A stretch of DNA of 64,000 nt from Paludibacteraceae bacterium (GTDB taxonomy: Bacteria > Bacteroidota > Bacteroidia > Bacteroidales > Paludibacteraceae), in the NCBI GenBank assembly GCA_017461505.1, contig JAFTXV010000007.1, positions 248,001 to 312,000 of the forward strand, in the 5' to 3' direction. How positions within the stretch are numbered: position 1 is the first letter of the stretch; each line of letters begins with the position of its first letter. The notes beneath the pieces are model-generated. The model was not told where the DNA came from. It did not search any database and saw nothing but the letters and a program-made list of their open reading frames with translations. Shown in pieces: positions 1 through 64,000 of this stretch. The translations under genes and the position numbers were made by a program.

Positions 1-595
1 CCGTCCATGCATACCATCCATTATCTATCACACCAGCATTCCACGGAAATTGTATCCACCCAAAATAAAAACAGATTCCCCCGTACAAAACCACCACTAA
101 TACTGCTATAATAGAAGCCAACCAACTGCGCCACGAGAGAGCACGTCTACCCAACAAATACAGCCATATTACCACAATTCCTACCGCAGTTTGCCAAATC
201 AACATGGACACCACACTTATGATTAAGGTAGAGAGAAAACTCTCTTCCACTGCATCTTGGTGATGGCGCCCTACTCCACCTAATATCAATAAAGCAATCC
301 ATATGCTTGCCACCAACACCTGTCCTTGCCAATAAGCATGTAACATAGGCATAGAGGATACTACCAACCAGTACGTAGTTGCAACAAAAAACGAAGGCAG
401 ATTAGTTATATCCAGCCGACTAAATACCATAGCCAATAGAATGGCATTACATATAGTCAAACCACAGGTGATAATAGTAGGTAATAGCGCATCAGTCTGT
501 ATAAACGAATATATCCAAAAACCCAACCCAAGAACAATGCTCAGCACTGTTCTTGGGAGAGTGGATTGAGATATATTTCGTAGGAAATACTTCAA
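1..595 (-). CDS. Multi-pass inner-membrane protein, C-terminus cut by window edge
   Basis: The minus strand is open from a TTG at 595-593 to the left edge, about 198 codons, and the translation is almost entirely hydrophobic. It starts MKYFLRNISQSTLPRTVLSI and shows about six membrane helices with short loops. The TTG directly follows the TAG stop of the M3 peptidase gene in the same frame, so translation is probably coupled. I do not recognise the family, and the C-terminus lies outside the window. Its place at the end of the ileS-AsmA-M3 run suggests an envelope role, which is inference. The start codon is the least certain part. Confidence 0.7.
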   Translation of the reverse strand, partial: MKYFLRNISQSTLPRTVLSIVLGLGFWIYSFIQTDALLPTIITCGLTICNAILLAMVFSRLDITNLPSFFVATTYWLVVSSMPMLHAYWQGQVLVASIWIALLILGGVGRHHQDAVEESFLSTLIISVVSMLIWQTAVGIVVIWLYLLGRRALSWRSWLASIIAVLVVVLYGGICFYFGWIQFPWNAGVIDNGWYAWT

Positions 596-2683
596 CTAAA
601 ATCCTTTCTTTTCCAATAAATGCTTAGGATCTGCTGGTTTACCACGGAACTCTAAATACAACTCTTGAGCATCTCTTGTACCACCTTGCTCCAACAAATG
701 CAAATAGCGCTTTGCCACTTCAGGATTTAAGATATCGCCGGTCTCCACAAATGCAGCAAAAGCATCTGCATCCAACACTGCTGACCAAGTATAACTATAA
801 TAGCCCGCAGCATAACCGGTTGTGAAGATATGATTATAGAAAGTTGAGCGATAACGTGTAATAATCTCCGGAATCATCTGCATATTCTTCATAGAAGCCT
901 CTTCAAAAGCATTTACATCAAACGCATCTGTGGTAGTCATCTTGTGATAATCCATATCCAAGATAGAAGCAGACAACAACTCAGTCATCACAAAGCCCTC
1001 GTTGAAAGTGCTTGCGCGGTTAATCTTCTCTATCAACTCGTCAGGCATCACCTCACCTGTTTGATAGTGGAAGGCATATGTCTTCATGATTTGTGGATGA
1101 TAGCAGTAGTTCTCCATAAACTGTGATGGCAACTCCACAAAGTCACGTGGTGTGTTAGTACCAGCCAACGATTTGTAAGTAGCCTTGGATAGCAAACCAT
1201 GCAACGCATGACCAAACTCATGGAACAATGTCTCTACATCATCCATAGAAAGCAGAGATGGATTGCCTTGAGTTGGCTTATTAAAGTTACCCACATTGAT
1301 GATTACTGGGCGATGATCTACACCATTTGCATCCACATATTGGTTGCATATATTGTTCATCCAAGCGCCTGGACGCTTGCCTGCGCGTGGGAAATAGTCC
1401 GTATAAAGAATACCCACCAAACTTCCATCAGCATAAGTCACCTTAAACACTTCAACTTCAGGGTTATACACAGGCATACCCTCCAGTTTCTCAAAGTTGA
1501 TACCAAACAACTCATGCGCCAATTGGAATGCACCATTGCGTACATTGTTGAGCTCAAAATAAGGTTTCAACTCCTCCTCATTCAAATCATATTTAGCCTC
1601 ACGTAACTTCTCGGTGTAGAACCACCAATCCCATGGTTGCAATTTCTCGCCTGGTAAATCTTCACTCAATAGTTTCTGCAGTTCTGCCGCTTCACGCTTT
1701 GCAGCTTTCAAACTTGGTTCCCAGACCGACTCCAAGAAAGCATCCACAGTCTTTGCATCCTTTGCCATGCAATCTGCCAAGATATAATCTGCAGGATTGG
1801 TATAGCCAAACAATTGTGCTTTCTCCACGCGCAATTGCATCGTCCTCACAATAATATCCTTATTATCATTTTCATTGTCATGATTGCCACGGGTAGTATA
1901 TGCCATAAGCAGTTCCTTACGTAAATCGCGATTCTCACAATATTGTAGTACTGGAGTGAAACTCGTACGTTTTGGGGTAAACAGCCACGCATCTGGACGA
2001 CCTGCTGCTACGGCCTCTTCTTTTGCGGCAGCCTTAGCACTTTCTGGCAAACCCTTCAACTCTGCCTCATCGGTGATAAACAATTGATATGCATTGGTTT
2101 CTGCTACCACATTGCTTCCAAATAGCAACGATAATAAACCCAATTCTTGGTTAATCTCTTTCAATCGTGCTTTCTTTTCTTCAGGCAAGTTAGCACCATT
2201 GTTAGCAAATGACTTAAACGTTTCCGTCAGCAAACGCATTTGCTCATCATTCAAACCCAATGTCTCACGTTGCTCATATACCGCTTTCACACGTTGAAAC
2301 AATGCATCGTTCAAGATGATTCCATCGCTCAACTCTGACAATAGAGGAGTCACTTCCTCTGCAATCTTATTCATCTCATCATTGCCATCTGCCTCCAACA
2401 CGTTGAAGAAGACGCCAACCACCTTATCTAGCAACTCGCCACTACGATCCAATGCCTCAATAGTATTGGCAAACGTAGGAGCCTCAGGGTTATTTACAAT
2501 TGCCTCTATCTCTGCCTTATTTTCTGCAATGGCCTTCTCAAAAGCAGGCATGTAATGTTCAATTTTCACCTTATCAAATGCAGGTACACCATAAGGAGTG
2601 TTTTGCTCAGTGAGCAACGGATTTTGATTGGTACAAGCCATAATTGTACTTAGCACGAAGCTTACTAAAATGATTTTTTTCAT
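596..2683 (-). CDS. M3 family metallo-oligopeptidase, lipoprotein (Dcp/oligopeptidase A type)
   Basis: This 695-residue zinc peptidase should cut short peptides, as peptidyl-dipeptidase Dcp and oligopeptidase A do. The zinc motif HEFGHALHG is near residue 486, followed about 30 residues later by VELPSQFMEN, which holds the third ligand glutamate of the family. The N-terminus MKKIILVSFVLSTIMACTNQ has a lipobox with Cys17, so the enzyme is predicted to be anchored in the envelope with a periplasmic catalytic domain. Full length for M3. Its ATG lies 2 bases after the stop of the AsmA-like gene, so the two are co-transcribed. Dcp versus oligopeptidase A specificity cannot be told from sequence alone. 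Confidence 0.93.
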   Translation of the reverse strand: MKKIILVSFVLSTIMACTNQNPLLTEQNTPYGVPAFDKVKIEHYMPAFEKAIAENKAEIEAIVNNPEAPTFANTIEALDRSGELLDKVVGVFFNVLEADGNDEMNKIAEEVTPLLSELSDGIILNDALFQRVKAVYEQRETLGLNDEQMRLLTETFKSFANNGANLPEEKKARLKEINQELGLLSLLFGSNVVAETNAYQLFITDEAELKGLPESAKAAAKEEAVAAGRPDAWLFTPKRTSFTPVLQYCENRDLRKELLMAYTTRGNHDNENDNKDIIVRTMQLRVEKAQLFGYTNPADYILADCMAKDAKTVDAFLESVWEPSLKAAKREAAELQKLLSEDLPGEKLQPWDWWFYTEKLREAKYDLNEEELKPYFELNNVRNGAFQLAHELFGINFEKLEGMPVYNPEVEVFKVTYADGSLVGILYTDYFPRAGKRPGAWMNNICNQYVDANGVDHRPVIINVGNFNKPTQGNPSLLSMDDVETLFHEFGHALHGLLSKATYKSLAGTNTPRDFVELPSQFMENYCYHPQIMKTYAFHYQTGEVMPDELIEKINRASTFNEGFVMTELLSASILDMDYHKMTTTDAFDVNAFEEASMKNMQMIPEIITRYRSTFYNHIFTTGYAAGYYSYTWSAVLDADAFAAFVETGDILNPEVAKRYLHLLEQGGTRDAQELYLEFRGKPADPKHLLEKKGF

Positions 2684-2685
2684 AC

Positions 2686-5600
2686 TTATTCTATTTTTAC
2701 ATTTTTACGCATTGATTCTCGTATAATCATCCTCAATTGGGAAGTCTCTTGCGATACTTTATTTTGGAATATAGGACGGAAATCCTTAGCATATTTACAT
2801 TTGGTCAGTTTAATATCCAAATCATCAATACTTCCCGATACATTGACTCCTAAATAAATAGGCGATAACACATTCACATCATAGTTAAAGGTCATATCCA
2901 AGTTATGACGTCCGCCCAATGCTATCATATAATTATCCATTGACACACACAACGGATACACATCTATTTCCTTTTTATATACCGTTATCTCCGCAGCAAG
3001 GCTATCTACCTTATTTTCTGTCTTTTTATTAAATAGCAGTTTCTTGGAAATCATACTAAATGTCTCGCTATCCATCACCACCAAATCTTTACCCACTAAG
3101 CTGCACGCACCGCGCAAGGTAGATGGTTTTATCTCATACTGAGAATTAGTATAGGTCTCCGCTGCTAGATGGAATTCCGCACTACCCTTAAACGATTTCA
3201 ACATCGGCACAATCGTATCCAATTGGGGCAACATACGTACCAATTCTTCTATGTGGATATCCACCATATGATAATCCATACCCACATAGATATGATTTCT
3301 GCGTGGCGTGCGGTACATCGCAGTCAACTGTAATTTGGCTGCATTACAAACAAAACCCATCTCTTCGAGCACCAGTATTCCATCTTTTACATATAATTTT
3401 CCTTTCAAATTCCTAAGGTTCTCCGCAAACACGGATGCCTCGTTAATGTGCGTATTCAATACCATATCTACATGCAGTGGCACCAAGAAGGGCTCTCTCT
3501 CCGCATCCGTTGTCTCTGCACTATCGCCTTCTGAGCTTTCTGTAAGCGAAACACTATTCTCTACGCTTTCCTCCTCGCTACCACTCTCCGCCGAGAATAG
3601 AGCCATCAACTCGTTCACATCAGTATAATCCGACACAAAATTCAATTCACCCTGCAAATCACCCTTCTTTCGTAGCCATGCACCAATATTGCGTACATCA
3701 CCCGACAATGCGAAGTCCGAATTTCCTAATTGCAACTGAGATTGTTCGATATGAAACTCCCTATTGGAGTATGCAAAATCTATCTGAGGTATCACCACTG
3801 TCGGCTTAATCATAGGCAGTTGTACCAGACCATTTTCCAGCACTACTTCCAATCGAGGATTCCAACGCAGCAATACATTATCTGCCTTCTCGTTGTACCG
3901 CGCCACCGCGCGCATAGTTACATTGGCTGTCTGTACTTGCAATGCTGTATCCATCTTTGCTGCTAGAGCATCAGTATGAATAGCTGCTTCCAATCGAGGA
4001 ATTGCCTTATTACGTTTGCTTGGTGAAAGATTGGCCTCTAACGTAGAGGCTTTCATCGCAGCAAAGATAGTACCATAGTTTGCTTCCACCGAACTATAAG
4101 CCAACTGAGCAGCTATCGTTGGGATAGCCGATGTATCCTTAGTATTATAAGCAACTGTAGTTTTTAACTGAGGTGTTGTTACATACGCCGAAATAGTATC
4201 CATATCCACTGCCAACGCTTCTGTGGATTGCATATCCAATTGTGCGTAGAACATCGTATCCGCAAGCACATCACTCACCTCCACATGCCACTCGCTCGCC
4301 CCCATGGTAGCCGTAATCTGCTCTTTTTGTGCAAACTCTAGACCCGATAACGACACTCGCACATCCGCCCAATTCATCTCCTCTGCCGAAGGTGTTGTAT
4401 TCGGGAGTTCAGCACGTAAACGCACCAATGCAGAGTTTGCATGCATGTCGCCCATCTCATAAGCAAAGTCTTGCCACTGCAAATCTGCTTTTACCTTCGA
4501 GTCGTCCAACTGTAATGCTAGCAGTTCGTCCATGCTCGACTTCACGTCCAAGCGTCCCTTCACACGACCATTCAGCTGCATATTATCCGGCAAGAAGTAC
4601 GCCATATCAGGCACATAGACATTCACTCCCAGCTGTACGTCCATCTGCATATCTGTTAGCACCTGATCCATACGTCCTCGCAACTCAACAGATGAACTTT
4701 TACTCTTTGCTGCCAAACGATGCAACACCACGTTGCTGTTGTTTACTTCGTTTAAATCCACGTGTACATCCGCCTCTACATTCACATCACGCAGAGCATA
4801 AGGTATCGCCGCATATATGCCCTTACCTTCTGACAACACTACCGTCGCATCCACCAATGGCATTTGTTCTTGGCTATATACTCCTGATATATCAGCATTC
4901 AGCGATAGCAATCCGTCCACCTCTATTTCTTGCAAAGAGGCAGTAACAGTGGCAGGGAGTAACGCCAACAATGGGGCTATCTGCCAGTCTTCCATCTGTA
5001 CATGCAACTGCATACTCATCGAGTCTGCAACACTCACAATACCATCTACTTTCAACCGATAGTCATTCACCTGCAACCAAGCCTGCTGCAAATCTACCGA
5101 ACGCAATTCAGTATCTATCGACAATGGCAAACGAGCACCTACTGACAAATGATTGGCATACATCTCCTCACCCACTTTTGCACAAACGTCCGAAGAAGAC
5201 AATAACAACATCATATCTTCCCAACCATTCATATGTGCTTGAATACTAGTATTGTACAATGCAGCCTCTATGCTATCACGCCTATCATCCAACAACAACT
5301 TCTTAGCTGTCAATTGCAATGCGCCCACCGTGATTCGGTCAAATGGCAACACAAATCCCGTCGTATCCGCCGCCATAGTATCCTCTGCCAATGCCAACAC
5401 TTCTATATTGCTGATACTATCCGACAAATACACATACCCTTCAACATTACTGAGTGTCAACTGACGAACATTCAAGTGTCTATCTTTCCACAATGACATC
5501 ACATCTACTGTGGCTACCACTTGCGGCGCAAACAATATAGTATCTGCTTTCGCGCCTTCACACGCATTTATCAAACACAACGTGTCTGCACGCAAACCAA

Positions 5601-5802
5601 ACTCTGGAAAAGTAGAGAAAAATGTCAGCTCCACTTCACCTATCTCATACTCACAGGTAATCATTTTATCTGCCACCTGACGAACAATAGGAGTCAAGCG
5701 CGATGGGGTAAACACCATCCACACTACGACGCTCACCACCACAAGCACAAAGCCTATCAGTGCTCCCAGCGAGATACCGACTATTTTCCAAAACTTTTTC
5801 AT
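2686..5802 (-). CDS. AsmA-like envelope protein
   Basis: This 1038-residue protein starts with MKKFWKIVGISLGALIGFVL, a single N-terminal membrane anchor, followed by a long beta-rich region of the AsmA/YhdP type. The C-terminal third (roughly 780-1010) has the AsmA_2-like pattern, including LRGACSLVGKDLVVMDSETF and a final amphipathic tail. AsmA-like proteins are thought to form periplasmic bridges for phospholipid transport to the outer membrane; this role is family knowledge, not shown here. An acidic Ser/Glu-rich linker lies near residue 740-770. It follows the small lipoprotein gene by 6 bases and precedes the M3 gene by 2, in one operon led by ileS. Confidence 0.85.
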   Translation of the reverse strand: MKKFWKIVGISLGALIGFVLVVVSVVVWMVFTPSRLTPIVRQVADKMITCEYEIGEVELTFFSTFPEFGLRADTLCLINACEGAKADTILFAPQVVATVDVMSLWKDRHLNVRQLTLSNVEGYVYLSDSISNIEVLALAEDTMAADTTGFVLPFDRITVGALQLTAKKLLLDDRRDSIEAALYNTSIQAHMNGWEDMMLLLSSSDVCAKVGEEMYANHLSVGARLPLSIDTELRSVDLQQAWLQVNDYRLKVDGIVSVADSMSMQLHVQMEDWQIAPLLALLPATVTASLQEIEVDGLLSLNADISGVYSQEQMPLVDATVVLSEGKGIYAAIPYALRDVNVEADVHVDLNEVNNSNVVLHRLAAKSKSSSVELRGRMDQVLTDMQMDVQLGVNVYVPDMAYFLPDNMQLNGRVKGRLDVKSSMDELLALQLDDSKVKADLQWQDFAYEMGDMHANSALVRLRAELPNTTPSAEEMNWADVRVSLSGLEFAQKEQITATMGASEWHVEVSDVLADTMFYAQLDMQSTEALAVDMDTISAYVTTPQLKTTVAYNTKDTSAIPTIAAQLAYSSVEANYGTIFAAMKASTLEANLSPSKRNKAIPRLEAAIHTDALAAKMDTALQVQTANVTMRAVARYNEKADNVLLRWNPRLEVVLENGLVQLPMIKPTVVIPQIDFAYSNREFHIEQSQLQLGNSDFALSGDVRNIGAWLRKKGDLQGELNFVSDYTDVNELMALFSAESGSEEESVENSVSLTESSEGDSAETTDAEREPFLVPLHVDMVLNTHINEASVFAENLRNLKGKLYVKDGILVLEEMGFVCNAAKLQLTAMYRTPRRNHIYVGMDYHMVDIHIEELVRMLPQLDTIVPMLKSFKGSAEFHLAAETYTNSQYEIKPSTLRGACSLVGKDLVVMDSETFSMISKKLLFNKKTENKVDSLAAEITVYKKEIDVYPLCVSMDNYMIALGGRHNLDMTFNYDVNVLSPIYLGVNVSGSIDDLDIKLTKCKYAKDFRPIFQNKVSQETSQLRMIIRESMRKNVKIE

Positions 5803-5808
5803 AACTAT

Positions 5809-6231
5809 TTAGTCTAATAACGTAACCATCTTCGCAAAACGATAAGTTGTCTTGTATTCATCGCGATACTCTAATTCAGTATCGGTCAATTTCTGTACGA
5901 CATACACTTTTGGCTCTTCTGCGCCACCGTTGTCCATGAGGTGAATTTCAGTGAGGTCGCTTTTCACGAGTTTGTATTTGAACCAACCGTTGCCATAGGG
6001 TAAGAGATCCTCCTCATGGACATCATCATCATCCCACTCGCGACCATACTTGTATTCGCCAGTCTCATCAGCCTCGCTAGTGAAGCGAACATATGCTTCC
6101 GTACCTTCCTCTTTCCACAAACCCAATAAATCTGCCTCTACAAAACTCGGCTCATTGCTTGGGCCAAAACACGAGGTCATCACCACGGCTACCAAAACTA
6201 GTATTCCTAATACTAAACTATTCTTTTTCAT
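5809..6231 (-). CDS. Small lipoprotein of unknown function
   Basis: This 140-residue protein starts MKKNSLVLGILVLVAVVMTS and has a lipobox ending in Cys21 (VVMTSC), so it should be a lipoprotein. The mature part has a lipocalin-like pattern of short strands (LLGLWKEEGTEAYVRF, WFKYKLVKSDLTEIHLM) but I cannot name a family. I start it at the ATG at 6231-6229, which is 4 bases past the ileS stop. A longer reading from a TTG at 6249 would overlap ileS and put a charged MKKHKC stretch in front of a complete signal peptide. It sits between ileS and the AsmA-like gene in the same operon. Confidence 0.8.
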   Translation of the reverse strand: MKKNSLVLGILVLVAVVMTSCFGPSNEPSFVEADLLGLWKEEGTEAYVRFTSEADETGEYKYGREWDDDDVHEEDLLPYGNGWFKYKLVKSDLTEIHLMDNGGAEEPKVYVVQKLTDTELEYRDEYKTTYRFAKMVTLLD

Positions 6232-6235
6232 ACAC

Positions 6236-9200
6236 TTATGCTTTTTCAATTACACACATCACATTATATCCATCCATTTCAATGGCTGCACCATTAGCCA
6301 GATTATCCACCAATACCAATGAAGTCGCCAGCACCTGCGAAGCAATATACTCGTTGCAGTTTGTAACCGCAGCAGCAATCTCCTCGCGGTTCTCCAATTG
6401 CACGGCAATGCGGTCGGTAATCTCCAAACCAGAGGACTTACGAAGGTTCTGAATACGATTGATCAACTCACGAGCAATACCTTCCTCAATCAATGCAGCT
6501 GTCAATTCAATATCCAGAGCGATAGTAATCACACCATTATTGGCTACCAACCAACCTGGCATATCCTCAGTGATGATATCCACATCCTCGGCCACCAAGG
6601 CATAATCGCACAAGGTGAATGTACCTGCTGCCTCAAACGCAGCAATATCCTCTTGGCTCATTTGGGCAATAGCAGCAGCCAATTGTTTCATCATACCACC
6701 CACTTTCTTACCCAACACCTTGAAGTTTGGTTTGATCTTCTTAACAAGCTTAATCTCCGAATCCTCAGCACGTACAATCACCATCTCCTTAACATTCACC
6801 TCACTCTTGATAAGGTCTTCTACGCGAAGTAATGCCTCCAATGTCTCTTGGTCTGGTGCAGGGATAACGGCTTTCTGTAGTGGTTGGCGCACGTTCTTCT
6901 CAGCACGCTTACGCAGACTCAAAATCATAGAAGTGGCTTGTTGTGCAAGCGACATACTGCGCTCCAACTCCAAGTTAATCATCGCTTCGTCAGCTACTGG
7001 CCATGTGCTCAAATGCACGGTTTCATCGGTCAAATCGCGATATAAACGATCCGCATAGAATGGAGCATTGGGTGCCATCAACTGTGCCACCGTCTTGAGG
7101 CAGGTATAGAGAGTATAGTATGCCGCTTGCTTGTCAGCATCCATCTCGCCACCCCAGAAACGCTTGCGGTTCAAGCGAACATACCAGTTGCTCAAGTCAT
7201 CTTGCACAAAGTCCGACACCGCACGACCTGCCTTCGTTGGCTCGTATGCCTCATAGGCTGCAGTCACCTCTTTAACGAGCGAATTGAGCTTGCTCAGAAT
7301 CCACTTGTCAATCTCGGATTCGGGAGTCGCGAGTCGCGAATCAGGATTCCAACCATCCACGTTGGCATATAGTGCAAAGAATCCATAGGTATTATACAAT
7401 GTACCGAAGAACTTACGGCGAATCTCATCCACACCTTCTGGGTCGAACTTCAGGTTCTCCCATGGGCTGGAGTTGGTCAACATATACCAGCGCACCGCGT
7501 CTGCTCCGTATTTATCCAACGCACCGAATGGATCAACGGCATTACCCAGACGTTTAGACATCTTGTTGCCGTTCTTATCCAATACCAATCCGTTGCTAAT
7601 CACATTCTTATAAGCCACGCTGCCCTCAATCATCGTATGGATTGCGTGCAAGGTAAAGAACCATCCTCGTGTCTGATCCACACCCTCAGAGATAAAGTCC
7701 GCTGTACGTGGAGCATCTTGATTCTCAAATGGATAGTGGTTTTGAGCGTATGGCATAGCACCCGAGTCAAACCATACGTCTATCAAGTCCAACTCACGCT
7801 TCATTGGCTTGCCGCTTGGTGAGCAGAGCACGATATAATCCACATATGGACGATGCAAATCAATCACACTTGGGTCGTAGTTCTCTTTTGAATAGTCACC
7901 TACCACGTGCTTTGGCCATGGATTCTCAGTCATAAAGCCCGCCTTAATAGACTTCTCAATTTCCTCCATCAACTCGGCGATGCTACCAATGCAAATCTCC
8001 TCTTGTCCGTCTTCGGTACGCCAAATTGGCAACGGAGTACCCCAATAGCGCGAACGGGAGAGGTTCCAGTCGTTCAAGTTCTCCAACCACTTTCCAAAGC
8101 GACCAGTACCTGTGCTCTCTGGTTGCCAATTGATGGTCTCATTGAGTGCCATCATCTCCTCGCGTGCTTGGGTTGAACGAATAAACCATGAGTCAAGTGG
8201 GTAGTACAATACAGGTTTATCGGTACGCCAGCAGTGTGGGTAATTGTGCACATGCTTCTCAATACGGAACGCTTTGTTCTCGCCTTTCAACCAGATACAG
8301 ATACTCACATCCAAAGTCTCGTCTTTCTCCGTCAAGTTCGCGTCATAGGCATTCTTCACATAACGTCCAGCCCATGGCTCGTATGCCGCTACATCCACTT
8401 GATTCTTCACAAAATCCTCGTCTAAATCGGCAATATTGAAGAATTTACCCGTCATATCCACCATAGGGCGTTGCTCACCTTTCTTGGTAATGAACACCAT
8501 ACCAGGCACACCCGCCTTCTTCGCCACAAACGCATCGTCTGCACCAAAAGTAGGAGCGATATGCACAATACCTGTACCATCCTCGGTAGTTACATAGTCA
8601 CCCAAGATAATCTTAAACGCGCCCTCTCCGGGGTTAGCCCATGGGATCAATTGCTCGTATTGCACACCCTCAAGATCGGTACCTTTACCGCGCCAAAGCA
8701 CCTCAGGCTCCTCACCCAATTCCTTGGCATATGCAGCCAAACGTGCCTCCGCGAGCAAGTAATATGCCTCAATCTTGGTATATGGATTCTCACCCTTCAC
8801 GATCACATAGTCAATCTTTGGGCCTACGCACAACGCCGTATTGCTTGGCAATGTCCAAGGCGTAGTCGTCCATGCGAGAGCATAGAGAGGAGCTTCCTCG
8901 CCTAATAACCTCATCGCCTTATCGCCTAATAGCCTAAACTGCGCCGTACACGTCGTGTCCTTCACATCGCGATAGCAACCGGGTTGGTTCAACTCGTGCG
9001 ACGACAAACCCGTACCTGCAGCTGGCGAATAAGGCTGAATGGTGTAGCCTTTGTACAAATACCCCTTCTTGTACAACTCCTTCAGCAACCACCATAAGGT
9101 CTCAATAAACTTATTATCATAAGTGATATACGGATTCTCCAAATCCACCCAATAACCCATTTGCTTGGTCAAGTTTGTCCACTCTTGGGTGTATTTCATC

Positions 9201-9574
9201 ACCTCACGACGGCACGCAGCGTTGTACTCATCCACGCTAATCTTCTTGCCGATATCCTCTTTGGTGATACCTAGCAATTTCTCCACACCCAACTCTACAG
9301 GTAAACCGTGAGTATCCCAACCTGCTTTGCGCTTCACTTGATAACCTTGCATGGTTTTGAAACGGCAGAATGTATCTTTGATTGTACGAGCCATCACGTG
9401 GTGAATACCCGGCATACCATTTGCAGAAGGAGGACCTTCAAAGAATAAGAACGAAGGATTACCTTCGCGTGTTTCGATACTCTTGTGAAACAAGTCTTCC
9501 TTCTCCCATTGCTCAAGGATCTCCTTGCTCACCGATGCCAAATTCAGTTGTTTGTACTCGTTAAAATGTTTCAT
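6236..9574 (-). CDS. ileS: Isoleucyl-tRNA synthetase, type 2, with GIHH signature
   Basis: This enzyme charges tRNA-Ile with isoleucine in the cytoplasm. At 1112 residues it has the length and sequence style of eukaryote-like IleRS2. The Rossmann catalytic core begins GPPSANGMPGIHHVM (from about residue 47), the KMSKR loop is near 670-674, and the editing domain and anticodon-binding domain follow in the usual order. The canonical HIGH tetrapeptide is replaced by GIHH at residues 56-59. Two short tandem arrays lie in variable loops of the coding region (7315-7349 and 8899-8938). It has its own promoter at 9650-9683 and leads the operon down to the left edge. Confidence 0.98.
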   Translation of the reverse strand: MKHFNEYKQLNLASVSKEILEQWEKEDLFHKSIETREGNPSFLFFEGPPSANGMPGIHHVMARTIKDTFCRFKTMQGYQVKRKAGWDTHGLPVELGVEKLLGITKEDIGKKISVDEYNAACRREVMKYTQEWTNLTKQMGYWVDLENPYITYDNKFIETLWWLLKELYKKGYLYKGYTIQPYSPAAGTGLSSHELNQPGCYRDVKDTTCTAQFRLLGDKAMRLLGEEAPLYALAWTTTPWTLPSNTALCVGPKIDYVIVKGENPYTKIEAYYLLAEARLAAYAKELGEEPEVLWRGKGTDLEGVQYEQLIPWANPGEGAFKIILGDYVTTEDGTGIVHIAPTFGADDAFVAKKAGVPGMVFITKKGEQRPMVDMTGKFFNIADLDEDFVKNQVDVAAYEPWAGRYVKNAYDANLTEKDETLDVSICIWLKGENKAFRIEKHVHNYPHCWRTDKPVLYYPLDSWFIRSTQAREEMMALNETINWQPESTGTGRFGKWLENLNDWNLSRSRYWGTPLPIWRTEDGQEEICIGSIAELMEEIEKSIKAGFMTENPWPKHVVGDYSKENYDPSVIDLHRPYVDYIVLCSPSGKPMKRELDLIDVWFDSGAMPYAQNHYPFENQDAPRTADFISEGVDQTRGWFFTLHAIHTMIEGSVAYKNVISNGLVLDKNGNKMSKRLGNAVDPFGALDKYGADAVRWYMLTNSSPWENLKFDPEGVDEIRRKFFGTLYNTYGFFALYANVDGWNPDSRLATPESEIDKWILSKLNSLVKEVTAAYEAYEPTKAGRAVSDFVQDDLSNWYVRLNRKRFWGGEMDADKQAAYYTLYTCLKTVAQLMAPNAPFYADRLYRDLTDETVHLSTWPVADEAMINLELERSMSLAQQATSMILSLRKRAEKNVRQPLQKAVIPAPDQETLEALLRVEDLIKSEVNVKEMVIVRAEDSEIKLVKKIKPNFKVLGKKVGGMMKQLAAAIAQMSQEDIAAFEAAGTFTLCDYALVAEDVDIITEDMPGWLVANNGVITIALDIELTAALIEEGIARELINRIQNLRKSSGLEITDRIAVQLENREEIAAAVTNCNEYIASQVLATSLVLVDNLANGAAIEMDGYNVMCVIEKA
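7315..7349. repeat. Five 7-bp degenerate repeats inside ileS
   Basis: Units CGGATTC, GGGAGTC, GCGAGTC, GCGAATC, AGGATTC follow each other with no gap; the final TC recurs exactly every 7 bases. They encode a loop around NPDSRLATPESEID between the catalytic core and the C-terminal domain. Related units occur at 56197-56224 and 21434-21454. Confidence 0.85.
8899..8938. repeat. Five 8-bp degenerate repeats inside ileS
   Basis: Units CGCCTAAT, AACCTCAT, CGCCTTAT, CGCCTAAT, AGCCTAAA; CCT recurs at 8901, 8909, 8917, 8925 and 8933, exactly every 8 bases. They encode a segment around FRLLGDKAMRLLGEEAP just before the LAWTTTPWTLP motif of the editing domain. The 15-mer ATCGCCTTATCGCCT is shared with the GH20 gene near 49862. 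Confidence 0.85.
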
Positions 9575-9649
9575 ATTGCTTTTTATAATTATTTTTCCTC
9601 AGTCTTCCTTTGTTTTTGCCACCGCGCAAACACGCACACAAATAGCGGT

Positions 9650-9683
9650 GCAAAGGTAGTTATTTTTTTACACATACGCAAAT
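9650..9683 (-). promoter_or_regulatory. Promoter of ileS operon
   Basis: On the minus strand TTTGCG (-33) is followed after about 20 bases by TACCTTTGC (-7), the Bacteroidetes sigma-A-type promoter. The leader to the ileS ATG is about 70 bases. Confidence 0.85.
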
Positions 9684-9726
9684 TTTATCGATAATTTTCA
9701 AAAATCACATAAAAATTTTATTTTTA

Positions 9727-9758
9727 TTTGCTTATCTCAAAAAAATATCGTACCTTTG
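9727..9758 (+). promoter_or_regulatory. Promoter of the 9870 gene
   Basis: TTTG at 9727-9730 and TACCTTTG at 9751-9758 with 20 bases between them. The transcript would begin just before the 11-bp array, so the array forms most of its leader. Confidence 0.85.
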
Positions 9759-9769
9759 CAGAGTCTTAC

Positions 9770-9835
9770 ATTTTACGTACCATATACGTAGGATATACGT
9801 AATATATACGTAGGATATACGTAAGATAAACGTAA
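9770..9835. repeat. 11-bp ACGT array, copy 1
   Basis: ACGT occurs at 9775, 9786, 9797, 9808, 9819 and 9830, exactly every 11 bases. Typical units are CATATACGTAG, GATATACGTAA, GATAAACGTAA. The 3' flank (TTTACCGAA at 9847-9855) is also shared with a second copy at 60221-60297. Here it sits in the leader of the 9870 gene. Confidence 0.9.
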
Positions 9836-9869
9836 TATTTAGCAAACTTTACCGAAACACTACAGAGCC

Positions 9870-10211
9870 ATGGCTAAGATTCAAACCATCCATCCCATCG
9901 CCTCTATCTCAGGAGCGATCGTCAAAGCAGAAAGCACCTACTTCCGAACAAGAAACGGCAAGGTGCATGTCTATAAGGTTACCCGACCTTTCGAAGGACA
10001 ACCATCAGAACAACAAAACGCCATGCGTCAAGATTTCGGCGCATGTGTCAAACAAGCAGGTATCATCCTCCGCACACCTGAACTAAGAGAGGAATGGCAA
10101 CTCCGCTACAACACCTACCTCCAAGATGTTCAAACACACCCTAACCGCCACAAAAAACCTTCATCCACACTGCGCGGCTTTATTATTTCACAATTGCACA
10201 AAAAACCTTAA
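9870..10211 (+). CDS. Small basic protein of unknown function
   Basis: This 113-residue protein starts MAKIQTIHPIASISGAIVKA and has no signal peptide or membrane segment, so it should be cytoplasmic. It is rich in Arg, Lys and Gln (RTRNGKVHVYKVTRPF) with a basic C-terminus (PNRHKKPSS). The composition would suit nucleic-acid binding, but I recognise no domain and give no function. It has its own promoter at 9727-9758 and an unusual leader made of an 11-bp tandem array. It is followed 42 bases later by the SGNH hydrolase gene, so the two may be co-transcribed. Confidence 0.75.
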   Translation: MAKIQTIHPIASISGAIVKAESTYFRTRNGKVHVYKVTRPFEGQPSEQQNAMRQDFGACVKQAGIILRTPELREEWQLRYNTYLQDVQTHPNRHKKPSSTLRGFIISQLHKKP

Positions 10212-10253
10212 TTCACCCGATTTCAACGTAAAATTATCATAAGAGACACATAT

Positions 10254-10904
10254 ATGAAACGTACTATTCTCTTTCTTTTCTTGGCAGCAACCACTGTATT
10301 TGTTATTGCACAAAGTCAATGGGCTCAATACAACCGTTATGCCGCCCAAAATGACTCAATCTGTTCACGCCCTAAAGCTGTGTTAATGGGTAATTCCATC
10401 ACGGACGGTTGGGCTGCAAAACGCCCTGAATTCTTCAAAACACACGATTTCATCGGGCGCGGTATTAGCGGACAAGTCACCTCACAAATGCTTTGTCGCT
10501 TTCAAGCCGATGTGATAGCCCTCAAACCAAAGATGGTTATCATTATGGCTGGCACCAATGACATTGCACTCAACAATGGATACATTGCTCACGAGCACAT
10601 CCTACAAAATCTACAGTCTATGTGCGAGTTAGCCAAATACCACCACATTCGCCCTATCTTATGTTCGGTACTCCCTGCAGCAGGTTTCAGATGGCGCCCA
10701 GAACTCACACCCGCAGAAGACATCAAACGCCTCAACGAGATGATCAAAGCATACGCTAAAGCTAATAAAATTAAGTATATAGACTATTATTCTGCACTTG
10801 CTGATGAGTATGGCGGATTACCAAAGAAGTATGCCGAAGATGGAGTACACCCTAATGATATTTGTTACGAAATAATGGAGCAGATCTTGCTCAAAAGTCT
10901 ATAA
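10254..10904 (+). CDS. Secreted SGNH/GDSL-type hydrolase
   Basis: This 216-residue enzyme carries all four SGNH blocks: GNSITDGW (46-53, nucleophile Ser48), GRGISGQ (68-74), AGTND (99-103) and DGVHPND (196-202, catalytic Asp196 and His199). Family members are esterases or lipases acting on acylated sugars, lipids or peptidoglycan acetyl groups; the substrate cannot be read here. MKRTILFLFLAATTVFVIAQ is a cleavable signal peptide, so it is exported. It is probably transcribed with the 9870 gene. Confidence 0.92.
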   Translation: MKRTILFLFLAATTVFVIAQSQWAQYNRYAAQNDSICSRPKAVLMGNSITDGWAAKRPEFFKTHDFIGRGISGQVTSQMLCRFQADVIALKPKMVIIMAGTNDIALNNGYIAHEHILQNLQSMCELAKYHHIRPILCSVLPAAGFRWRPELTPAEDIKRLNEMIKAYAKANKIKYIDYYSALADEYGGLPKKYAEDGVHPNDICYEIMEQILLKSL

Positions 10905-10948
10905 TATAGTTTGTTTTCTAAGAAAAAGTGCAAAAAAACGCATAAATA

Positions 10949-10980
10949 TTTGGTCAATTCAAAAAAAAGCAGTACCTTTG
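10949..10980 (+). promoter_or_regulatory. Promoter of rpsF operon
   Basis: TTTGG at 10949-10953 and TACCTTTG at 10973-10980, with an eight-A tract between them. The stretch from about 10947 to 10991 matches the rpsP promoter (reverse strand, 29301-29345) at 42 of 45 positions, including the first transcribed bases GCACGCTTTTTCG. Confidence 0.9.
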
Positions 10981-11012
10981 CACGCTTTTTCGCGCGTTCG
11001 CGTAAAAAAATA

Positions 11013-11052
11013 TTTAACTATACTGAACAATTTTGAACCACGTTGAACGCCG
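11013..11052. repeat. Four 10-bp degenerate repeats in rpsF leader
   Basis: Units TTTAACTATA, CTGAACAATT, TTGAACCACG, TTGAACGCCG; TGAAC recurs at 11024, 11034 and 11044 with TTAAC at 11014. The array lies in the untranslated leader, 14 bases before a separate 7-bp array. Confidence 0.65.
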
Positions 11053-11065
11053 ATAGGCAAAAATA

Positions 11066-11093
11066 TTAACTATTAATTATTAACTATTAACTA
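11066..11093. repeat. Four 7-bp repeats before rpsF
   Basis: Units TTAACTA, TTAATTA, TTAACTA, TTAACTA start at 11066, 11073, 11080 and 11087. The array ends 10 bases before the rpsF ATG, in the place of a ribosome binding site; no Shine-Dalgarno sequence is visible. Confidence 0.85.
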
Positions 11094-11103
11094 ATCAAAC
11101 ATT

Positions 11104-11460
11104 ATGTTAAATCATTACGAAGCCGCTTTCGTGTTGACTCCCGTTTTGTCTGAACCACAGATGAAGGAAGCGGTTGACAAATTCGAGAAACTTCTCGTGG
11201 AGAATGGCGGTACCATTCTTAACCGTGAGGAGTGGGGTTTGAAGAAATTGGCTTACCCTATCCAAGGCAAAACAACGGGATTCTACGCCTTGCTGCAATT
11301 TGATGTAGAACCTGAGTTGATTGCAAAGCTCGAGACAGCATTCCGTCGTGATGAGCGCGTATTGCGTTTCCTCACTACCCGTCTTGACAAGTACGCATTT
11401 GAGTATTCTCAAAAGCGTCGTAACGCAAATGTTAAACCAGTAGAACAAGAGGAGGCTTAA
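11104..11460 (+). CDS. rpsF: 30S ribosomal protein bS6
   Basis: bS6 (118 residues) binds 16S rRNA together with bS18 in the platform of the small subunit. The N-terminus [20 protein letters not shown] and the segment RREERV-like [20 protein letters not shown] are typical. It is the first gene of the conserved rpsF-rpsR-rplI order and ends 2 bases before rpsR. The long leader (about 120 bases) could hold the S6:S18 autoregulatory site known in other bacteria; GCCGATAGGC at 11050-11059 is a possible CCG-containing hairpin, which is inference. Confidence 0.98.
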
Positions 11461-11462
11461 TC

Positions 11463-11729
11463 ATGGCACAAAATGACGAAATTCGCTATTTGACCCCAAA
11501 GACCAACGAGGCAAAGAAGAAAAAGTACTGCCGTTTCCAAAAGAGCGGTATCAAGTACATCGATTACAAAGATCCTGAGTTCCTCAAGAAGTTCCTCAAC
11601 GAGCAAGGTAAGATCCTTCCTCGCCGTATCACAGGTACTAGCTTGAAGTATCAACGCAAGGTAGCTCAAGCCGTGAAGAAAGCACGTCACTTGGCTTTGC
11701 TCCCATACGTAACCGATATGATGAAATAA
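11463..11729 (+). CDS. rpsR: 30S ribosomal protein bS18
   Basis: bS18 (88 residues) forms a heterodimer with bS6 on the small subunit. The core [20 protein letters not shown] and [20 protein letters not shown] is typical. It starts 3 bases after the rpsF stop with the overlap-like spacing usual for this operon. Only one cysteine is left, so it is not a zinc-binding form. Confidence 0.98.
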
Positions 11730-11786
11730 TCGTTCGAGTTAAACGAGAAAAGAAGTTATTAATCATTTAATGAGAAAGGAAACATC

Positions 11787-12233
11787 ATGGAAGTAATTTT
11801 GATTCAAGACGTAGCTAACTTGGGCTACAAGAACGATATCGTTAAGGTAAAAGATGGTTACGGTCGTAACTACCTCATCCCTAACCGTTTGGCTGTGATT
11901 GCTAACGATAGCAACCGCAAACAATTGGCAGAGAACCTCAAACAACAAGCACACAAGATCGCTAAACTCCTTGCTGACGCACAAGCATTGGCAGAGAAAT
12001 TGGCTAACACCGTTATCACCGTGGCTGTAAAGGCTAACGAGGACGGCAAGATCTTCGGTACTGTTACTACAGCTCAAGTGGCTGAGGCATTGGCTGCTCA
12101 AGGTATTGAGATTGACAAGAAAGTGATTACCATCGACGAGGCAGTGAAAGTATTGGGCGAAGCTACCGCTACCGCTAAACTTCACCGCGAGGTAAAAGCT
12201 GAAATTAAGTTGAACGTTGTTGCTGCTGAATAA
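11787..12233 (+). CDS. rplI: 50S ribosomal protein bL9
   Basis: bL9 (148 residues) is a large-subunit protein with two RNA-binding domains joined by a long helix. The N-terminal signature EVILIQDVANLGYKNDIVKV and GYGRNYLIPNRLA are intact, and the length matches the family. AGAAAGGA lies upstream of the ATG. Third gene of the rpsF operon. Confidence 0.98.
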   Translation: MEVILIQDVANLGYKNDIVKVKDGYGRNYLIPNRLAVIANDSNRKQLAENLKQQAHKIAKLLADAQALAEKLANTVITVAVKANEDGKIFGTVTTAQVAEALAAQGIEIDKKVITIDEAVKVLGEATATAKLHREVKAEIKLNVVAAE

Positions 12234-12257
12234 GCGCTAAAGAAAGGAAACAAAAGT

Positions 12258-12509
12258 ATGAAAAAAGGAATTCATCCAGAGAACTACCGCGTTGTAGTTT
12301 TCAAAGATATGTCCGATGGAACACAGTTCTTCAGTCGCTCTACAGCTAACACGAAGGACACCATCGAGATCGATGGCACTACCTATCCACTCATCAAGTT
12401 GGAAATCTCCAACACCAGTCACCCATTCTATACTGGTAAATCTAAACTTGTGGATACCGCAGGTCGTGTTGATAAGTTTATGTCTCGCTACGGCAACCGC
12501 CGCAAGTAA
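12258..12509 (+). CDS. rpmE2: 50S ribosomal protein bL31, type B (zinc-independent)
   Basis: This 83-residue protein ([20 protein letters not shown]) is bL31 type B. It has none of the Cys pairs that bind zinc in the type A paralogue. Type B forms usually replace type A under zinc limitation, but in Bacteroidetes it is often the only copy and constitutive. Here it is the last gene of the rpsF-rpsR-rplI run, 24 bases after rplI with AGAAAGGAAAC upstream, and is followed by a strong terminator. Confidence 0.96.
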
Positions 12510-12524
12510 TCATACAACAGCGAA

Positions 12525-12549
12525 AGGCGAGCTTCGGCTCGCCTTTTTT
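12525..12549 (+). terminator. Terminator of rpsF operon
   Basis: AGGCGAGC, loop TTCG, GCTCGCCT, then a run of Ts: an 8-bp stem with a stable UUCG tetraloop. Confidence 0.95.
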
Positions 12550-12552
12550 ATC

Positions 12553-12594
12553 TCTTACGCTTTACACCATACACTCTACACCTTACACTAAACA
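12553..12594. repeat. Six 7-bp repeats directly before the PnuC-like gene
   Basis: Units TCTTACG, CTTTACA, CCATACA, CTCTACA, CCTTACA, CTAAACA; ACG/ACA falls at 12557, 12564, 12571, 12578, 12585 and 12592. The array fills the gap between the terminator and the ATG at 12596. The last unit, CTAAACA, is the unit seen at 45214 and 57868. Confidence 0.85.
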
Positions 12595-12595
12595 C

Positions 12596-13342
12596 ATGAA
12601 AAAGATTCTTTGGCAAGATTTTGGAAAGCAGATGTTACTATCAATTGGTATCTTCTCTGTGCTATTCCTTATATTATATATAGTGGAGTGGTTGATCCCT
12701 TCGCTGCAAGGTACGTTGCTTCAATGGCAAAGTCCTGCTTTCATTGTGGGTATTCCTGCCAGTGTGATAGGTGTAGGGTATGTACTCACTATTCGCAATC
12801 CTCAAAATTATATAGGTTTTGTAGGTGGCATTGCAATGGCATTGCTATTGGCAACTCAATTCTATTTACAAGGTAATCTCGACCTTGTATTTCTGCAACT
12901 GGTAGTATTCATCCCATTTATGGTACTATCATTGATTCGTTGGCGACGCCTTACACTATGTCCTCAACATACCAACCAACCATTCGTACCAGAGTGGTTG
13001 CCTCGCAAACAACTATATTTGTCATTGATTATATTGCTTGCTATTCTCATTGCTGATTATATACTCGCCACTTTGGTGATTCAGCAGGATGCATGGAACG
13101 AAAATATACTCATCAAACTCATGGGAGGACTGATGATTGCGTCTTCCACATTAGCCAACTTCATCCTTATTTACCAGAAGATCGATGCTTGGGTTTGGTG
13201 GGTGTTATATGCTTTATCGGGCATCGTCTTGTACATTTTAATCGGAAACATCTTTTCTATAGTACTCTTCATCGTATTCTTGATAATCAACGGAAGCGTA
13301 GGTATATCCTGGATACAACTACGCAAGTCTTTGAAAAAATAA
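12596..13342 (+). CDS. PnuC-family vitamin transporter-like membrane protein
   Basis: This 248-residue inner-membrane protein has about seven helices. The C-terminal half has the PnuC pattern: IDAWVWWVLYALSGIVLYIL and a final helix ending GSVGISWIQLRKS, with an earlier NPQNYIGFVGGIAMALLLAT segment. PnuC proteins move vitamin B precursors (nicotinamide riboside, or thiamine and riboflavin in related forms) by facilitated diffusion. Bacteroidetes often use such a carrier for thiamine, and a TPP-controlled TonB receptor lies 7 kb away, but no riboswitch precedes this gene, so the substrate is open. No promoter or Shine-Dalgarno is visible behind the rpsF terminator; a 7-bp array fills the leader. 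Confidence 0.72.
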   Translation: MKKILWQDFGKQMLLSIGIFSVLFLILYIVEWLIPSLQGTLLQWQSPAFIVGIPASVIGVGYVLTIRNPQNYIGFVGGIAMALLLATQFYLQGNLDLVFLQLVVFIPFMVLSLIRWRRLTLCPQHTNQPFVPEWLPRKQLYLSLIILLAILIADYILATLVIQQDAWNENILIKLMGGLMIASSTLANFILIYQKIDAWVWWVLYALSGIVLYILIGNIFSIVLFIVFLIINGSVGISWIQLRKSLKK

Positions 13343-13364
13343 ATCATTCAATCAACGATTTTTC

Positions 13365-13395
13365 TTGCTATATTCAAAATAATTCACTACCTTTG
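13365..13395 (+). promoter_or_regulatory. Promoter of the pseudouridine synthase gene
   Basis: TTGC at 13365-13368 and TACCTTTG at 13388-13395. The leader to the ATG at 13452 is about 50 bases. Confidence 0.85.
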
Positions 13396-13451
13396 CAAGC
13401 GTAATCAATGAAGATTAGTCAGTAGGTTAGTTTTGAAACTCAAACAAACGA

Positions 13452-14378
13452 ATGAAACGCAAACAAGATACATCTTTTAGGGTGGAAGCGGCAACAGAGT
13501 TGATGCCCTTTCTACTATCCAAACTAGGCGGAATGACCCGCACTAGTGTGAAGCAGCTGCTTAGTCAGCGACGTGTGACCGTCAATGCAGGTATTCAAAC
13601 CCGTCATGATACTCCGCTCAAAGCAGGCGACAAGGTACAAGTACTACAAGGTAGAGGCAATATAGAATTACGCCACCCAAAATTACGTGTAATCTATGAG
13701 GATGACGCACTTATAGTAGTGGAAAAGAAGAACGGATTACTCACCGTGCCTTACAACCCAAAAAGTAGCGAGATGACAGCTTACTCTATCCTCAAAGAGT
13801 ATGTAAAGAAACAATCACGCTCAGCAACCGTGCATGTAGTACATCGTCTTGACCGCGAGACGAGTGGTGTGTTGGTATTTGCTAAATCCGCTGAACTGCA
13901 AGAGTATATGCGTACCTACTGGAAGCAACTAGTGACTAAACGCACGTATGCGGCTGTAGTGGAGGGACATCTAGATAAGACAGAAGGAACGATTACCACT
14001 TGGCTTACAGAGGACTCACATACGGGCATGGTATATTCATCTCCAAAAGACGATGGCGGACAAAAAGCCATAACACACTACAAGGTGATTAACGCAACGA
14101 GTATCGGGGAAGGTGATCAAGAGATGCCTATCTCGCTCGTTGAGTTGAATCTAGAGACAGGACGCACGAATCAAATCCGTGTTCATATGCAAAGCATAGG
14201 TCATCCCGTGATAGGCGACAGAAAGTATGGTCATGGCAATGAGTTTTCTCCAATAGATCGCTTGTGCTTGCACGCCCGCACATTGGAGTTTATTCACCCT
14301 ATGACCGAAAAGAAAGTTCGCTTTGAAACCCCATTGCCAAAGGAATTTTCGAAAGCTATTACAGAAAAAACGAAGTAA
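13452..14378 (+). CDS. RluA-family pseudouridine synthase with S4 domain
   Basis: This 308-residue enzyme converts uridine to pseudouridine in rRNA or tRNA. An N-terminal S4 RNA-binding domain (about 15-70; GGMTRTSVKQLLSQRRVTVN) precedes the catalytic domain, whose motif HRLDRETSGV at 131-140 contains catalytic Asp134. The motif ETGRTNQIRVHM marks the C-terminal part. The length fits RluC/RluD-type members, but the target uridines cannot be read from sequence. It stands alone behind its own promoter and precedes the regulator gene on the same strand by more than 200 bases. Confidence 0.93.
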   Translation: MKRKQDTSFRVEAATELMPFLLSKLGGMTRTSVKQLLSQRRVTVNAGIQTRHDTPLKAGDKVQVLQGRGNIELRHPKLRVIYEDDALIVVEKKNGLLTVPYNPKSSEMTAYSILKEYVKKQSRSATVHVVHRLDRETSGVLVFAKSAELQEYMRTYWKQLVTKRTYAAVVEGHLDKTEGTITTWLTEDSHTGMVYSSPKDDGGQKAITHYKVINATSIGEGDQEMPISLVELNLETGRTNQIRVHMQSIGHPVIGDRKYGHGNEFSPIDRLCLHARTLEFIHPMTEKKVRFETPLPKEFSKAITEKTK

Positions 14379-14462
14379 ACTATAAACGAACAAACACAAA
14401 CAGAGGATATGTCAAATTTGATATATCCTCTTCTTATATGCCAACCTCTCTCCAATTTCATC

Positions 14463-14566
14463 TGTACAAAATCCCCACAACTACCATATAATCAATCTTT
14501 TTTATCGCAAAATCATGTACATTCACTCAACATACTTGCTCACATCCAAGATTTTCACTACCTTTG
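14463..14566 (+). promoter_or_regulatory. Promoter and putative operator of the first TPR/HTH regulator
   Basis: The -7 box TACCTTTG is at 14559-14566 and TTG at 14536. TGTACA palindromes lie at 14463 and 14516, and ATCAAT at 14491. These three elements and the -33 stand at the same offsets as in the promoter of the next gene (16012-16115). This suggests that one regulator binds both, most simply the product of the 14595 gene. Confidence 0.75.
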
Positions 14567-14594
14567 CAAACGAAATCACCAAACACACTGCCTT

Positions 14595-16007
14595 ATGTCG
14601 CCAATCCGTCATCTCACCTTTATGCTCCTCTGCCTGTTTTTAACTTCTTGTGGCTACACTACCCGCTACCAAGAAGCGCAAACCACTATCGCCGTGGCAG
14701 ATAGTTTAGACCAACACGAGCACCTACTCTATCCCGACACCGCAGCACTTCAACAATCTATCCGCACGCTCAACAACCCTTTCGGCAAACTCTTTACACA
14801 CAACCAACTCGGCAAAGCGCACTACTACATCGGACGCCATCTCAGTCTTAACGCCCATATCACCCAAGCCGCAGCGCACTATATCGCTGCCGACCGCGCA
14901 CAGATAGATGATCCTATCTATCGCGGGCGTATCAACTCCTGCATAGCGCATATAGCCAAACAAAACGAGAGCGATAGCCTTGCTCTTATCTTCTTCCTTC
15001 GTGCCAACGATGCCTTCAAGGCTAGCGGCAAGGACTGGTACTACGCGCATACCCTGTTGGATGTCAGTGAGTTCCATACCTATCTCCACCACTTCGAAGA
15101 GGCAGACAGCATACTCCATCTCGCTGCCTCCTACAACATAGACGACTACTACCTCGCGCGCTTCTACGAGACCAAAGGCCTCTATTTCTACGAGCAACTC
15201 CAATATGATTCTGCCCTCCACCACTTCCACCACGCCTTAAACCTCTGGCAATACGAAGAAGACCGCCTCTATACATATAAGAAACTCATGCAAGTCTATC
15301 TCGACATGGGCGACCAAGCATCGGCTTTGCCTTACGCACAAATCATCGTGGAGCAGTCCGCTACGCCCAACGAGTTGGTTAATGCCTACTACTGCCTCAT
15401 GCAGGATGCCAAGGCCAACAACGATATTGAGCGACTGAGCCGTTATGCCCACGCACGCCAAGATGCCAACCGCCTGCTCAACGCACAAGTGGGCAAGTAT
15501 CACGGCGCACTCACCCTGCTCAGAGAGCATCTGGCAAATCCCCATCCCTACCGATGGGCGTGGATGACGCTCCTATGCCTTCTTGTGGCTTGCTTGCTAT
15601 TGGTCATCGCTATCGTGCTGCACCGCCGACACGCAGCCCGCCGCTTGCAAGTCGCTCATCATCAGATAGAAGACCTATCCATCAGTGCCCAATTGTCCGA
15701 CATCCGCGCCACCTATCCACGCCCTCGCAAACAATGGAACGACTACAACGAGCTAAAGAAAGACTTAGACCTCCAACTCCACGATTGGCTATCTCAGTTG
15801 GAGACCTACCAACTATCCAACCGCGAAAATGTCTTTTGTGCGTATATGCTCCTTTATCCTAATGCTTCATTGGAGGAACTGGCAGATTGGATGCACTACT
15901 CCGCCACAGGTGTCAGCACCTTCAAACGCCGCATCGCACAGAAGATAGGCATTCCCACCCGAGAACTGTATCATTTCCTACATGAGATGCTACAAAGCGA
16001 AAAATAG
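14595..16007 (+). CDS. Transmembrane TPR/HTH one-component regulator (cassette 1)
   Basis: I start this 470-residue protein at 14595, because the promoter at 14559 excludes the longer reading from 14409. Order of parts: signal or lipobox segment FMLLCLFLTSC (Cys19), periplasmic alpha-helical TPR region (about 25-310), one membrane helix near 320-345 (WMTLLCLLVACLLLVIAIVL), a basic coiled-coil, then a C-terminal LuxR-like helix-turn-helix (about 410-465; LEELADWMHYSATGVSTFKR). This is the Bacteroidetes layout of a periplasmic sensor joined to a cytoplasmic DNA-binding domain. A paralogue lies at 46718-48184 with the same order and many identical blocks. The downstream secreted protein gene shares its operator pattern. 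Ligand unknown. Confidence 0.85.
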   Translation: MSPIRHLTFMLLCLFLTSCGYTTRYQEAQTTIAVADSLDQHEHLLYPDTAALQQSIRTLNNPFGKLFTHNQLGKAHYYIGRHLSLNAHITQAAAHYIAADRAQIDDPIYRGRINSCIAHIAKQNESDSLALIFFLRANDAFKASGKDWYYAHTLLDVSEFHTYLHHFEEADSILHLAASYNIDDYYLARFYETKGLYFYEQLQYDSALHHFHHALNLWQYEEDRLYTYKKLMQVYLDMGDQASALPYAQIIVEQSATPNELVNAYYCLMQDAKANNDIERLSRYAHARQDANRLLNAQVGKYHGALTLLREHLANPHPYRWAWMTLLCLLVACLLLVIAIVLHRRHAARRLQVAHHQIEDLSISAQLSDIRATYPRPRKQWNDYNELKKDLDLQLHDWLSQLETYQLSNRENVFCAYMLLYPNASLEELADWMHYSATGVSTFKRRIAQKIGIPTRELYHFLHEMLQSEK

Positions 16008-16011
16008 AAAC

Positions 16012-16115
16012 TGTACATTTTTATTACAAATAATAGATTATCAATACAATACATTTTTATAGTCTGTACAAATGCCTCTGCCTATTGCAGATGTTACCAA
16101 ATTGTACTACCTTTG
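16012..16115 (+). promoter_or_regulatory. Promoter and putative operator of the large secreted protein gene
   Basis: TACCTTTG is at 16108-16115 and TTG at 16085. TGTACA lies at 16012 and 16065 and ATCAAT at 16040, exactly matching the offsets in the 14463-14566 promoter. The 12-mer TTATCAATACAA (16038-16049) also occurs at 48214-48225, upstream of the secreted gene of the second cassette. Confidence 0.78.
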
Positions 16116-16165
16116 CAACAAAATTCAGTTACAACAAAAATGTATAACCTATAAATAATAGCGAT

Positions 16166-19100
16166 ATGAAAACGATCAACTCCTTCCGCAGCAAACTTCT
16201 TGCTCTCACCCTCGCCCTCATGGCAAGTGTGTCAACCTTCGCGTACAAATCCCAGTGGTGCGACAAATGGAATGTCATGTGGTTTGACGGTTTGTTTTTT
16301 GATGAAACAGCAAGAACATCACAATATCGACTAGGAAAAGATACTATCATCGGTGATTATACATATAGCAAATTTACCTCAAGAACTTCCGTACGCTTCA
16401 CCGACGATAGGAAAGTATATGTCTATTATGAAGGCTTTGATGACAACGACCCATACACTCAAGATTTACCAACAGGCGAGTATTTAGCATACGACTTCTC
16501 TGCACAAGTAGGCGACACATTGGAAGTATTCTCTGGGGTTCATTCATATAGTAAGTACAAATGTCTTGTGCGTGAAGTACAAACAGATCCTGAAACCAAG
16601 CTTCGTACCATAACATTATTCCAACTTTTACTTGAAGATACAGATGGAGATGGCGTTGAAGAGGAATATGGCCTTGGAGGAATGACATGGATAGAAGGCG
16701 TTGGCTCACCCAATGGATTTTTAATTAATACTACTCTGCCTGGCGGAGGTCTTTTTACGCTCCTCTGCGCCTATAAAGATGATGAATTGAAATATACAGG
16801 TTCATTTTATGAGCGTTTTGGTTGCAAATACAACGCAGGAGTAGTCAGCGACGACCTTTTCCCAACATTATCTGGATTGCAACGAACAATTTGCCGTGAA
16901 TATTGCGAACAAGCCGACAATAAAACCCGAATTGAACAATATACCAACCTAACAACAAGAACTGAAACTGGTGCCCCATACATATATTGTTCGCCATTTT
17001 TGCTGCGTGAAAAAGATAATAAGATATTGATTTATAGTCGTTCCTTGGATAAAGACCTTGTATTATATGACTTTAATTTGGAAGTAGGAGATTCATTGCC
17101 AATGCTATATATTGACTTTTTTGCCAAAGATGATTGGATTGCAGATCGTGATATGGAGATATGGTATGTAGTAGATTACCACAAAGATTTAGAGGGTAAT
17201 TTACTACCTGCAGACACACTTATAGTTACAGATGTTTCCGCTATCACCCTATTGGACGGCAAAGAATACAAGAAATGGACCTTTAACAACGGAATGGAGT
17301 ATGTAGAAGGCATAGGTAGTTTTGGTAATAGACAATGGTCAGGCGATTTCTTCCAATTGATAGGTAATATGGGCATTCCTGTTAGTTTGCATGGCGAACA
17401 CCTTGTCTGCGTAAGCAAAAACAATAAACTCCTCTACCAGATGGACGATGCAGAAATGGAACGCCTTGGCGCAGAGTGCCTATGCGAAGTAGAAACTTCC
17501 TACAAAGACCAATGGTGCAACCAATGGAATATCCTTGCACATGGCTATTTAGGTCCGCAAGACCCGTTGGTAGCGGCGCGTACGAGCATATTTTGGTTGA
17601 GTAATAATACTGTCAACAGAAATGGTCAAGAGTATATCCCTCTTATGTGCTCATCCAGTAAACCTGATGTAGAATCAACTAATCTCATTGGTGAATTACG
17701 CTTTACAAAAGACAAGCAAGTGTATTTCTATTATGACAACACCGAATACCTGCTCTATGATTTTGATGTACAAGTTGGTGATACATTGGATATTTTTGGA
17801 GGTATTGAACTCTATAGTTATAGTTTTGTTGAGCAAAAGACTTACCCACATGTGATAACTAAAATAGACACGTTGGATGATGGCAGATTGCAAATCACAT
17901 CAGATGCTATAGTTATATTCGAAGATGGCGAGGTCGGGACTTTTGAGGAAAAGCAGCAACAAATATGGATAGAAGGATTAGGATCAATCAATGGTATAGT
18001 TCATACTGGTATCAATCCAGGAATCGCTGGAAATCCTGCTATTGTCATGCTTTGCGCATATCGCGATGATGAGTGTGTTTATAAAACAGATTCTAATGAT
18101 CCATACTGGATTGATTATACGCAACTTGGTTGTGTGTACAACGAAGGTGACTTTATTGAGGGTGCATTCCCTATACTGTCTGGCTTGCAGCGAACAGTTT
18201 GCAATGAGTATTGTGGAGAAACCGAGGATGATAATTCTGCGAATAACACATACAAACAAACATTCGATAGCATATTCTTTGAGAATGACAAACCATATAT
18301 CCTTTGCAATGATTATCTCCTGCGCGAAGAAGATAATAAGATATTGATATATAGCCAACTACTTAATAAAGACCTTGTGTTATATGACTTCACGTTGGAA
18401 GTTGGCGACTCTTTGCCTGCGCTCTATTATGAGTTGCGTGCACACAACGCCATGCAGCAGTGGCTATACAATGGAGATATAGTGGACTATAATAAAGACG
18501 ACGAAGGAACAATATTGCCCGCTGAGACTTTTGTTGTTACAGATATTTCAACAATCACATTGCTCGACGGTAAAGAGTATAAGAAATGGACATTCGACAA
18601 TGGTATGGAGTATGTAGAGGGTATTGGCATGTATGGCGGTCATCGCAATGGTAACTTCTTCGGATTGATTCAGGAAATTGTTGTTCCATGTCACACGGGC
18701 ACACACCTCGTCTGCGTAAGCAAAAACAACCAACTCCTCTACCAAATGGACGATGCCGAAATGGAACGCCTTGGCGCAGAGTGCCTATGCGATTATGACC
18801 GTGGACCACGCAAGGACAATGCTAAAGACGGTCAGATTGGTGGCAGACCAACCCCTACACAATGGAATCAGTTAGAAGTTGTGCTTCGCCAAATGGATAA
18901 CAACCACACTATCCTGCAAGCAGAGACTTTCAGCTACACATTGGAAGACATCTCGCAACAGGTGAACAACAAAACCTATTTCCAACTCGCACGCCAATCC
19001 ACCAAAGATACTGCCACAACCAAGTCCGTAGTAGGTGCACTGCATTTCGGCAAAGATGAAGACAACCGTGTGTACTTCCTCCGCGATGGAGTAGAATATG

Positions 19101-19615
19101 TGCTCTACGACTTCACCGCCGAAATAGGCGACACAGTGGAAATCTTTGCAGGTATCAACAACTACCCTCAAGAAACCACCTACACTCATGTGGTGGTTGA
19201 TAAAGACACCACTGAAGATGGAGCTTGCAGAATGTTCCTGGAGGTAGTCTTCCCCGATGAGACCAATGCTACTGCCGAAAACGCAGAAAAAGTCTGGTTA
19301 GCAGGTCTCGGCTCTGTGGATGGCATTGTGCATAACGCTGCCAAACGAACCAGCAACGCTCACGCTGCACCAAGCAGAAGTGCTAGCAGCGAAACAGAAA
19401 GTTCAGTCATGCTCTGTGCTTGGCGCGAAGATAGTTGCCTCTACATGACCAATCATCCCGACTACGATGCCTTCGGTTGTGTCTATAACCAAGACCTTAC
19501 AGCGGTAGAGAGTCCTACTTCCTCATCTTCTTATCAGAAGGTTCTACGTGGAGGTCAACTGCTAATTATGCATAATGGAAAGACATATACCGTCATGGGA
19601 ATTGAAATGAAGTAA
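16166..19615 (+). CDS. Large secreted protein with two and a half internal repeats
   Basis: This 1149-residue protein has a signal peptide (LLALTLALMASVSTFA) and then three copies of a two-part unit starting near residues 27, 445 and 895; the third copy has only the first part. Part A contains YLLYDFxxQVGDTLxxF and a WIEGLGSxxG motif; part B contains LSGLQRTVCNEYC, DNKILIYSQ and LLYQMDDAEMERLGAECLC. Copies 1 and 2 are nearly identical in DNA around 17430-17490 and 18735-18795, so a duplication is recent or maintained. The C-terminus ends KVLRGGQLLIMHNGKTYTVM, a tail resembling those of other secreted Bacteroidales proteins. Function unknown; probably surface-exposed. It lies directly downstream of the regulator gene. 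Confidence 0.85.
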   Translation: MKTINSFRSKLLALTLALMASVSTFAYKSQWCDKWNVMWFDGLFFDETARTSQYRLGKDTIIGDYTYSKFTSRTSVRFTDDRKVYVYYEGFDDNDPYTQDLPTGEYLAYDFSAQVGDTLEVFSGVHSYSKYKCLVREVQTDPETKLRTITLFQLLLEDTDGDGVEEEYGLGGMTWIEGVGSPNGFLINTTLPGGGLFTLLCAYKDDELKYTGSFYERFGCKYNAGVVSDDLFPTLSGLQRTICREYCEQADNKTRIEQYTNLTTRTETGAPYIYCSPFLLREKDNKILIYSRSLDKDLVLYDFNLEVGDSLPMLYIDFFAKDDWIADRDMEIWYVVDYHKDLEGNLLPADTLIVTDVSAITLLDGKEYKKWTFNNGMEYVEGIGSFGNRQWSGDFFQLIGNMGIPVSLHGEHLVCVSKNNKLLYQMDDAEMERLGAECLCEVETSYKDQWCNQWNILAHGYLGPQDPLVAARTSIFWLSNNTVNRNGQEYIPLMCSSSKPDVESTNLIGELRFTKDKQVYFYYDNTEYLLYDFDVQVGDTLDIFGGIELYSYSFVEQKTYPHVITKIDTLDDGRLQITSDAIVIFEDGEVGTFEEKQQQIWIEGLGSINGIVHTGINPGIAGNPAIVMLCAYRDDECVYKTDSNDPYWIDYTQLGCVYNEGDFIEGAFPILSGLQRTVCNEYCGETEDDNSANNTYKQTFDSIFFENDKPYILCNDYLLREEDNKILIYSQLLNKDLVLYDFTLEVGDSLPALYYELRAHNAMQQWLYNGDIVDYNKDDEGTILPAETFVVTDISTITLLDGKEYKKWTFDNGMEYVEGIGMYGGHRNGNFFGLIQEIVVPCHTGTHLVCVSKNNQLLYQMDDAEMERLGAECLCDYDRGPRKDNAKDGQIGGRPTPTQWNQLEVVLRQMDNNHTILQAETFSYTLEDISQQVNNKTYFQLARQSTKDTATTKSVVGALHFGKDEDNRVYFLRDGVEYVLYDFTAEIGDTVEIFAGINNYPQETTYTHVVVDKDTTEDGACRMFLEVVFPDETNATAENAEKVWLAGLGSVDGIVHNAAKRTSNAHAAPSRSASSETESSVMLCAWREDSCLYMTNHPDYDAFGCVYNQDLTAVESPTSSSSYQKVLRGGQLLIMHNGKTYTVMGIEMK

Positions 19616-19634
19616 CTAACAGCCATAACAAAAA

Positions 19635-19669
19635 TCACCTGTGCCTTTCAGCACAGGTGATTTCTTTTT
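19635..19669. terminator. Bidirectional terminator between convergent genes
   Basis: TCACCTGTGC, loop of 6, GCACAGGTGA, flanked by Ts on the plus strand and by As (Ts on the minus strand) on the other side. It serves both the secreted protein gene and the TonB receptor gene, whose stop codon lies at its edge. Confidence 0.93.
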
Positions 19670-21926
19670 AGAAAGTGACCGTAAAGCCCGCATGGACATT
19701 GATGCCTGCTTGGGCGTAGTACCAGCAGCAGCGGCTGCCGTCCATGAAGCGACTTGCTTCAGCACCTCCGTTATTCGCATATTTGGCATTGAAGATATTG
19801 TTGATCTGACACAATAGGCGGATAGCAGGAGCGCTATCCTTCTTGCACCATTGTTGCATAGGCAAGCTGTATTGAAGATTGAGGTTTGTCGTGGAATATG
19901 CACGGAGCATAGCATTCTCATCCTCGGTATTATCTAGATACTGTTTGCTCACCACATTCGTCTGCACCGTAGCCGTAAAACCTGCTATATCAAAGGTAAA
20001 GAGTGACGAAGCGGTAAGGGTTGGCGAAAAAGCGATGGTGGTAGTACCTACCACAGAATCCTGCCCTACCCAATTCCAATCATCTTGATCATCATAGAGG
20101 TCAATATATTGGTGATAGTTAAGGATCTTGTTGCGTGATGCCACGAGGTTAGCGTCCCAACGCAGCCAATCCGTAATCTTCACGCCCGCGGTAATCTCAG
20201 CTCCCATTCGATAGGAGTCTTTTACATTCTTGGTCTTATATGCTCCCACATCGTTGTACTCGCCTGTGAGGACGAGTTGGTTGTCGTAGTCCATGAAATA
20301 GAGGTTCGCCCCAATAGCAAAACGAGGATGGGAATAGGTATAGCCCAATTCATAGTCGTATAGTCGTTCCGCATGAGGCAAACCTGCATACTTGCCTGTC
20401 GTAGCATCATACACCACATTCTCCTTATAGTTATTTCTACTAGGTTCGCGGTTAGCGATGGCGAAAGAAGCAGAGAGTAAGTGTCCGCGATTTTGGTAAG
20501 TCAATCCTGCTTTGGGGTTGAAGAAATGGAAGTCCACCTCCAGCGGGAGATTGGTCATATCTTCATCGTTCATACCATTGCGCTCATAGCGCACATAGCG
20601 GTATTGTAGGTCGGCATAGATCGAGAGTTTTTCCTGCGCACGATTAATGATACGCCAATTGGCTTTGGCATAGATATTCGCATCGGTCTTGCGCGCGTTA
20701 TTGCGGTAGTATTCGTAGTTGATAGGTAATATAAGCGAATCCTCGAGGTAATGTAGTGTACCAAAGTGGTCGCCTAGATAATAGTTGGCTGCACCGCCAA
20801 ACTGAATATCTACGGGCTCGGAGATGTATTTCGCTGCTAATACTCCACCAAAAAAATGGTTGTCAAGTTGCTTGCGATACATGCCATAGGCCTTGTGCGA
20901 ATACGGTAATCCCCAGTAGGATAGTTTCTTGCGTTTGTATTGCTCGTAGTAGCCCGCGCCATGGGTATAGTGGGCAGTTGCAGATAGCGACCATTGAGAA
21001 GTAAAGCGATGATTGATAGACAATTGGGCATGTTGTTGCGCATAATTATCGGTTTGATTAGGGTAGTAGGCAGTAGAGTCGGAGCCGTCCATGGCAATCG
21101 TAGTATATTCGCCAGCAGGGTTATAGCGGCGATCGGCACCATTGATGCCATAGGCAGTGTTGTAGTCTACTCCATCCCAGCCCATGCCAGTCTTCTCGCT
21201 ACCTCCAAAGAATCGGCCAACTACCTCTGTTTTGTTGCCATACCAACCAAGGTCGCCATAGTAGGAGTAGAGGTCGGAGGCAGTACGGTAGAGAAAACCG
21301 TCGGAGTTGACCTTGGAGAATCTGGCATTTGCTCGCCATTGGTTTGGCAGCACGATGTAAGCATTGATCATCTCGCGGAAGGTGTTGTACATACCACCGT
21401 TAAAGGAGAGGGTATAATGACTAACCGTATCCTCGGCTCCCGATTCCCGACACTGGTTACCCGTCTCCATATTAATGCTCGCACCAAACGATGCGCTACC
21501 GTTGGTAGAGGTGCCTACGCCGCGTTGGACATTCAGCGAGGACATGCTGCTGGCCATATCGGTCATATTGACCCAGAAGACAGTTTGACTCTCGCTATCG
21601 TTGAGCGGAACATCATTGAGCGTCATATTGATACGCGTGTGGTCCGTACCACGGATGCGGAAATAGGTATAACCAATACCTAATCCATCATCGCTAGTAG
21701 CAACAAGTGCTGGTGTAGAAGCGAGCAAGAAGGGGAGGTTTTGTCCCGTATTACTCTGGTTGAGTTGCTCATTGGTAAGAGCGGTGTGGTTGTTAGTAAC
21801 TTGCGCTACTGGCGCGTTGATTGTAACCTCATCCAGTTGTTGGGTGAGGAGGATGGTGTCTGTTTGCGCATGTGAAACGACACTTGCCGCCAAGATGGCG
21901 GACACAAGGAAAGAGAATTTTTTCAT
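19668..21926 (-). CDS. TonB-dependent outer-membrane receptor, probably for thiamine
   Basis: This 752-residue protein has a signal peptide (MKKFSFLVSAILAASVVSHA), a TonB box-like start of the mature part (QLDEVTINAP), a plug domain (about 40-150; YFRIRGTDHTRINMTLNDVP) and a C-terminal 22-strand barrel ending in aromatic MTVTF-type residues. TonB receptors import scarce nutrients across the outer membrane. A TPP riboswitch directly before the ATG points to thiamine or a precursor as substrate; this is inference from the regulation. The short 7-bp array at 21434-21454 falls in a loop after the plug. The gene may be co-transcribed with the barrel gene upstream. Confidence 0.92.
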   Translation of the reverse strand: MKKFSFLVSAILAASVVSHAQTDTILLTQQLDEVTINAPVAQVTNNHTALTNEQLNQSNTGQNLPFLLASTPALVATSDDGLGIGYTYFRIRGTDHTRINMTLNDVPLNDSESQTVFWVNMTDMASSMSSLNVQRGVGTSTNGSASFGASINMETGNQCRESGAEDTVSHYTLSFNGGMYNTFREMINAYIVLPNQWRANARFSKVNSDGFLYRTASDLYSYYGDLGWYGNKTEVVGRFFGGSEKTGMGWDGVDYNTAYGINGADRRYNPAGEYTTIAMDGSDSTAYYPNQTDNYAQQHAQLSINHRFTSQWSLSATAHYTHGAGYYEQYKRKKLSYWGLPYSHKAYGMYRKQLDNHFFGGVLAAKYISEPVDIQFGGAANYYLGDHFGTLHYLEDSLILPINYEYYRNNARKTDANIYAKANWRIINRAQEKLSIYADLQYRYVRYERNGMNDEDMTNLPLEVDFHFFNPKAGLTYQNRGHLLSASFAIANREPSRNNYKENVVYDATTGKYAGLPHAERLYDYELGYTYSHPRFAIGANLYFMDYDNQLVLTGEYNDVGAYKTKNVKDSYRMGAEITAGVKITDWLRWDANLVASRNKILNYHQYIDLYDDQDDWNWVGQDSVVGTTTIAFSPTLTASSLFTFDIAGFTATVQTNVVSKQYLDNTEDENAMLRAYSTTNLNLQYSLPMQQWCKKDSAPAIRLLCQINNIFNAKYANNGGAEASRFMDGSRCCWYYAQAGINVHAGFTVTF
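21434..21454. repeat. Three 7-bp units inside the TonB receptor gene
   Basis: Units CGGCTCC, CGATTCC, CGACACT in tandem, encoding part of QCRESGAEDTV after the plug domain. The units resemble the GGATTC-type repeats at 7315 and 56197. Only three units, so weaker than the other arrays. Confidence 0.5.
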
Positions 21927-21927
21927 A

Positions 21928-21997
21928 CTTCCTTAGCAGCATTACCTGCCCAGGTTCAAAGGGTATAATCTCAGCCGTGAGAGGCACCCCTGTAGTT
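21928..21997 (-). promoter_or_regulatory. TPP riboswitch (THI element)
   Basis: Read on the minus strand the element shows the THI-box landmarks in order: AGGGGTGCC, GGCTGAGA, ACCCTTTGAACCTG, CAGGTAATGCTGC, AAGGAAG. These are the conserved TPP-binding parts. The aptamer ends next to the ATG, and its last bases (AAGGAAG) look like the Shine-Dalgarno sequence, so ligand binding probably blocks translation start rather than causing termination. Confidence 0.95.
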
Positions 21998-22066
21998 AAT
22001 AATATAGTTAGCTAATATCCCATAAGCGCTCGGCTTGCACCTAGGGTGTATTATGCCATTTAGGAA

Positions 22067-22843
22067 TTAGAGTTGGTATGAGAACGTACACATCCATCCC
22101 CATTCGTTCATTTTATGAGAAGGAACAATTGGAGTCTTTATTATATTGTTTAATCCAAAATCATATCCTGCTTGCAAGCGATATCGCTCCCATTCGAAGC
22201 CACCACCAAGTCCGAATTGAATATTTGTTCGGTAGAGGTCGCGCGTAACATATCTATCATGTGCTTGTGTTGCAATTCCCTGTTGCTCTAGCCATTGTAT
22301 TGTTGGGTTAGACATTTGTTCTGTATTGATGACATCATAACTAGTCAAACCTATTTGCAATTGAGGTCCAGCATAGAAGAACATTCTAAGTTGCTTCCAC
22401 AACACAATATTATAATACGCGCGTACAGGAATAGTCAACTGTAATTGAACTATGTTATGTTGCATCACATTAACTTGCGCGCTCTCCGCAGACATTGATG
22501 CCCAATGCTGATTGTTGCGACCATACGTAAGTGTTGCCAACGCTCCCGTCTGCATACTAAAGTGATATGGCAAATTGAAGTCTACGGTTGCACCTAATCT
22601 TACACCATGCAAATACAAGGAAGAAGTGTCTTGTCTTTGATTAAGTTGGGTATATCCAGTTTCCCAACGCCAAGTAGTAGAAAATTGGTAGTCCTCTTTT
22701 AGTTCTACTTTGCGTGTTGGATCAAAGAAATCTGGTTCGGCCGTCTGCAAATCAGGAAGAGCCGTTTTGCTATCTTGTGCAAAAACTGCGATGGTAGTTA
22801 AACACATCAATAATGAGATATAAATAACGCGCATATTCATCAT
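22067..22843 (-). CDS. Outer-membrane beta-barrel protein (PorT-like fold)
   Basis: This 258-residue protein has a signal peptide (YISLLMCLTTIAVFAQ) and alternating strand patterns such as FSMQTGALATLTYG, FFYAGPQLQIGLTSY and TNIQFGLGGGFEWERYRLQA, ending with a WMCTFSYQL-type strand. This fits the small outer-membrane barrel superfamily (OMP_b-brl_2) common in Bacteroidetes. Function unknown. It has its own promoter and lies 140 bases upstream of the TonB receptor gene on the same strand, with the TPP riboswitch in between. Several start codons are possible (MMNMR). Confidence 0.8.
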   Translation of the reverse strand: MMNMRVIYISLLMCLTTIAVFAQDSKTALPDLQTAEPDFFDPTRKVELKEDYQFSTTWRWETGYTQLNQRQDTSSLYLHGVRLGATVDFNLPYHFSMQTGALATLTYGRNNQHWASMSAESAQVNVMQHNIVQLQLTIPVRAYYNIVLWKQLRMFFYAGPQLQIGLTSYDVINTEQMSNPTIQWLEQQGIATQAHDRYVTRDLYRTNIQFGLGGGFEWERYRLQAGYDFGLNNIIKTPIVPSHKMNEWGWMCTFSYQL

Positions 22844-22862
22844 TCTAGGTATTTTTACGCTA

Positions 22863-22893
22863 CAAAGGTACTACTTTCTGCTGAAATATGCAA
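22863..22893 (-). promoter_or_regulatory. Promoter of the outer-membrane barrel gene
   Basis: On the minus strand TTGC is followed after about 20 bases by TACCTTTG. No equally good promoter is seen between this gene and the TonB receptor, so this may serve both. Confidence 0.8.
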
Positions 22894-22929
22894 TTTTTTT
22901 TGAAAAAATATGCTTTTTCTTGGAAAATA

Positions 22930-22961
22930 TTTGCACAATTAAAAAAAAGGTAGTACCTTTG
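22930..22961 (+). promoter_or_regulatory. Promoter of tRNA-Glu and rpsT
   Basis: TTTGCAC near 22930 and TACCTTTG at 22954-22961, with an A tract between. The start region GCAGCCGAT is shared with the promoters of the 30509 gene and acpP. Confidence 0.88.
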
Positions 22962-22991
22962 CAGCCGATTTTCGCCCATAGAGGAGAAAAT

Positions 22992-23063
22992 GGTGCCATC
23001 GTCTATCGGTTAGGACAAGAGATTTTCATTCTCTAAAGCGGGGTTCGATTCCCCGTGGCACTA
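22992..23063 (+). tRNA. tRNA-Glu (anticodon TTC)
   Basis: A 72-base cloverleaf: acceptor stem GGTGCCA with TGGCACT (one G-T pair), D-arm with CGGTTAGGAC, anticodon stem AGAGA/TCTCT with loop TTTTCAT (anticodon TTC), and T-arm CGGGG TTCGATT CCCCG. CCA is not encoded. It reads Glu codons GAA and GAG and is transcribed just ahead of rpsT. Confidence 0.97.
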
Positions 23064-23108
23064 CAAATAACGACAAGTATAACAACTAAATTACATTACA
23101 TTTAAGAG

Positions 23109-23360
23109 ATGGCAAATCATAAATCATCTTTGAAGCGCATTCGCCAAACGGCTACTCGTAAGGCACACAACCATTACTATGCAAAGACTACTCGCAATGC
23201 CGTTCGCGTATTGCGTGCTACTACTGACAAGGCTGCTGCTGAGGCTCTCCTTCCAAAGGTAAGCTCAATGTTGGATAAGTTGGCTAAGCGCAACATCATC
23301 CACCGCAACAAGGCCGCTAACTTGAAATCAAGTTTGGCTTTGCACACTAACGCTCTCTAA
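23109..23360 (+). CDS. rpsT: 30S ribosomal protein bS20
   Basis: bS20 (83 residues) is a small basic helical protein of the 30S subunit. [20 protein letters not shown] and the C-terminal block [18 protein letters not shown] are typical. It lies 45 bases after tRNA-Glu in the same transcript and ends at a strong terminator. Confidence 0.98.
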
Positions 23361-23386
23361 GCGTATTTTATTTACCACAATATAGT

Positions 23387-23412
23387 GGGGCTGCCGATTG
23401 GTAGCCCCTTTT
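23387..23412 (+). terminator. Terminator of rpsT
   Basis: GGGGCTGCC and GGTAGCCCC form a 9-bp stem (one G-T pair), followed by TTTT. Confidence 0.9.
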
Positions 23413-23433
23413 GTGCGTATTAGATGAATCTAT

Positions 23434-24240
23434 TTAGAGATACTCTTTGATTGCTGTCGCATTGAACAAGTCACGCTCCTTATCAGTAAACCAGCCCCAT
23501 TTATTGAAATACCGACACATGTTCACCACGTGTATCCATAACATTTTCAAAGACTTATAGGATGCATGCTCATGATTATGAACAATGCTTACGCGTGGGA
23601 AAAAGACAGTTAGGTAGTCACGGTGGATGCGTCGAGTGAGATCCATGTCCTCTGGATACATAAAGAAACGCTCATCAAAAAGCCTTGCCTTTTGCACTGC
23701 CTTTGTGCGAAGCAACATAAAACAACCACTAAGATACGGCACATTCATCATTTCGTCATATCCAGAAGAACGCATTTCGTATTGGTCGTTGCGCTTTTTT
23801 ATCCATCTTTTAGGCAAAAACCGCCTTCCGAAGACATCCATTGGAGTCGGCAATAGTTTACAAAGATATTGCAACTCTCCATTGGGATAAAGCACCTTTG
23901 GCATCAAACATCCTATCTCAGGATTTTGAAGAATAAACTGATACATTGTATCTATATCCTGTTCCTTGAGCAAGATATCAGAATTGATAATCAGATGAAA
24001 TGGGATATCATCATATATACTCTCTCGAATAGCAATATTGTGCGCCGCTCCATAACCAAGATTTTTGTTGTTGAAAATATATTCAATCTTGTCTGAGCAT
24101 ATCGGCAACTCATGGGTTATATTAGGAGAGTTATCAATCCAATATATGCGACTAACGTACTTGGATTTCAACATAACTGTCGTTAAATCCGCTACTTGTT
24201 TCCAATCTGGATAATATAAAACGATGGATATATTTAACAT
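23434..24240 (-). CDS. Family 2 glycosyltransferase
   Basis: This 268-residue GT-A enzyme has the layout of rhamnosyltransferase-like GT2 members: NISIVLYYPDW at the N-terminus, NNKNLGYGAAHNIAI near 80, the metal-binding LIINSDI, then SGCFMLLR and FMYPEDMDLTRR in the acceptor half. It should add one sugar to a lipid-linked glycan at the cytoplasmic membrane face. It is the last gene of the glycan operon and overlaps the preceding gene by 7 bases. Donor and acceptor unknown. Confidence 0.9.
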   Translation of the reverse strand: MLNISIVLYYPDWKQVADLTTVMLKSKYVSRIYWIDNSPNITHELPICSDKIEYIFNNKNLGYGAAHNIAIRESIYDDIPFHLIINSDILLKEQDIDTMYQFILQNPEIGCLMPKVLYPNGELQYLCKLLPTPMDVFGRRFLPKRWIKKRNDQYEMRSSGYDEMMNVPYLSGCFMLLRTKAVQKARLFDERFFMYPEDMDLTRRIHRDYLTVFFPRVSIVHNHEHASYKSLKMLWIHVVNMCRYFNKWGWFTDKERDLFNATAIKEYL

Positions 24241-25355
24241 TCTGGGGATAAAAATTCGTTAAGTTTATCTTGATATAAGTGAATGATTTTTTTCTCATCA
24301 AATAGCTGACATATTCTATCTCTAGCATTTTTCCCAAACATTTTACGCGTCTCTTCTGAGAGCGAGAGCATATGCATCATGCACGCAATCAATGTATTAA
24401 CACTCTGTGGCTCACAGAGAAAGCCAGTTACTCCATCTACAACTATCTCTCTACAACCAGGAACATTGGAAGCTATAATTGGTCTTTCCATAGAGGCAGC
24501 TTCTAGTAGGACACGCGAAATACCTTCTCTATAGGATGGCAAGACAATACAATGAGCTTGCTCCATATATGGCTGTACGTTCGATGTCTCGCCAATATAT
24601 TTAACTGCGCCTGTTTGTTCCCAAAGATTCATTTGTTGACTATTAACGCAAGCTGGATTATTAGCACCCAATTGCCCTAGAATTTTGAATTGAACCTCTG
24701 GATATTGCTTTTTAATCACCTTTGCTGCTTCCACAAACTCTCCTACACCTTTGTCCCACAACACTCGTCCTACAAACAAAAAGGTAAAAGGACATGCTGG
24801 TGATTTAACAGACGATTGATATTTGTTCAGGTCAACTCCTTCCCCGTTAATAAGTCGTGTTTTATATTGTGCAACTATATTTTCTTCAATAAACAGCGTT
24901 TTATCCTCCTGATTCAAGAACCATACTTCTTTTGCACTCCTCAACGATAGTCTATATAAGCATTTAGCCACCCTATTAATCCATCCTTTGCGAATAAAGG
25001 TATATCCTAAACCTGTTATCACAGATATTTGTTGAATTTTTGCTTTACGAGCTGCCCAACTACCATATACAATAGGCTTTATCGTATAGTGAAAAATAAA
25101 ATCGAACTTCTCCTTTTTATAGATCTGTTTTAATGCCTTTGCCAATTGTATATCCTTGAATGGATTCATACCTTTGCAATCCATATCAATAGGTATCAAT
25201 CGAATTTGCGCCTGACGAAGCATTGTAATATCACGATCTTTTGGGGCAATAACCACCACCTCACAGCCATTTTGAGCAAGCTGTGCCATTACTCCCATAC
25301 GGAAAATACACATTGCTTGCAAACTATTACCTACAAATGCTATTTTATATCCCAT
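24234..25355 (-). CDS. Family 4 glycosyltransferase (PglA-like)
   Basis: I start this 373-residue GT-B enzyme at MGYKIAFVGN (25355); the reading from 25400 would overlap the previous gene by about 60 bases. The N-terminal half has IFHYTIKPIVYGSWAARKAK and ITGLGYTF, as in PglA/WbpU-type enzymes that extend undecaprenyl-linked sugars. The C-terminal half has FVGRVLWDKGVGEF and the nucleotide-sugar motif EGISRVLLEA. Third of four transferases in the operon, overlapping its neighbours on both sides. Sugar specificity unknown. Confidence 0.9.
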   Translation of the reverse strand: MGYKIAFVGNSLQAMCIFRMGVMAQLAQNGCEVVVIAPKDRDITMLRQAQIRLIPIDMDCKGMNPFKDIQLAKALKQIYKKEKFDFIFHYTIKPIVYGSWAARKAKIQQISVITGLGYTFIRKGWINRVAKCLYRLSLRSAKEVWFLNQEDKTLFIEENIVAQYKTRLINGEGVDLNKYQSSVKSPACPFTFLFVGRVLWDKGVGEFVEAAKVIKKQYPEVQFKILGQLGANNPACVNSQQMNLWEQTGAVKYIGETSNVQPYMEQAHCIVLPSYREGISRVLLEAASMERPIIASNVPGCREIVVDGVTGFLCEPQSVNTLIACMMHMLSLSEETRKMFGKNARDRICQLFDEKKIIHLYQDKLNEFLSPEC

Positions 25356-26461
25356 ATCGACTGCAATATTTGTGTTATTTTTATAGCTGTTTTTTTCCAA
25401 CTATACAATTTTAAACGTTGGTCTTGTTTTTCGATCAACTCACTATAATCATTATTTTCAAAAAAAGCAGAAATTACACTCGCCATATCTTCAACATCAG
25501 TTGGGCTAAAATATATAGCGGCATCTCCTGCCACCTCTGGCAGAGAAGATTGATTACTCAATAATAACGGAAGATGATAGTAATATGCCTCAAGAACCGG
25601 TATTCCAAAACCTTCACACAAAGAAGGAAAAATCAAACCCTTTGCATTGCGAAAGCAGTACGCTAATTTCTCATCAGTTAACCATCCTGTTAGTTGCACT
25701 GTTTTACGCAAAGCATTCATTTTCCGAATTTTCTCAATCTCTTTCATACTGAACATTTGTTCATTACCAACAATGACTAATCCCGTATCCTTAGGAAGCA
25801 TATTATAACATTGCTGCATCGCAGAAATTAAGCGCGCTAAATTTTTATGGCCGCGCGAGCTACCCACGTATAATAAATAATTTTTAAAATCAAGGTTCGT
25901 AGATAACTCTTCGAAAGATTGATTTTCTAACAAATGTTCCCATCCTTCGTAAACAACAGAGATTTTCTCCGCAAATTGCTCTCCATGATATTTCAATATC
26001 TCTTGATATGTATAATTCGAAACTGCTACTACTTGGCTTGCGCGACATAATCCCCTTCTAACGATCCGATGTAAATACCAACGTTTTAATATGCTTAAGC
26101 ATCCCAATTGCTCTGGGAACTGCTCATAAATCAAGTCATGCAGCACATATAGTGTAGGTATTCTCAAACATAACGGATATTGGTTACTCGGTATAAACGC
26201 AGCATCGAAGTGAGCATGCGATCGCATATAACGTGCGAACTGAAACTCACGTAACGGCCCAATTGGACTAATATCCACTTCTTCAATACTAATAGACGTT
26301 TCTTTTAGCTTTTGCAAATAACGTTCTGGACATTGATTCGGGCGCAATAATAATGTATAGCGAAATGACATATCCAAACGCAATACTACGTTCAGTATGT
26401 ATTGAGTCAAACCATCCATTTGGCGCGATACAGGAGTTCCATCTATTAATATATGTCTCAT
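25340..26461 (-). CDS. Family 4 glycosyltransferase (mannosyltransferase-like)
   Basis: The start is placed at MRHILIDGTPVSRQ (26461), where the ATG overlaps the upstream TGA as ATGA; the longer reading adds six residues without support. The 373-residue protein has VLHDLIYEQFPE, YLLYVGSSRGHKNLARLI and EGFGIPVLEAYYYHLP, typical of GT4 enzymes like WbaZ or MtfB that build O-antigen or capsule repeat units. Specificity cannot be read. It belongs to the compact operon at 23434-28549. Confidence 0.9.
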   Translation of the reverse strand: MRHILIDGTPVSRQMDGLTQYILNVVLRLDMSFRYTLLLRPNQCPERYLQKLKETSISIEEVDISPIGPLREFQFARYMRSHAHFDAAFIPSNQYPLCLRIPTLYVLHDLIYEQFPEQLGCLSILKRWYLHRIVRRGLCRASQVVAVSNYTYQEILKYHGEQFAEKISVVYEGWEHLLENQSFEELSTNLDFKNYLLYVGSSRGHKNLARLISAMQQCYNMLPKDTGLVIVGNEQMFSMKEIEKIRKMNALRKTVQLTGWLTDEKLAYCFRNAKGLIFPSLCEGFGIPVLEAYYYHLPLLLSNQSSLPEVAGDAAIYFSPTDVEDMASVISAFFENNDYSELIEKQDQRLKLYSWKKTAIKITQILQSIWDIK

Positions 26462-27366
26462 ATATAACGTCTTATGCACATTTTTACTACCAAAAACAAG
26501 GTTGAATCGAACAATTTAAACCGATATTGTACAATACGCCACAGGCGAACAAGACAATTCTTATCGGGCAATGACAGAAACATCTCTATTACTTGCCTAT
26601 CATCCACCCGCACACCTTCCCTGAAATATTCATAAAAACTCTTCAAGCCGTTGTAGTGTTCTCTGCTCACTAAAGGGACATTGCGATTTTGCCACATAAG
26701 AGTAATCTTTTTTGCTATGCTACCAGGAGCATTACCTGTTAGATTATTTTCGTGTTGGCGATAATACATCAATGATTCAGGTAGATAATGCACTTCGCCA
26801 AAACATATACCTGCCAATAACAACACATGATCGTGCATGGCGTAAAACGACAATGGTTGTTCTATTACTTCACACATTGCTCGGTTGAATATAGCTGCAG
26901 CACCTTGAATACCCGTATTTAAAAATAACATTTGACGCAATGTTGTTGGGTAAGTTAGCGTGTTTTTATTAGAAATAATTCCATTTTGCGAAGTCCAAAG
27001 ATATGCATTTGAATATACAACTTGTGGTATATCTTGGCTATACTGTTTTATCTCACTCAACATTTCTTCTACCTTATTAGGGAGCCAGATATCATCTTGA
27101 TCGCAAAACATACAGTACGGAGCAGAAGTACAAGTTACTAGATGTATAAAATTGCGAGCTACTCCCATGTGACTAATCCCATCCTCGAGCAGTTGTATAC
27201 GATTATCTTTTTGCATTAAACGCCGTAAGATATTCACTGTATTATCCGTTGATCCATCATCATGGATTAGTAGACGCCAATCTGTAAATGATTGTGCTAT
27301 AATGCTTTGTACCTGCTCTTCCAGGAAGGCTTCGCCATTATATGTAGCCATCAATATATCAACCAT
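26458..27366 (-). CDS. Family 2 glycosyltransferase
   Basis: This 302-residue GT2 enzyme starts VDILMATYNGEAFLEEQVQS and has HDDGSTDNT and CDQDDIWLPNK, the GT-A nucleotide and metal sites. It is of the type often annotated as rhamnosyltransferase or glycosyltransferase in capsule loci. It overlaps the polymerase gene by 8 bases and the next transferase by 4, so it is translated in a chain with them. Confidence 0.92.
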   Translation of the reverse strand: MVDILMATYNGEAFLEEQVQSIIAQSFTDWRLLIHDDGSTDNTVNILRRLMQKDNRIQLLEDGISHMGVARNFIHLVTCTSAPYCMFCDQDDIWLPNKVEEMLSEIKQYSQDIPQVVYSNAYLWTSQNGIISNKNTLTYPTTLRQMLFLNTGIQGAAAIFNRAMCEVIEQPLSFYAMHDHVLLLAGICFGEVHYLPESLMYYRQHENNLTGNAPGSIAKKITLMWQNRNVPLVSREHYNGLKSFYEYFREGVRVDDRQVIEMFLSLPDKNCLVRLWRIVQYRFKLFDSTLFLVVKMCIRRYI

Positions 27367-28549
27367 TGCGCTTCAACGTTTTGGTAAAGAGATTGTATTT
27401 ACTGATAATATATGGCAACAATGCAGCAACCAAGTATTGCAAATTTTGTGATAACACCATAAAGAATGTATCGCCTATAAACTGCATCACAACTGTACCC
27501 GCCAAAATAGCGTACATGAGCAATGAAAATTGGCTTCCATCCTCAGCAGTTTTGAATAAATATCCGAATAGTAAACCTAATACAATAGAAAATATTATCA
27601 CTCCCGCCACACCAAAATCTTTATAAAAAGGATAAATCGTTGTATAGGTATTGGAATAATACTTTAAATCACCAACTTCTACCCACTTGAAATCCAAGAT
27701 TGGATCTATGACCTCTGTTTTACCACCATCTATACTTGACTTTATAGCATAGTACAAACGGAATGAGTTCTCTGCAGGTTGCTGCGCAGAACAAGGTTCT
27801 ACATTTTGGTCTAAATTCGCTAGACTAGTAGTCAAATACAATGCCGTGAAATGACGAGGATTGGTATATGAGCCTCTAATCATTTGAACTCCCACAAAGA
27901 ATACTAGTAATACACAAAAAGCGAATACTAAATGCCCTATACGAACCATCTTTCGCTCGGTTAAAATGATCGCAGTTGCTAAGAAGAGAATCATGAAGTT
28001 CATCTTCCCCATTGAGGCAAAAGCATAGAAGAAATTGGCCAAAAAGAGAATAATCACTCGCCCAATATTCTCACGAGAGGCGACTTGCAACTCCATTATA
28101 TAACTCACCATCCAGAACAACACAAAGAAAGCTGCAGTACGAATGCCGCGTACCTCTGCCACATTCGCATCCCGCAAGGCGGCAAAAGGATTACCACCAT
28201 CACGAGCAACAATTATAGCCACCCAAAAAATCATAATTGGGATAGTACACAACGTAAAGTAGTAATAAATATCGCGCGCAGGCACACTAGATTTTACGTT
28301 CAAGAAGGTTGGCTTGATATATACCGATTGCATAGTCCATGCAGCAAGACAAAAACAAATAAGCCACATTGCAACAATCCAAACAGTACTTATTTTTAAT
28401 GGATTCGCACCGCTATCCACACACGCATAGCCTATCAAACTCATCAACCAAGTGGCTAATAGCAAATTAGTCGGAGCATACCACCGACCACGTGAAAAGA
28501 GCAAACTCATCACCAGTAGTACTACGCATATCACAATTAACCACACCAT
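27359..28549 (-). CDS. O-antigen polymerase-like membrane protein (Wzy type)
   Basis: This 396-residue protein has about ten membrane helices and a large hydrophilic loop in the second half (near 245-305, containing SSIDGGKTEVIDPIL), the usual form of oligosaccharide repeat-unit polymerases. It would join lipid-linked repeat units in the periplasm. It is the first gene of the operon with four glycosyltransferases. No flippase (Wzx), initiating transferase or Wzz is in the window, so these would have to be encoded elsewhere. Confidence 0.8.
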   Translation of the reverse strand: MVWLIVICVVLLVMSLLFSRGRWYAPTNLLLATWLMSLIGYACVDSGANPLKISTVWIVAMWLICFCLAAWTMQSVYIKPTFLNVKSSVPARDIYYYFTLCTIPIMIFWVAIIVARDGGNPFAALRDANVAEVRGIRTAAFFVLFWMVSYIMELQVASRENIGRVIILFLANFFYAFASMGKMNFMILFLATAIILTERKMVRIGHLVFAFCVLLVFFVGVQMIRGSYTNPRHFTALYLTTSLANLDQNVEPCSAQQPAENSFRLYYAIKSSIDGGKTEVIDPILDFKWVEVGDLKYYSNTYTTIYPFYKDFGVAGVIIFSIVLGLLFGYLFKTAEDGSQFSLLMYAILAGTVVMQFIGDTFFMVLSQNLQYLVAALLPYIISKYNLFTKTLKRNG

Positions 28550-28569
28550 CCAAGAATATAATTAGTTTG

Positions 28570-28602
28570 CAAAGATACTACTTTTTTCTGATATACACAA
28601 AA
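28570..28602 (-). promoter_or_regulatory. Promoter of the glycan operon
   Basis: On the minus strand TTTGTG is followed after about 19 bases by TATCTTTG. The -33 end overlaps the T-run of the rpsP terminator, so the two operons are packed head to tail. I see no invertible repeats around it, unlike many phase-variable capsule promoters of Bacteroides. Confidence 0.8.
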
Positions 28603-28632
28603 AAAAAGAGCTCAAAACTAAGTTTTGAACTC
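28600..28632 (-). terminator. Terminator of rpsP
   Basis: On the minus strand GAGTTCAAAAC, loop TTA, GTTTTGAGCTC, then a run of eight or more Ts. An 11-bp stem with one G-T pair. Confidence 0.92.
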
Positions 28633-28679
28633 CTTTTCTTTCTGTTGACTATAGCAGAGGCTATAACCAATTGCAAAAA

Positions 28680-29219
28680 TTACTCTGCAGCAACTTCTGC
28701 TTCAGCTGCAGCAGCTTCTTGTGCAGCCTCTACGGCAGCAGCAGCGAGTGCATCAGCAGCCTCTTGGCGCTTCTTTGCTACCTCAGCAGCTTTAGCCTTG
28801 TTGGTCTCTACCTCTTGAGCAAGCAATGCTTTTGCAGCAGCAGCTTTCTTATCTGCCTCTGCTTGGCTGATCTTACCATTCTTAGCATCCTTTTGTGCTT
28901 TCCAAGCGTCAAAACGCTTTTGAGCCTCTTCAGCAGAGAATGCACCCTTAGCTACACCACCGTTCAAGTGCTTCATAAGCATAACGCCCTCACCAGAGAG
29001 GATGTTACGAACAGTGTCAGTAGGTTGAGCACCTACATTTACCCAGTACAAAGCGCGATCAAACTTGAGATCTACTTTAGCAGGGTTGTTGTTTGGGTTG
29101 TAAGAGCCAATACGCTCAATGTACTTGCCATCACGTGGCGAACGGCTGTCAGCTACTACGATGTGGTAGTAAGCGTAGTCTTTGTGACCATGACGAGCCA
29201 AACGAATTTTTGTTGCCAT
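28680..29219 (-). CDS. rpsP: 30S ribosomal protein bS16 with long Ala/Lys-rich tail
   Basis: The first about 85 residues are bS16 ([40 protein letters not shown]). The protein then continues to 179 residues, roughly twice the usual bacterial length, with a charged alanine-rich tail that looks helical ([19 protein letters not shown] and many AA/EA steps). Tails of this kind are known in Bacteroidetes bS16. It has its own promoter, a leader of about 85 bases with a possible hairpin CAACTTCACGAGTTG, and a strong terminator. Confidence 0.97.
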
Positions 29220-29307
29220 TTGTTTGTTGTTCTTTGTGGACTACAACTTCACGAGTTGCTTGTCCGGGTTAATAAATAATGGTATGCTTTTTTCACGAAA
29301 AAGCGTG

Positions 29308-29345
29308 CAAAGGTACTGCTTTTTTTTGAAACCACCAAATTTTAT
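29308..29345 (-). promoter_or_regulatory. Promoter of rpsP
   Basis: TTTGG, an eight-A tract and TACCTTTGCACG on the minus strand. It is nearly identical to the rpsF promoter over 45 bases. The first transcribed bases can form a hairpin (GCTTTTTCGTGAAAAAAGC). Confidence 0.9.
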
Positions 29346-29355
29346 GCAAAATATT

Positions 29356-30159
29356 TTATTTTGTATATCGATTTATTTGCGCATTAGCCGTACGTTGCAT
29401 GCGTTCTAGTTGGTTAATATCCTTCATAAGGAAGCCCAATTGGTAGGTATCAGAGAGTGCTTCTTTCTCTTTATCGTTGAGGTAATATACCCAGTTGCGA
29501 GTGGGTTTATCTCCAACTCCTTCCACACGAACTTTCGAGTTTTGGTGCGTATTGATGAAATTAAGCAAGGCGAGAGCATTGTCCTCATCGAAGGTCATTA
29601 TCTCATGGTGTGCCCCATCTTGGAAGTGATGGTTGCGCCCAGAGAAGGTGGTTTCCTCGCCATTAGCAGTGAGTCGCAGAGTCTGTTGGTTTACTTGGTA
29701 AGTACCATAGTAATAACTCTTTACGACCGTTTGACGACTGTCCAACACATAGGCTTGGATGAAATTGCGAGATGTATTACTCCCCGTGCTCAAAAGGCGG
29801 TGGACATACTTGCCGTGGTCTTCGTACTTCTCATTTTTTTCGTATTTGAATCGTCTGATGAGTTGGTCAGCCTGCGAGAGGAGTGGTGGCAAAAGCGTGT
29901 CCACATACGCCAATGTGCGTTGTGCCTCAAGGTATGTAATGCTGTCTTCGAGCGCCTTGGCGAGGCGACGTTGTGCCACTTGCTTGGGATAAGTAAGATG
30001 CAGAGAATCAAGCACAATGCGTGCCTGTCTCCATTGTCCATCATCAACAAGCTGTTTGGCGTCATTGACTAATGTAGCAGCGCGTTGTTCTTCGGATGGT
30101 TGGCAAGCGGTAAATAGCATTGCGCAAAGTGCGCAGATGAACAAGTGTTGTTTTGTCAT
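29356..30159 (-). CDS. Lipoprotein of unknown function with N-terminal helical repeat
   Basis: This 267-residue protein begins MTKQHLFICALCAMLFTACQ with a lipobox (Cys19). The first third is helical and TPR-like (LVNDAKQLVDDGQWRQARIV), and the rest has alternating strands (YYYGTYQVNQQTLRLTANGE). A helix of charged residues (LNDKEKEALSDTYQLGFLMK) closes it. I do not recognise the family. Its promoter lies just upstream, and it stands alone between rpsP and the OmpA/TPR lipoprotein. Confidence 0.82.
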   Translation of the reverse strand: MTKQHLFICALCAMLFTACQPSEEQRAATLVNDAKQLVDDGQWRQARIVLDSLHLTYPKQVAQRRLAKALEDSITYLEAQRTLAYVDTLLPPLLSQADQLIRRFKYEKNEKYEDHGKYVHRLLSTGSNTSRNFIQAYVLDSRQTVVKSYYYGTYQVNQQTLRLTANGEETTFSGRNHHFQDGAHHEIMTFDEDNALALLNFINTHQNSKVRVEGVGDKPTRNWVYYLNDKEKEALSDTYQLGFLMKDINQLERMQRTANAQINRYTK

Positions 30160-30187
30160 ATTTGGGAATATTTATACGTTCTGGGTG

Positions 30188-30220
30188 CAAAGGTACTGAA
30201 AAAAAGTGAAAAGTAAAAAC
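30188..30220 (-). promoter_or_regulatory. Promoter of the 29356 lipoprotein gene
   Basis: TACCTTTG on the minus strand at 30195-30188. The -33 region falls inside the 7-bp array and lacks a clear TTTG. Confidence 0.65.
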
Positions 30221-30240
30221 TGAAAGCTGAAAACTTCTAT
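30206..30240. repeat. 7-bp repeats beside an 11-bp array
   Basis: Units GTGAAAA, GTAAAAA, CTGAAAG, CTGAAAA, CTTCTAT follow one another exactly. This 7-bp array ends 14 bases before the 11-bp array at 30254 in the same 349-base gene-free region. Confidence 0.75.
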
Positions 30241-30253
30241 AAAATATGCTTAA

Positions 30254-30319
30254 TAACTAACTAATAACTAAGTAATCACTAACTAATCACTAACTAATCA
30301 CTAACTAAAGGTAAGTAAT
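30254..30319. repeat. 11-bp array TCACTAACTAA
   Basis: Units TAACTAACTAA, TAACTAAGTAA, TCACTAACTAA (three times), then a diverged AGGTAAGTAAT; unit starts at 30254, 30265, 30276, 30287, 30298 and 30309. It lies upstream of the promoter of the 30509 gene, so it is probably not transcribed from it. The rest of the gap up to 30370 is AT-rich with no other signal I can name. Confidence 0.88.
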
Positions 30320-30373
30320 CGATAAGAGATACTAATACGAAAAGTGACAAAATATATAAAAAAATAACAAATA

Positions 30374-30405
30374 TTTGCATATTTGAAAAAAAAGTACTAA
30401 TTTTG
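30374..30405 (+). promoter_or_regulatory. Promoter of the OmpA/TPR lipoprotein operon
   Basis: TTTG at 30374-30377 and TAATTTTG at 30398-30405 with an eight-A tract. It closely resembles the acpP promoter (TTTGCATATTTG, A tract, TTTGCAGCCGAT). Confidence 0.85.
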
Positions 30406-30508
30406 CAGCCGATATATTGTGCTTATTGCACAGTTTTTGTACATCGGATGTAAAAAGTCCTAACAAGATATCGTAGAAGAACAAATTTAGTAATATATTA
30501 ATACAAGT

Positions 30509-32197
30509 ATGAAAAAATCATTGAAAGTTTTTGCGTCAGTAATGGCATTTGCAGTGCTGACCGCTTGCGGAACTGCTGTTCAACCAGAGCAAGTTACCGT
30601 AAATCCTAGTCCATTGACCGTAGTAGGCAACCTCGTTGAGGCAGACATTACCGGTACATTCCCAGTGAAGAAATTTGGTAAGAACGCCGTTTTGACCGTT
30701 ACTCCAGTATTGAAATATGCTGGTGGAGAGGCAGTTAGCCAATCTGTAACTTATGTAGGTGAGAAGGCAAAAGAGAATGGTACAACCGTATCTTACAAAG
30801 AAGGTGGTCAATTCACAGTGAAGGCATCTTTCGAGTATGTACCAGCAATGGCAAAATCAGAGTTGTATCTCCGCTTTACTGCTAAGAAGGGCAACAAGGT
30901 GGTTGAAATTCCTGATATGAAGATTGCAGACGGTGTTCTCTCTACCGCTAAGATGGCTCAAGCAGAGGATGTACCAGCACAAGTAACTGCTGACAAGTTC
31001 CAACGTATTATCCAAGAGGTTCAAGAGGCTGACATCAAGTTCTTGATCCAACAATCTACATTGCGTAACTCTGAGTTGAAATCTCAAGAGTTGAAGGATC
31101 TCTATGCAGCTATCAAGTCTGCAGATACAACAGCAAACAAGGCTATCAACAAACTTGAGGTTGCTGGTTATGCATCTCCAGATGGTGAGCAAGACTTGAA
31201 CGCTAAGTTGGCAGACGCTCGTCAAGCTAAATCACAAAAGCACTTGCAAAAGCAATTGAAGAAAGCGAAAGTGGATGCAGCAATTGAGTCAAATGTAACA
31301 GCAGAGGACTGGGCAGGTTTCCAAGCAGCCATGGAAGCTAGCAACATCCAAGATAAGGAGTTGGTATTGCGCGTGCTCAGCATGTACACAGATCCAGAGG
31401 AGCGTGAGGCACAAATCAAGAACTTGAGCGCAGTGTTCAAGACTATCGCAGAGGAAGTTCTTCCAGCATTGCGTCGTAGCCGTTTGATCTTGACAACCGA
31501 TTTGATTGGTAAGTCAGACGAAGAAATCGCAGCATTGGCAGCAAACGATGCAGCCGCATTGAACGTTGAAGAGTTGCTCTATGCAGCTACTTTGACCAAC
31601 GATGCAGCAGAGAAGTTGGCTATTTACAAGAAGGCTACTGAGTTGTTTGCAAATGACTACCGCGGTTACAACAATATGGGTATGGTTTACTTCGGTCAAG
31701 GCAATATAGCTGAAGCTCGTCGTTGCTACGCAAAAGCATTGCAATTGGCTCCAGCAAATGCAGATGTAAACTACAACGCAGGTCTTGCAGCAATGGCAGA
31801 GAACGACTTGGCAAAAGCTGAGGAGTATCTTGGTAAAGCAGCTGGTACAGAAGGTAACTTGAACGCAGCTATGGGTACTCTCTACACTATGAAGGGTGAT
31901 TACGCAGCAGCAAAGAACGCTTATGGCAAAACTGCTAGCAACAACGCAGCTGTTCAACAAATCTTGAACGAGGATTATGCAGCAGCTCGTCAAACATTGG
32001 CAAGCGTAGCTAATCCAAATGCAACTACCGCTTACTTGGCAGCTATTGTAGGTGCTCGCACCAACGATCGCGACGCTGTATATGCTAACTTGAAGTTGGC
32101 CATCGAGCGCGATGCTGCTTTGAAGGCAAAAGCACAAGAGGATATCGAGTTTGCAAAATACCAAGCAGACGAGAAATTCCAAGCAATCGTTAAATAA
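30509..32197 (+). CDS. Lipoprotein with OmpA-like segment and TPR repeats
   Basis: This 562-residue protein has a lipobox (MKKSLKVFASVMAFAVLTAC, Cys20), an N-terminal beta-rich domain, a segment like the OmpA peptidoglycan-binding core (KLEVAGYASPDGEQDLNAK near 232-250), and TPR repeats in the last third (DYRGYNNMGMVYFGQGNIAE, ADVNYNAGLAAMAENDLAKA). This combination recalls PorE-like and other Bacteroidetes proteins that tie outer-membrane structures to peptidoglycan. Its strong promoter and clean codon use suggest high expression. The next gene starts within its stop codon (TAATG). Confidence 0.87.
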   Translation: MKKSLKVFASVMAFAVLTACGTAVQPEQVTVNPSPLTVVGNLVEADITGTFPVKKFGKNAVLTVTPVLKYAGGEAVSQSVTYVGEKAKENGTTVSYKEGGQFTVKASFEYVPAMAKSELYLRFTAKKGNKVVEIPDMKIADGVLSTAKMAQAEDVPAQVTADKFQRIIQEVQEADIKFLIQQSTLRNSELKSQELKDLYAAIKSADTTANKAINKLEVAGYASPDGEQDLNAKLADARQAKSQKHLQKQLKKAKVDAAIESNVTAEDWAGFQAAMEASNIQDKELVLRVLSMYTDPEEREAQIKNLSAVFKTIAEEVLPALRRSRLILTTDLIGKSDEEIAALAANDAAALNVEELLYAATLTNDAAEKLAIYKKATELFANDYRGYNNMGMVYFGQGNIAEARRCYAKALQLAPANADVNYNAGLAAMAENDLAKAEEYLGKAAGTEGNLNAAMGTLYTMKGDYAAAKNAYGKTASNNAAVQQILNEDYAAARQTLASVANPNATTAYLAAIVGARTNDRDAVYANLKLAIERDAALKAKAQEDIEFAKYQADEKFQAIVK

Positions 32198-32436
32198 TGT
32201 CGGTATTATTTCCAAAAGTACCCAAACCACGTGAGTGGGACTATCGCCCCATTTACTACGATAAAGAAAAGGAGGCGCGCAAGGATAAACTTGCGCGTCT
32301 TCATCGTGGTTCGTTTCGTGAAGCTCACGAGGCAAACACTCACAAGAAATCAGACCAAACAAAGCGTGCATCTAAATTGGTGTTCTGGATTGCGCTGTTG
32401 GTCTTGTTACTCTTTGCCTTTTATTACTTGCTATGA
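32197..32436 (+). CDS. Small single-pass membrane protein upstream of mutL
   Basis: This 79-residue protein has a soluble, strongly charged N-terminus (KVPKPREWDYRPIYYDKEKE) and one C-terminal membrane helix (LVFWIALLVLLLFAFYYLL), so it is a tail-anchored type with a cytoplasmic head. Its start overlaps the upstream stop by one base and its stop overlaps the mutL start by four, so translation is coupled. Similar small proteins are often found before mutL in Bacteroidales; the function is not known. Confidence 0.85.
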   Translation: MSVLFPKVPKPREWDYRPIYYDKEKEARKDKLARLHRGSFREAHEANTHKKSDQTKRASKLVFWIALLVLLLFAFYYLL

Positions 32437-34217
32437 GTGATATTATCCATCTGCTCCCTGATAACGTTGCCAACCAAATTGCTGCCGGCGAGGTGATTCA
32501 ACGTCCAGCTTCTTGTTTGAAGGAGTTGGTAGAGAACTCGTTGGACGCGGGTGCTAAGCATATCCGTGTGATTGTTCGCGATGCGGGAAGAACATTATTG
32601 CAAGTAGTGGATGATGGCAAGGGAATGAGCTCAACCGATGCTCGTATGGCATTCGAGCGCCATGCGACATCTAAGATACGTCAGTCAAGCGACTTGTTTC
32701 AACTTCGTACTATGGGTTTCCGTGGCGAGGCATTGGCAAGTATCTGCGCTGTAGCACACGTTGATATGCAAACGCGTCGCGAAGAAGATGAAATAGGAAC
32801 GCGCGTAGAGATTGCAGGGTCAGAAGTGATAAGTCAAGAGATGGTACAATGTCCCGTTGGAACCAACATCCGGGTCAAAAACCTCTTCTACAACGTACCA
32901 GCACGGCGCAAATTTTTGAAAACAGACCAAACAGAGTTGCGCAATTTGATTGCGGAATATCAACGAATTGTATTGGTCAATCCACAAGTACAATTCACAT
33001 TTGTTAGCAATGATGAGATCATCTCAGAATTGCCAACATGTACACAGAAGCAGCGCATTGAAGCCGTTTTTGGACATTCATCTAAACCTTACACAGGACA
33101 ATTGGTAGATATTGCGACCGAGACAGAGTTGGTGCGAATTTCTGGCTTTATTGGCAAGCCTGAAAGTGCAGGTAAAAATGGTCAGCAATATATGTTTGTA
33201 AATGGGCGCTATATGCGTCATCCTTATTTCCATAAAGCTTTGATGACAGCTTATTCGGGCATGCTTTTGCCTGATCATAGCCCATCTTATTTCCTCTATT
33301 TTGAGATTGATCCAGAAGCAATTGATGTGAATATCCATCCCACAAAGACAGAAATTAAATTTGCGGATGAACAGGCTATTTTTCAAATTCTCCTAGCAGC
33401 GAGCAAGGAGGCGTTGGGAAAATTTAACGTAACTCCTTCATTGGATTTCACGACCGAGTCGCATTTGGATATCCCTAATCAAATTCCAAATATTGCGACC
33501 ATCTCTGCGCCACGTATTCAACTGGATCCACAGTACAATCCGTTTAGGACACAAGTATCCCATCGCGCAGAGAAAGGCTGGGAGAAACTATATGAGATAC
33601 CTCAAAGAGCAGAATTACAAGTTGAGGAAGCAAGTTTTGATGTGTCATTAATTACAGAGAACACGCCACTCATTCAGTGGGACAACCATTATATTTGTGC
33701 ATTAACGTCTATCGGTTTGTTATTAGTACATCAACATCGCGCGCACGTGAGCGTATTATATAAGGTGTTATTAGAGCAATTGGCAAGTCAACAAGCTACT
33801 GCACAGCCATTGTTATTTCCAGAGGTAGTCGAATTGACAAACAGCGATTTGACTACGTTAGAGCAATTGCTTCCTGAGTTACAAAGTATTGGTTTCGGAT
33901 TGGAGCAATTTTCGCCATCTGCCTATTCTATATGTTCTGTTCCCGCATTATTAGGACAAAAAAATGCCTCAGAAGCAATATTACAAGTGATTCATAGCGT
34001 ACAAGATACGGAACAGTCGGCAAAACAACAATGGCACGAAATGATTGCTCTAAGCCTTGCAGAACAAATGGCAATACCTCAGGGAAAATTGCTGACGGAT
34101 ATTGAAATGCGTGATCTGGTGGAGCGTTGGTTGCATACCTACACCTCTCGCCACCTTCCTAATGGACAAACAATAGTTACATTACTTACCCATGAAGAGA
34201 TACAAAAACGTTTCTAA
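32433..34217 (+). CDS. mutL: DNA mismatch repair protein MutL
   Basis: MutL (594 residues) couples mismatch recognition by MutS to strand cutting. The N-terminal GHKL ATPase motifs are intact: AAGEVIQRPASCLKELVENS (residues 17-36, with Glu/Asn of motif I), VDDGKGM and TMGFRGEALASI. The C-terminal dimerisation domain is present. The metal-binding endonuclease motif DQHAxxExxxxE of many MutL proteins appears only as HQHRAHVSVLYK, so endonuclease activity is doubtful. It overlaps the small membrane protein by 4 bases and the metallophosphatase by 26. Confidence 0.97.
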   Translation: MSDIIHLLPDNVANQIAAGEVIQRPASCLKELVENSLDAGAKHIRVIVRDAGRTLLQVVDDGKGMSSTDARMAFERHATSKIRQSSDLFQLRTMGFRGEALASICAVAHVDMQTRREEDEIGTRVEIAGSEVISQEMVQCPVGTNIRVKNLFYNVPARRKFLKTDQTELRNLIAEYQRIVLVNPQVQFTFVSNDEIISELPTCTQKQRIEAVFGHSSKPYTGQLVDIATETELVRISGFIGKPESAGKNGQQYMFVNGRYMRHPYFHKALMTAYSGMLLPDHSPSYFLYFEIDPEAIDVNIHPTKTEIKFADEQAIFQILLAASKEALGKFNVTPSLDFTTESHLDIPNQIPNIATISAPRIQLDPQYNPFRTQVSHRAEKGWEKLYEIPQRAELQVEEASFDVSLITENTPLIQWDNHYICALTSIGLLLVHQHRAHVSVLYKVLLEQLASQQATAQPLLFPEVVELTNSDLTTLEQLLPELQSIGFGLEQFSPSAYSICSVPALLGQKNASEAILQVIHSVQDTEQSAKQQWHEMIALSLAEQMAIPQGKLLTDIEMRDLVERWLHTYTSRHLPNGQTIVTLLTHEEIQKRF

Positions 34218-35046
34218 TTACCTCGCAACATTGATATTGGGGTTGGTTTTTACCGCATGTAGCAATTCTAGCGAACGGATCGTAACCATTTTGCATACCA
34301 ATGATACGCACTCGCAAGTAGAACCATTGGAGGCAGGAAAACGTGACGCTCTCTGTGGTGGATATGCCCTTAGAATGGGTGTGGTTGCACAAGAACGCGA
34401 GAAAAATCCCGATTTGATACTATTGGATGCTGGGGATTTCAGCCAAGGAACCCCTTATTTTAATTTCTATCATGGTAGAATAGAGGTGGATGCACTAAAC
34501 CGCATGGGATATGATGCTGTTACCTTGGGGAACCATGAGTTTGATTATGGAGTAGACACCTTAGCAGCAGTCTTGAAAGACGCTTCATTCTCTGTAGTTT
34601 GCGCAAATTACAATGTACAAGGTACTGCCTTGGAGGATATCGTCAAGCCATATGTTATCTTGCGCCGTTCGGACATCAAGATAGGTATTTTTGGTCTAGG
34701 TGTTAATCCACAAGGCTTGATTTCGCAGAAAAATTTTGCACCTATTCAATATCTTGACCCTATCTCTGTAGCTCAAGAGATGGCAACAACACTCAAGAAG
34801 AAGCATTGTGATTTGGTGATTTGTTTAAGTCATCTGGGAACAGATATCAAGACACCTCAACAAACAGTGTCAGACATACAATTGGCTAAAACTACACGTG
34901 ATATCGATATTATTGTAGGAGGTCATACCCACAAAATTCTAACTAATTATTATGTAGAAAACCTTGACGGAGATAGTGTACTTTTGGCACAAATGGGCAA
35001 ATCTGGAGCAAGAATTGGTAAAATTGAGGTCGAAATGACGGAATAA
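34192..35046 (+). CDS. Lipoprotein metallophosphatase, UshA N-domain only
   Basis: This 284-residue protein carries the calcineurin-like metal motifs of UshA-type 5'-nucleotidases: LHTNDTHSQ (about 34-42), DAGDFSQGTP, GNHEFDYG, and GGHTHK near the end. The C-terminal substrate-binding domain of UshA is missing; in Bacteroidetes the two domains are often separate genes, but no partner is next to it here. The lipobox FTAC (Cys23) predicts envelope anchoring. It starts inside the end of mutL (26-base overlap), so it is translated from the same transcript. Confidence 0.9.
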   Translation: MKRYKNVSNYLATLILGLVFTACSNSSERIVTILHTNDTHSQVEPLEAGKRDALCGGYALRMGVVAQEREKNPDLILLDAGDFSQGTPYFNFYHGRIEVDALNRMGYDAVTLGNHEFDYGVDTLAAVLKDASFSVVCANYNVQGTALEDIVKPYVILRRSDIKIGIFGLGVNPQGLISQKNFAPIQYLDPISVAQEMATTLKKKHCDLVICLSHLGTDIKTPQQTVSDIQLAKTTRDIDIIVGGHTHKILTNYYVENLDGDSVLLAQMGKSGARIGKIEVEMTE

Positions 35047-35067
35047 ATACACATTTCTTACGAAAAA

Positions 35068-35099
35068 TTTGCATATTTGAAAAAAAAGTAGTTACTTTG
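35068..35099 (+). promoter_or_regulatory. Promoter of acpP
   Basis: TTTG at 35068-35071, an eight-A tract, and TTACTTTG at 35092-35099 followed by CAGCCGAT. The -7 box has T for the usual A at position 2. Leader about 60 bases. Confidence 0.82.
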
Positions 35100-35161
35100 C
35101 AGCCGATTTCGTGAATATATATTAAAAATAATATAATTAACAACTAAAAAAAATTGTAATT

Positions 35162-35398
35162 ATGTCAGCAATCGAATCAAAAGTTAAAGCAATTATCGTT
35201 GATAAATTGGGCGTAGAGGAATCACAAGTTACTCCAGAGGCAAGCTTCACAGCAGACCTTAACGCAGACTCTCTTGACACTGTAGAGTTGATTATGGAGT
35301 TTGAGAAAGAGTTTGGTATCTCTATTCCAGACGAGGATACTCAAAAAATCAACTGCGTTAAAGACGTTATTGATTATATTGAAAAACTTCAAGCATAA
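35162..35398 (+). CDS. acpP: Acyl carrier protein
   Basis: ACP (78 residues) carries growing acyl chains in fatty-acid synthesis. The 4'-phosphopantetheine site is Ser37 in [20 protein letters not shown]. The protein is acidic and of normal length. It is followed by fabF, with a long hairpin between the two. Confidence 0.98.
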
Positions 35399-35429
35399 GA
35401 TTTTTCACGTATTTTGACTTTTACCATGG

Positions 35430-35457
35430 ACGAGTTTGTGGATATCCGCAAACTCGT
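35430..35457 (+). promoter_or_regulatory. Long hairpin between acpP and fabF
   Basis: ACGAGTTTGTGGA and TCCGCAAACTCGT form a 13-bp stem with one G-T pair and an almost closed loop. No T-run follows (TAGGTGTTTTATAAGG), and the fabF ATG is 17 bases downstream. It may be a partial terminator or RNA-processing site that keeps acpP mRNA more abundant than fabF mRNA. Confidence 0.8.
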
Positions 35458-35474
35458 TAGGTGTTTTATAAGGA

Positions 35475-36734
35475 ATGGAACAAAAACGCGTAGTAATTAC
35501 TGGGCTTGGCATGGTGACATCATTGGGAAATGATGTACCCACTAACTGGCACAATCTACTTCAGGGCAAGAGCGGAGCTGACCTAATCACTCATTTTGAT
35601 GCATCGAAATTCAAAACTCGTTTCGCTTGCGAGGTTAAGGATTTGGATGTGTCACATCTTTTTGATCCAAAGGAGTTGCGACGCTATGACCGCTATATTC
35701 ATTACGCAATCAAGTCTGCTGAAGAAGCAATACAAGATGCACATATCAACATCAATCAAGAGGATGCGCTACGCTATGGCGTAGTTTATGGCAGCGGGAT
35801 GGGAGGTGTATATACACTTGATACGAACATTGGTGCTTTTGGTGCAGGAGATGGAACTCCGCGCTATAGCCCTTTCTTTATCCCGATGATAATCACCAAT
35901 ATGGCAGCTGGCATGATAGCCATCCGCTATGGATTCAAAGGAGTAAATTTTGCTACGACTTCAGCTTGTGCTTCCTCAACACATGCCATTGCAAACGCTT
36001 ACTACCAAATTCGTATGGGTTTGGCTGACGTAATCCTTACGGGCGGAAGCGAAGCTGCTGTTGAGTGTTGTGGGGTTGGAGGTTTCAACGCATTACACGC
36101 CCTCTCAACCCGCAACGAATCGCCACAAACTGCAAGCCGTCCATTCTCAGCTTCGCGCGATGGATTTGTGTTAGGCGAAGGCGCTGGAACAATTATTCTC
36201 GAAGAATATGAACATGCCAAGGCGCGAGGAGCTCACATTTATGCTGAGTTAGTGGGCACGGGGCTCACTGCCGACGCATACCACCTTACTGCGTCCGACC
36301 CTAATGGAATAGGAGCGAAGAATGCCATGCAACTCGCTATGAGCGAGGCTGGCATAACCCCAGAACAAATAGATTACATCAATACCCATGGCACATCAAC
36401 CCCTATTGGTGATCTAGCAGAAGTGAAAGCAATTCAAGAACTCTTTGGGGAGCACGCATATAATATCAACATCACCTCATCCAAGTCAATGACGGGACAT
36501 ATTCTTGGTGGAACGGGCGCTGTGGAAGCGATTATATCTATTTTATCTATGCAACACAGTATGGTTACTCCAACCATCAATCACGAAGAGGGAGACGAGG
36601 ATCCAAAGATTGATTATAAACTTAATTTCACATTTAATAAAGCACAACAGCGTGATATTCAATACGCTATGAGTAATAATTTTGGCTTTGGCGGGCATAA
36701 CGCAAGTTTACTATTTAAGAAACTCACGCTGTAA
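35475..36734 (+). CDS. fabF: 3-oxoacyl-ACP synthase II
   Basis: KAS II (419 residues) condenses malonyl-ACP with acyl-ACP in fatty-acid elongation. The catalytic triad is Cys165 (TTSACASSTH), His305 (NTHGTSTP) and His342 (SMTGHILGG), all intact, with the C-terminal NNFGFGGHNAS motif. AAGGA lies at 35471-35475 before the ATG. Gene order acpP-fabF is widely conserved. Confidence 0.98.
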   Translation: MEQKRVVITGLGMVTSLGNDVPTNWHNLLQGKSGADLITHFDASKFKTRFACEVKDLDVSHLFDPKELRRYDRYIHYAIKSAEEAIQDAHININQEDALRYGVVYGSGMGGVYTLDTNIGAFGAGDGTPRYSPFFIPMIITNMAAGMIAIRYGFKGVNFATTSACASSTHAIANAYYQIRMGLADVILTGGSEAAVECCGVGGFNALHALSTRNESPQTASRPFSASRDGFVLGEGAGTIILEEYEHAKARGAHIYAELVGTGLTADAYHLTASDPNGIGAKNAMQLAMSEAGITPEQIDYINTHGTSTPIGDLAEVKAIQELFGEHAYNINITSSKSMTGHILGGTGAVEAIISILSMQHSMVTPTINHEEGDEDPKIDYKLNFTFNKAQQRDIQYAMSNNFGFGGHNASLLFKKLTL

Positions 36735-36802
36735 ACATTCAACTTTAAACAACAATGCGGTGTTGCCGCATCATATATTAACTATTTTATTTTTAAGGTA
36801 TT

Positions 36803-36997
36803 ATGATTACAACTAAAATTGGTGAGAACGCAGGTTTGATCTGGAATGCATTACAAGGTGGTGCTCTCACAACAAAAGCTTTGAAAAAAGCCACAAAATT
36901 GAAAAACGACGACTTGAACCTCGCTTTGGGCTGGTTGGCTCGCGAAGGAAAAGTTGCTTTTGAGGAAGCAGAGGAGTTGACTATCTCTCTCCTTTAA
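36803..36997 (+). CDS. Winged-helix protein (DUF2582 type)
   Basis: This 64-residue protein (MITTKIGENAGLIWNALQGG) has the short helix-turn-helix and wing of the DUF2582 family: TKALKKATKLKNDDLNLALG, then WLAREGKVAFEEAEE. Such proteins are common in Bacteroidetes and archaea as possible DNA-binding proteins; no target is known. It lies 68 bases after fabF and ends at a strong terminator, so it may belong to the acpP-fabF transcript. Confidence 0.88.
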   Translation: MITTKIGENAGLIWNALQGGALTTKALKKATKLKNDDLNLALGWLAREGKVAFEEAEELTISLL

Positions 36998-37005
36998 TTA
37001 CTATG

Positions 37006-37043
37006 ATAAGGCTGTTTGACTTTGGACAGACAGCCTTATTTTA
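37006..37043 (+). terminator. Terminator after the winged-helix gene
   Basis: ATAAGGCTGT and ACAGCCTTAT form a 10-bp stem, extended inside by partial pairing, followed by TTTTA. Confidence 0.9.
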
Positions 37044-37057
37044 CCTGCCTATTACGC

Positions 37058-37117
37058 ACAATAGACGGACAATAACCGCACAATAAACGCACAATAAACG
37101 CACAATAACCACACTAT
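37058..37117. repeat. 11-bp array ACAATAAACGC upstream of asd
   Basis: ACAAT at 37058, 37069, 37080, 37091 and 37102, with ACTAT at 37113; exactly 11 bases each. Units ACAATAGACGG, ACAATAACCGC, ACAATAAACGC (twice), ACAATAACCAC. The 5' flank CCTATTACG is shared with the array at 60221. It ends 10 bases before the asd ATG; no Bacteroidetes promoter is visible between the terminator and asd. Confidence 0.9.
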
Positions 37118-37126
37118 TCGACTACT

Positions 37127-38149
37127 ATGAATATAGCTATCGTAGGCGCATCAGGCGCCGTAGGACAAGAACTGCTTCACATTTTAGCGGAACGCCACTT
37201 CCCTATTACTAACCTTCGACTTTTTGGCTCCGCACGCTCAGCGGGCTCTACATATACCTTCTGCGGCAAAAAATACACCGTAGAATTACTCCAACACGGC
37301 GACCTTTTTAAAGATATTGATATTGCCTTCGTTTCCGCTGGTGGCTCTGTATCAAAAGAATATGCAGAGGATATCACTCGTTACGGAGCGATTATGATTG
37401 ACAACTCATCCGCTTTCCGAATGGATAAGGAAGTGCCATTAGTTGTGCCAGAACTCAACCCAGATGACATCGCACAAGCTCTTCAAGAAGGCGGCAAGCG
37501 CATCATCGCCAATCCTAACTGCACTACCATTATTATGGCGGTCTGTCTAAAAGCAATTGAGGAACTTTCTCATATCCGCCGTGTACATGTATCTTCTTAT
37601 CAATCAGCTTCGGGAGCAGGAGCTTCTGCCATGGCGGAACTCGAAGAACAATACCGCCAAGCCCTCAATGGAGAGGAAGTAAAGCATCAAAAGTTCGCTT
37701 ATCAATTGGCATACAATCTCATTCCACAAATTGATGTTTTTGGAGACGACGATTATACCAAAGAAGAACTCAAGATGTATCACGAAACTCGCAAGATTAT
37801 GCACTCGGATATTGCAGTATCCGCTACTTGTGTCCGAGTTCCATCCTTGCGTGCTCACTCAGAGGCTATTTGGGTAGAAACAGCCGAACCACTCACTCCA
37901 AAGCAAGTCCGCGAAGCTCTTTCCCACGCAGAAGGCGTACAAGTGATGGATGACCCCACTAAATCTAGCGGAACACTCCCATATCCTATGCCTCTTTACC
38001 TCAGTGGAACAGATGATGTGTATGTGGGACGTATTCGTCGAGACCTGGCAAATGAAAATGGTATTACATTCTGGTGTGTAGGCGATCAAATCCGTAAAGG
38101 TGCAGCACTTAATGCAGTACAGATTGCAGAAAAAATTATTAAGAAGTAA
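37127..38149 (+). CDS. asd: Aspartate-semialdehyde dehydrogenase
   Basis: This 340-residue NADPH enzyme reduces aspartyl phosphate to the semialdehyde for lysine, methionine, threonine and diaminopimelate synthesis. [11 protein letters not shown] binds the cofactor, Cys132 in NPNCTTIIM is the nucleophile, and [16 protein letters not shown] and [13 protein letters not shown] are typical. It stands alone behind an 11-bp array and ends at a bidirectional terminator. Confidence 0.98.
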
Positions 38150-38164
38150 CTTTGTATCGATATA

Positions 38165-38199
38165 ACAAAAAAAGGTTGCCGAATCGGCAACCTTTTTTG
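38165..38199. terminator. Bidirectional terminator between asd and the lipoprotein gene
   Basis: GGTTGCC, loop GAATC, GGCAACC, with A-run before and T-run after, so it works on both strands for the convergent genes. Confidence 0.93.
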
Positions 38200-38216
38200 T
38201 TATCACATTGTAATGA

Positions 38217-38714
38217 TTATTGCTTATTCAAAACAATGAAGAAATCATCTTCACTTTCTACACCATTCTCATCAACATCTATAGTTGCTTTTACAATGCT
38301 GTAATCCTCGCCCATCTTCTTCAGCGAACCGATTTTGCCAGTTTGACCATCTGGTGTAGTAATCCATAAATCAGTATTATTTTTTACTTGATAATCAATT
38401 GTAACCGGAAAATTCAAATCCTCCAACGCAACTATCTTTGCAACTTCCAGTATTTGGTTAAAACGCTCTGGACCTTCAATGGTAATTTGAGTATCAGTAA
38501 TCTTTACAACAACTTCAATTTTTGATAAAAGCATCGAACCCACAGAAGAGTTCAATTGTTGTAAGTCTTCACTCAACTCAAACTGCGATATCAATTCAGG
38601 CAAATCTACTAAGTAACTACCTTGCAGAACTTCTGGATTTGTTGCTTTCTTTGAACCGATACAAGATGTCATCAGCAACATGCCAAGACATAGAATAGGA
38701 ATAATCTTTTTCAT
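38217..38714 (-). CDS. Lipoprotein of unknown function
   Basis: This 165-residue protein has a lipobox (MKKIIPILCLGMLLMTSC, Cys18) and a mature part of mixed helix and strand (LPELISQFELSEDLQQL, VVVKITDTQITIEG). I do not recognise the family. It follows the topoisomerase IV A gene by 25 bases, a spacer made mostly of TTAAA steps 7 bases apart, and ends at the shared terminator with asd. Confidence 0.8.
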   Translation of the reverse strand: MKKIIPILCLGMLLMTSCIGSKKATNPEVLQGSYLVDLPELISQFELSEDLQQLNSSVGSMLLSKIEVVVKITDTQITIEGPERFNQILEVAKIVALEDLNFPVTIDYQVKNNTDLWITTPDGQTGKIGSLKKMGEDYSIVKATIDVDENGVESEDDFFIVLNKQ

Positions 38715-38739
38715 AATAAAATTTTTTAAAGGTTAAACA

Positions 38740-41376
38740 TTAAAACAAACTCAATTGTTCATCTACTGGTTTGCTATCTTCAGGTATTTCATTTGTAATA
38801 GTAAATGGCACATCTACAACGGGTTGCGTTTCTACAGTTATTTCGCTAGACAGTGTTTCTGCTACTTCCTCTTCTTCCTCTTCTTCATTTTCTATATCTT
38901 CTTCAACAACTTCAGGTTCTGGAGTAATATCTTCAATATTGGCTATATCTAAGGTAGAGAAGCGTTTTCCTTTTGCCTTTGGTGATTTTACATCAATAAA
39001 TTCTGACATCAATACCTCCATTTCAGGTTTCGTTTCATCAGCAAAAATGATACGAATTTGTGCTTCTTCTCTATCGGATAAAACAACAACTTTGCTTTCA
39101 TTGTTTTCACCCAACATATTTTGTACCTTCAGTTGAGCATCTAGTTGGAAACGTTTACCATAATAGAAGCCCAAATCTGCATTCCACATAGCGAGTGACC
39201 ACACCTTATCGCGGTCAAACTTCTCAATACGCCAAATATTCTGATCAAAATGAGCTGTAAGTTCAAAGGTCGTGAGATAATAATCACCATTTGTATTAAT
39301 AACCAAAATACGATCTTCTTCCACAAACTCACCCAAATACATACCCTGTCCATCGTAATTCAATCGCAACACATCGGGATCAAACCATACTTTGCGACCA
39401 CCCAAGGTAGAGTGACCTTTTTGCTTCAACGTAATAGATTTTACCTCGTATTTCGTCAGCACATTGCCTCTAGCCGTACGACTCTTAATCGCCAATTCAC
39501 TCAAATCTTTAATTATCTCCAATTTCTTGATATGCAACGCAGGTTTAAGTAGAATCTTTATTATCTCGGCCTCTCCATTAGGGTTTGCTGTGAAGTACAT
39601 CACTCGCGAACCTGGTTTGCCTTGGGTTAAGTCATATTCTTTATCACGAGCAACACCTGTAACGGCAAAACGCTTCATGAAATAGATGCCTTTCTTTCCA
39701 TCTCGGTAAATCGCGTTGTAGATTGTGCGGTGGTCATTCTTACGATAAATATCAATATGAATAATATCTGTTCCTACAAATACTTTTTCTGCCACCCTTA
39801 CAATCTTATACCTTCCATCTTTTTGGAATATGATAACCTCGTCAATATCCGAACAGTTGAACAAGAATTCGTCTTTCTTCAATCCCGTACCAATAAACCC
39901 ATCGGTGCGATTGATATACAATTTCTCGTTAGCCTCAACGACCGTCTTGATATTAATATTCGCGAAGTTTCGCACTTCTGTACGACGTGGATAGAGATGA
40001 CCGTATTTAGTTTTCAGCGAATCAAACCAAGCTATGGTATAATCCGTGAGGTTTTTAAGGTTCTTGATAGTTGCTTTAATCTTCTTATCAAGATCACGCA
40101 TCAATTCGTCCGCTTTTTTCGAGTCAAAGCGAGTAATACGAATCATACGAATTTCAAACAATCGCTCAATATCCTCACGACGTACTTCACGAATCAGTTT
40201 CTCCTTCCAAGGGTCTAAGGCGCCATCTACAAATGCTATCAATTTCTCCTTGTCAGGTGCCTCTTCATACCCCTTTTCCTTGTATATGCGATTTTCGATA
40301 AAGATTTTCTCCAACGATGTGAAGAAATATTGCTCTTCTAGCTCACTCTTATCAATCTCCAACTCCCATTTCAACAGCGACTTAGTGTGCTCTACAGACA
40401 AACGTAGCAAATCACTAACCGTTGTGAAAATAGGTTTCTTATCTTGCACCACACAGCAATTAGGAGATATATTCACTTCACAATCGGTAAATGCATACAA
40501 GGCATCTATCGTTTTGTCGGATGAGCTACCTGGCGCCAACTGCACTTCAATGCGTGCTTCTTCCGCTGTAAAATCATCCACCTTGCGGACTTTGATTTTT
40601 CCTTTCTGCACAGCACGCATGATAGTTTCAATTATCTTCGTCGTTGTCGTCCCAAATGGTATCTCTGTGATAATCAGCGTTTTATTATCATCCGATTTCT
40701 GGATTTTTGCTCGGATGCGCACAGCACCACCTCGTTCACCATCATTGTAGCGACTCACATCTATCTCACCACCTGTTGGGAAATCGGGATACAATTGAAA
40801 CTCATCTCCGCGCAAGTATGCCAACGCAGCATCGCAAATCTCGCAGAAATTATGAGGTAAAATCTTGGAGTTTAATCCTACAGCAATACCTTCCACACCT
40901 TGTGCAAGCAGCAAAGGAAATTTGATTGGCAAATGGATAGGTTCTTTCTTTCTACCATCATACGACATCATCCATTGCGTCGTCTTGGGATTAAACACCG
41001 TATCCAACGCAAACTTACTCAATCGTGCCTCAATATAACGAGGTGCAGCAGCACCATCACCAGTAAGAGTATTACCCCAGTTTCCCTGGCAGTCAATCAG
41101 CAGATTCTTCTGCCCTAATTGCACCAAAGCATCACCAATACTAGCATCACCATGAGGGTGATACTGCATGGTTTGACCTACAATATTAGCAACCTTGTTG
41201 TACTTACCGTCATCTACCCCTTTCATCGCATGCAAAATACGACGTTGCACAGGCTTCAAACCATCCTCAATTGCGGGGACGGCACGCTCCAATATCACAT
41301 ACGAGGCATAGTCCAAGAACCAGTCTTGGTACATGCCCGTCAAATGCTGTTTGATTGCGTCGTTGTTTTCAGCCAT
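38740..41376 (-). CDS. parC: DNA topoisomerase IV subunit A (ParC type)
   Basis: This 878-residue type IIA topoisomerase subunit cuts and rejoins DNA; Tyr114 in GAAAPRYIEARLS is the catalytic residue. The winged-helix domain, tower and coiled-coil gate are followed by a beta-pinwheel C-terminal domain without a clear GyrA box, which points to topoisomerase IV rather than gyrase. The last about 80 residues are a highly acidic tail (DIENEEEEEEEVAETL). A gyrB gene lies 17 kb away at 57899. It forms a short operon with the 55-residue membrane protein upstream and the lipoprotein downstream. Confidence 0.93.
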   Translation of the reverse strand: MAENNDAIKQHLTGMYQDWFLDYASYVILERAVPAIEDGLKPVQRRILHAMKGVDDGKYNKVANIVGQTMQYHPHGDASIGDALVQLGQKNLLIDCQGNWGNTLTGDGAAAPRYIEARLSKFALDTVFNPKTTQWMMSYDGRKKEPIHLPIKFPLLLAQGVEGIAVGLNSKILPHNFCEICDAALAYLRGDEFQLYPDFPTGGEIDVSRYNDGERGGAVRIRAKIQKSDDNKTLIITEIPFGTTTTKIIETIMRAVQKGKIKVRKVDDFTAEEARIEVQLAPGSSSDKTIDALYAFTDCEVNISPNCCVVQDKKPIFTTVSDLLRLSVEHTKSLLKWELEIDKSELEEQYFFTSLEKIFIENRIYKEKGYEEAPDKEKLIAFVDGALDPWKEKLIREVRREDIERLFEIRMIRITRFDSKKADELMRDLDKKIKATIKNLKNLTDYTIAWFDSLKTKYGHLYPRRTEVRNFANINIKTVVEANEKLYINRTDGFIGTGLKKDEFLFNCSDIDEVIIFQKDGRYKIVRVAEKVFVGTDIIHIDIYRKNDHRTIYNAIYRDGKKGIYFMKRFAVTGVARDKEYDLTQGKPGSRVMYFTANPNGEAEIIKILLKPALHIKKLEIIKDLSELAIKSRTARGNVLTKYEVKSITLKQKGHSTLGGRKVWFDPDVLRLNYDGQGMYLGEFVEEDRILVINTNGDYYLTTFELTAHFDQNIWRIEKFDRDKVWSLAMWNADLGFYYGKRFQLDAQLKVQNMLGENNESKVVVLSDREEAQIRIIFADETKPEMEVLMSEFIDVKSPKAKGKRFSTLDIANIEDITPEPEVVEEDIENEEEEEEEVAETLSSEITVETQPVVDVPFTITNEIPEDSKPVDEQLSLF

Positions 41377-41409
41377 AAGAGATTTGACGGCGATTTGCTA
41401 CTACTGAGA

Positions 41410-41577
41410 TTAACTCAAACGTTTGTTAACGAGGATGTAAGCAAACAATCCTGCTACTTCCAAAGCCATACTTGCTACCAACAAACCATTCACTTGAAAG
41501 CCAAAGTAATATACTGCCAAGCAAATTACGCCAAGCAACACTAAGATTGCACCCAAATTTTTCAATAAAGTATTCAT
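41410..41577 (-). CDS. 55-residue membrane protein before parC
   Basis: The minus strand is open from ATG at 41577 to TAA at 41410. The protein (MNTLLKNLGAILVLLGVICL, ending LVNKRLS) has two membrane helices separated by a short turn around YFGFQVNG. It has its own promoter at 41618-41649 and lies 33 bases upstream of parC. The even hydrophobic pattern, strong promoter and tight spacing support a real gene. Function unknown. Confidence 0.8.
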   Translation of the reverse strand: MNTLLKNLGAILVLLGVICLAVYYFGFQVNGLLVASMALEVAGLFAYILVNKRLS

Positions 41578-41617
41578 ATCAATATAATAATTATTGTGCC
41601 TATATTAGAATCCGCTA

Positions 41618-41649
41618 CAAAGGTACTACTTTTTTTCGAATTATGCAAA
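41618..41649 (-). promoter_or_regulatory. Promoter of the small membrane protein and parC
   Basis: On the minus strand TTTGC, an A tract, then TACCTTTG. Confidence 0.85.
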
Positions 41650-41656
41650 CTTAATT

Positions 41657-42727
41657 TTATTTTTTCAATCTCCACATACCTCCAGGCATTGATTTTACCA
41701 CATCTTGCAACTCCAACATCACCAATTCTGACGATACCATATTGTATGCCAACCGAGTTTCCATCACTAATTGATTGATATGCATCCCATCTTCTGAATC
41801 ACGCAACAAATTCACCAATTGCTGTTGTTCATTTGTCAAATCACACATCAATTCCAACATAGTTGTTTGAGTGGGTTGCTTAATCACGGCCTCCCACCCC
41901 ATTGCAGCAATCAAATCTTCTGCACATTCAATCAATTGCGCTTTGTTATGCTTGATCAAATCATTACACCCTGCACTGCACGTGTCGTTAAATCGACCAG
42001 GTAGAGCAAATACATCGCGATTGTAGTCTTGTGCCATCTGTGCTGTAATTAGCGACCCACCTTTAGATTTTGATTCTACTACCACTACTGCATCCGATAC
42101 GCCCGCAACAATCCGATTCCGCGCTACAAAATTATGCCGCTCTGGCTCTGTACCAGTCGTATATTCCGTCAACAATCCACCCATTTCCAATGCTTGAACC
42201 GCCACATTACGATGAGTTGCAGGATATATCCTATCCAAGCCATGAGCAGGAACAATTATCGTAGGAATCCCCGATTCCAACGCTGCTTTATGGGCTATTA
42301 CATCTATTCCGTATGCCAATCCACTCACAATTGTCAAGTCGGGAATGTGCGATGCCAAATCTATAACCAATTGCCTACACCAGTCCTTTCCACGTTCACT
42401 AGGCATACGCGTACCCACAATACTTACTACGTGCTTAGGATTGACCTCCACATTGCCTTTTGCATATAATAGTAAGGGGGCATCTGTACATTGGGCTAGA
42501 CGATAGGGATAATTGCTATCTTTGTAATAGTATAGCTGAACACTATGTTTCTCGATGAAATCGAGCTCTTTTTGCGCATGTTCGATAGCAGCACGACTTA
42601 TCATTTCAGGATGATGTGCAATACTCTCTGTCGCACTACCATACCTATCCAAAAGTTGGCGCAACTGACGCTGTTTCGTACGATTACACCAAGTGATAGC
42701 TATTCTATTGAGCCATTCTTCCCGCAT
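41657..42727 (-). CDS. dprA: DNA-processing protein DprA
   Basis: DprA (356 residues) binds single-stranded DNA and loads RecA, chiefly in natural transformation. The Rossmann-like core shows VSIVGTRMPSERGKDWCR, SGLAYGIDVIAHKAAL, ARNRIVAGVSDAVVVVESKS and KGGSLITAQMA, and a winged-helix domain closes the protein. Full length. Its ATG shares a base with the stop of the VanZ-like gene, so it is the last gene of the namZ-symporter-upp-vanZ operon. Confidence 0.96.
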   Translation of the reverse strand: MREEWLNRIAITWCNRTKQRQLRQLLDRYGSATESIAHHPEMISRAAIEHAQKELDFIEKHSVQLYYYKDSNYPYRLAQCTDAPLLLYAKGNVEVNPKHVVSIVGTRMPSERGKDWCRQLVIDLASHIPDLTIVSGLAYGIDVIAHKAALESGIPTIIVPAHGLDRIYPATHRNVAVQALEMGGLLTEYTTGTEPERHNFVARNRIVAGVSDAVVVVESKSKGGSLITAQMAQDYNRDVFALPGRFNDTCSAGCNDLIKHNKAQLIECAEDLIAAMGWEAVIKQPTQTTMLELMCDLTNEQQQLVNLLRDSEDGMHINQLVMETRLAYNMVSSELVMLELQDVVKSMPGGMWRLKK

Positions 42728-43089
42728 TAGAGTTTAGATGAAATTACTACTACAAGTCGAAAACCTATGATAATCCCTAAAAAATTAGCTAATATATCCC
42801 ACCCATCTCCTGTACGTTGAGGGAGCCACAAATACTGTACTAATTCTATTGCTACACCAAACAACATTGGAAAGATTATGGCAGTCAAGTACAATTTCAA
42901 AGTCTTTGATTTTTTTACAAGACTCTCCCATGTGAGGGTGGCACCAAGAACTAGATACATCAACAAATGCACAACCTTATCTGCACCCAAAAAGGTATGT
43001 ATATTTGCATCAGAAATATTCAAAAAACTGAGACAAATAATACATATGCAGACTAAAATGCTTTTCCAATATCCTCTAAAGAAGTTCAT
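42727..43089 (-). CDS. VanZ-like membrane protein
   Basis: This 120-residue protein has four membrane helices and the VanZ-like motifs GADKVVHLLMYLVLGATLTW and FGVAIELVQ, followed by DGWDILANFLGIIIGF. VanZ-like proteins are common and mostly uncharacterised; a few modify sensitivity to glycopeptides. It lies 12 bases after upp and overlaps dprA by one base. Confidence 0.9.
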   Translation of the reverse strand: MNFFRGYWKSILVCICIICLSFLNISDANIHTFLGADKVVHLLMYLVLGATLTWESLVKKSKTLKLYLTAIIFPMLFGVAIELVQYLWLPQRTGDGWDILANFLGIIIGFRLVVVISSKL

Positions 43090-43101
43090 AATTTTTAATG
43101 A

Positions 43102-43764
43102 TTAAAGCTTTTCGCCAAAGCACAGGTCGCCAGCATCACCCAAACCAGGAACGATATATTTCTTTTCGTTCAACATAGGATCTACTACGGCACACCACAA
43201 TGTCACATCTTCAGGCATTGTTGCCGTCAAATATTCTATTGCCTGAGGCGTACCAAACAAACACGCTATATGCACACTTTTGGGTGTCCCATGACTTAGC
43301 AATGCCTTATAGGCTACTTCCATCGACAAACCGGTTGCTAACATAGGGTCCACCAATATCAACGTCTTGCCTTCTATCGAAGGAGCTGCCAAATATTCAG
43401 AGACTATCTCTATTTGCATCTCACCTCTTCTACCTATTGTTTCCTTGCGATATGCACTGATAAAAGCATTTTCTGCTTTGTCAAACATATTCAAGAAACC
43501 TTGATGCATAGGTAAACCAGCGCGCAACAGTGTACCTAATACTACTTGATCTTGTGGAATTTCCATATCAGCAACAGCCAAAGGCGTTTGCACCTGCTCC
43601 ACTGCATAGGTCAACTGCTTGCTAATTTCTACTGCCATAATCTCGCCTATTCGTTCGATATTTCGGCGAAAACGCATACTGTCTTTTTGCACATCCACAC
43701 TGCGCATTTCCTTCAAATACTGATTCAGCAATGAAGGTTTCTCGGATAGATTGACAACTTTCAT
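43102..43764 (-). CDS. upp: Uracil phosphoribosyltransferase
   Basis: This 220-residue salvage enzyme makes UMP from uracil and PRPP. The PRPP site is ILVDPMLATGLSMEVA, and the uracil-binding end is VPGLGDAGDLCFG. Length fits the family. It starts 1 base after the symporter stop, and is followed by the VanZ-like gene. Confidence 0.97.
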   Translation of the reverse strand: MKVVNLSEKPSLLNQYLKEMRSVDVQKDSMRFRRNIERIGEIMAVEISKQLTYAVEQVQTPLAVADMEIPQDQVVLGTLLRAGLPMHQGFLNMFDKAENAFISAYRKETIGRRGEMQIEIVSEYLAAPSIEGKTLILVDPMLATGLSMEVAYKALLSHGTPKSVHIACLFGTPQAIEYLTATMPEDVTLWCAVVDPMLNEKKYIVPGLGDAGDLCFGEKL

Positions 43765-43765
43765 A

Positions 43766-45208
43766 TTATTTCTTTGATTTTTTCATCAGACATATCATTC
43801 CTATAAAGGTCAGTAGCGCATTGAGAATCAAACGCTCATGCGAAAATACATACCCATTAAACCATTCTACGGAGTTCACATCAATCACCCACGTTATTAT
43901 TGGTGCAAGAACCACCACCAACGGAATCCAACGATCTCGTACTTGCTTCTTGGTGAAGATACCAAAGCAGAACATACCCAACAGCGGACCATAGGTGTAG
44001 CTCGCTACTTTATAAACGGTTTGAATGACAGAGTCGTCGTTGAGCAAGTGAATCGCATAGATACATATAGCCATCAGTATGGCCATACCAATATGCACCA
44101 ACGTGCGAACCTTAGTTAGTTTAGCATCGTTCTCCTTGTTGAGGATATCCACGGTAAAAGAGGTCGTTAGTGCAGTTAACGCACCACCTGCTGCTGAATA
44201 TGCTGCAGCGATAAAACCGATGATAAAAAGTACTCCCACGATCACAGGGAAATAGTTGCCCGTGGCTAAGAATGGGAATACATCATCCCCCTTGAGTTGG
44301 GCCACCTCTGCCACCCCAGTTTGAGCAGCATATGTATATAGCAGATAACCCAAAAAGAGGAAGAGACCAATCACTACGATTTGCATCAATGCGCCTACGA
44401 TGATGTTCTTCTGGCTCTCGCGAGGGTTCTTGCAAGAGAGGGTACGTTGCATCAAATCTTGATCCAAACCTGTAGTGGCTATCACAAGGAAGATACCCGC
44501 CAGAAATTGCTTCCAGAAATAGGTGCTCTCTTTTGGATTATCAAAGAAGAATACACGCGTCATATCGCTACTACTCCAACCGTCTATGTTTACGCCCGCG
44601 CGCAGCACGAAGTAGATAGAGAGTGCTACAGACAGAATAAGGCAGCAAGTTTTGAGTAGATCAGTCCAGATAAGTGATTTTACACCACCCTTAAAGGTGC
44701 ATAGATATACGATAAGAACGGTGATAATAGCATTCACCCAGAATGGTACGGGTACTGCCAACTTGTCGAATACCAGCAGTTGCAACACCTCGCTCACCAC
44801 AAACAAACGTACACTCGCGCCCAACATCTTGCTCACAAAAAACAACCATGCCCCCGACTTATACGTGCTCATGCCAAAGCGCTGTTGCAAGTATTGGTAG
44901 ATAGAAGTTAGGTTCAACTTGTAGTACAATGGTATCAGCACATACGCTATCAAAAACTGACCTACCGTAAAGCCGAGTACCATTTGCATGTATGCCCACC
45001 CCGACGTGGAAACCATACCTGGCACACTCACAAAAGTGACACCCGAGATAGCAGCACCAATAGTGGACATGGCTACTAGTAGCCAGTTGCTGCTGCGGTT
45101 ACCCGAAAAGAAACCAGCATTATCTGCCTTACGACCTGCCAAATACGAGATAAAAAACAGCAACGCAAAATAGCCCGCAATAACGAATAAAATGGTTAAT
45201 GGATTCAT
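43766..45208 (-). CDS. Sodium:solute symporter (SSF family)
   Basis: This 480-residue inner-membrane carrier has about 13 helices with the SSF fold: SAIGAAISGVTFVSVPGMV near 50, GLDQDLMQRTLSC near 250, and FIAAAYSAAGGALTALTTSF near 330. It moves a sugar, amino acid or similar solute with sodium. It is co-transcribed with the NamZ gene just upstream; in Tannerella and others such neighbours serve uptake of peptidoglycan sugars, so a MurNAc-type substrate is plausible but not shown. Confidence 0.92.
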   Translation of the reverse strand: MNPLTILFVIAGYFALLFFISYLAGRKADNAGFFSGNRSSNWLLVAMSTIGAAISGVTFVSVPGMVSTSGWAYMQMVLGFTVGQFLIAYVLIPLYYKLNLTSIYQYLQQRFGMSTYKSGAWLFFVSKMLGASVRLFVVSEVLQLLVFDKLAVPVPFWVNAIITVLIVYLCTFKGGVKSLIWTDLLKTCCLILSVALSIYFVLRAGVNIDGWSSSDMTRVFFFDNPKESTYFWKQFLAGIFLVIATTGLDQDLMQRTLSCKNPRESQKNIIVGALMQIVVIGLFLFLGYLLYTYAAQTGVAEVAQLKGDDVFPFLATGNYFPVIVGVLFIIGFIAAAYSAAGGALTALTTSFTVDILNKENDAKLTKVRTLVHIGMAILMAICIYAIHLLNDDSVIQTVYKVASYTYGPLLGMFCFGIFTKKQVRDRWIPLVVVLAPIITWVIDVNSVEWFNGYVFSHERLILNALLTFIGMICLMKKSKK

Positions 45209-45213
45209 ATATT

Positions 45214-45241
45214 CTAGTCACTAAACTCTAAACACTAAACT
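45214..45241. repeat. 7-bp CTAAACT array filling an operon spacer
   Basis: Units CTAGTCA, CTAAACT, CTAAACA, CTAAACT in exact 7-base steps (45214, 45221, 45228, 45235). They fill nearly the whole spacer between the NamZ stop and the symporter start. The same units recur at 57307 and 57868. Confidence 0.88.
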
Positions 45242-46425
45242 TACTCACCATAAAGGAGATACGGACGCCTTTGCTCCTTAAACTTCGCCACATCTTCTTG
45301 CCAGCAGGCACGAATCTCCTCTTCGCTCTTGCCTTGGTTGATCATCTTGCGGATGTAATCTACGCCTACTAAGTACTCAAAGAAAGGACGGAAGAAATAG
45401 TTATCCATATTCAAATGCTTATACGCATCCAACAGATACCTTAGCGAGAATCCCACCTTGCGTGCCTCCTCTTCGCTCATACCGCTCAAGTCCACACCGT
45501 CGCACACACGACCTTTTTGAGTCGATTGATTTGGGGTAAAGGTTATCGCAGGACCATACACACTGGGCTCTGTACGTGGAGCATTGAAGTTTGGGTGACC
45601 ATAGCAGAGGAAAGGTTTATCCGTGCCACGTCCCAACGATATTGGCGTTGCCTCGAACAAACATACCGATGGATACAGATAAATCGCCAACATGTTACGC
45701 AAGTTGGGCGAAGGAGCTATCGGCAAACGATACATAGTTTGGTGTGTGTAATTCTTACATGGAATAACTGTCAAATCCACTTGTAATGAATCACTTAACC
45801 AGTATTCACCATTAATCATCAAAGCCAATTCACCTAGCGTCATTCCGTGTACTACTGGGATAGGCAATGCACCCACACCCGACTTATGTTTCATATCCAA
45901 TATCGGACCATCTACATAATAACCATTGGGGTTAGGGCGATCAAATACCATAAATTGTTTCCCTTCATGCGCACACGCGTCCATCAGGCGTAACATCGTG
46001 ATATAATAGGTATAAAACCTCAAACCAACATCCTGAATATCAGTAATCAACACATCAAATGTCGCCATTGCCTCTTTAGACGGACGATGACTTTTGCCAT
46101 CGTAGAGCGATAGAATAGGTATACCGGTCTTCTCATCCACGCTGCTAGCTACATGTTCTCCTTCGCGTGCGGTACCACGAAATCCATGCTCAGGAGAGAA
46201 AATGGCGGTCACGTTCACACCATGATTGAGAAGCAAATCAAGAGTATGAATGGTATCTTTGCCTTGAATAACAATACCCGTATGATTGCTCAACAATGCC
46301 ACTCGCTTACCTTTCAGCAAAGGCAAATATTCCTTCGTTTGCTCCGCACCCAATACCACACGCTCTGCGCATGCGTTACCTACGGCTAAAAGCATTATTA
46401 TCAAAAACGAAATAAATCTTTTCAT
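45241..46425 (-). CDS. namZ: Exo-beta-N-acetylmuramidase NamZ-like (DUF1343)
   Basis: This 394-residue protein has a signal peptide (MKRFISFLIIMLLAVGNACA) and the DUF1343 core: LLSNHTGIVIQGKDTIHTLD, IFSPEHGFRG, LITDIQDVGLRFYTY, FDRPNPNGYYVDGP and GRGTDKPF. Characterised members (GH171) release MurNAc from the non-reducing end of peptidoglycan. The protein is expected to act in the periplasm. It is the first gene of an operon whose second gene is a sodium symporter, which fits uptake of the released sugar or turnover of cell wall; this is inference. Confidence 0.9.
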   Translation of the reverse strand: MKRFISFLIIMLLAVGNACAERVVLGAEQTKEYLPLLKGKRVALLSNHTGIVIQGKDTIHTLDLLLNHGVNVTAIFSPEHGFRGTAREGEHVASSVDEKTGIPILSLYDGKSHRPSKEAMATFDVLITDIQDVGLRFYTYYITMLRLMDACAHEGKQFMVFDRPNPNGYYVDGPILDMKHKSGVGALPIPVVHGMTLGELALMINGEYWLSDSLQVDLTVIPCKNYTHQTMYRLPIAPSPNLRNMLAIYLYPSVCLFEATPISLGRGTDKPFLCYGHPNFNAPRTEPSVYGPAITFTPNQSTQKGRVCDGVDLSGMSEEEARKVGFSLRYLLDAYKHLNMDNYFFRPFFEYLVGVDYIRKMINQGKSEEEIRACWQEDVAKFKEQRRPYLLYGE

Positions 46426-46570
46426 GGTGTTTTAATCTTTTTGCTGCAAAACTGGTGCAAAATTACAAAAAATATTTGGATTATCGGCCCTATTTGAACA
46501 AAAAAATACAAAACTATCACTTTTTTGAGCCGATTTGGCAAATCCTACATCAGATAACACCTTCATCCCA

Positions 46571-46619
46571 CGGACTTTCTGCGAACACATTTTCAGCCCT
46601 CCTCGAAAGTCCGCAGAAA
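46571..46619. other. Inverted repeat with two alternative pairings
   Basis: CGGACTTTC (46571-46579) pairs with GAAAGTCCG (46605-46613), while TTTCTGCG (46576-46583) pairs with CGCAGAAA (46612-46619). The two pairings share bases and exclude each other. The element lies in the 292-base gap between the divergent NamZ and regulator genes, outside both predicted transcripts, so it may be a double operator. The rest of this gap is AT-rich with no gene; TAATTTTG on the minus strand at 46465-46458 may be the -7 box of NamZ. Confidence 0.6.
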
Positions 46620-46679
46620 ACAAGTTATATCAAATAAGACAATTACTAATCACCCATCTATAGTTATTCGCAATTTTTC

Positions 46680-46710
46680 TTGCACATCTCGAAAAATTGT
46701 TGTACCTTTG
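46680..46710 (+). promoter_or_regulatory. Promoter of the second TPR/HTH regulator
   Basis: TTGC at 46680-46683 and TACCTTTG at 46703-46710. TTGCACA near the -33 and ATTGTTGTA before the -7 are shared with the promoter at 48290-48320. The ATG at 46718 is so near the -7 box that the mRNA would be almost leaderless. Confidence 0.82.
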
Positions 46711-46717
46711 TGGCGAA

Positions 46718-48184
46718 ATGAGAAAAGCTGTAGCATATCTATTCCGTCAGACATACAGAGTAATCTGTGTGTTAGGATGTGTGTTTATATTAACCTCTTG
46801 TGGTTGGCACGAAGCAAAAGAGGTCATTGCCACAGCAGATAGCTTAGACCAAACGGAGCATCTCATCTATGATGATACCGCAGCCTTGGGCAAATCTATC
46901 CGCTGCTTGGACAATCCGTTCGGCAGAGTATTGATGAGCAATACCCTCGGCAAAGCATATTACTACATGGGTCGGAATTTCAGTTTCTCTGATCGAATCG
47001 CAGAAGCAGCAGAGTGTTACATCGAAGCAGATCGTTTGCAGATTAACGATCCCATTTATCGTGGACGCGTCAACTCATGTATGGGGTATATCTGTGCACA
47101 AAATAACAATGATAGTTTGGCATTGATATTTTACGAGCGAGCTAACAAAGCGTTTAAGAAAAGTGCAAATGAATGGTACTATGCACAAAATTTATTAAAT
47201 ATCGGTCGTTGCTATTTAGAACAGCACTTATTTTATCAAGCTGATAGTATATTACACATTGCTAAAAACTACCAATTGGATAGCACCTATACCGCTCGTC
47301 GTATTAAAACAACAGGACTTAACTTTTATGAACAACAAAAATACGATTCGGCATTAGTGTATTTTAAGCAAGAAGTAGATTATTGGCAGAGTGAGAAAGA
47401 CCGATGTTTCAGTTACCTAAAAATAATGCAAGTAAGCATGGATATTCGAGATTTAGCACAGGCAGTATCGTACGCTCAACGCATTATTGAACACTCCAAC
47501 AATCCTAATCATTTAGTCAATGCATATTATTGTTTAATACAAGATGCTGAAGAAAAGCATGATACACAACACCTGAGTTTATATTCACATGCTCGCAATG
47601 ATGCACAGCGATTATTACGTGATATCTCTAATAAATATGCAAATGCACTTCACTTATTAGAAGATTATTTGAATAATCCTCATCCTATGCGCTGGATAAG
47701 AATTACTTTATTTTTGAGTATAATTCTATGCGCAATCTTAGCAATTAGTATTGCTGTATATCGCAAATTAACAACTGCAAAGATTCATCTATCAACTACG
47801 CAAATCAACAGTTTATCTTTACAAATAAAGAAACACGAAGAAGAACTCAACAAGCAACTTGAGATGCACCTATATGACAAGCGTTTGGATAAACTTCGCA
47901 GAAAATATCCAAAGCCTCTTAATAAGTGGAACGACTATAGTCAACTAAAACAAGATATTAATCCTTATCTACATAATTGGTTGGAGGCCTTGGAAAAGCT
48001 TGATTTAACCAATCGAGAAAATGTGTTTTGCACATTAAGTTTCATTTACCCACACCTACCTATTGATGACTTGGCTAATTATATGTGCATTACCAAAGAT
48101 GCATTTATGGTTCGCAAGGCTCGTGTTGTTAAAAAATTAGGAATAACCTCTACACAATTTGTCGAATTTTTGCAAAGTCTATAA
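46718..48184 (+). CDS. Transmembrane TPR/HTH one-component regulator (cassette 2)
   Basis: This 488-residue protein is a paralogue of the 14595 gene product: both share ATADSLDQ, DTAAL, DNPFG and LGKAYYYMGR-like blocks, NYLVNAYYCL-like steps and the TNRENVFC start of the C-terminal domain. Parts in order: membrane-targeting start with Cys28 (VFILTSC), periplasmic TPR-like helices, one membrane helix near 325-350, a coiled-coil, then an HTH (about 430-485; IDDLANYMCITKDAFMVRKA). I start it at 46718 because the promoter ends at 46710; a start at 46697 would lie inside the promoter. The secreted S41-like gene follows behind its own promoter. Ligand and regulon unknown. Confidence 0.85.
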   Translation: MRKAVAYLFRQTYRVICVLGCVFILTSCGWHEAKEVIATADSLDQTEHLIYDDTAALGKSIRCLDNPFGRVLMSNTLGKAYYYMGRNFSFSDRIAEAAECYIEADRLQINDPIYRGRVNSCMGYICAQNNNDSLALIFYERANKAFKKSANEWYYAQNLLNIGRCYLEQHLFYQADSILHIAKNYQLDSTYTARRIKTTGLNFYEQQKYDSALVYFKQEVDYWQSEKDRCFSYLKIMQVSMDIRDLAQAVSYAQRIIEHSNNPNHLVNAYYCLIQDAEEKHDTQHLSLYSHARNDAQRLLRDISNKYANALHLLEDYLNNPHPMRWIRITLFLSIILCAILAISIAVYRKLTTAKIHLSTTQINSLSLQIKKHEEELNKQLEMHLYDKRLDKLRRKYPKPLNKWNDYSQLKQDINPYLHNWLEALEKLDLTNRENVFCTLSFIYPHLPIDDLANYMCITKDAFMVRKARVVKKLGITSTQFVEFLQSL

Positions 48185-48210
48185 AATTGCAAAAAAACGA
48201 GCATCTTCTA

Positions 48211-48320
48211 ACCTTATCAATACAACATCGTAACATATTGATAATCAGATAAATCCCCCCCCTAAAACCTTATCAATTCCTTATTCTCCTTGCACACTTC
48301 ATAGGATTGTTGTAATTTTG
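48211..48320 (+). promoter_or_regulatory. Promoter and putative operator of the S41-like lipoprotein gene
   Basis: TAATTTTG at 48313-48320 and TTGC at 48290. The 11-mer ACCTTATCAAT occurs at 48211 and 48267, with an inverted TATTGATAA at 48236 that pairs with TTATCAATA at 48214. ATCAAT is also the core shared by the two operator regions of cassette 1, so it is a candidate recognition site for this regulator family. Confidence 0.72.
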
Positions 48321-48355
48321 CAGAAAATTTATCAACTAACAAAATTAACAACATT

Positions 48356-49414
48356 ATGAAACGAATATTATTTTCCCTAACCATTGTGCTTTTATTAGCA
48401 TCCTGTACTCAACCTGAAATTCCAACTATTACCCACGAGAATGAATATGCACAGTGTTTTGCTGACATGTGGGATATATTAGATGCCTACCACTCCTATT
48501 TAGAAGAATTAGGTATCAATAGAAATGACATATACAAACGCTATCTCTCAGCCGCTGCAGAAGTCGCAACTCCCACACAGTTCACAAACCTCCTGAATGC
48601 TTTTGTACAAGAGATAGGAGACCCCAATATTATCATTGACTACAACCATCAGTTCATACAATGTCCTACCAAGGTTAAAGATTACCCTGCTTTCAATTTG
48701 GTAAGCGGAGATCTATATACTGGAAAATTGTGGAGTGAAGATGGTGCATATACATATCCTTTCTATACTAAGTCAGTATCTCGTACACTGTCTAGTGATT
48801 CACGTATCAACTATCAATTACTATTGTTCGGAGACTATACATGGAAATCCCCTACTCAAGCACAAAAGGACTCTCTACACACCTATTTATCTTCATTATC
48901 CAATTGTGCTACCGATGGATTAGTATTGGATTTACGTGGTTCATACTATATCGATTTCACATACATTAGGGATATTCTACCTTATTTCTACGAGAAAGGC
49001 ACTCATACTATATGTGAATACCAAACATCACCTACTGCAGAAATGGAAACTTACACCATCGAGGGAAATGGGATTTTAGCCAATCTACCGATATCCATCA
49101 TTGTAAACGAAAGGACAATAGGCGAATGGGCATTATTTGCTCGAATATTACAAGACAGAGATAATGTGGCTATCATCAGTCGTTCTAATGGAGGTGCAGG
49201 TTGCATGCACGGACGTTTTGGTTTCCCTTTGGGCGTCGAACTATGCTGTCCCATGTACCGCACTTTCGTTTCACAAACAGCATGCTACAGTCCTTTCAAA
49301 CCAGAGGTATTTGTAGAATGGGAAGGCACTGAAAGTGAGCATGGTAATTTGGGATATACAGATAATATTGATTATTGTATAGCCGCTGCCTTGGATTTTA
49401 TTGACTCATTGTAA
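48356..49414 (+). CDS. S41-peptidase-like lipoprotein lacking the catalytic serine
   Basis: This 352-residue protein has a lipobox (VLLLASC, Cys17). The C-terminal two thirds resemble tail-specific proteases of family S41: GLVLDLRGSYYIDFTYIRDI, then a strand and turn SIIVNERTIGEWALFARIL and a glycine-rich SRSNGGAG. In active S41 enzymes the stretch after the conserved Asn carries the nucleophile in a T/S-x-S-A-x-E pattern; here residues 251-257 read NERTIGE, with Gly256 in that place. So it may be a binding protein rather than a protease. No PDZ domain is seen. It follows the cassette 2 regulator and has its own promoter. Confidence 0.75.
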   Translation: MKRILFSLTIVLLLASCTQPEIPTITHENEYAQCFADMWDILDAYHSYLEELGINRNDIYKRYLSAAAEVATPTQFTNLLNAFVQEIGDPNIIIDYNHQFIQCPTKVKDYPAFNLVSGDLYTGKLWSEDGAYTYPFYTKSVSRTLSSDSRINYQLLLFGDYTWKSPTQAQKDSLHTYLSSLSNCATDGLVLDLRGSYYIDFTYIRDILPYFYEKGTHTICEYQTSPTAEMETYTIEGNGILANLPISIIVNERTIGEWALFARILQDRDNVAIISRSNGGAGCMHGRFGFPLGVELCCPMYRTFVSQTACYSPFKPEVFVEWEGTESEHGNLGYTDNIDYCIAAALDFIDSL

Positions 49415-49473
49415 TACAAAAATAGACATTTGGCATAGGTACAAGATTCTAAAACAAACTTGCATAATCTTTA

Positions 49474-49515
49474 CATCCATGCTTCCCTTGCGAAATCGCG
49501 GGGGAAGCATGGATG
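49474..49515. other. Long near-perfect hairpin in a gene-free region
   Basis: CATCCATGCTTCCC (49474-49487) and GGGAAGCATGGATG (49502-49515) are exact inverted repeats, and the interior can add GCG/CGC around AAAT. No T-run follows on either strand. The 415-base gap 49415-49829 holds this hairpin, an 11-bp array, a second inverted repeat and a promoter, with no convincing gene. Confidence 0.75.
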
Positions 49516-49561
49516 TTGGAAGAAAGTGGCAGGAGGAAGCGGGCACCCAATAGTGAAATAT

Positions 49562-49594
49562 CAGAGTGGTAACAGAGTGGTTACGAGGATGGTA
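49562..49594. repeat. Three 11-bp units
   Basis: CAGAGTGGTAA, CAGAGTGGTTA, CGAGGATGGTA at 49562, 49573 and 49584. Shorter and more diverged than the other 11-bp arrays, but with the same period. Confidence 0.6.
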
Positions 49595-49668
49595 ACGGAG
49601 AAAGCTGCACCGACGCAGCCCATACTACAGCCACTCGCACTATTTTTGAAAATACGGCTACGCTTCTC

Positions 49669-49735
49669 ATTGAGTTATTGCCTATACACTCTTTTGTAAA
49701 TAAACTTCCACCGAGCGCTTAGGCAATAACTCAAT
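49669..49735. other. 16-bp perfect inverted repeat
   Basis: ATTGAGTTATTGCCTA (49669-49684) and TAGGCAATAACTCAAT (49720-49735) with a 35-base spacer. The length and perfection suggest a structured RNA, a double operator, or the ends of a tiny mobile-element remnant; no matching target duplications are seen. Confidence 0.75.
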
Positions 49736-49778
49736 TGATAGATAGAATCTATCTTTTTCAAAAAATGTGCTCATTTGC

Positions 49779-49809
49779 TTGCGTATGTGCGTATTTTTTT
49801 GTACCTTTG
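49779..49809 (+). promoter_or_regulatory. Promoter of the GH20 gene
   Basis: TTGC at 49779 and TACCTTTG at 49802-49809. The ATG at 49830 is 20 bases beyond. Confidence 0.85.
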
Positions 49810-49829
49810 CAGCACAAGAATATACTTCC

Positions 49830-52070
49830 ATGAAAAAACTCCTCTCTCATCTCTGCGCTCAATCGCCTTATCGCCTTTTGACTTTTAGCCTGATAACCTA
49901 CTTTCTCATCTCTTGCACCCCTACACCTCCACTCTCTCTGCATTGGGAGTTTGGGCAAAATGATGTAGAACCAAGCATATGCGAGGCATATATTACCCTT
50001 ACTAACACGGGCGATAGTGAGCTAACCAACGAGGGATGGACACTCTATTTCAATCTGATGTCGCTCCACCCTATCTACACCGAGGGTGACGCATTGCGTG
50101 AGACCGAGATACAAGCTAGTTGGCATAGTATTGAGCCAACACAGAAGTTTGCTCCTCTTGCACCAGGCGAAAGCCGCACCTTCACTATGCGATACAAAGG
50201 TAGCGCCATCCGAGAAAATATCTGTCCTGAAGGGTTCTTCTTAATTCAAAATTCAAAATTCTTAATTAACCCTAAACCTATCTCTATCCCCTGCACCTAC
50301 GCCCCCTACACTCGCCCCGAGCAGATGCAACGCGGCATCGTGACATGGGAGAAAACACCGTATGCGGACGGACCGTATGTCTATGATTATGTGCAGAATA
50401 TCTTGTCCACACCTACAACCAAAACCGTACAACCTCTTCTACCGCAACCCAAACAAATAAATTACACGGAAGGCACGTGCGAAGTTGCTAAAGCCCAACT
50501 GATTACTCGTACAGATGCCAATATGGTGTCCGAAGGATACACCATGATTATCACTCCAACTACCATCACCATCGAAGCGAGTGACGAAGCGGGTATCTTC
50601 TATGCCAAACAGACACTCAAGCAATGGGGCGAGCTTGTGCCATGCGGCAGAGTGACGGATTATCCCGACCTACAACATCGTGGTATCATGTTGGATGTGG
50701 TGCGTAACTACTACCCTGTGGACTCTATCTACCGCATTTTGGACATGATGGCATACCACAAACTCAATGTGCTGCACTTCCACCTATCCGACGACGAGGC
50801 ATGGCGACTGGAGATCCCTGGTCTGCCACAACTGACCGATATTGGCTCCCGCCGTGGCTACACCACCGACGAGAGCGACTGTCTATTGCCTATGTATTGT
50901 GGTGGGTGGGACCCTAATGCGCCTACAACCGCCAACGGTTACATCACGCGTGAGAAATATGTCGAATTATTAAGGTACGCAGGCGCGCGCCACATACGCG
51001 TAATACCCGAAATAGATATGCCAGGGCATATGCGTGCTTGCAAAAAAGCAATGGGTAACCTATTGACGGACAGTGCATTTGATGCACGTGTGTATAAGTC
51101 GGCACAAAATTACACCGACAATGTGATAGATGTCACCAAACCCTATGCCATTGAGTTCATTGATCACGTAGTAACTGAGATTGTGAAAATGCACAAAGAG
51201 GCAGGACACCCGCTCACCATCTTCAATATTGGTGGCGATGAAGTGCCAAAGGGAGCACTTACTAAAGAGGAGCATCAGGCATTTATTGATGAAGTGCTGG
51301 CTATCCTCAATCGCTACAACCTTCAACCAATGGGTTGGGAGGAAATAACGCACTTCTGTCCTGCGGAGAGCAAAGCAATTTGCTACTCATGGCTCAACAG
51401 CGATACCAAACCTTTAGAAATGGCAGAAGCAGGATATCCTGTGGTATTAGCAAATGCCAACCGCTTGTACTTCGACTTCGCATACTGTAATCACCATGAG
51501 GAGAAAGGACTGAACTGGGGTGGCTATACAGATGAGTATCGTTCGTTTGATTGGGAGCCACTGATTCACCCTAACGTGATAGGTATGAATGCGCAGTTGT
51601 GGGGCGAAGTAATCCGCTCATTCAGTCAAGTAGAGTGGCAGATTTATCCTAAGATTTACGGATTGGCAGAACGCGCATGGAACAACCGCAGCGCACTCAC
51701 ATTGAGTGAATACAACCATCTTGTGTATGAGGTATTTGTTCTTCAACTATCTGCTTCAGGACGCAATTTCCACATTCAACAGCCGGGTATAAAAGTCGTA
51801 GAAGTGGACAATCCGCAGTTGCAATTGGACGATAGTCACGTGCTAGTCAAAATGAATAAAGTCATGCAGGGAGGCGAAATTCTCTATTGCCTTGATGATG
51901 GCGAATGGCGCGTTTATAACAACACTACTGCTGTGCCTGCGGATACCAAGATTGTGAAAGCGAAAGTGCGTTACCTCGGTAAGGAAAGCAACACTACATG
52001 GTTGTGGCTACAAGACCAACATCAAGTGGATGCGACTGCCCAAGAGAAAAACACAGGCGCAACGTTCTAA
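49830..52070 (+). CDS. GH20 beta-N-acetylhexosaminidase, lipoprotein
   Basis: I start this 746-residue protein at 49830, since the longer reading from 49767 begins upstream of the promoter. The lipobox is ITYFLISC. A carbohydrate-binding-like domain (about 40-170) and the GH20b domain (about 195-280) precede the TIM barrel: HRGIMLDVVRNYYPVDSIYR, LNVLHFHLSDDEAWRLEIPG, PEIDMPGHMRA, and the catalytic pair in FNIGGDEVPKG, then WGEVIRSFSQVEWQIYPKIY. It should cleave terminal GlcNAc or GalNAc from glycans at the cell surface. Two tandem arrays lie inside the gene (49856-49903 and 50243-50270). It ends at a bidirectional terminator. Confidence 0.94.
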   Translation: MKKLLSHLCAQSPYRLLTFSLITYFLISCTPTPPLSLHWEFGQNDVEPSICEAYITLTNTGDSELTNEGWTLYFNLMSLHPIYTEGDALRETEIQASWHSIEPTQKFAPLAPGESRTFTMRYKGSAIRENICPEGFFLIQNSKFLINPKPISIPCTYAPYTRPEQMQRGIVTWEKTPYADGPYVYDYVQNILSTPTTKTVQPLLPQPKQINYTEGTCEVAKAQLITRTDANMVSEGYTMIITPTTITIEASDEAGIFYAKQTLKQWGELVPCGRVTDYPDLQHRGIMLDVVRNYYPVDSIYRILDMMAYHKLNVLHFHLSDDEAWRLEIPGLPQLTDIGSRRGYTTDESDCLLPMYCGGWDPNAPTTANGYITREKYVELLRYAGARHIRVIPEIDMPGHMRACKKAMGNLLTDSAFDARVYKSAQNYTDNVIDVTKPYAIEFIDHVVTEIVKMHKEAGHPLTIFNIGGDEVPKGALTKEEHQAFIDEVLAILNRYNLQPMGWEEITHFCPAESKAICYSWLNSDTKPLEMAEAGYPVVLANANRLYFDFAYCNHHEEKGLNWGGYTDEYRSFDWEPLIHPNVIGMNAQLWGEVIRSFSQVEWQIYPKIYGLAERAWNNRSALTLSEYNHLVYEVFVLQLSASGRNFHIQQPGIKVVEVDNPQLQLDDSHVLVKMNKVMQGGEILYCLDDGEWRVYNNTTAVPADTKIVKAKVRYLGKESNTTWLWLQDQHQVDATAQEKNTGATF
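49856..49903. repeat. 8-bp repeats in the GH20 signal-peptide region
   Basis: CGCTCAAT, CGCCTTAT, CGCCTTTT, GACTTTTA, GCCTGATA, ACCTACTT: 8-base steps with one slip of a base in the middle. They encode much of the signal peptide (AQSPYRLLTFSLITYFL). The units match the ileS array at 8899 (shared 15-mer ATCGCCTTATCGCCT). Confidence 0.6.
50243..50270. repeat. 7-bp AATTCAA array inside the GH20 gene
   Basis: Units AATTCAA, AATTCAA, AATTCTT, AATTAAC at 50243, 50250, 50257 and 50264. They encode LIQNSKFLINP, an AT-rich stretch unlike the surrounding coding sequence, at the end of the carbohydrate-binding domain. Confidence 0.8.
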
Positions 52071-52111
52071 TGTTGAATAAAGAATAGAGAATTCAAAGCT
52101 TGATAGAAAGC

Positions 52112-52145
52112 AAAAAGGCTTGGCGAAATGCCAAGCCTTTTCTTT
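52112..52145. terminator. Bidirectional terminator between GH20 and U32 genes
   Basis: AAAAGGCTTGGC, loop GAAAT, GCCAAGCCTTTT. A- and T-runs on each side serve both convergent genes. Confidence 0.93.
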
Positions 52146-53418
52146 ATTCTTCTACTTTCAGCAGGAATATTCTATCGCCTCTTCTCACTATTTTCTCTGT
52201 CTTTAGTGCAAAGTATTCTCCTTTCTGAATCTCAGTTCTCAATTCGCCTTTCGCATCGTGAATATCTTTGGCAACCAGTTCATACGCTCCAGTCGTTTCG
52301 CCTGTGATAAGCAATTCGTCTCCTTCTTTAATCTCTTTCGTTGCTTCCAAATAAAACTCTGCTACCGATATATTCTTAAAGAAATTCGTACATTTTCCTG
52401 CAAACACTTTCTTACGCGTAGCACGCGAACCATACTTATGCGTCCACTCGCCCAACTTCTGTCCTTGGTAATACCCATCCCAAAAGCCGCGATTGAACAC
52501 ACGCGCAAGACGGGTATTCCATTCCTCAATCTTTGCCTCTATTGCTTCTTCGCCTATAGCCCATTGCCCATTGCCTTCTTTCCACAACTCCACTGCCTCT
52601 TTATAACACTCCACTACTGTCTTCACATATTCAGCTCCACGTGCACGACCTTCTATCTTAAGCACACGCACACCGGCATCAAGCATTTTATTAAGGAAAT
52701 GTATGGTTTTCAAGTCTTTAGGGGACATGATATATTGGTTATCCACCTCCAACTCCAAGTCGCTCTCTTTATCTTTTACCACATATCCTCTTCGACAGAT
52801 TTGCATACATGCACCACGATTAGCACTTGCACCCAAGTTATTCAAACTCAAGTAGCATTTACCACTCACTGCCATGCATAAGGCACCATGGCAAAACATT
52901 TCAATTCGAATCAATTCGCCTTTTGGACCACGAATATCTTGTTCAATAATGTCACGGTAAATACTTGCCACTTGGTCCATATTCAACTCGCGAGCCAGCA
53001 CCACCACGTCGGCATACTGAGCATAGAATTTCAAGGCCTCCGTATTAGCAATATTGAGTTGGGTGGATAGGTGCACCTCCACCCCCTGAGCGTAAGCATA
53101 TTGCAGCGCAGCAATATCCGAAGCAATAATCGCAGATACGCCTGCTTGCTTGGCATGATCCACTATCTCACGCATCAATGGCAAATCTTCTGGATACATC
53201 ACAGTGTTGAGTGTAAGGTATGTTTTCACTCCCACTTCTTGACAACGTTCTACAATCGTATGCAAGTCTTGCGTAGTGAAGTTGGCAGATGAACGCGAAC
53301 GCATGTTCAGGTACTCTATACCAAAATACACACTCGTTGCACCTGCTTCTATGGCAGCTGCTAAACTCTCCCAGCAACCCACAGGAGCCATTATTTCAAT
53401 ATCGCCAATATGCTTCAT
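52144..53418 (-). CDS. Peptidase U32 family protein (RlhA/TrhP type)
   Basis: This 424-residue protein has the U32 pattern: EIMAPVGCWESLAAAIEAGA at the N-terminus, STQLNIANTEALKFY, and the signature EMFCHGALCMAVSGKCYLS near 170-190 with its cysteines, followed by the C-terminal beta domain. Characterised relatives (RlhA, TrhP) hydroxylate rRNA or tRNA bases rather than cutting peptides, so an RNA-modifying role is likely. It is the last gene of the gyrB-kdsA operon, 16 bases after aroF. An insertion with a 7-bp array (52552-52579) lies after VECYKEAVELWK. Confidence 0.92.
   Translation of the reverse strand: MKHIGDIEIMAPVGCWESLAAAIEAGATSVYFGIEYLNMRSRSSANFTTQDLHTIVERCQEVGVKTYLTLNTVMYPEDLPLMREIVDHAKQAGVSAIIASDIAALQYAYAQGVEVHLSTQLNIANTEALKFYAQYADVVVLARELNMDQVASIYRDIIEQDIRGPKGELIRIEMFCHGALCMAVSGKCYLSLNNLGASANRGACMQICRRGYVVKDKESDLELEVDNQYIMSPKDLKTIHFLNKMLDAGVRVLKIEGRARGAEYVKTVVECYKEAVELWKEGNGQWAIGEEAIEAKIEEWNTRLARVFNRGFWDGYYQGQKLGEWTHKYGSRATRKKVFAGKCTNFFKNISVAEFYLEATKEIKEGDELLITGETTGAYELVAKDIHDAKGELRTEIQKGEYFALKTEKIVRRGDRIFLLKVEE
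52552..52579. repeat. Four 7-bp repeats inside the U32 gene
   Basis: GCCTATA, GCCCATT, GCCCATT, GCCTTCT with GCC at 52552, 52559, 52566 and 52573. They encode part of KEGNGQWAIGEEAIE, a segment that looks inserted relative to my memory of related proteins. Confidence 0.75.
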
Positions 53419-53434
53419 ATCTGCTCAATAATAG

Positions 53435-54433
53435 TTACACCAATTGCTTTCCTATTGCCTTTGCCACAGGTTGGAGAGACTGGTACATTGCTGCAAACTC
53501 CTGATGGTCAAGCTGCTGCGGCGCATCACTTTGCGCTTGTTTAGGATTAGGATGTGTCTCAATGAGCAAACCATCTACCCCCATAGCTGTACATGCACGA
53601 GCCAAATCTGCAATACCATATGCATAGCCCATCGCATGACTTGGATCCACAATAATCGGGAGAGTACAATGCTCTTTCAGCCATGCAACACCACACAAAT
53701 CAAGGGTAAAACGGGTATTTGTTTCAAACGAACGAATACCACGCTCGCATAGAATCACCTGCTCATTACCGCAACTCATAATAAAATCGGCACAATTGAC
53801 CAATTCTTGCAATGTCGAACCAAAACCGCGTTTCAGAATCACAGGTTTACCTGATTGTCCCGCTGCAGTCAACAGACCATGGTCGTACATGGATTTAGCT
53901 CCAACTTGCACAATATCAGCATATTCTACCACCTTATCCGCATGCGTGGCATCACGCATCTCAGTAGCTATAAGCAATCCGTACTTCTCGCGCATCTCTG
54001 CTAACAACTTCAGTCCATCCTCTCCTAATCCACGGAAAGTATAGGGCGAAGTACGGGGTTTATAACATCCTGCACGCAATACGCGAATCCCTTGCTGTTT
54101 GAGCATTTGGCAGGATTGCTCTATCTGCTCACGGCTTTCTACTGCACATGGACCAGCTATCATCAGTTGATTCTTACCATCGCCACCTATATAAGTGTCT
54201 CCAATCGTAACACGATGTGTATTAGGCATATATTGGCGAGATGACAGTTGCATGTCCGTGTCAAAGTTCCAATATTGCAAAGCTACATCCTTGAGCAAAT
54301 CAGGGAGTTGTTTCATTGCATGGTTTGTGACCAGTACAAAATGATCTGCCTTCTCAATACATAATGCTCCTACCTGTTGAGCATACTCTTGTACTTGCGC
54401 GCGTGCTATATTTTTAGGTAAATGAATAATCAT
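53435..54433 (-). CDS. aroF: 3-deoxy-7-phosphoheptulonate synthase (type I-beta)
   Basis: This 332-residue enzyme joins PEP and erythrose 4-phosphate in the first step of aromatic amino acid synthesis. A ferredoxin-like regulatory domain (about 1-65) precedes the barrel, with MIAGPCAVESREQIE, AGCYKPRTSPYTFRGLG, VGAKSMYDHGLL and IVDPSHAMGY. The N-terminal domain suggests feedback control by an aromatic product. I start it at the ATG at 54433, one base after the kdsD stop. It has the same chemistry as its neighbour KdsA. Confidence 0.95.
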   Translation of the reverse strand: MIIHLPKNIARAQVQEYAQQVGALCIEKADHFVLVTNHAMKQLPDLLKDVALQYWNFDTDMQLSSRQYMPNTHRVTIGDTYIGGDGKNQLMIAGPCAVESREQIEQSCQMLKQQGIRVLRAGCYKPRTSPYTFRGLGEDGLKLLAEMREKYGLLIATEMRDATHADKVVEYADIVQVGAKSMYDHGLLTAAGQSGKPVILKRGFGSTLQELVNCADFIMSCGNEQVILCERGIRSFETNTRFTLDLCGVAWLKEHCTLPIIVDPSHAMGYAYGIADLARACTAMGVDGLLIETHPNPKQAQSDAPQQLDHQEFAAMYQSLQPVAKAIGKQLV

Positions 54434-54434
54434 G

Positions 54435-55385
54435 TTATGACTGAAAATCAATAATATGGTGAATCGAAATAATACCGATGATTTCGGTCGTTTCTTCAGT
54501 TTCGGTTACTGCCAATGTGGTGATATTATATTTGTCCATAATAGCCAAAGCATCACTTAACAACGCATCCTTTGTAATATACTTATAAGACGGCGTCATT
54601 ATATCAGCTGCCGTAATTTGTACATCGTTGTATTTGAGAATCGCACGGCGCACATCACCATCTGTGATAATACCCACACAACGGCTTGGGTCATATACCA
54701 TGGTCATACCCAGATGCTTGTCTGTTATTTCGCGAACAATGTCACAGAAGATCGTAGTAGTTCTCACACGAGGAACATCTGTTGTCATCACATTCTTGAC
54801 GCGACCGAGCAACTTACGTCCCAATGCTCCACCGGGGTGATACAATGCAAAGTCTTCGGCCTTAAATTGACGCATCTCCATCAAGCAAACCATCAACGCA
54901 TCTCCCATCAGCAGAGTAGCAGTAGTAGAAGTGGTAGGAGCTATACCTAATGGACAAGCCTCCTCATCCACATGGATAGACAATGCATAATCCGCACGCT
55001 GCGCGAGTGGAGAATCTAAATTGCCTGTCATAGCTACTATGGTACAACCTAATCGGTGCAGAGGATCAACTATATTTAGTATCTCGTTTGTTGACCCACT
55101 ATTGCTCACCAACACGGCTACATCTTTGCCATTAATCATGCCCAAATCGCCATGTACAGCCTCCGCTGCATTCACAAAGATAGAGGGAGTACCAGTTGAA
55201 GCAAACGAGGCTGCCATCTTATGGGCAATGATACCTGTTTTGCCAATACCCATCATCACTACCTTACCTTGGCAGTGATACAGTACTTCCACTACTTGGT
55301 CAAAAGTTGTATCAATACTATCTCGGAGTTTCTCTAACTCACGAATCTCTTCATCGAATATCTCTTTTGCTCTTTTCGCGTACAT
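54435..55385 (-). CDS. kdsD: Arabinose-5-phosphate isomerase
   Basis: This 316-residue enzyme turns ribulose 5-phosphate into arabinose 5-phosphate for Kdo synthesis. A SIS domain (about 30-170; MGIGKTGIIAHKMAASFAST, LVSNSGSTNEIL) is followed by two CBS domains (about 205-316). Full length. It lies 6 bases after kdsA and 1 base before aroF, a clear functional pair with kdsA for lipopolysaccharide core. Confidence 0.96.
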   Translation of the reverse strand: MYAKRAKEIFDEEIRELEKLRDSIDTTFDQVVEVLYHCQGKVVMMGIGKTGIIAHKMAASFASTGTPSIFVNAAEAVHGDLGMINGKDVAVLVSNSGSTNEILNIVDPLHRLGCTIVAMTGNLDSPLAQRADYALSIHVDEEACPLGIAPTTSTTATLLMGDALMVCLMEMRQFKAEDFALYHPGGALGRKLLGRVKNVMTTDVPRVRTTTIFCDIVREITDKHLGMTMVYDPSRCVGIITDGDVRRAILKYNDVQITAADIMTPSYKYITKDALLSDALAIMDKYNITTLAVTETEETTEIIGIISIHHIIDFQS

Positions 55386-55391
55386 AGGGTA

Positions 55392-56180
55392 TTATGAATG
55401 AATAAGTTGATCTATTTCTATAGTTTGTTTGAGTATTTTTTCTACCTCGCTTAGTCGCACTTGGTTGGCAGCATCTGAGATGGCTTTTTCTGGATCGGGA
55501 TGTACCTCTAAAAATAATCCATCTATACCCACTGCCACTGCTGCGCGTATCAAATGAGGCACCATTTCTCGATTTCCTCCTGTCACACCCGCTTGGCTAC
55601 TAGGTTGTTGAACTGAATGCGTAGCATCAAATACCACTGGATAACCATACTCACGCATTTTCACCAAAGATGTCATATCCACCACGAGATTGCCATAACC
55701 AAAACTCGAACCGCGTTCCGTTAGCCAGATTCCCACCTTCTCGCCTTCTAGCCCTTGCGCCCTATTAGCCTCAATCTTAGCTATTGCTCCACGCATATCC
55801 CATGGTGCCATAAACTGTCCTTTCTTCACATTCACCACTTTACCTGTCTTAGCCGCAGCTACCAATAAATCAGTTTGGCGAGAAAGGAATGCTGGAATCT
55901 GCAGTACATCTGCTACCTCAGCCACTGGCGCACATTGCCATGACTCGTGTACATCCGTCAAAATGGGCAAACCGAAAGTAGATTTCACTTCTTGCAAAAT
56001 CTCCAACCCTTTCTCCATACCCACACCGCGTTCTGACATACTCGTTCGGTTGGCTTTATCATACGAAGATTTGAAATATAGTGTGATACCCAGCCGCTCG
56101 CACACCTGCTTCAGCGTTTCCGCCGTGTGCATCACCATATCACGACTCTCTATAGCACAAGGTCCTGCAATGAGAAACAT
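55392..56180 (-). CDS. kdsA: 3-deoxy-8-phosphooctulonate synthase
   Basis: KdsA (262 residues) joins PEP and arabinose 5-phosphate to make Kdo 8-phosphate for lipopolysaccharide. FLIAGPCAIESRDMV, FKSSYDKANRTSM, LTDVHESWQ, ERGSSFGYGNLVVDM, DATHSVQ and EVHPDPEKAISD are typical. The loop before ERGSSFGY (KIEANRAQGLEGEKVGIWLT) is longer than I recall for relatives and coincides with an 8-bp array. It is followed by kdsD. Confidence 0.97.
   Translation of the reverse strand: MFLIAGPCAIESRDMVMHTAETLKQVCERLGITLYFKSSYDKANRTSMSERGVGMEKGLEILQEVKSTFGLPILTDVHESWQCAPVAEVADVLQIPAFLSRQTDLLVAAAKTGKVVNVKKGQFMAPWDMRGAIAKIEANRAQGLEGEKVGIWLTERGSSFGYGNLVVDMTSLVKMREYGYPVVFDATHSVQQPSSQAGVTGGNREMVPHLIRAAVAVGIDGLFLEVHPDPEKAISDAANQVRLSEVEKILKQTIEIDQLIHS
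55743..55775. repeat. 8-bp repeats inside kdsA
   Basis: GCCTTCTA, GCCCTTGC, GCCCTATTA, GCCTCAA with GCC at 55743, 55751, 55759 and 55768 (steps 8, 8, 9). The units resemble the 8-bp arrays in ileS and the GH20 gene. Confidence 0.6.
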
Positions 56181-56196
56181 AGTTATTCACAATTAT

Positions 56197-56224
56197 GGAT
56201 TCCGGTCTCCGGATTCCTGATTAA
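56197..56224. repeat. 7-bp GGATTCC repeats between kdsA and the GH16-like gene
   Basis: GGATTCC, GGTCTCC, GGATTCC, TGATTAA at 56197, 56204, 56211 and 56218. They fill the spacer and reach into the stop codon of the GH16-like gene. Similar GGATTC units occur in ileS at 7315. Confidence 0.75.
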
Positions 56225-57300
56225 TTTTGATAAATGCGTATCCAATCAATCTCCATCTTGCCAGTACCCTTCACATTCTCAGGTAAATAGCTACGTATCA
56301 GTAGATGCAATGCTTCACCGGCTAATGGATTCTTGCTGCGTGATACTTCCACATCGTTAACATAGTTTACTACCTCTTTCTCGCTCCAAACCAGCGTATA
56401 GATAGCTTCTTTCAATTGTTTGTCTGCTGGCAAAATGTGCAACGACTTCTTTGCAGATGCACTTGTCAAGCAAAGCACGTGCTTCGCTTTGCCAGCAATT
56501 CGCACTTTCGCTTGCAATACGCCCACTTTAGGAGCAATCGCTTGTATAGTATGCCATACATCACTAGTGTACGCAAATGGATACATCACCATACCTTTGG
56601 TAGGATGCCAAGCTGCTGCTGTCACTTTCTCTTTCTTAGTGGTAATGGTCAATGAGCTACCTGCTACATTAGTATTCTTACCTTGCATATATGCCTGCAA
56701 TTCACCTACATGCGAGTGATCCTTTTTCAACTCCTTGCTCGGATAGAGGAAGCCTGTTTGCCATGTGTCAGACAGTTTAGAGCCCTCAAACTCATCTGAC
56801 CAAACAGCCTTGTAACTCTCTAGTTCGGCAACCTCTTTCTCTGTGTGCGAAAAGAAGAACACAATATCAGAATGTTTCACCAACTCATTATAGCGCTTCT
56901 CTTGTTGGCTCTCTTGGGTAGTAAACCAACGCTTTTTATTCTTCCAAAACGCGTTAGCTTGTTGAAATTCTGGCGCTTGAATCTTCTCGCTTAATGCCAA
57001 GTATTCAGCCACTTCTGCCTTTTCCTTCCAAGCTTCTTTCTTGAGCAGGTTGTATAGTATCACCGATACATTCCACTTAAGGTTTTTGTATGCAACCATT
57101 GTCTTACCCTCTTGTGTATCAGCATATTGAGTAGTAGTGAGCTCTTTTTTCTTTGCTTGAAAATCAGCTGATTCTACTACTTGCTTAAGTGTGTTGTACT
57201 CAGCGAGAATATCGCTTTTTTCCACTTGGCGATAACGAGCAATTATCTCACCTTGCTCTTTCAGCCATTGTTCAAATGCTTTGGTATTCATCATTTTCAT
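56221..57300 (-). CDS. GH16-fold protein without catalytic motif or signal peptide
   Basis: This 359-residue protein has an N-terminal alpha-helical, Lys/Glu-rich region (about 1-160) and a C-terminal beta-jelly-roll that opens with VWSDEFEGSKLSDTWQTGFL, as GH16 glucanases do. The GH16 catalytic ExDxxE motif is not found; the matching strand reads KHVLCLTSASAKK. There is no signal peptide. So it is probably a non-catalytic, cytoplasmic relative; the ligand is unknown. It lies between the LOG-family gene and kdsA in the gyrB operon. Confidence 0.78.
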   Translation of the reverse strand: MKMMNTKAFEQWLKEQGEIIARYRQVEKSDILAEYNTLKQVVESADFQAKKKELTTTQYADTQEGKTMVAYKNLKWNVSVILYNLLKKEAWKEKAEVAEYLALSEKIQAPEFQQANAFWKNKKRWFTTQESQQEKRYNELVKHSDIVFFFSHTEKEVAELESYKAVWSDEFEGSKLSDTWQTGFLYPSKELKKDHSHVGELQAYMQGKNTNVAGSSLTITTKKEKVTAAAWHPTKGMVMYPFAYTSDVWHTIQAIAPKVGVLQAKVRIAGKAKHVLCLTSASAKKSLHILPADKQLKEAIYTLVWSEKEVVNYVNDVEVSRSKNPLAGEALHLLIRSYLPENVKGTGKMEIDWIRIYQN

Positions 57301-57306
57301 GTCTAT

Positions 57307-57334
57307 AAACTCTAAACTTTAAACTCTAAACAAG
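57307..57334. repeat. 7-bp AAACTCT array in an operon spacer
   Basis: AAACTCT, AAACTTT, AAACTCT, AAACAAG with AAAC at 57307, 57314, 57321 and 57328. It fills the spacer between the LOG-family and GH16-like genes and runs into the LOG stop codon. Confidence 0.85.
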
Positions 57335-57865
57335 ACGCTGCAAAGCGTCTAACAATTCATCCATTGTATCCACAAATCGTGGTGCATATTGCTCCTCTTG
57401 AGGTAGGAAAGACAATTTGCGCATATGCGCTACTTGTAGTTTCAAACCTTCATAAAAGCCTTGATAATTCAGTATGAAGCAGGGTTTTCGATGTTCATCC
57501 ACCGTACCACTAGCCACTACATCCATCATCTCATCTAGTGTGCCGTAACTGCCTGGCAAACACACAAAGCAGTCTGCTAACTCCTTCATTTTCTGTTTGC
57601 GCTCGCACATATTATTCACCACATAGAGCGTGTCGCAGTTATCTGCCATGCGCTTGGCCTGAATGATACGCTGCGGAATTACACCTTCCACGATGCCCCC
57701 TGCAGCCTTCGCAGCATTACTCACACGCGTCATCAGTCCGCCTGTAGCGCCGCCATACACCAAAGTATGACCCGACTCAGCAATCCATGTGCCCAACGTA
57801 TCCCCCAAGGATAAATACTCCTCGGGGATACGATCTTTTGCGCTACAATAAACGGCTACTTTCAT
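57326..57865 (-). CDS. LOG-family Rossmann-fold nucleotide hydrolase
   Basis: This 179-residue protein is of the TIGR00730 (LOG) family, which removes the base from nucleoside 5'-monophosphates, including cytokinin ribotides in plants and some bacteria. The motif LPGSYGTLDEMMDV (about 103-116) is the family's PGGxGTxxE with one Gly replaced by Ser, and GGATGGLMTRVSNA is the N-terminal nucleotide loop. The physiological substrate is not known. It lies in the gyrB operon. Confidence 0.92.
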   Translation of the reverse strand: MKVAVYCSAKDRIPEEYLSLGDTLGTWIAESGHTLVYGGATGGLMTRVSNAAKAAGGIVEGVIPQRIIQAKRMADNCDTLYVVNNMCERKQKMKELADCFVCLPGSYGTLDEMMDVVASGTVDEHRKPCFILNYQGFYEGLKLQVAHMRKLSFLPQEEQYAPRFVDTMDELLDALQRLV

Positions 57866-57867
57866 CT

Positions 57868-57895
57868 CTAAACACTAAACTCTAAACACTAAACT
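57868..57895. repeat. 7-bp CTAAACA array between gyrB and the LOG gene
   Basis: CTAAACA, CTAAACT, CTAAACA, CTAAACT at 57868, 57875, 57882 and 57889: perfect 7-base steps filling the 33-base spacer. On the transcribed (minus) strand it reads AGTTTAG/TGTTTAG. Confidence 0.9.
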
Positions 57896-57898
57896 ATA

Positions 57899-59905
<2,007 letters not shown>

Positions 59906-59980
59906 TTATTTTCTTTTTTAAATTCCTTTGAACTTATACTACATAATTAAGGTTCGCGCGCACGCGCACGAAATTCTGTG

Positions 59981-60011
59981 CAAAGATACGATTTTTTTCG
60001 CACATACACAA
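59981..60011 (-). promoter_or_regulatory. Promoter of gyrB operon
   Basis: On the minus strand TTGTG is followed by TATCTTTG at 59988-59981. The leader is about 85 bases. Confidence 0.82.
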
Positions 60012-60144
60012 CACCCTCTTGCCTTTTTATAGAGAAAAGCTCTCAAATCGAAAATAAACACCATTTCCCGCCAAAACCAAAATTCACAACACCAGTCCAA
60101 AATCCCCCAAGCGCTTAAAACGCATATTTTTGCTGTTTGTTCTC

Positions 60145-60192
60145 TCCTTATCCTCTTATCGCTTTATCTCCTCATCTTTTCATCTACTTATC
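60145..60192. repeat. Six 8-bp repeats ending in ATC
   Basis: TCCTTATC, CTCTTATC, GCTTTATC, TCCTCATC, TTTTCATC, TACTTATC; ATC at 60150, 60158, 60166, 60174, 60182 and 60190. The unit resembles the 8-bp CGCCTTAT family in ileS and the GH20 gene. It lies 28 bases before the 11-bp array in the 588-base gap 59891-60478, which otherwise holds the gyrB promoter, AT-rich sequence and the hsp20 terminator. Confidence 0.82.
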
Positions 60193-60220
60193 TCATTTCT
60201 CTCACTTCTCTCGCCCTTAC

Positions 60221-60297
60221 TAATTACTTACCTATTACGTACCATTTACGTAGGATATACGTAAGATATACGTAGGATATACGTAGGATAAACGTAA
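60221..60297. repeat. 11-bp ACGT array, copy 2
   Basis: ACGT at 60237, 60248, 60259, 60270, 60281 and 60292, exactly every 11 bases, with a seventh diverged unit TAATTACTTAC in front. Units include GATATACGTAG and GATAAACGTAA, as in copy 1, and the 3' flank TTCACCGAA matches the TTTACCGAA of copy 1. No gene follows on the plus strand here. Confidence 0.9.
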
Positions 60298-60363
60298 TAT
60301 TCAGCCACCTTCACCGAAGGATCTTCGTGAATTCATTACAAGTTTGTCGTAAAATTAGATGAT

Positions 60364-60391
60364 AAAAAGAAGGATGCCCTTACGGACATCC
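60364..60391 (-). terminator. Terminator of hsp20
   Basis: On the minus strand GGATGTCC, loop, GGGCATCC, then TTCTTTTT: a stem of about 8 bp with one mismatch. Confidence 0.85.
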
Positions 60392-60478
60392 CTCCCCATT
60401 AAAAACATTCTAAAAACAATAAAAACAAATCCTTTGTTATGATGAAATTTTATGTGCAGGATTCACGCACATGAATAC

Positions 60479-60919
60479 TTATTGTATCTCAATCACTCTA
60501 GTTGGTTCTTTAGCGGGAACATTCTCCAACTTAGGAAGAACAACGTGAAGAACTCCGCTACACACCTTTGCAGTAATCGCCTCACGGTCAACGTTTTCGG
60601 GCAGTAATAATGCCTGCTCAAAGCGCGTATAGTTGAATTCGCGCCGAAGAAACTTGGACGACTTGTCCTCATCCTTCTTCTCATTTTTCTTCTCCACAGA
60701 GACCACCAATTGATCCTTGTCATTCACATGCACTTTAAAGTCTTCCTTCGTCATGCCGGGCACAGCCATCTCGATTTCAAACGCTTTGTCTGACTCTTTT
60801 ACATTGATAGCGGGAGCAGCGGACATTGCTGCACGCATGGGGAACCACTCATCGTTAAAGAAATCGTTGAAGATACTTGGCAACCAATTCTGATTTTGCC
60901 TTTTAATTGTAGGTAACAT
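60479..60919 (-). CDS. Small heat-shock protein (Hsp20 family)
   Basis: This 146-residue chaperone holds unfolding proteins. The alpha-crystallin domain (about 36-140) shows AINVKESDKAFEIEMAVPGM, KEDFKVHVNDKDQLVVSVEK and SGVLHVVLPKLE, with a C-terminal RVIEIQ of the I-x-I type. It stands alone with its own promoter and terminator. No CIRCE or other known heat-shock operator is seen in front of it. Confidence 0.95.
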   Translation of the reverse strand: MLPTIKRQNQNWLPSIFNDFFNDEWFPMRAAMSAAPAINVKESDKAFEIEMAVPGMTKEDFKVHVNDKDQLVVSVEKKNEKKDEDKSSKFLRREFNYTRFEQALLLPENVDREAITAKVCSGVLHVVLPKLENVPAKEPTRVIEIQ

Positions 60920-60997
60920 AATAATAAATTTTATAGTTAGGTTTTAGGTTTATGGCAACATCCTCTTACTAGGCTGCCCGCCATTTTGCCTTTCGTA

Positions 60998-61025
60998 CAA
61001 ATATATTGTCAAATAACGTGCCAAA
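60998..61025 (-). promoter_or_regulatory. Promoter of hsp20
   Basis: On the minus strand TTTGG at 61025-61021 and TATATTTG at 61005-60998. Leader about 75 bases. The rest of the gap 60920-61295 is AT-rich and holds only this promoter and the terminator at 61208-61244. Confidence 0.75.
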
Positions 61026-61207
61026 CCTATCTTAATGGCAGTTTTTTTTATAAATTATAACTTTCTTATGTTTATACAATTCTTTTGTTCTTTGTAAAAA
61101 CTGATTTATATACTAGTTGCATTCATTGTCATTAATTGTCAATTAAATTAATCCTAATTGTTGTATATAAAATAGTAAAATCAGTGTTAATAGATAGAGT
61201 AGTTCCA

Positions 61208-61244
61208 TAAAAAATAAAATCGCATGTTAGCATGCGATTTTATT
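61208..61244 (-). terminator. Terminator of the Big_2 lipoprotein gene
   Basis: AATAAAATCGCATG, loop of 4, CATGCGATTTTATT: a perfect 14-bp stem followed on the minus strand by a T-run. Confidence 0.9.
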
Positions 61245-61295
61245 AGGAAGGTTCAGTGTCAATATTTAGATAATGAACTGTTCTATATGGTCTTA

Positions 61296-62477
61296 TCAAT
61301 AACAAGCTGTGCGAATGAAAGGACGTCTTTCAAACTTCTTTAATTCTACGCAATTATCTAATTTCTCTACATATGGCACCAAACGCGCTGGCATACTCTC
61401 TGTAGCTGCTTTATATTCATATTTGAATGTAAATGGCTCTGTTGTCCAACCGCCTTTATAACCCGCTGCTACTAATGTATACACAGCTCCATCCTCAGGA
61501 TTTTTAGCAGTCATTGTAGAGGCACCAGTCTTAATGAGTGCTTCGATACCACCATAACTTGCATATTGTGTGTCGTAATAATATTCTAAGTAATCTAAGA
61601 ACTCTTGCGCAGTTCCAAATTCTTCTTCCAAATCAATTGCACCATTAAAAATATATGGATCATCATTAGATGGAGTTGCGCTAAACCACAATTTGGTTTC
61701 TGTAGTGGTGCCAGAGGTAGTAACACTAGTAGAATCATATTTGATTTCGATAGTCATATCTGACATCTCTACCTCAGCTGTTTTGAAGGACATGCGTGCT
61801 AGTTTTGGACTTGCAACGTTATATTCAGTATCTATACCAAAAGCAAACATCTCATATGTTGTGTTGGCAGTCAATCCTGATGCAATCAGATTTTTCGTAC
61901 CAGATTGTAGAAAATCAGTTAATTTTGCTCCATAAGCAGCGTATTGTTCTGCTATTTGTAATAGATTCTTGAATAATGCATCAATGATAGCTTCATCTGA
62001 CATACCACTTACTTCGTCAGCTGGAGCATAACCGCAATAATAGTATCCGTTTTCATTTGATGGTGTAACAGTTACCGTACACTTTTTTTGCTCTACAGAG
62101 TAAAGTTCAAGTTCAAGTGTCACAGGATTGTTTATAACTGTTACTTTTGTAGCAGCTGTCAATGAACCTGCTTGAACAGAGACATTACATTCACCATCAG
62201 AAATTGCTGTTACAATACCTTGTTGATCCACGGTAGCTACATTTGAGTTGTCACTAGACCAGACAAGTGGTTCATTGGCATCTTCAGGAGTTACAGTAAC
62301 TTTGATCTGGTATGTAGAATCCACAAAGAGTGTAATCTTTTTATCTGTTTTAATAGTTTGAACCTGAATTGTATCTACTTGGTTATCATCTGGAGGAGTT
62401 GGATTATTACCATCACATGATGACAAGGTTGCCATGAAAAGTACCGCAACCGAGATTATACCTAAAAATTTTTTCAT
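61296..62477 (-). CDS. Lipoprotein with bacterial Ig-like (Big_2) domain
   Basis: This 393-residue protein has a lipobox (LFMATLSSC, Cys21), an acidic linker, and a Big_2 domain (about 45-115; VTPEDANEPLVWSSDNSNVA, GIVTAISDGECNVSV). The rest (about 118-390) is beta-rich with fibronectin-like steps (LTANTTYEMFAFGID). It is probably exposed on the cell surface; the ligand is unknown. The tail FERRPFIRTACY ends in a basic Cys-containing stretch. Confidence 0.85.
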   Translation of the reverse strand: MKKFLGIISVAVLFMATLSSCDGNNPTPPDDNQVDTIQVQTIKTDKKITLFVDSTYQIKVTVTPEDANEPLVWSSDNSNVATVDQQGIVTAISDGECNVSVQAGSLTAATKVTVINNPVTLELELYSVEQKKCTVTVTPSNENGYYYCGYAPADEVSGMSDEAIIDALFKNLLQIAEQYAAYGAKLTDFLQSGTKNLIASGLTANTTYEMFAFGIDTEYNVASPKLARMSFKTAEVEMSDMTIEIKYDSTSVTTSGTTTETKLWFSATPSNDDPYIFNGAIDLEEEFGTAQEFLDYLEYYYDTQYASYGGIEALIKTGASTMTAKNPEDGAVYTLVAAGYKGGWTTEPFTFKYEYKAATESMPARLVPYVEKLDNCVELKKFERRPFIRTACY

Positions 62478-62506
62478 AATCTTTATTTTCTAAGCATTAA
62501 TAATTA

Positions 62507-62539
62507 TATATGGTTTGTGCACGATGCACAAACCATATA
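62507..62539. other. 15-bp perfect hairpin between secDF and the Big_2 gene
   Basis: TATATGGTTTGTGCA, loop CGA, TGCACAAACCATATA. No T-run follows on the minus strand, so it is either a terminator of secDF without U-tract or a processing site. No clear promoter is seen for the Big_2 gene, which may be read through from secDF. Confidence 0.8.
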
Positions 62540-62547
62540 ATCGTTGT

Positions 62548-64000
62548 TTAAGCTTTCTTTGCTTTGCGACGAGCAATTGCCTCTTGGATATCGTAAGCAA
62601 GAGGAGATGCTACGCAGAGTGAAGAATAGGTACCTACTACCACACCGATGAGCAATGCGAATACGAATCCGCGAATGGTCTCACCGCCGAAGCAGAAGAT
62701 TGCTATCAACACAACGAGAGTTGACATAGAGGTTGAGAATGTACGGCTCAAGGTGTGGTTCAACGCATCGTTCATATTTTGCTTGAGCGCGCGTTTTGGA
62801 TACAAACCTTTATACTCGCGTACACGGTCGAATACAACCACAGTATCGTTGATAGAGTAACCGATAACGGTCAAGATAGCAGCGATAAATGATTGGTCAA
62901 TCTCCATAGAGAATGGCATCACCTTCCAGAGGAGTGCATATGCGCCCAACACAATCAAGGTGTTGTGAGCCAAACCAGTCAATGCACCTACTGAGAATGC
63001 AAAGTTGCGGAAACGGATCAACACGTACAAGAAGATTGCTACCAACGCAGCCAACACAGCCCAAATAGCAGATTGAGTAATGTCATCAGCCACAGCAGGA
63101 CCTACCTTTTGTGATTGCATGATACCAATCTCAGGATTAATCTCTGTGGACTTGAATTGCTCCAAAGTGATTTCCTCTGCCAAGAATGGCTTGCAACCTT
63201 CGTAGAGCAATGCTTCGATAGTCTCATCCACGTTGTCAGAGTTGTCGTTAATCATATAGTTGGTAGAGATACGTACTTGATTTGCATCACCGATGGTGAT
63301 TACGTTGAGTGCGAAACTCTCCTCATCGTTGAGCTCAGCTTTAGCTGCCATGAATACATTATCCAAAGAAGCATTTACCTCCTCTGTATTTACATCTTGA
63401 GCAAAACGAACGATATAGTTACGACCACCTGAGAAGTCAATACCAAGGTTCAGTTTACCCATGATATGTGGGTTCACACCCAAAATACCTACGAGTACCA
63501 ATACGCCAGACAAAATGTAAGTCACCTTGCGCGCACCGATAAAGTTAGCTGCAGTATTTTGCAAGAAGTTTTGCATCAACTTGGTAGTGAAGTTAAGCTC
63601 TTTAGCATTTTCCTTCTTAGCATAAGCCTCAAGCAACAGACGGCAAACGAATACGGCAGTCAAGAACGAGGATACGATACCAATCATGTATGTTACAGCG
63701 AAGCCCTTGATAGGACCAGTACCGAAGATAGCCAAGATCGCACCTGTCAAGAATGATGTTACGTTAGAGTCGATAATCGCAGAGATAGCGTTGCCAAAAC
63801 CATCTTCAATAGCTTTGCGCAAACTCTTACCTGCACGACGCTCCTCACGGATACGCTCGTAGATAAGCACGTTAGCATCCACAGCCATACCCATGGTAAG
63901 CACGATACCGGCGATACCAGGCAATGTCAATACTGCTGAGAATGATGACAAGATACCAGCCAACAAGAAGACGTTGCAGAGCAATGCGAAGTCAGCAATC
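62548..64000 (-). CDS. secDF: Protein translocase SecDF, N-terminus cut by window edge
   Basis: The reading frame stays open to the right edge (IADFALLCNVFLL at the border), so only about 483 C-terminal residues are seen. They cover the end of SecD (VLTMGMAVDANVLIYERIRE) and all of SecF (NLGIDFSGGRNYIVRFAQDV, IGYSINDTVVVFDRVREYKG), fused in one chain as usual in Bacteroidetes. SecDF uses the proton gradient to pull exported proteins through SecYEG. The large P1 domain of SecD lies beyond the window. Any ATG or TTG start inside the window would be false. Confidence 0.96.
   Translation of the reverse strand, partial: IADFALLCNVFLLAGILSSFSAVLTLPGIAGIVLTMGMAVDANVLIYERIREERRAGKSLRKAIEDGFGNAISAIIDSNVTSFLTGAILAIFGTGPIKGFAVTYMIGIVSSFLTAVFVCRLLLEAYAKKENAKELNFTTKLMQNFLQNTAANFIGARKVTYILSGVLVLVGILGVNPHIMGKLNLGIDFSGGRNYIVRFAQDVNTEEVNASLDNVFMAAKAELNDEESFALNVITIGDANQVRISTNYMINDNSDNVDETIEALLYEGCKPFLAEEITLEQFKSTEINPEIGIMQSQKVGPAVADDITQSAIWAVLAALVAIFLYVLIRFRNFAFSVGALTGLAHNTLIVLGAYALLWKVMPFSMEIDQSFIAAILTVIGYSINDTVVVFDRVREYKGLYPKRALKQNMNDALNHTLSRTFSTSMSTLVVLIAIFCFGGETIRGFVFALLIGVVVGTYSSLCVASPLAYDIQEAIARRKAKKA

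Follow-up and report, generated by a model that had tools for sequence, protein, structure and literature searches.

Results

Genes and predicted products of the locus

The window, by which we mean the whole 64,000-nucleotide stretch of DNA analysed here, carries on its forward strand a regulator gene (positions 14595-16007, 470 aa) and, adjoining it, a target gene (16166-19615, forward strand, 1149 aa) whose product is, judged by eye, probably a secreted repeat protein. The regulator was defined from the ORF list, an AlphaFold2 model, hydropathy and a model of its HTH segment; an in-frame ATG at 14409, upstream of the promoter, is not likely to be its start. Its predicted layout comprises an N-terminal signal with lipobox (SCG), TPR helices at residues ~48-254, one transmembrane helix at ~320-345 and a LuxR/GerE-like HTH at ~379-467. 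The AlphaFold2 model of the regulator has a pLDDT of 85 and that of the HTH segment a pLDDT of 89. The best solved-structure matches to the regulator model are TPR proteins, including LGN and the Rap/NprR sensors. For the HTH segment, the best profile and fold matches were EvgA, DosR and GerE, all weak: the profile match to EvgA had an E-value of 0.001, and Foldseek gave a probability of 1.00 to EvgA and DosR, yet E-values of 0.19 and above. Pfam GerE scored 13.2 bits on the regulator, below the gathering score of 23.5, and matched 7 of 17 HTH segments of the family at E up to 1. Response regulators of the LuxR/GerE type (EvgA, DosR, GerE) also have a C-terminal HTH; the regulator differs from these in having no visible receiver domain and in its predicted membrane anchor. 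These predicted features are consistent with a membrane protein whose periplasmic sensor is joined to a cytoplasmic C-terminal HTH.

The target had no Pfam or NCBIfam match over cut-off. By eye, a C-terminal motif resembling a sorting tail, GQLxIxxxGKTYxxxG, recurs in this protein and in several large proteins in L046-L054.

Paired sites in the two promoters

All promoter features described here lie on the forward strand, with distances counted from the -7 box. The regulator gene is preceded by a -7 box TACCTTTG at 14559-14566, and the target gene by the same box at 16108-16115. TGTACA stands at -96 (A1, 14463-14468 and 16012-16017) and at -43 (A2, 14516-14521 and 16065-16070) in both promoters, exactly as an earlier note on this DNA had reported. 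The two further shared words of that note, ATCAAT 28 bases (-68) and TTG 73 bases (-23) after the start of the first TGTACA, are likewise exact in both. Their assignment to the regulator's operator fared less well. The TTG (14536-14538 and 16085-16087) belongs to the -33 promoter element, columns -23 to -21 being among the most conserved in the family logo; we take TTG at -23 to be the general Bacteroidota -33 promoter element. ATCAAT (14491 and 16040) falls within a central element, C, at 14490-14502 (AATCAATCTTTTT) and 16039-16051 (TATCAATACAATA), each of which fits the IHF consensus with one mismatch. It is probably a rather weak, degenerate copy of an element found family-wide between the paired sites (below), and not a site bound by the regulator.

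By count alone, TGTACA shows no clear enrichment in the window: it occurs 27 times where 20.6 would be expected, and 8 of 100 shuffles give that number or more. Its placement is unusual: when 97 TAnnTTTG boxes on both strands of the window were compared over the stretch from -115 to -36, three 6-mers were common at equal offsets in only 2 of 4656 pairs of boxes, one being the adjacent regulator/target pair. A search of the organism's own genome (1.74 Mb, ~82% complete) for the spaced TGTACA pattern returned only these two promoters, and the reversed control returned none. The two promoters flank one gene, as chance resemblance or recent duplication of one promoter might produce, and that explanation is negligible: they are identical at only 50 of 115 positions from -115 to -1, the sites are kept across orthologues while much else diverges, and the repeat forms a peak throughout the family. 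The low identity also bears out the statement that the sequence between the sites is not conserved as far as the two window promoters are concerned; among orthologues the spacer is partly conserved.

Conservation among orthologues

Among 61 same-genus genomes, the TGTACA pair pattern occurs in 6. The same 6 encode a close orthologue of the regulator, at 76-100% identity, and the remaining 55 have neither. In the promoter of the regulator's own gene, both TGTACA sites are exact at -96/-43 in G039, G058, G054 and G025, and stand at -95/-42 in G014, where the second is AGTACA; A1 is thus at -96 in 4 of 5 orthologous promoters. We also asked whether close relatives that keep both genes lose the pattern before the target: G058 and G054 have the two sites unchanged, and one base of the second is changed (AGTACA at -43) in G039 and G025. 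In G058 and G054 a gene that is methyltransferase-like by eye lies between regulator and target, its own promoter carrying TGTACA at -97 and AGTACA at -43. The neighbouring genes differ in G014, where the first site is degenerate and AGTACA is kept at -43, at the promoter of a methyltransferase-like gene. The exact TGTACA pair of G014, at -97/-43 (L058 3454-3608), precedes an SGNH-type gene (by eye) that is unlinked to the regulator and is, on this sequence match, its likely trans target.

A further pair at -97/-43 in G058 precedes a gene for a short TM-HTH protein. At all five such loci examined, the short gene's own promoter has GTGTACA at ~-97, GTGTACA or GTGTGCA at ~-43, and CTGATTTTCA between them. 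The short protein, of ~190 aa and with no TPR, is encoded at L061 3462-4037 (flipped orientation), with orthologues in L057, L059, L060 and L064.

The paralogous locus and the family in the genome

A paralogous regulator with 49% identity is encoded in the same window at 46718-48184 on the forward strand. The promoter of its target, an S41-peptidase-like lipoprotein (48356-49414, forward strand), has the same plan with another word: A1 (AACCTTATCAAT, 48210-48221), C (TTGATAATCAG, 48238-48248), A2 (again AACCTTATCAAT, 48266-48277, 56 bp past A1) and a -7 box (TAATTTTG, 48313-48320), all on the forward strand. Operator words contrast between paralogues, as in TGTACA against CTTATCAAT. In several paralogous target promoters, at 48255-48262 of the window and also in L053, L114 and L117, the C element is separated from the second operator copy by a run of 7-10 cytosines; slippage in it would alter the operator spacing, making this a possible phase-variable promoter.

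The own genome contains five regulators of the family: two full-length ones in the window, two more elsewhere, and a short TM-HTH protein that lacks TPR. Each of the five adjoins a promoter in which a central element stands between two sites that match or nearly match, in keeping with the prediction that the adjacent regulator is the binder. The family is expanded in one Paludibacteraceae genus, and all 70 relatives with titles come from Paludibacteraceae, Bacteroidales or Candidatus Colicola MAGs, many of them from ruminants.

A direct repeat across the family

Regulators collected from the genus and from genome contigs gave a set of 131 non-redundant proteins. Of these, 89 were testable, having a TAnnTTTG box downstream of the stop with 125 bp upstream of it; frames running off a contig and promoters more than 70% identical (including L006/L063, a near copy of L005/L062) were removed at this step. 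A position-constrained score detected a direct repeat of 8-14 bp, with a lag of 52-58 bp and copies at about -97/-41, for 51 of the 89; twenty first-order Markov sets gave 0-3, and other windows of eight lags gave 0-4. Of 116 promoters, those with 9 or more of 10 positions matching numbered 4, 16, 16 and 23 at lags of 54, 55, 56 and 57, and 0-3 at other lags between 15 and 84. In most cases the first copy begins between -103 and -92. For 41 of the 51 repeat-bearing regulators, mutual identity is below 60%. The repeated word varies with the regulator, examples being AAATTCCCAC, AAATATCCACA, TGTAGACC, AATTGCCCAT, AAACTACAT, CTTATCAA and GTTAACA. A few of the 51 repeats, such as the A-rich one of L101, may be spurious. 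The strict test was failed by 38 of the 89, among them the window's own regulator, whose conserved word, at 6 bp, is too short for it.

Promoters of 237 other genes gave 20 promoter-lag matches at lags of 53-58. By inspection, at least 8 of these are promoters of family regulators or carry the TGTACA pair (L033, L041, L055, L070, L077, L110, L132, L134), so that the control set still contained some regulator promoters and the comparison is conservative; most of the remaining matches look low in complexity.

Autoregulation was rejected as a general rule. The repeat was found in only 2 of 42 own promoters (L070, L077) and, in a larger set, in 1, 2 and 1 of 78 own promoters at lags of 54, 55 and 56, by tests that are blind to 6-bp words such as TGTACA. 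In the upstream regions of L070, L077 and L033, some regulators of ~400 aa have an upstream promoter preceded by repeats of the TTTTCAAA type at a spacing of 55-56 bp.

Targets were extracted for 47 of the 51 promoters as the first ATG frame, 80 codons or longer, lying no more than 260 bases from the -7 box, a rule that can skip a shorter first gene (as in L005). DUF3244 matched 26 of the 47, the others being S41 or C25 peptidases or having nothing listed; no SusC/SusD family match was found among the 47 at E up to 0.01. The TPR-HTH regulators are repeatedly paired with a small DUF3244-type protein, a pairing for which BT_3441 next to BT_3442 (PMC2954219) may be a further case. The regulator might sense its partner as a ligand or be linked to it by feedback; the Rap/NprR proteins among the TPR fold matches are peptide sensors.

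Correlation between the word and the HTH

Across 50 of the 51 regulators (one with a gapped HTH was left out), similarity between words correlated with identity between HTH segments (r = 0.56; none of 2000 permutations reached this value). In partial Mantel tests, the correlation of word with HTH was 0.50 when sensor identity was controlled (0/2000), and that of word with sensor given HTH was 0.03 (509/2000). The recognition helix, taken from the HTH model, contains three of the four HTH columns that best separate words, including those ranked first and second. The word therefore tracks the HTH and not the sensor, as predicted if the adjacent regulator reads it. No other evidence here speaks as strongly for that regulator as the binder of the repeats.

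The alternative that an unlinked transcription factor binds the TGTACA pair, and the adjacent membrane protein does not, draws on TGTACA being a short palindrome. It is highly improbable: all six genomes that have a close orthologue carry the pair, the 55 lacking one do not, and the A words follow the neighbouring HTH, above all its recognition-helix columns. The central proposal of the earlier note, that one protein, the adjacent regulator, binds both promoters, is supported by this co-occurrence as the best reading of the sequences, and extends to the family: membrane-spanning regulators each appear to recognise their own short word, placed twice before the gene that they control.

The central element

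Between the repeat copies lies a shared near-palindrome, CTGATAATCAGC-N3-TTA, which fits the IHF consensus. De novo motif search in the 51 spacers yielded CTGATAATCAGCANTTTA with a score of 693, against 303-317 in shuffled spacers; this motif contains the IHF consensus WATCARNNNNTTR. C is positioned at -67 to -69 in 41 promoters; the other 10, which belong to the subfamily of the window's paralogues, have it at -72 to -77. In the TGTACA group C is weak, with 1-3 mismatches to the IHF consensus. With the consensus given as WATCARxxxxTTR (PMC3897727), exact matches on either strand were found in 21 of the 51 spacers, against a mean of 0.42 in shuffles. On the forward strand, exact matches were found in 10 of 51 spacers and 4 of 237 control promoters, and matches with at most one mismatch in 31 of 51 and 21 of 237.

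A search of the own genome for C together with a promoter gave four matches, against one in the reversed control; three are the target promoters of the three full-length paralogues and the fourth lies inside an open frame. This search and the 237 other promoters rule out C as a general upstream element of the genus. Regulator-specific inverted arms around C were also rejected as a rule, the observed scores being equal to those of a chimera control. A long inverted repeat surrounds C in L054 4485-4674 and L055 4660-4858 (flipped orientation), with CTTGCAATCGC...GCGATTGCAAG in L055.

Five HU/IHF-family matches are present in the own genome. Four of these were scanned, and three scored best against IHF models, none over any cut-off. 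C is nearly palindromic, which classical IHF sites are not known to be.

C stays constant while the recognition helices and A vary, and it should therefore have a second binder of its own. The competing view is that the regulator binds A1 and A2 and also contacts C, through a conserved part or a second dimer, and that no IHF/HU-type bender takes part. This would explain why C beside a promoter is, in the own genome, nearly confined to family promoters (three of the four matches) and keeps a fixed place there; it would also account for the palindromic TGATWATCA, as expected of a dimer site. We regard it as doubtful, though deserving some weight, since C does not vary with the recognition helices and A, its match reaches the separate TTR part of the IHF consensus, and the model shows no apparent second DNA-binding domain.

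Discussion

From the A-C-A architecture, its positions, its breadth and the tracking of the HTH by A, all of which appear in the sequences themselves, we infer an arrangement in terms of topology, binding, activation rather than repression, a C-binding protein and a loop. The preferred reading, to which we assign a probability of about three in four, is that A-C-A is the operator pair of a membrane-spanning one-component activator, with the HTH on both copies of A and an IHF/HU-type bend at C. A periplasmic TPR sensor would be joined by the single transmembrane helix to a cytoplasmic LuxR-like HTH. This HTH would occupy two in-phase direct repeats of its word A, spaced by some five helix turns, with the proximal copy adjoining the -33 element and the distal one at about -97. 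Roughly midway, C would be bound by an IHF/HU-type protein, and the resulting bend would let one membrane-anchored regulator dimer hold both copies of A and contact RNA polymerase. Each regulator would control mainly its adjoining gene, and that of the window also its own promoter. A difficulty for such a loop is that direct repeats across a sharp bend meet a symmetric dimer in opposite senses, so that the geometry is not obvious.

The same sites could serve repression, with A2 by the -33 element blocking polymerase and a loop of A1, C and A2 strengthening the block. A2 does adjoin the -33 element, and repression by looping between spaced operators is well known. We nevertheless find a repressor unlikely: the near-fixed distance from A2 to the -7 box would fit class II activation, and SusR, the characterised regulator closest in kind, is described as an activator (PMC3878776).

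No published description of A-C-A operators was found in the main texts of the open literature searched; the nearest found in print are the operators predicted for SusR-like regulators of Bacteroides, direct repeats 67 or 77 bp apart whose spacer is called non-conserved (PMC3878776, Ravcheev et al. 2013). As that source describes them, SusR-like proteins are membrane regulators with a periplasmic sensor and a C-terminal HTH, the layout predicted here, and have predicted direct-repeat operators with unusually long spacing whose motif similarity follows regulator similarity. The present operators differ from that description in their spacing, 53 bp in the window and 52-58 bp in the family, and in having a conserved IHF-like centre. 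The SusR-like targets reported there are glycan-use genes, whereas those here are DUF3244-type or other, probably secreted, proteins and not SusC/SusD or glycan-use proteins. We therefore file the window's regulator as a variant of the SusR-like kind and not as a SusR member, on the basis of spacing and target features. What is new lies in a spacing of five turns, a central element that is conserved, a correlation with the recognition helix that spans many paralogues, and cassettes of the DUF3244 type.

An IHF consensus near activator sites and a promoter also occurs at the D. vulgaris orp locus (PMC3897727). There, as described, the functional IHF site lies between the enhancer sites and a sigma-54 promoter; the putative IHF site here lies between two copies of one operator, at Bacteroidota promoters.

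A further comparison is with the BT3442 family (NF053779), a TPR protein heading a Bacteroides gene cluster in which BT_3441 adjoins BT_3442 (PMC2954219). Where it discusses BT_3442, that source treats it as a possible protein-interaction partner and not as a regulator. Members resemble the present regulators in combining TPR with a C-terminal HTH-like region. The window's regulator had no match to the family model at E up to 1, and its paralogue matched weakly, at 41.1 bits against a curated NCBIfam cut-off of 940. Eight BT3442-type loci from other Bacteroidales were examined. In L180 and L185 (one genome, both over the family cut-off) and L181 (another genome, below it), the gene is followed by a 12/12 direct repeat around CTGATTATCAR or TTGATAATCAA, at a lag of 44-45 bp as against 52-58 bp here. 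L183 (11/12, lag 66) and L187 (11/12, lag 76) have repeats with no clear C, in L186 a C-like word accompanies a 10/12 repeat (lag 73), and nothing clear was seen downstream in L182 or in L184, whose sequence stops 110 bases past the gene. Most TPR-HTH loci at greater distance show no A-C-A. In L195, TTGATAATCAG is flanked by a 10/12 repeat with a lag of 63, and L204 has a central-type word with no flanking repeat; neither was counted.

These comparisons raise a wider proposal, which we make tentatively and hold to be somewhat less probable than its opposite: that a swappable, regulator-specific word, placed twice around a universal IHF/HU-type bend site, is a general architecture of Bacteroidales membrane one-component activators. 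If so, the spacing of the words would be a near-integral number of helix turns, ~4 in BT3442-type loci, 5 here and 6-7 in the printed SusR-like motifs. A membrane-tethered dimer would close a short DNA loop, and rewiring would need only a change of recognition helix and word.

The results provide predicted binding words for about fifty uncharacterised membrane regulators, and with them a natural data set relating recognition helix to operator that can be tested by helix swaps. They suggest a role in transcription for the TPR protein BT_3442 and its relatives, as regulators of the adjoining cluster. The bend site may also explain, in structural terms, why the operators predicted for SusR-like regulators of gut Bacteroides are spaced so puzzlingly far apart.
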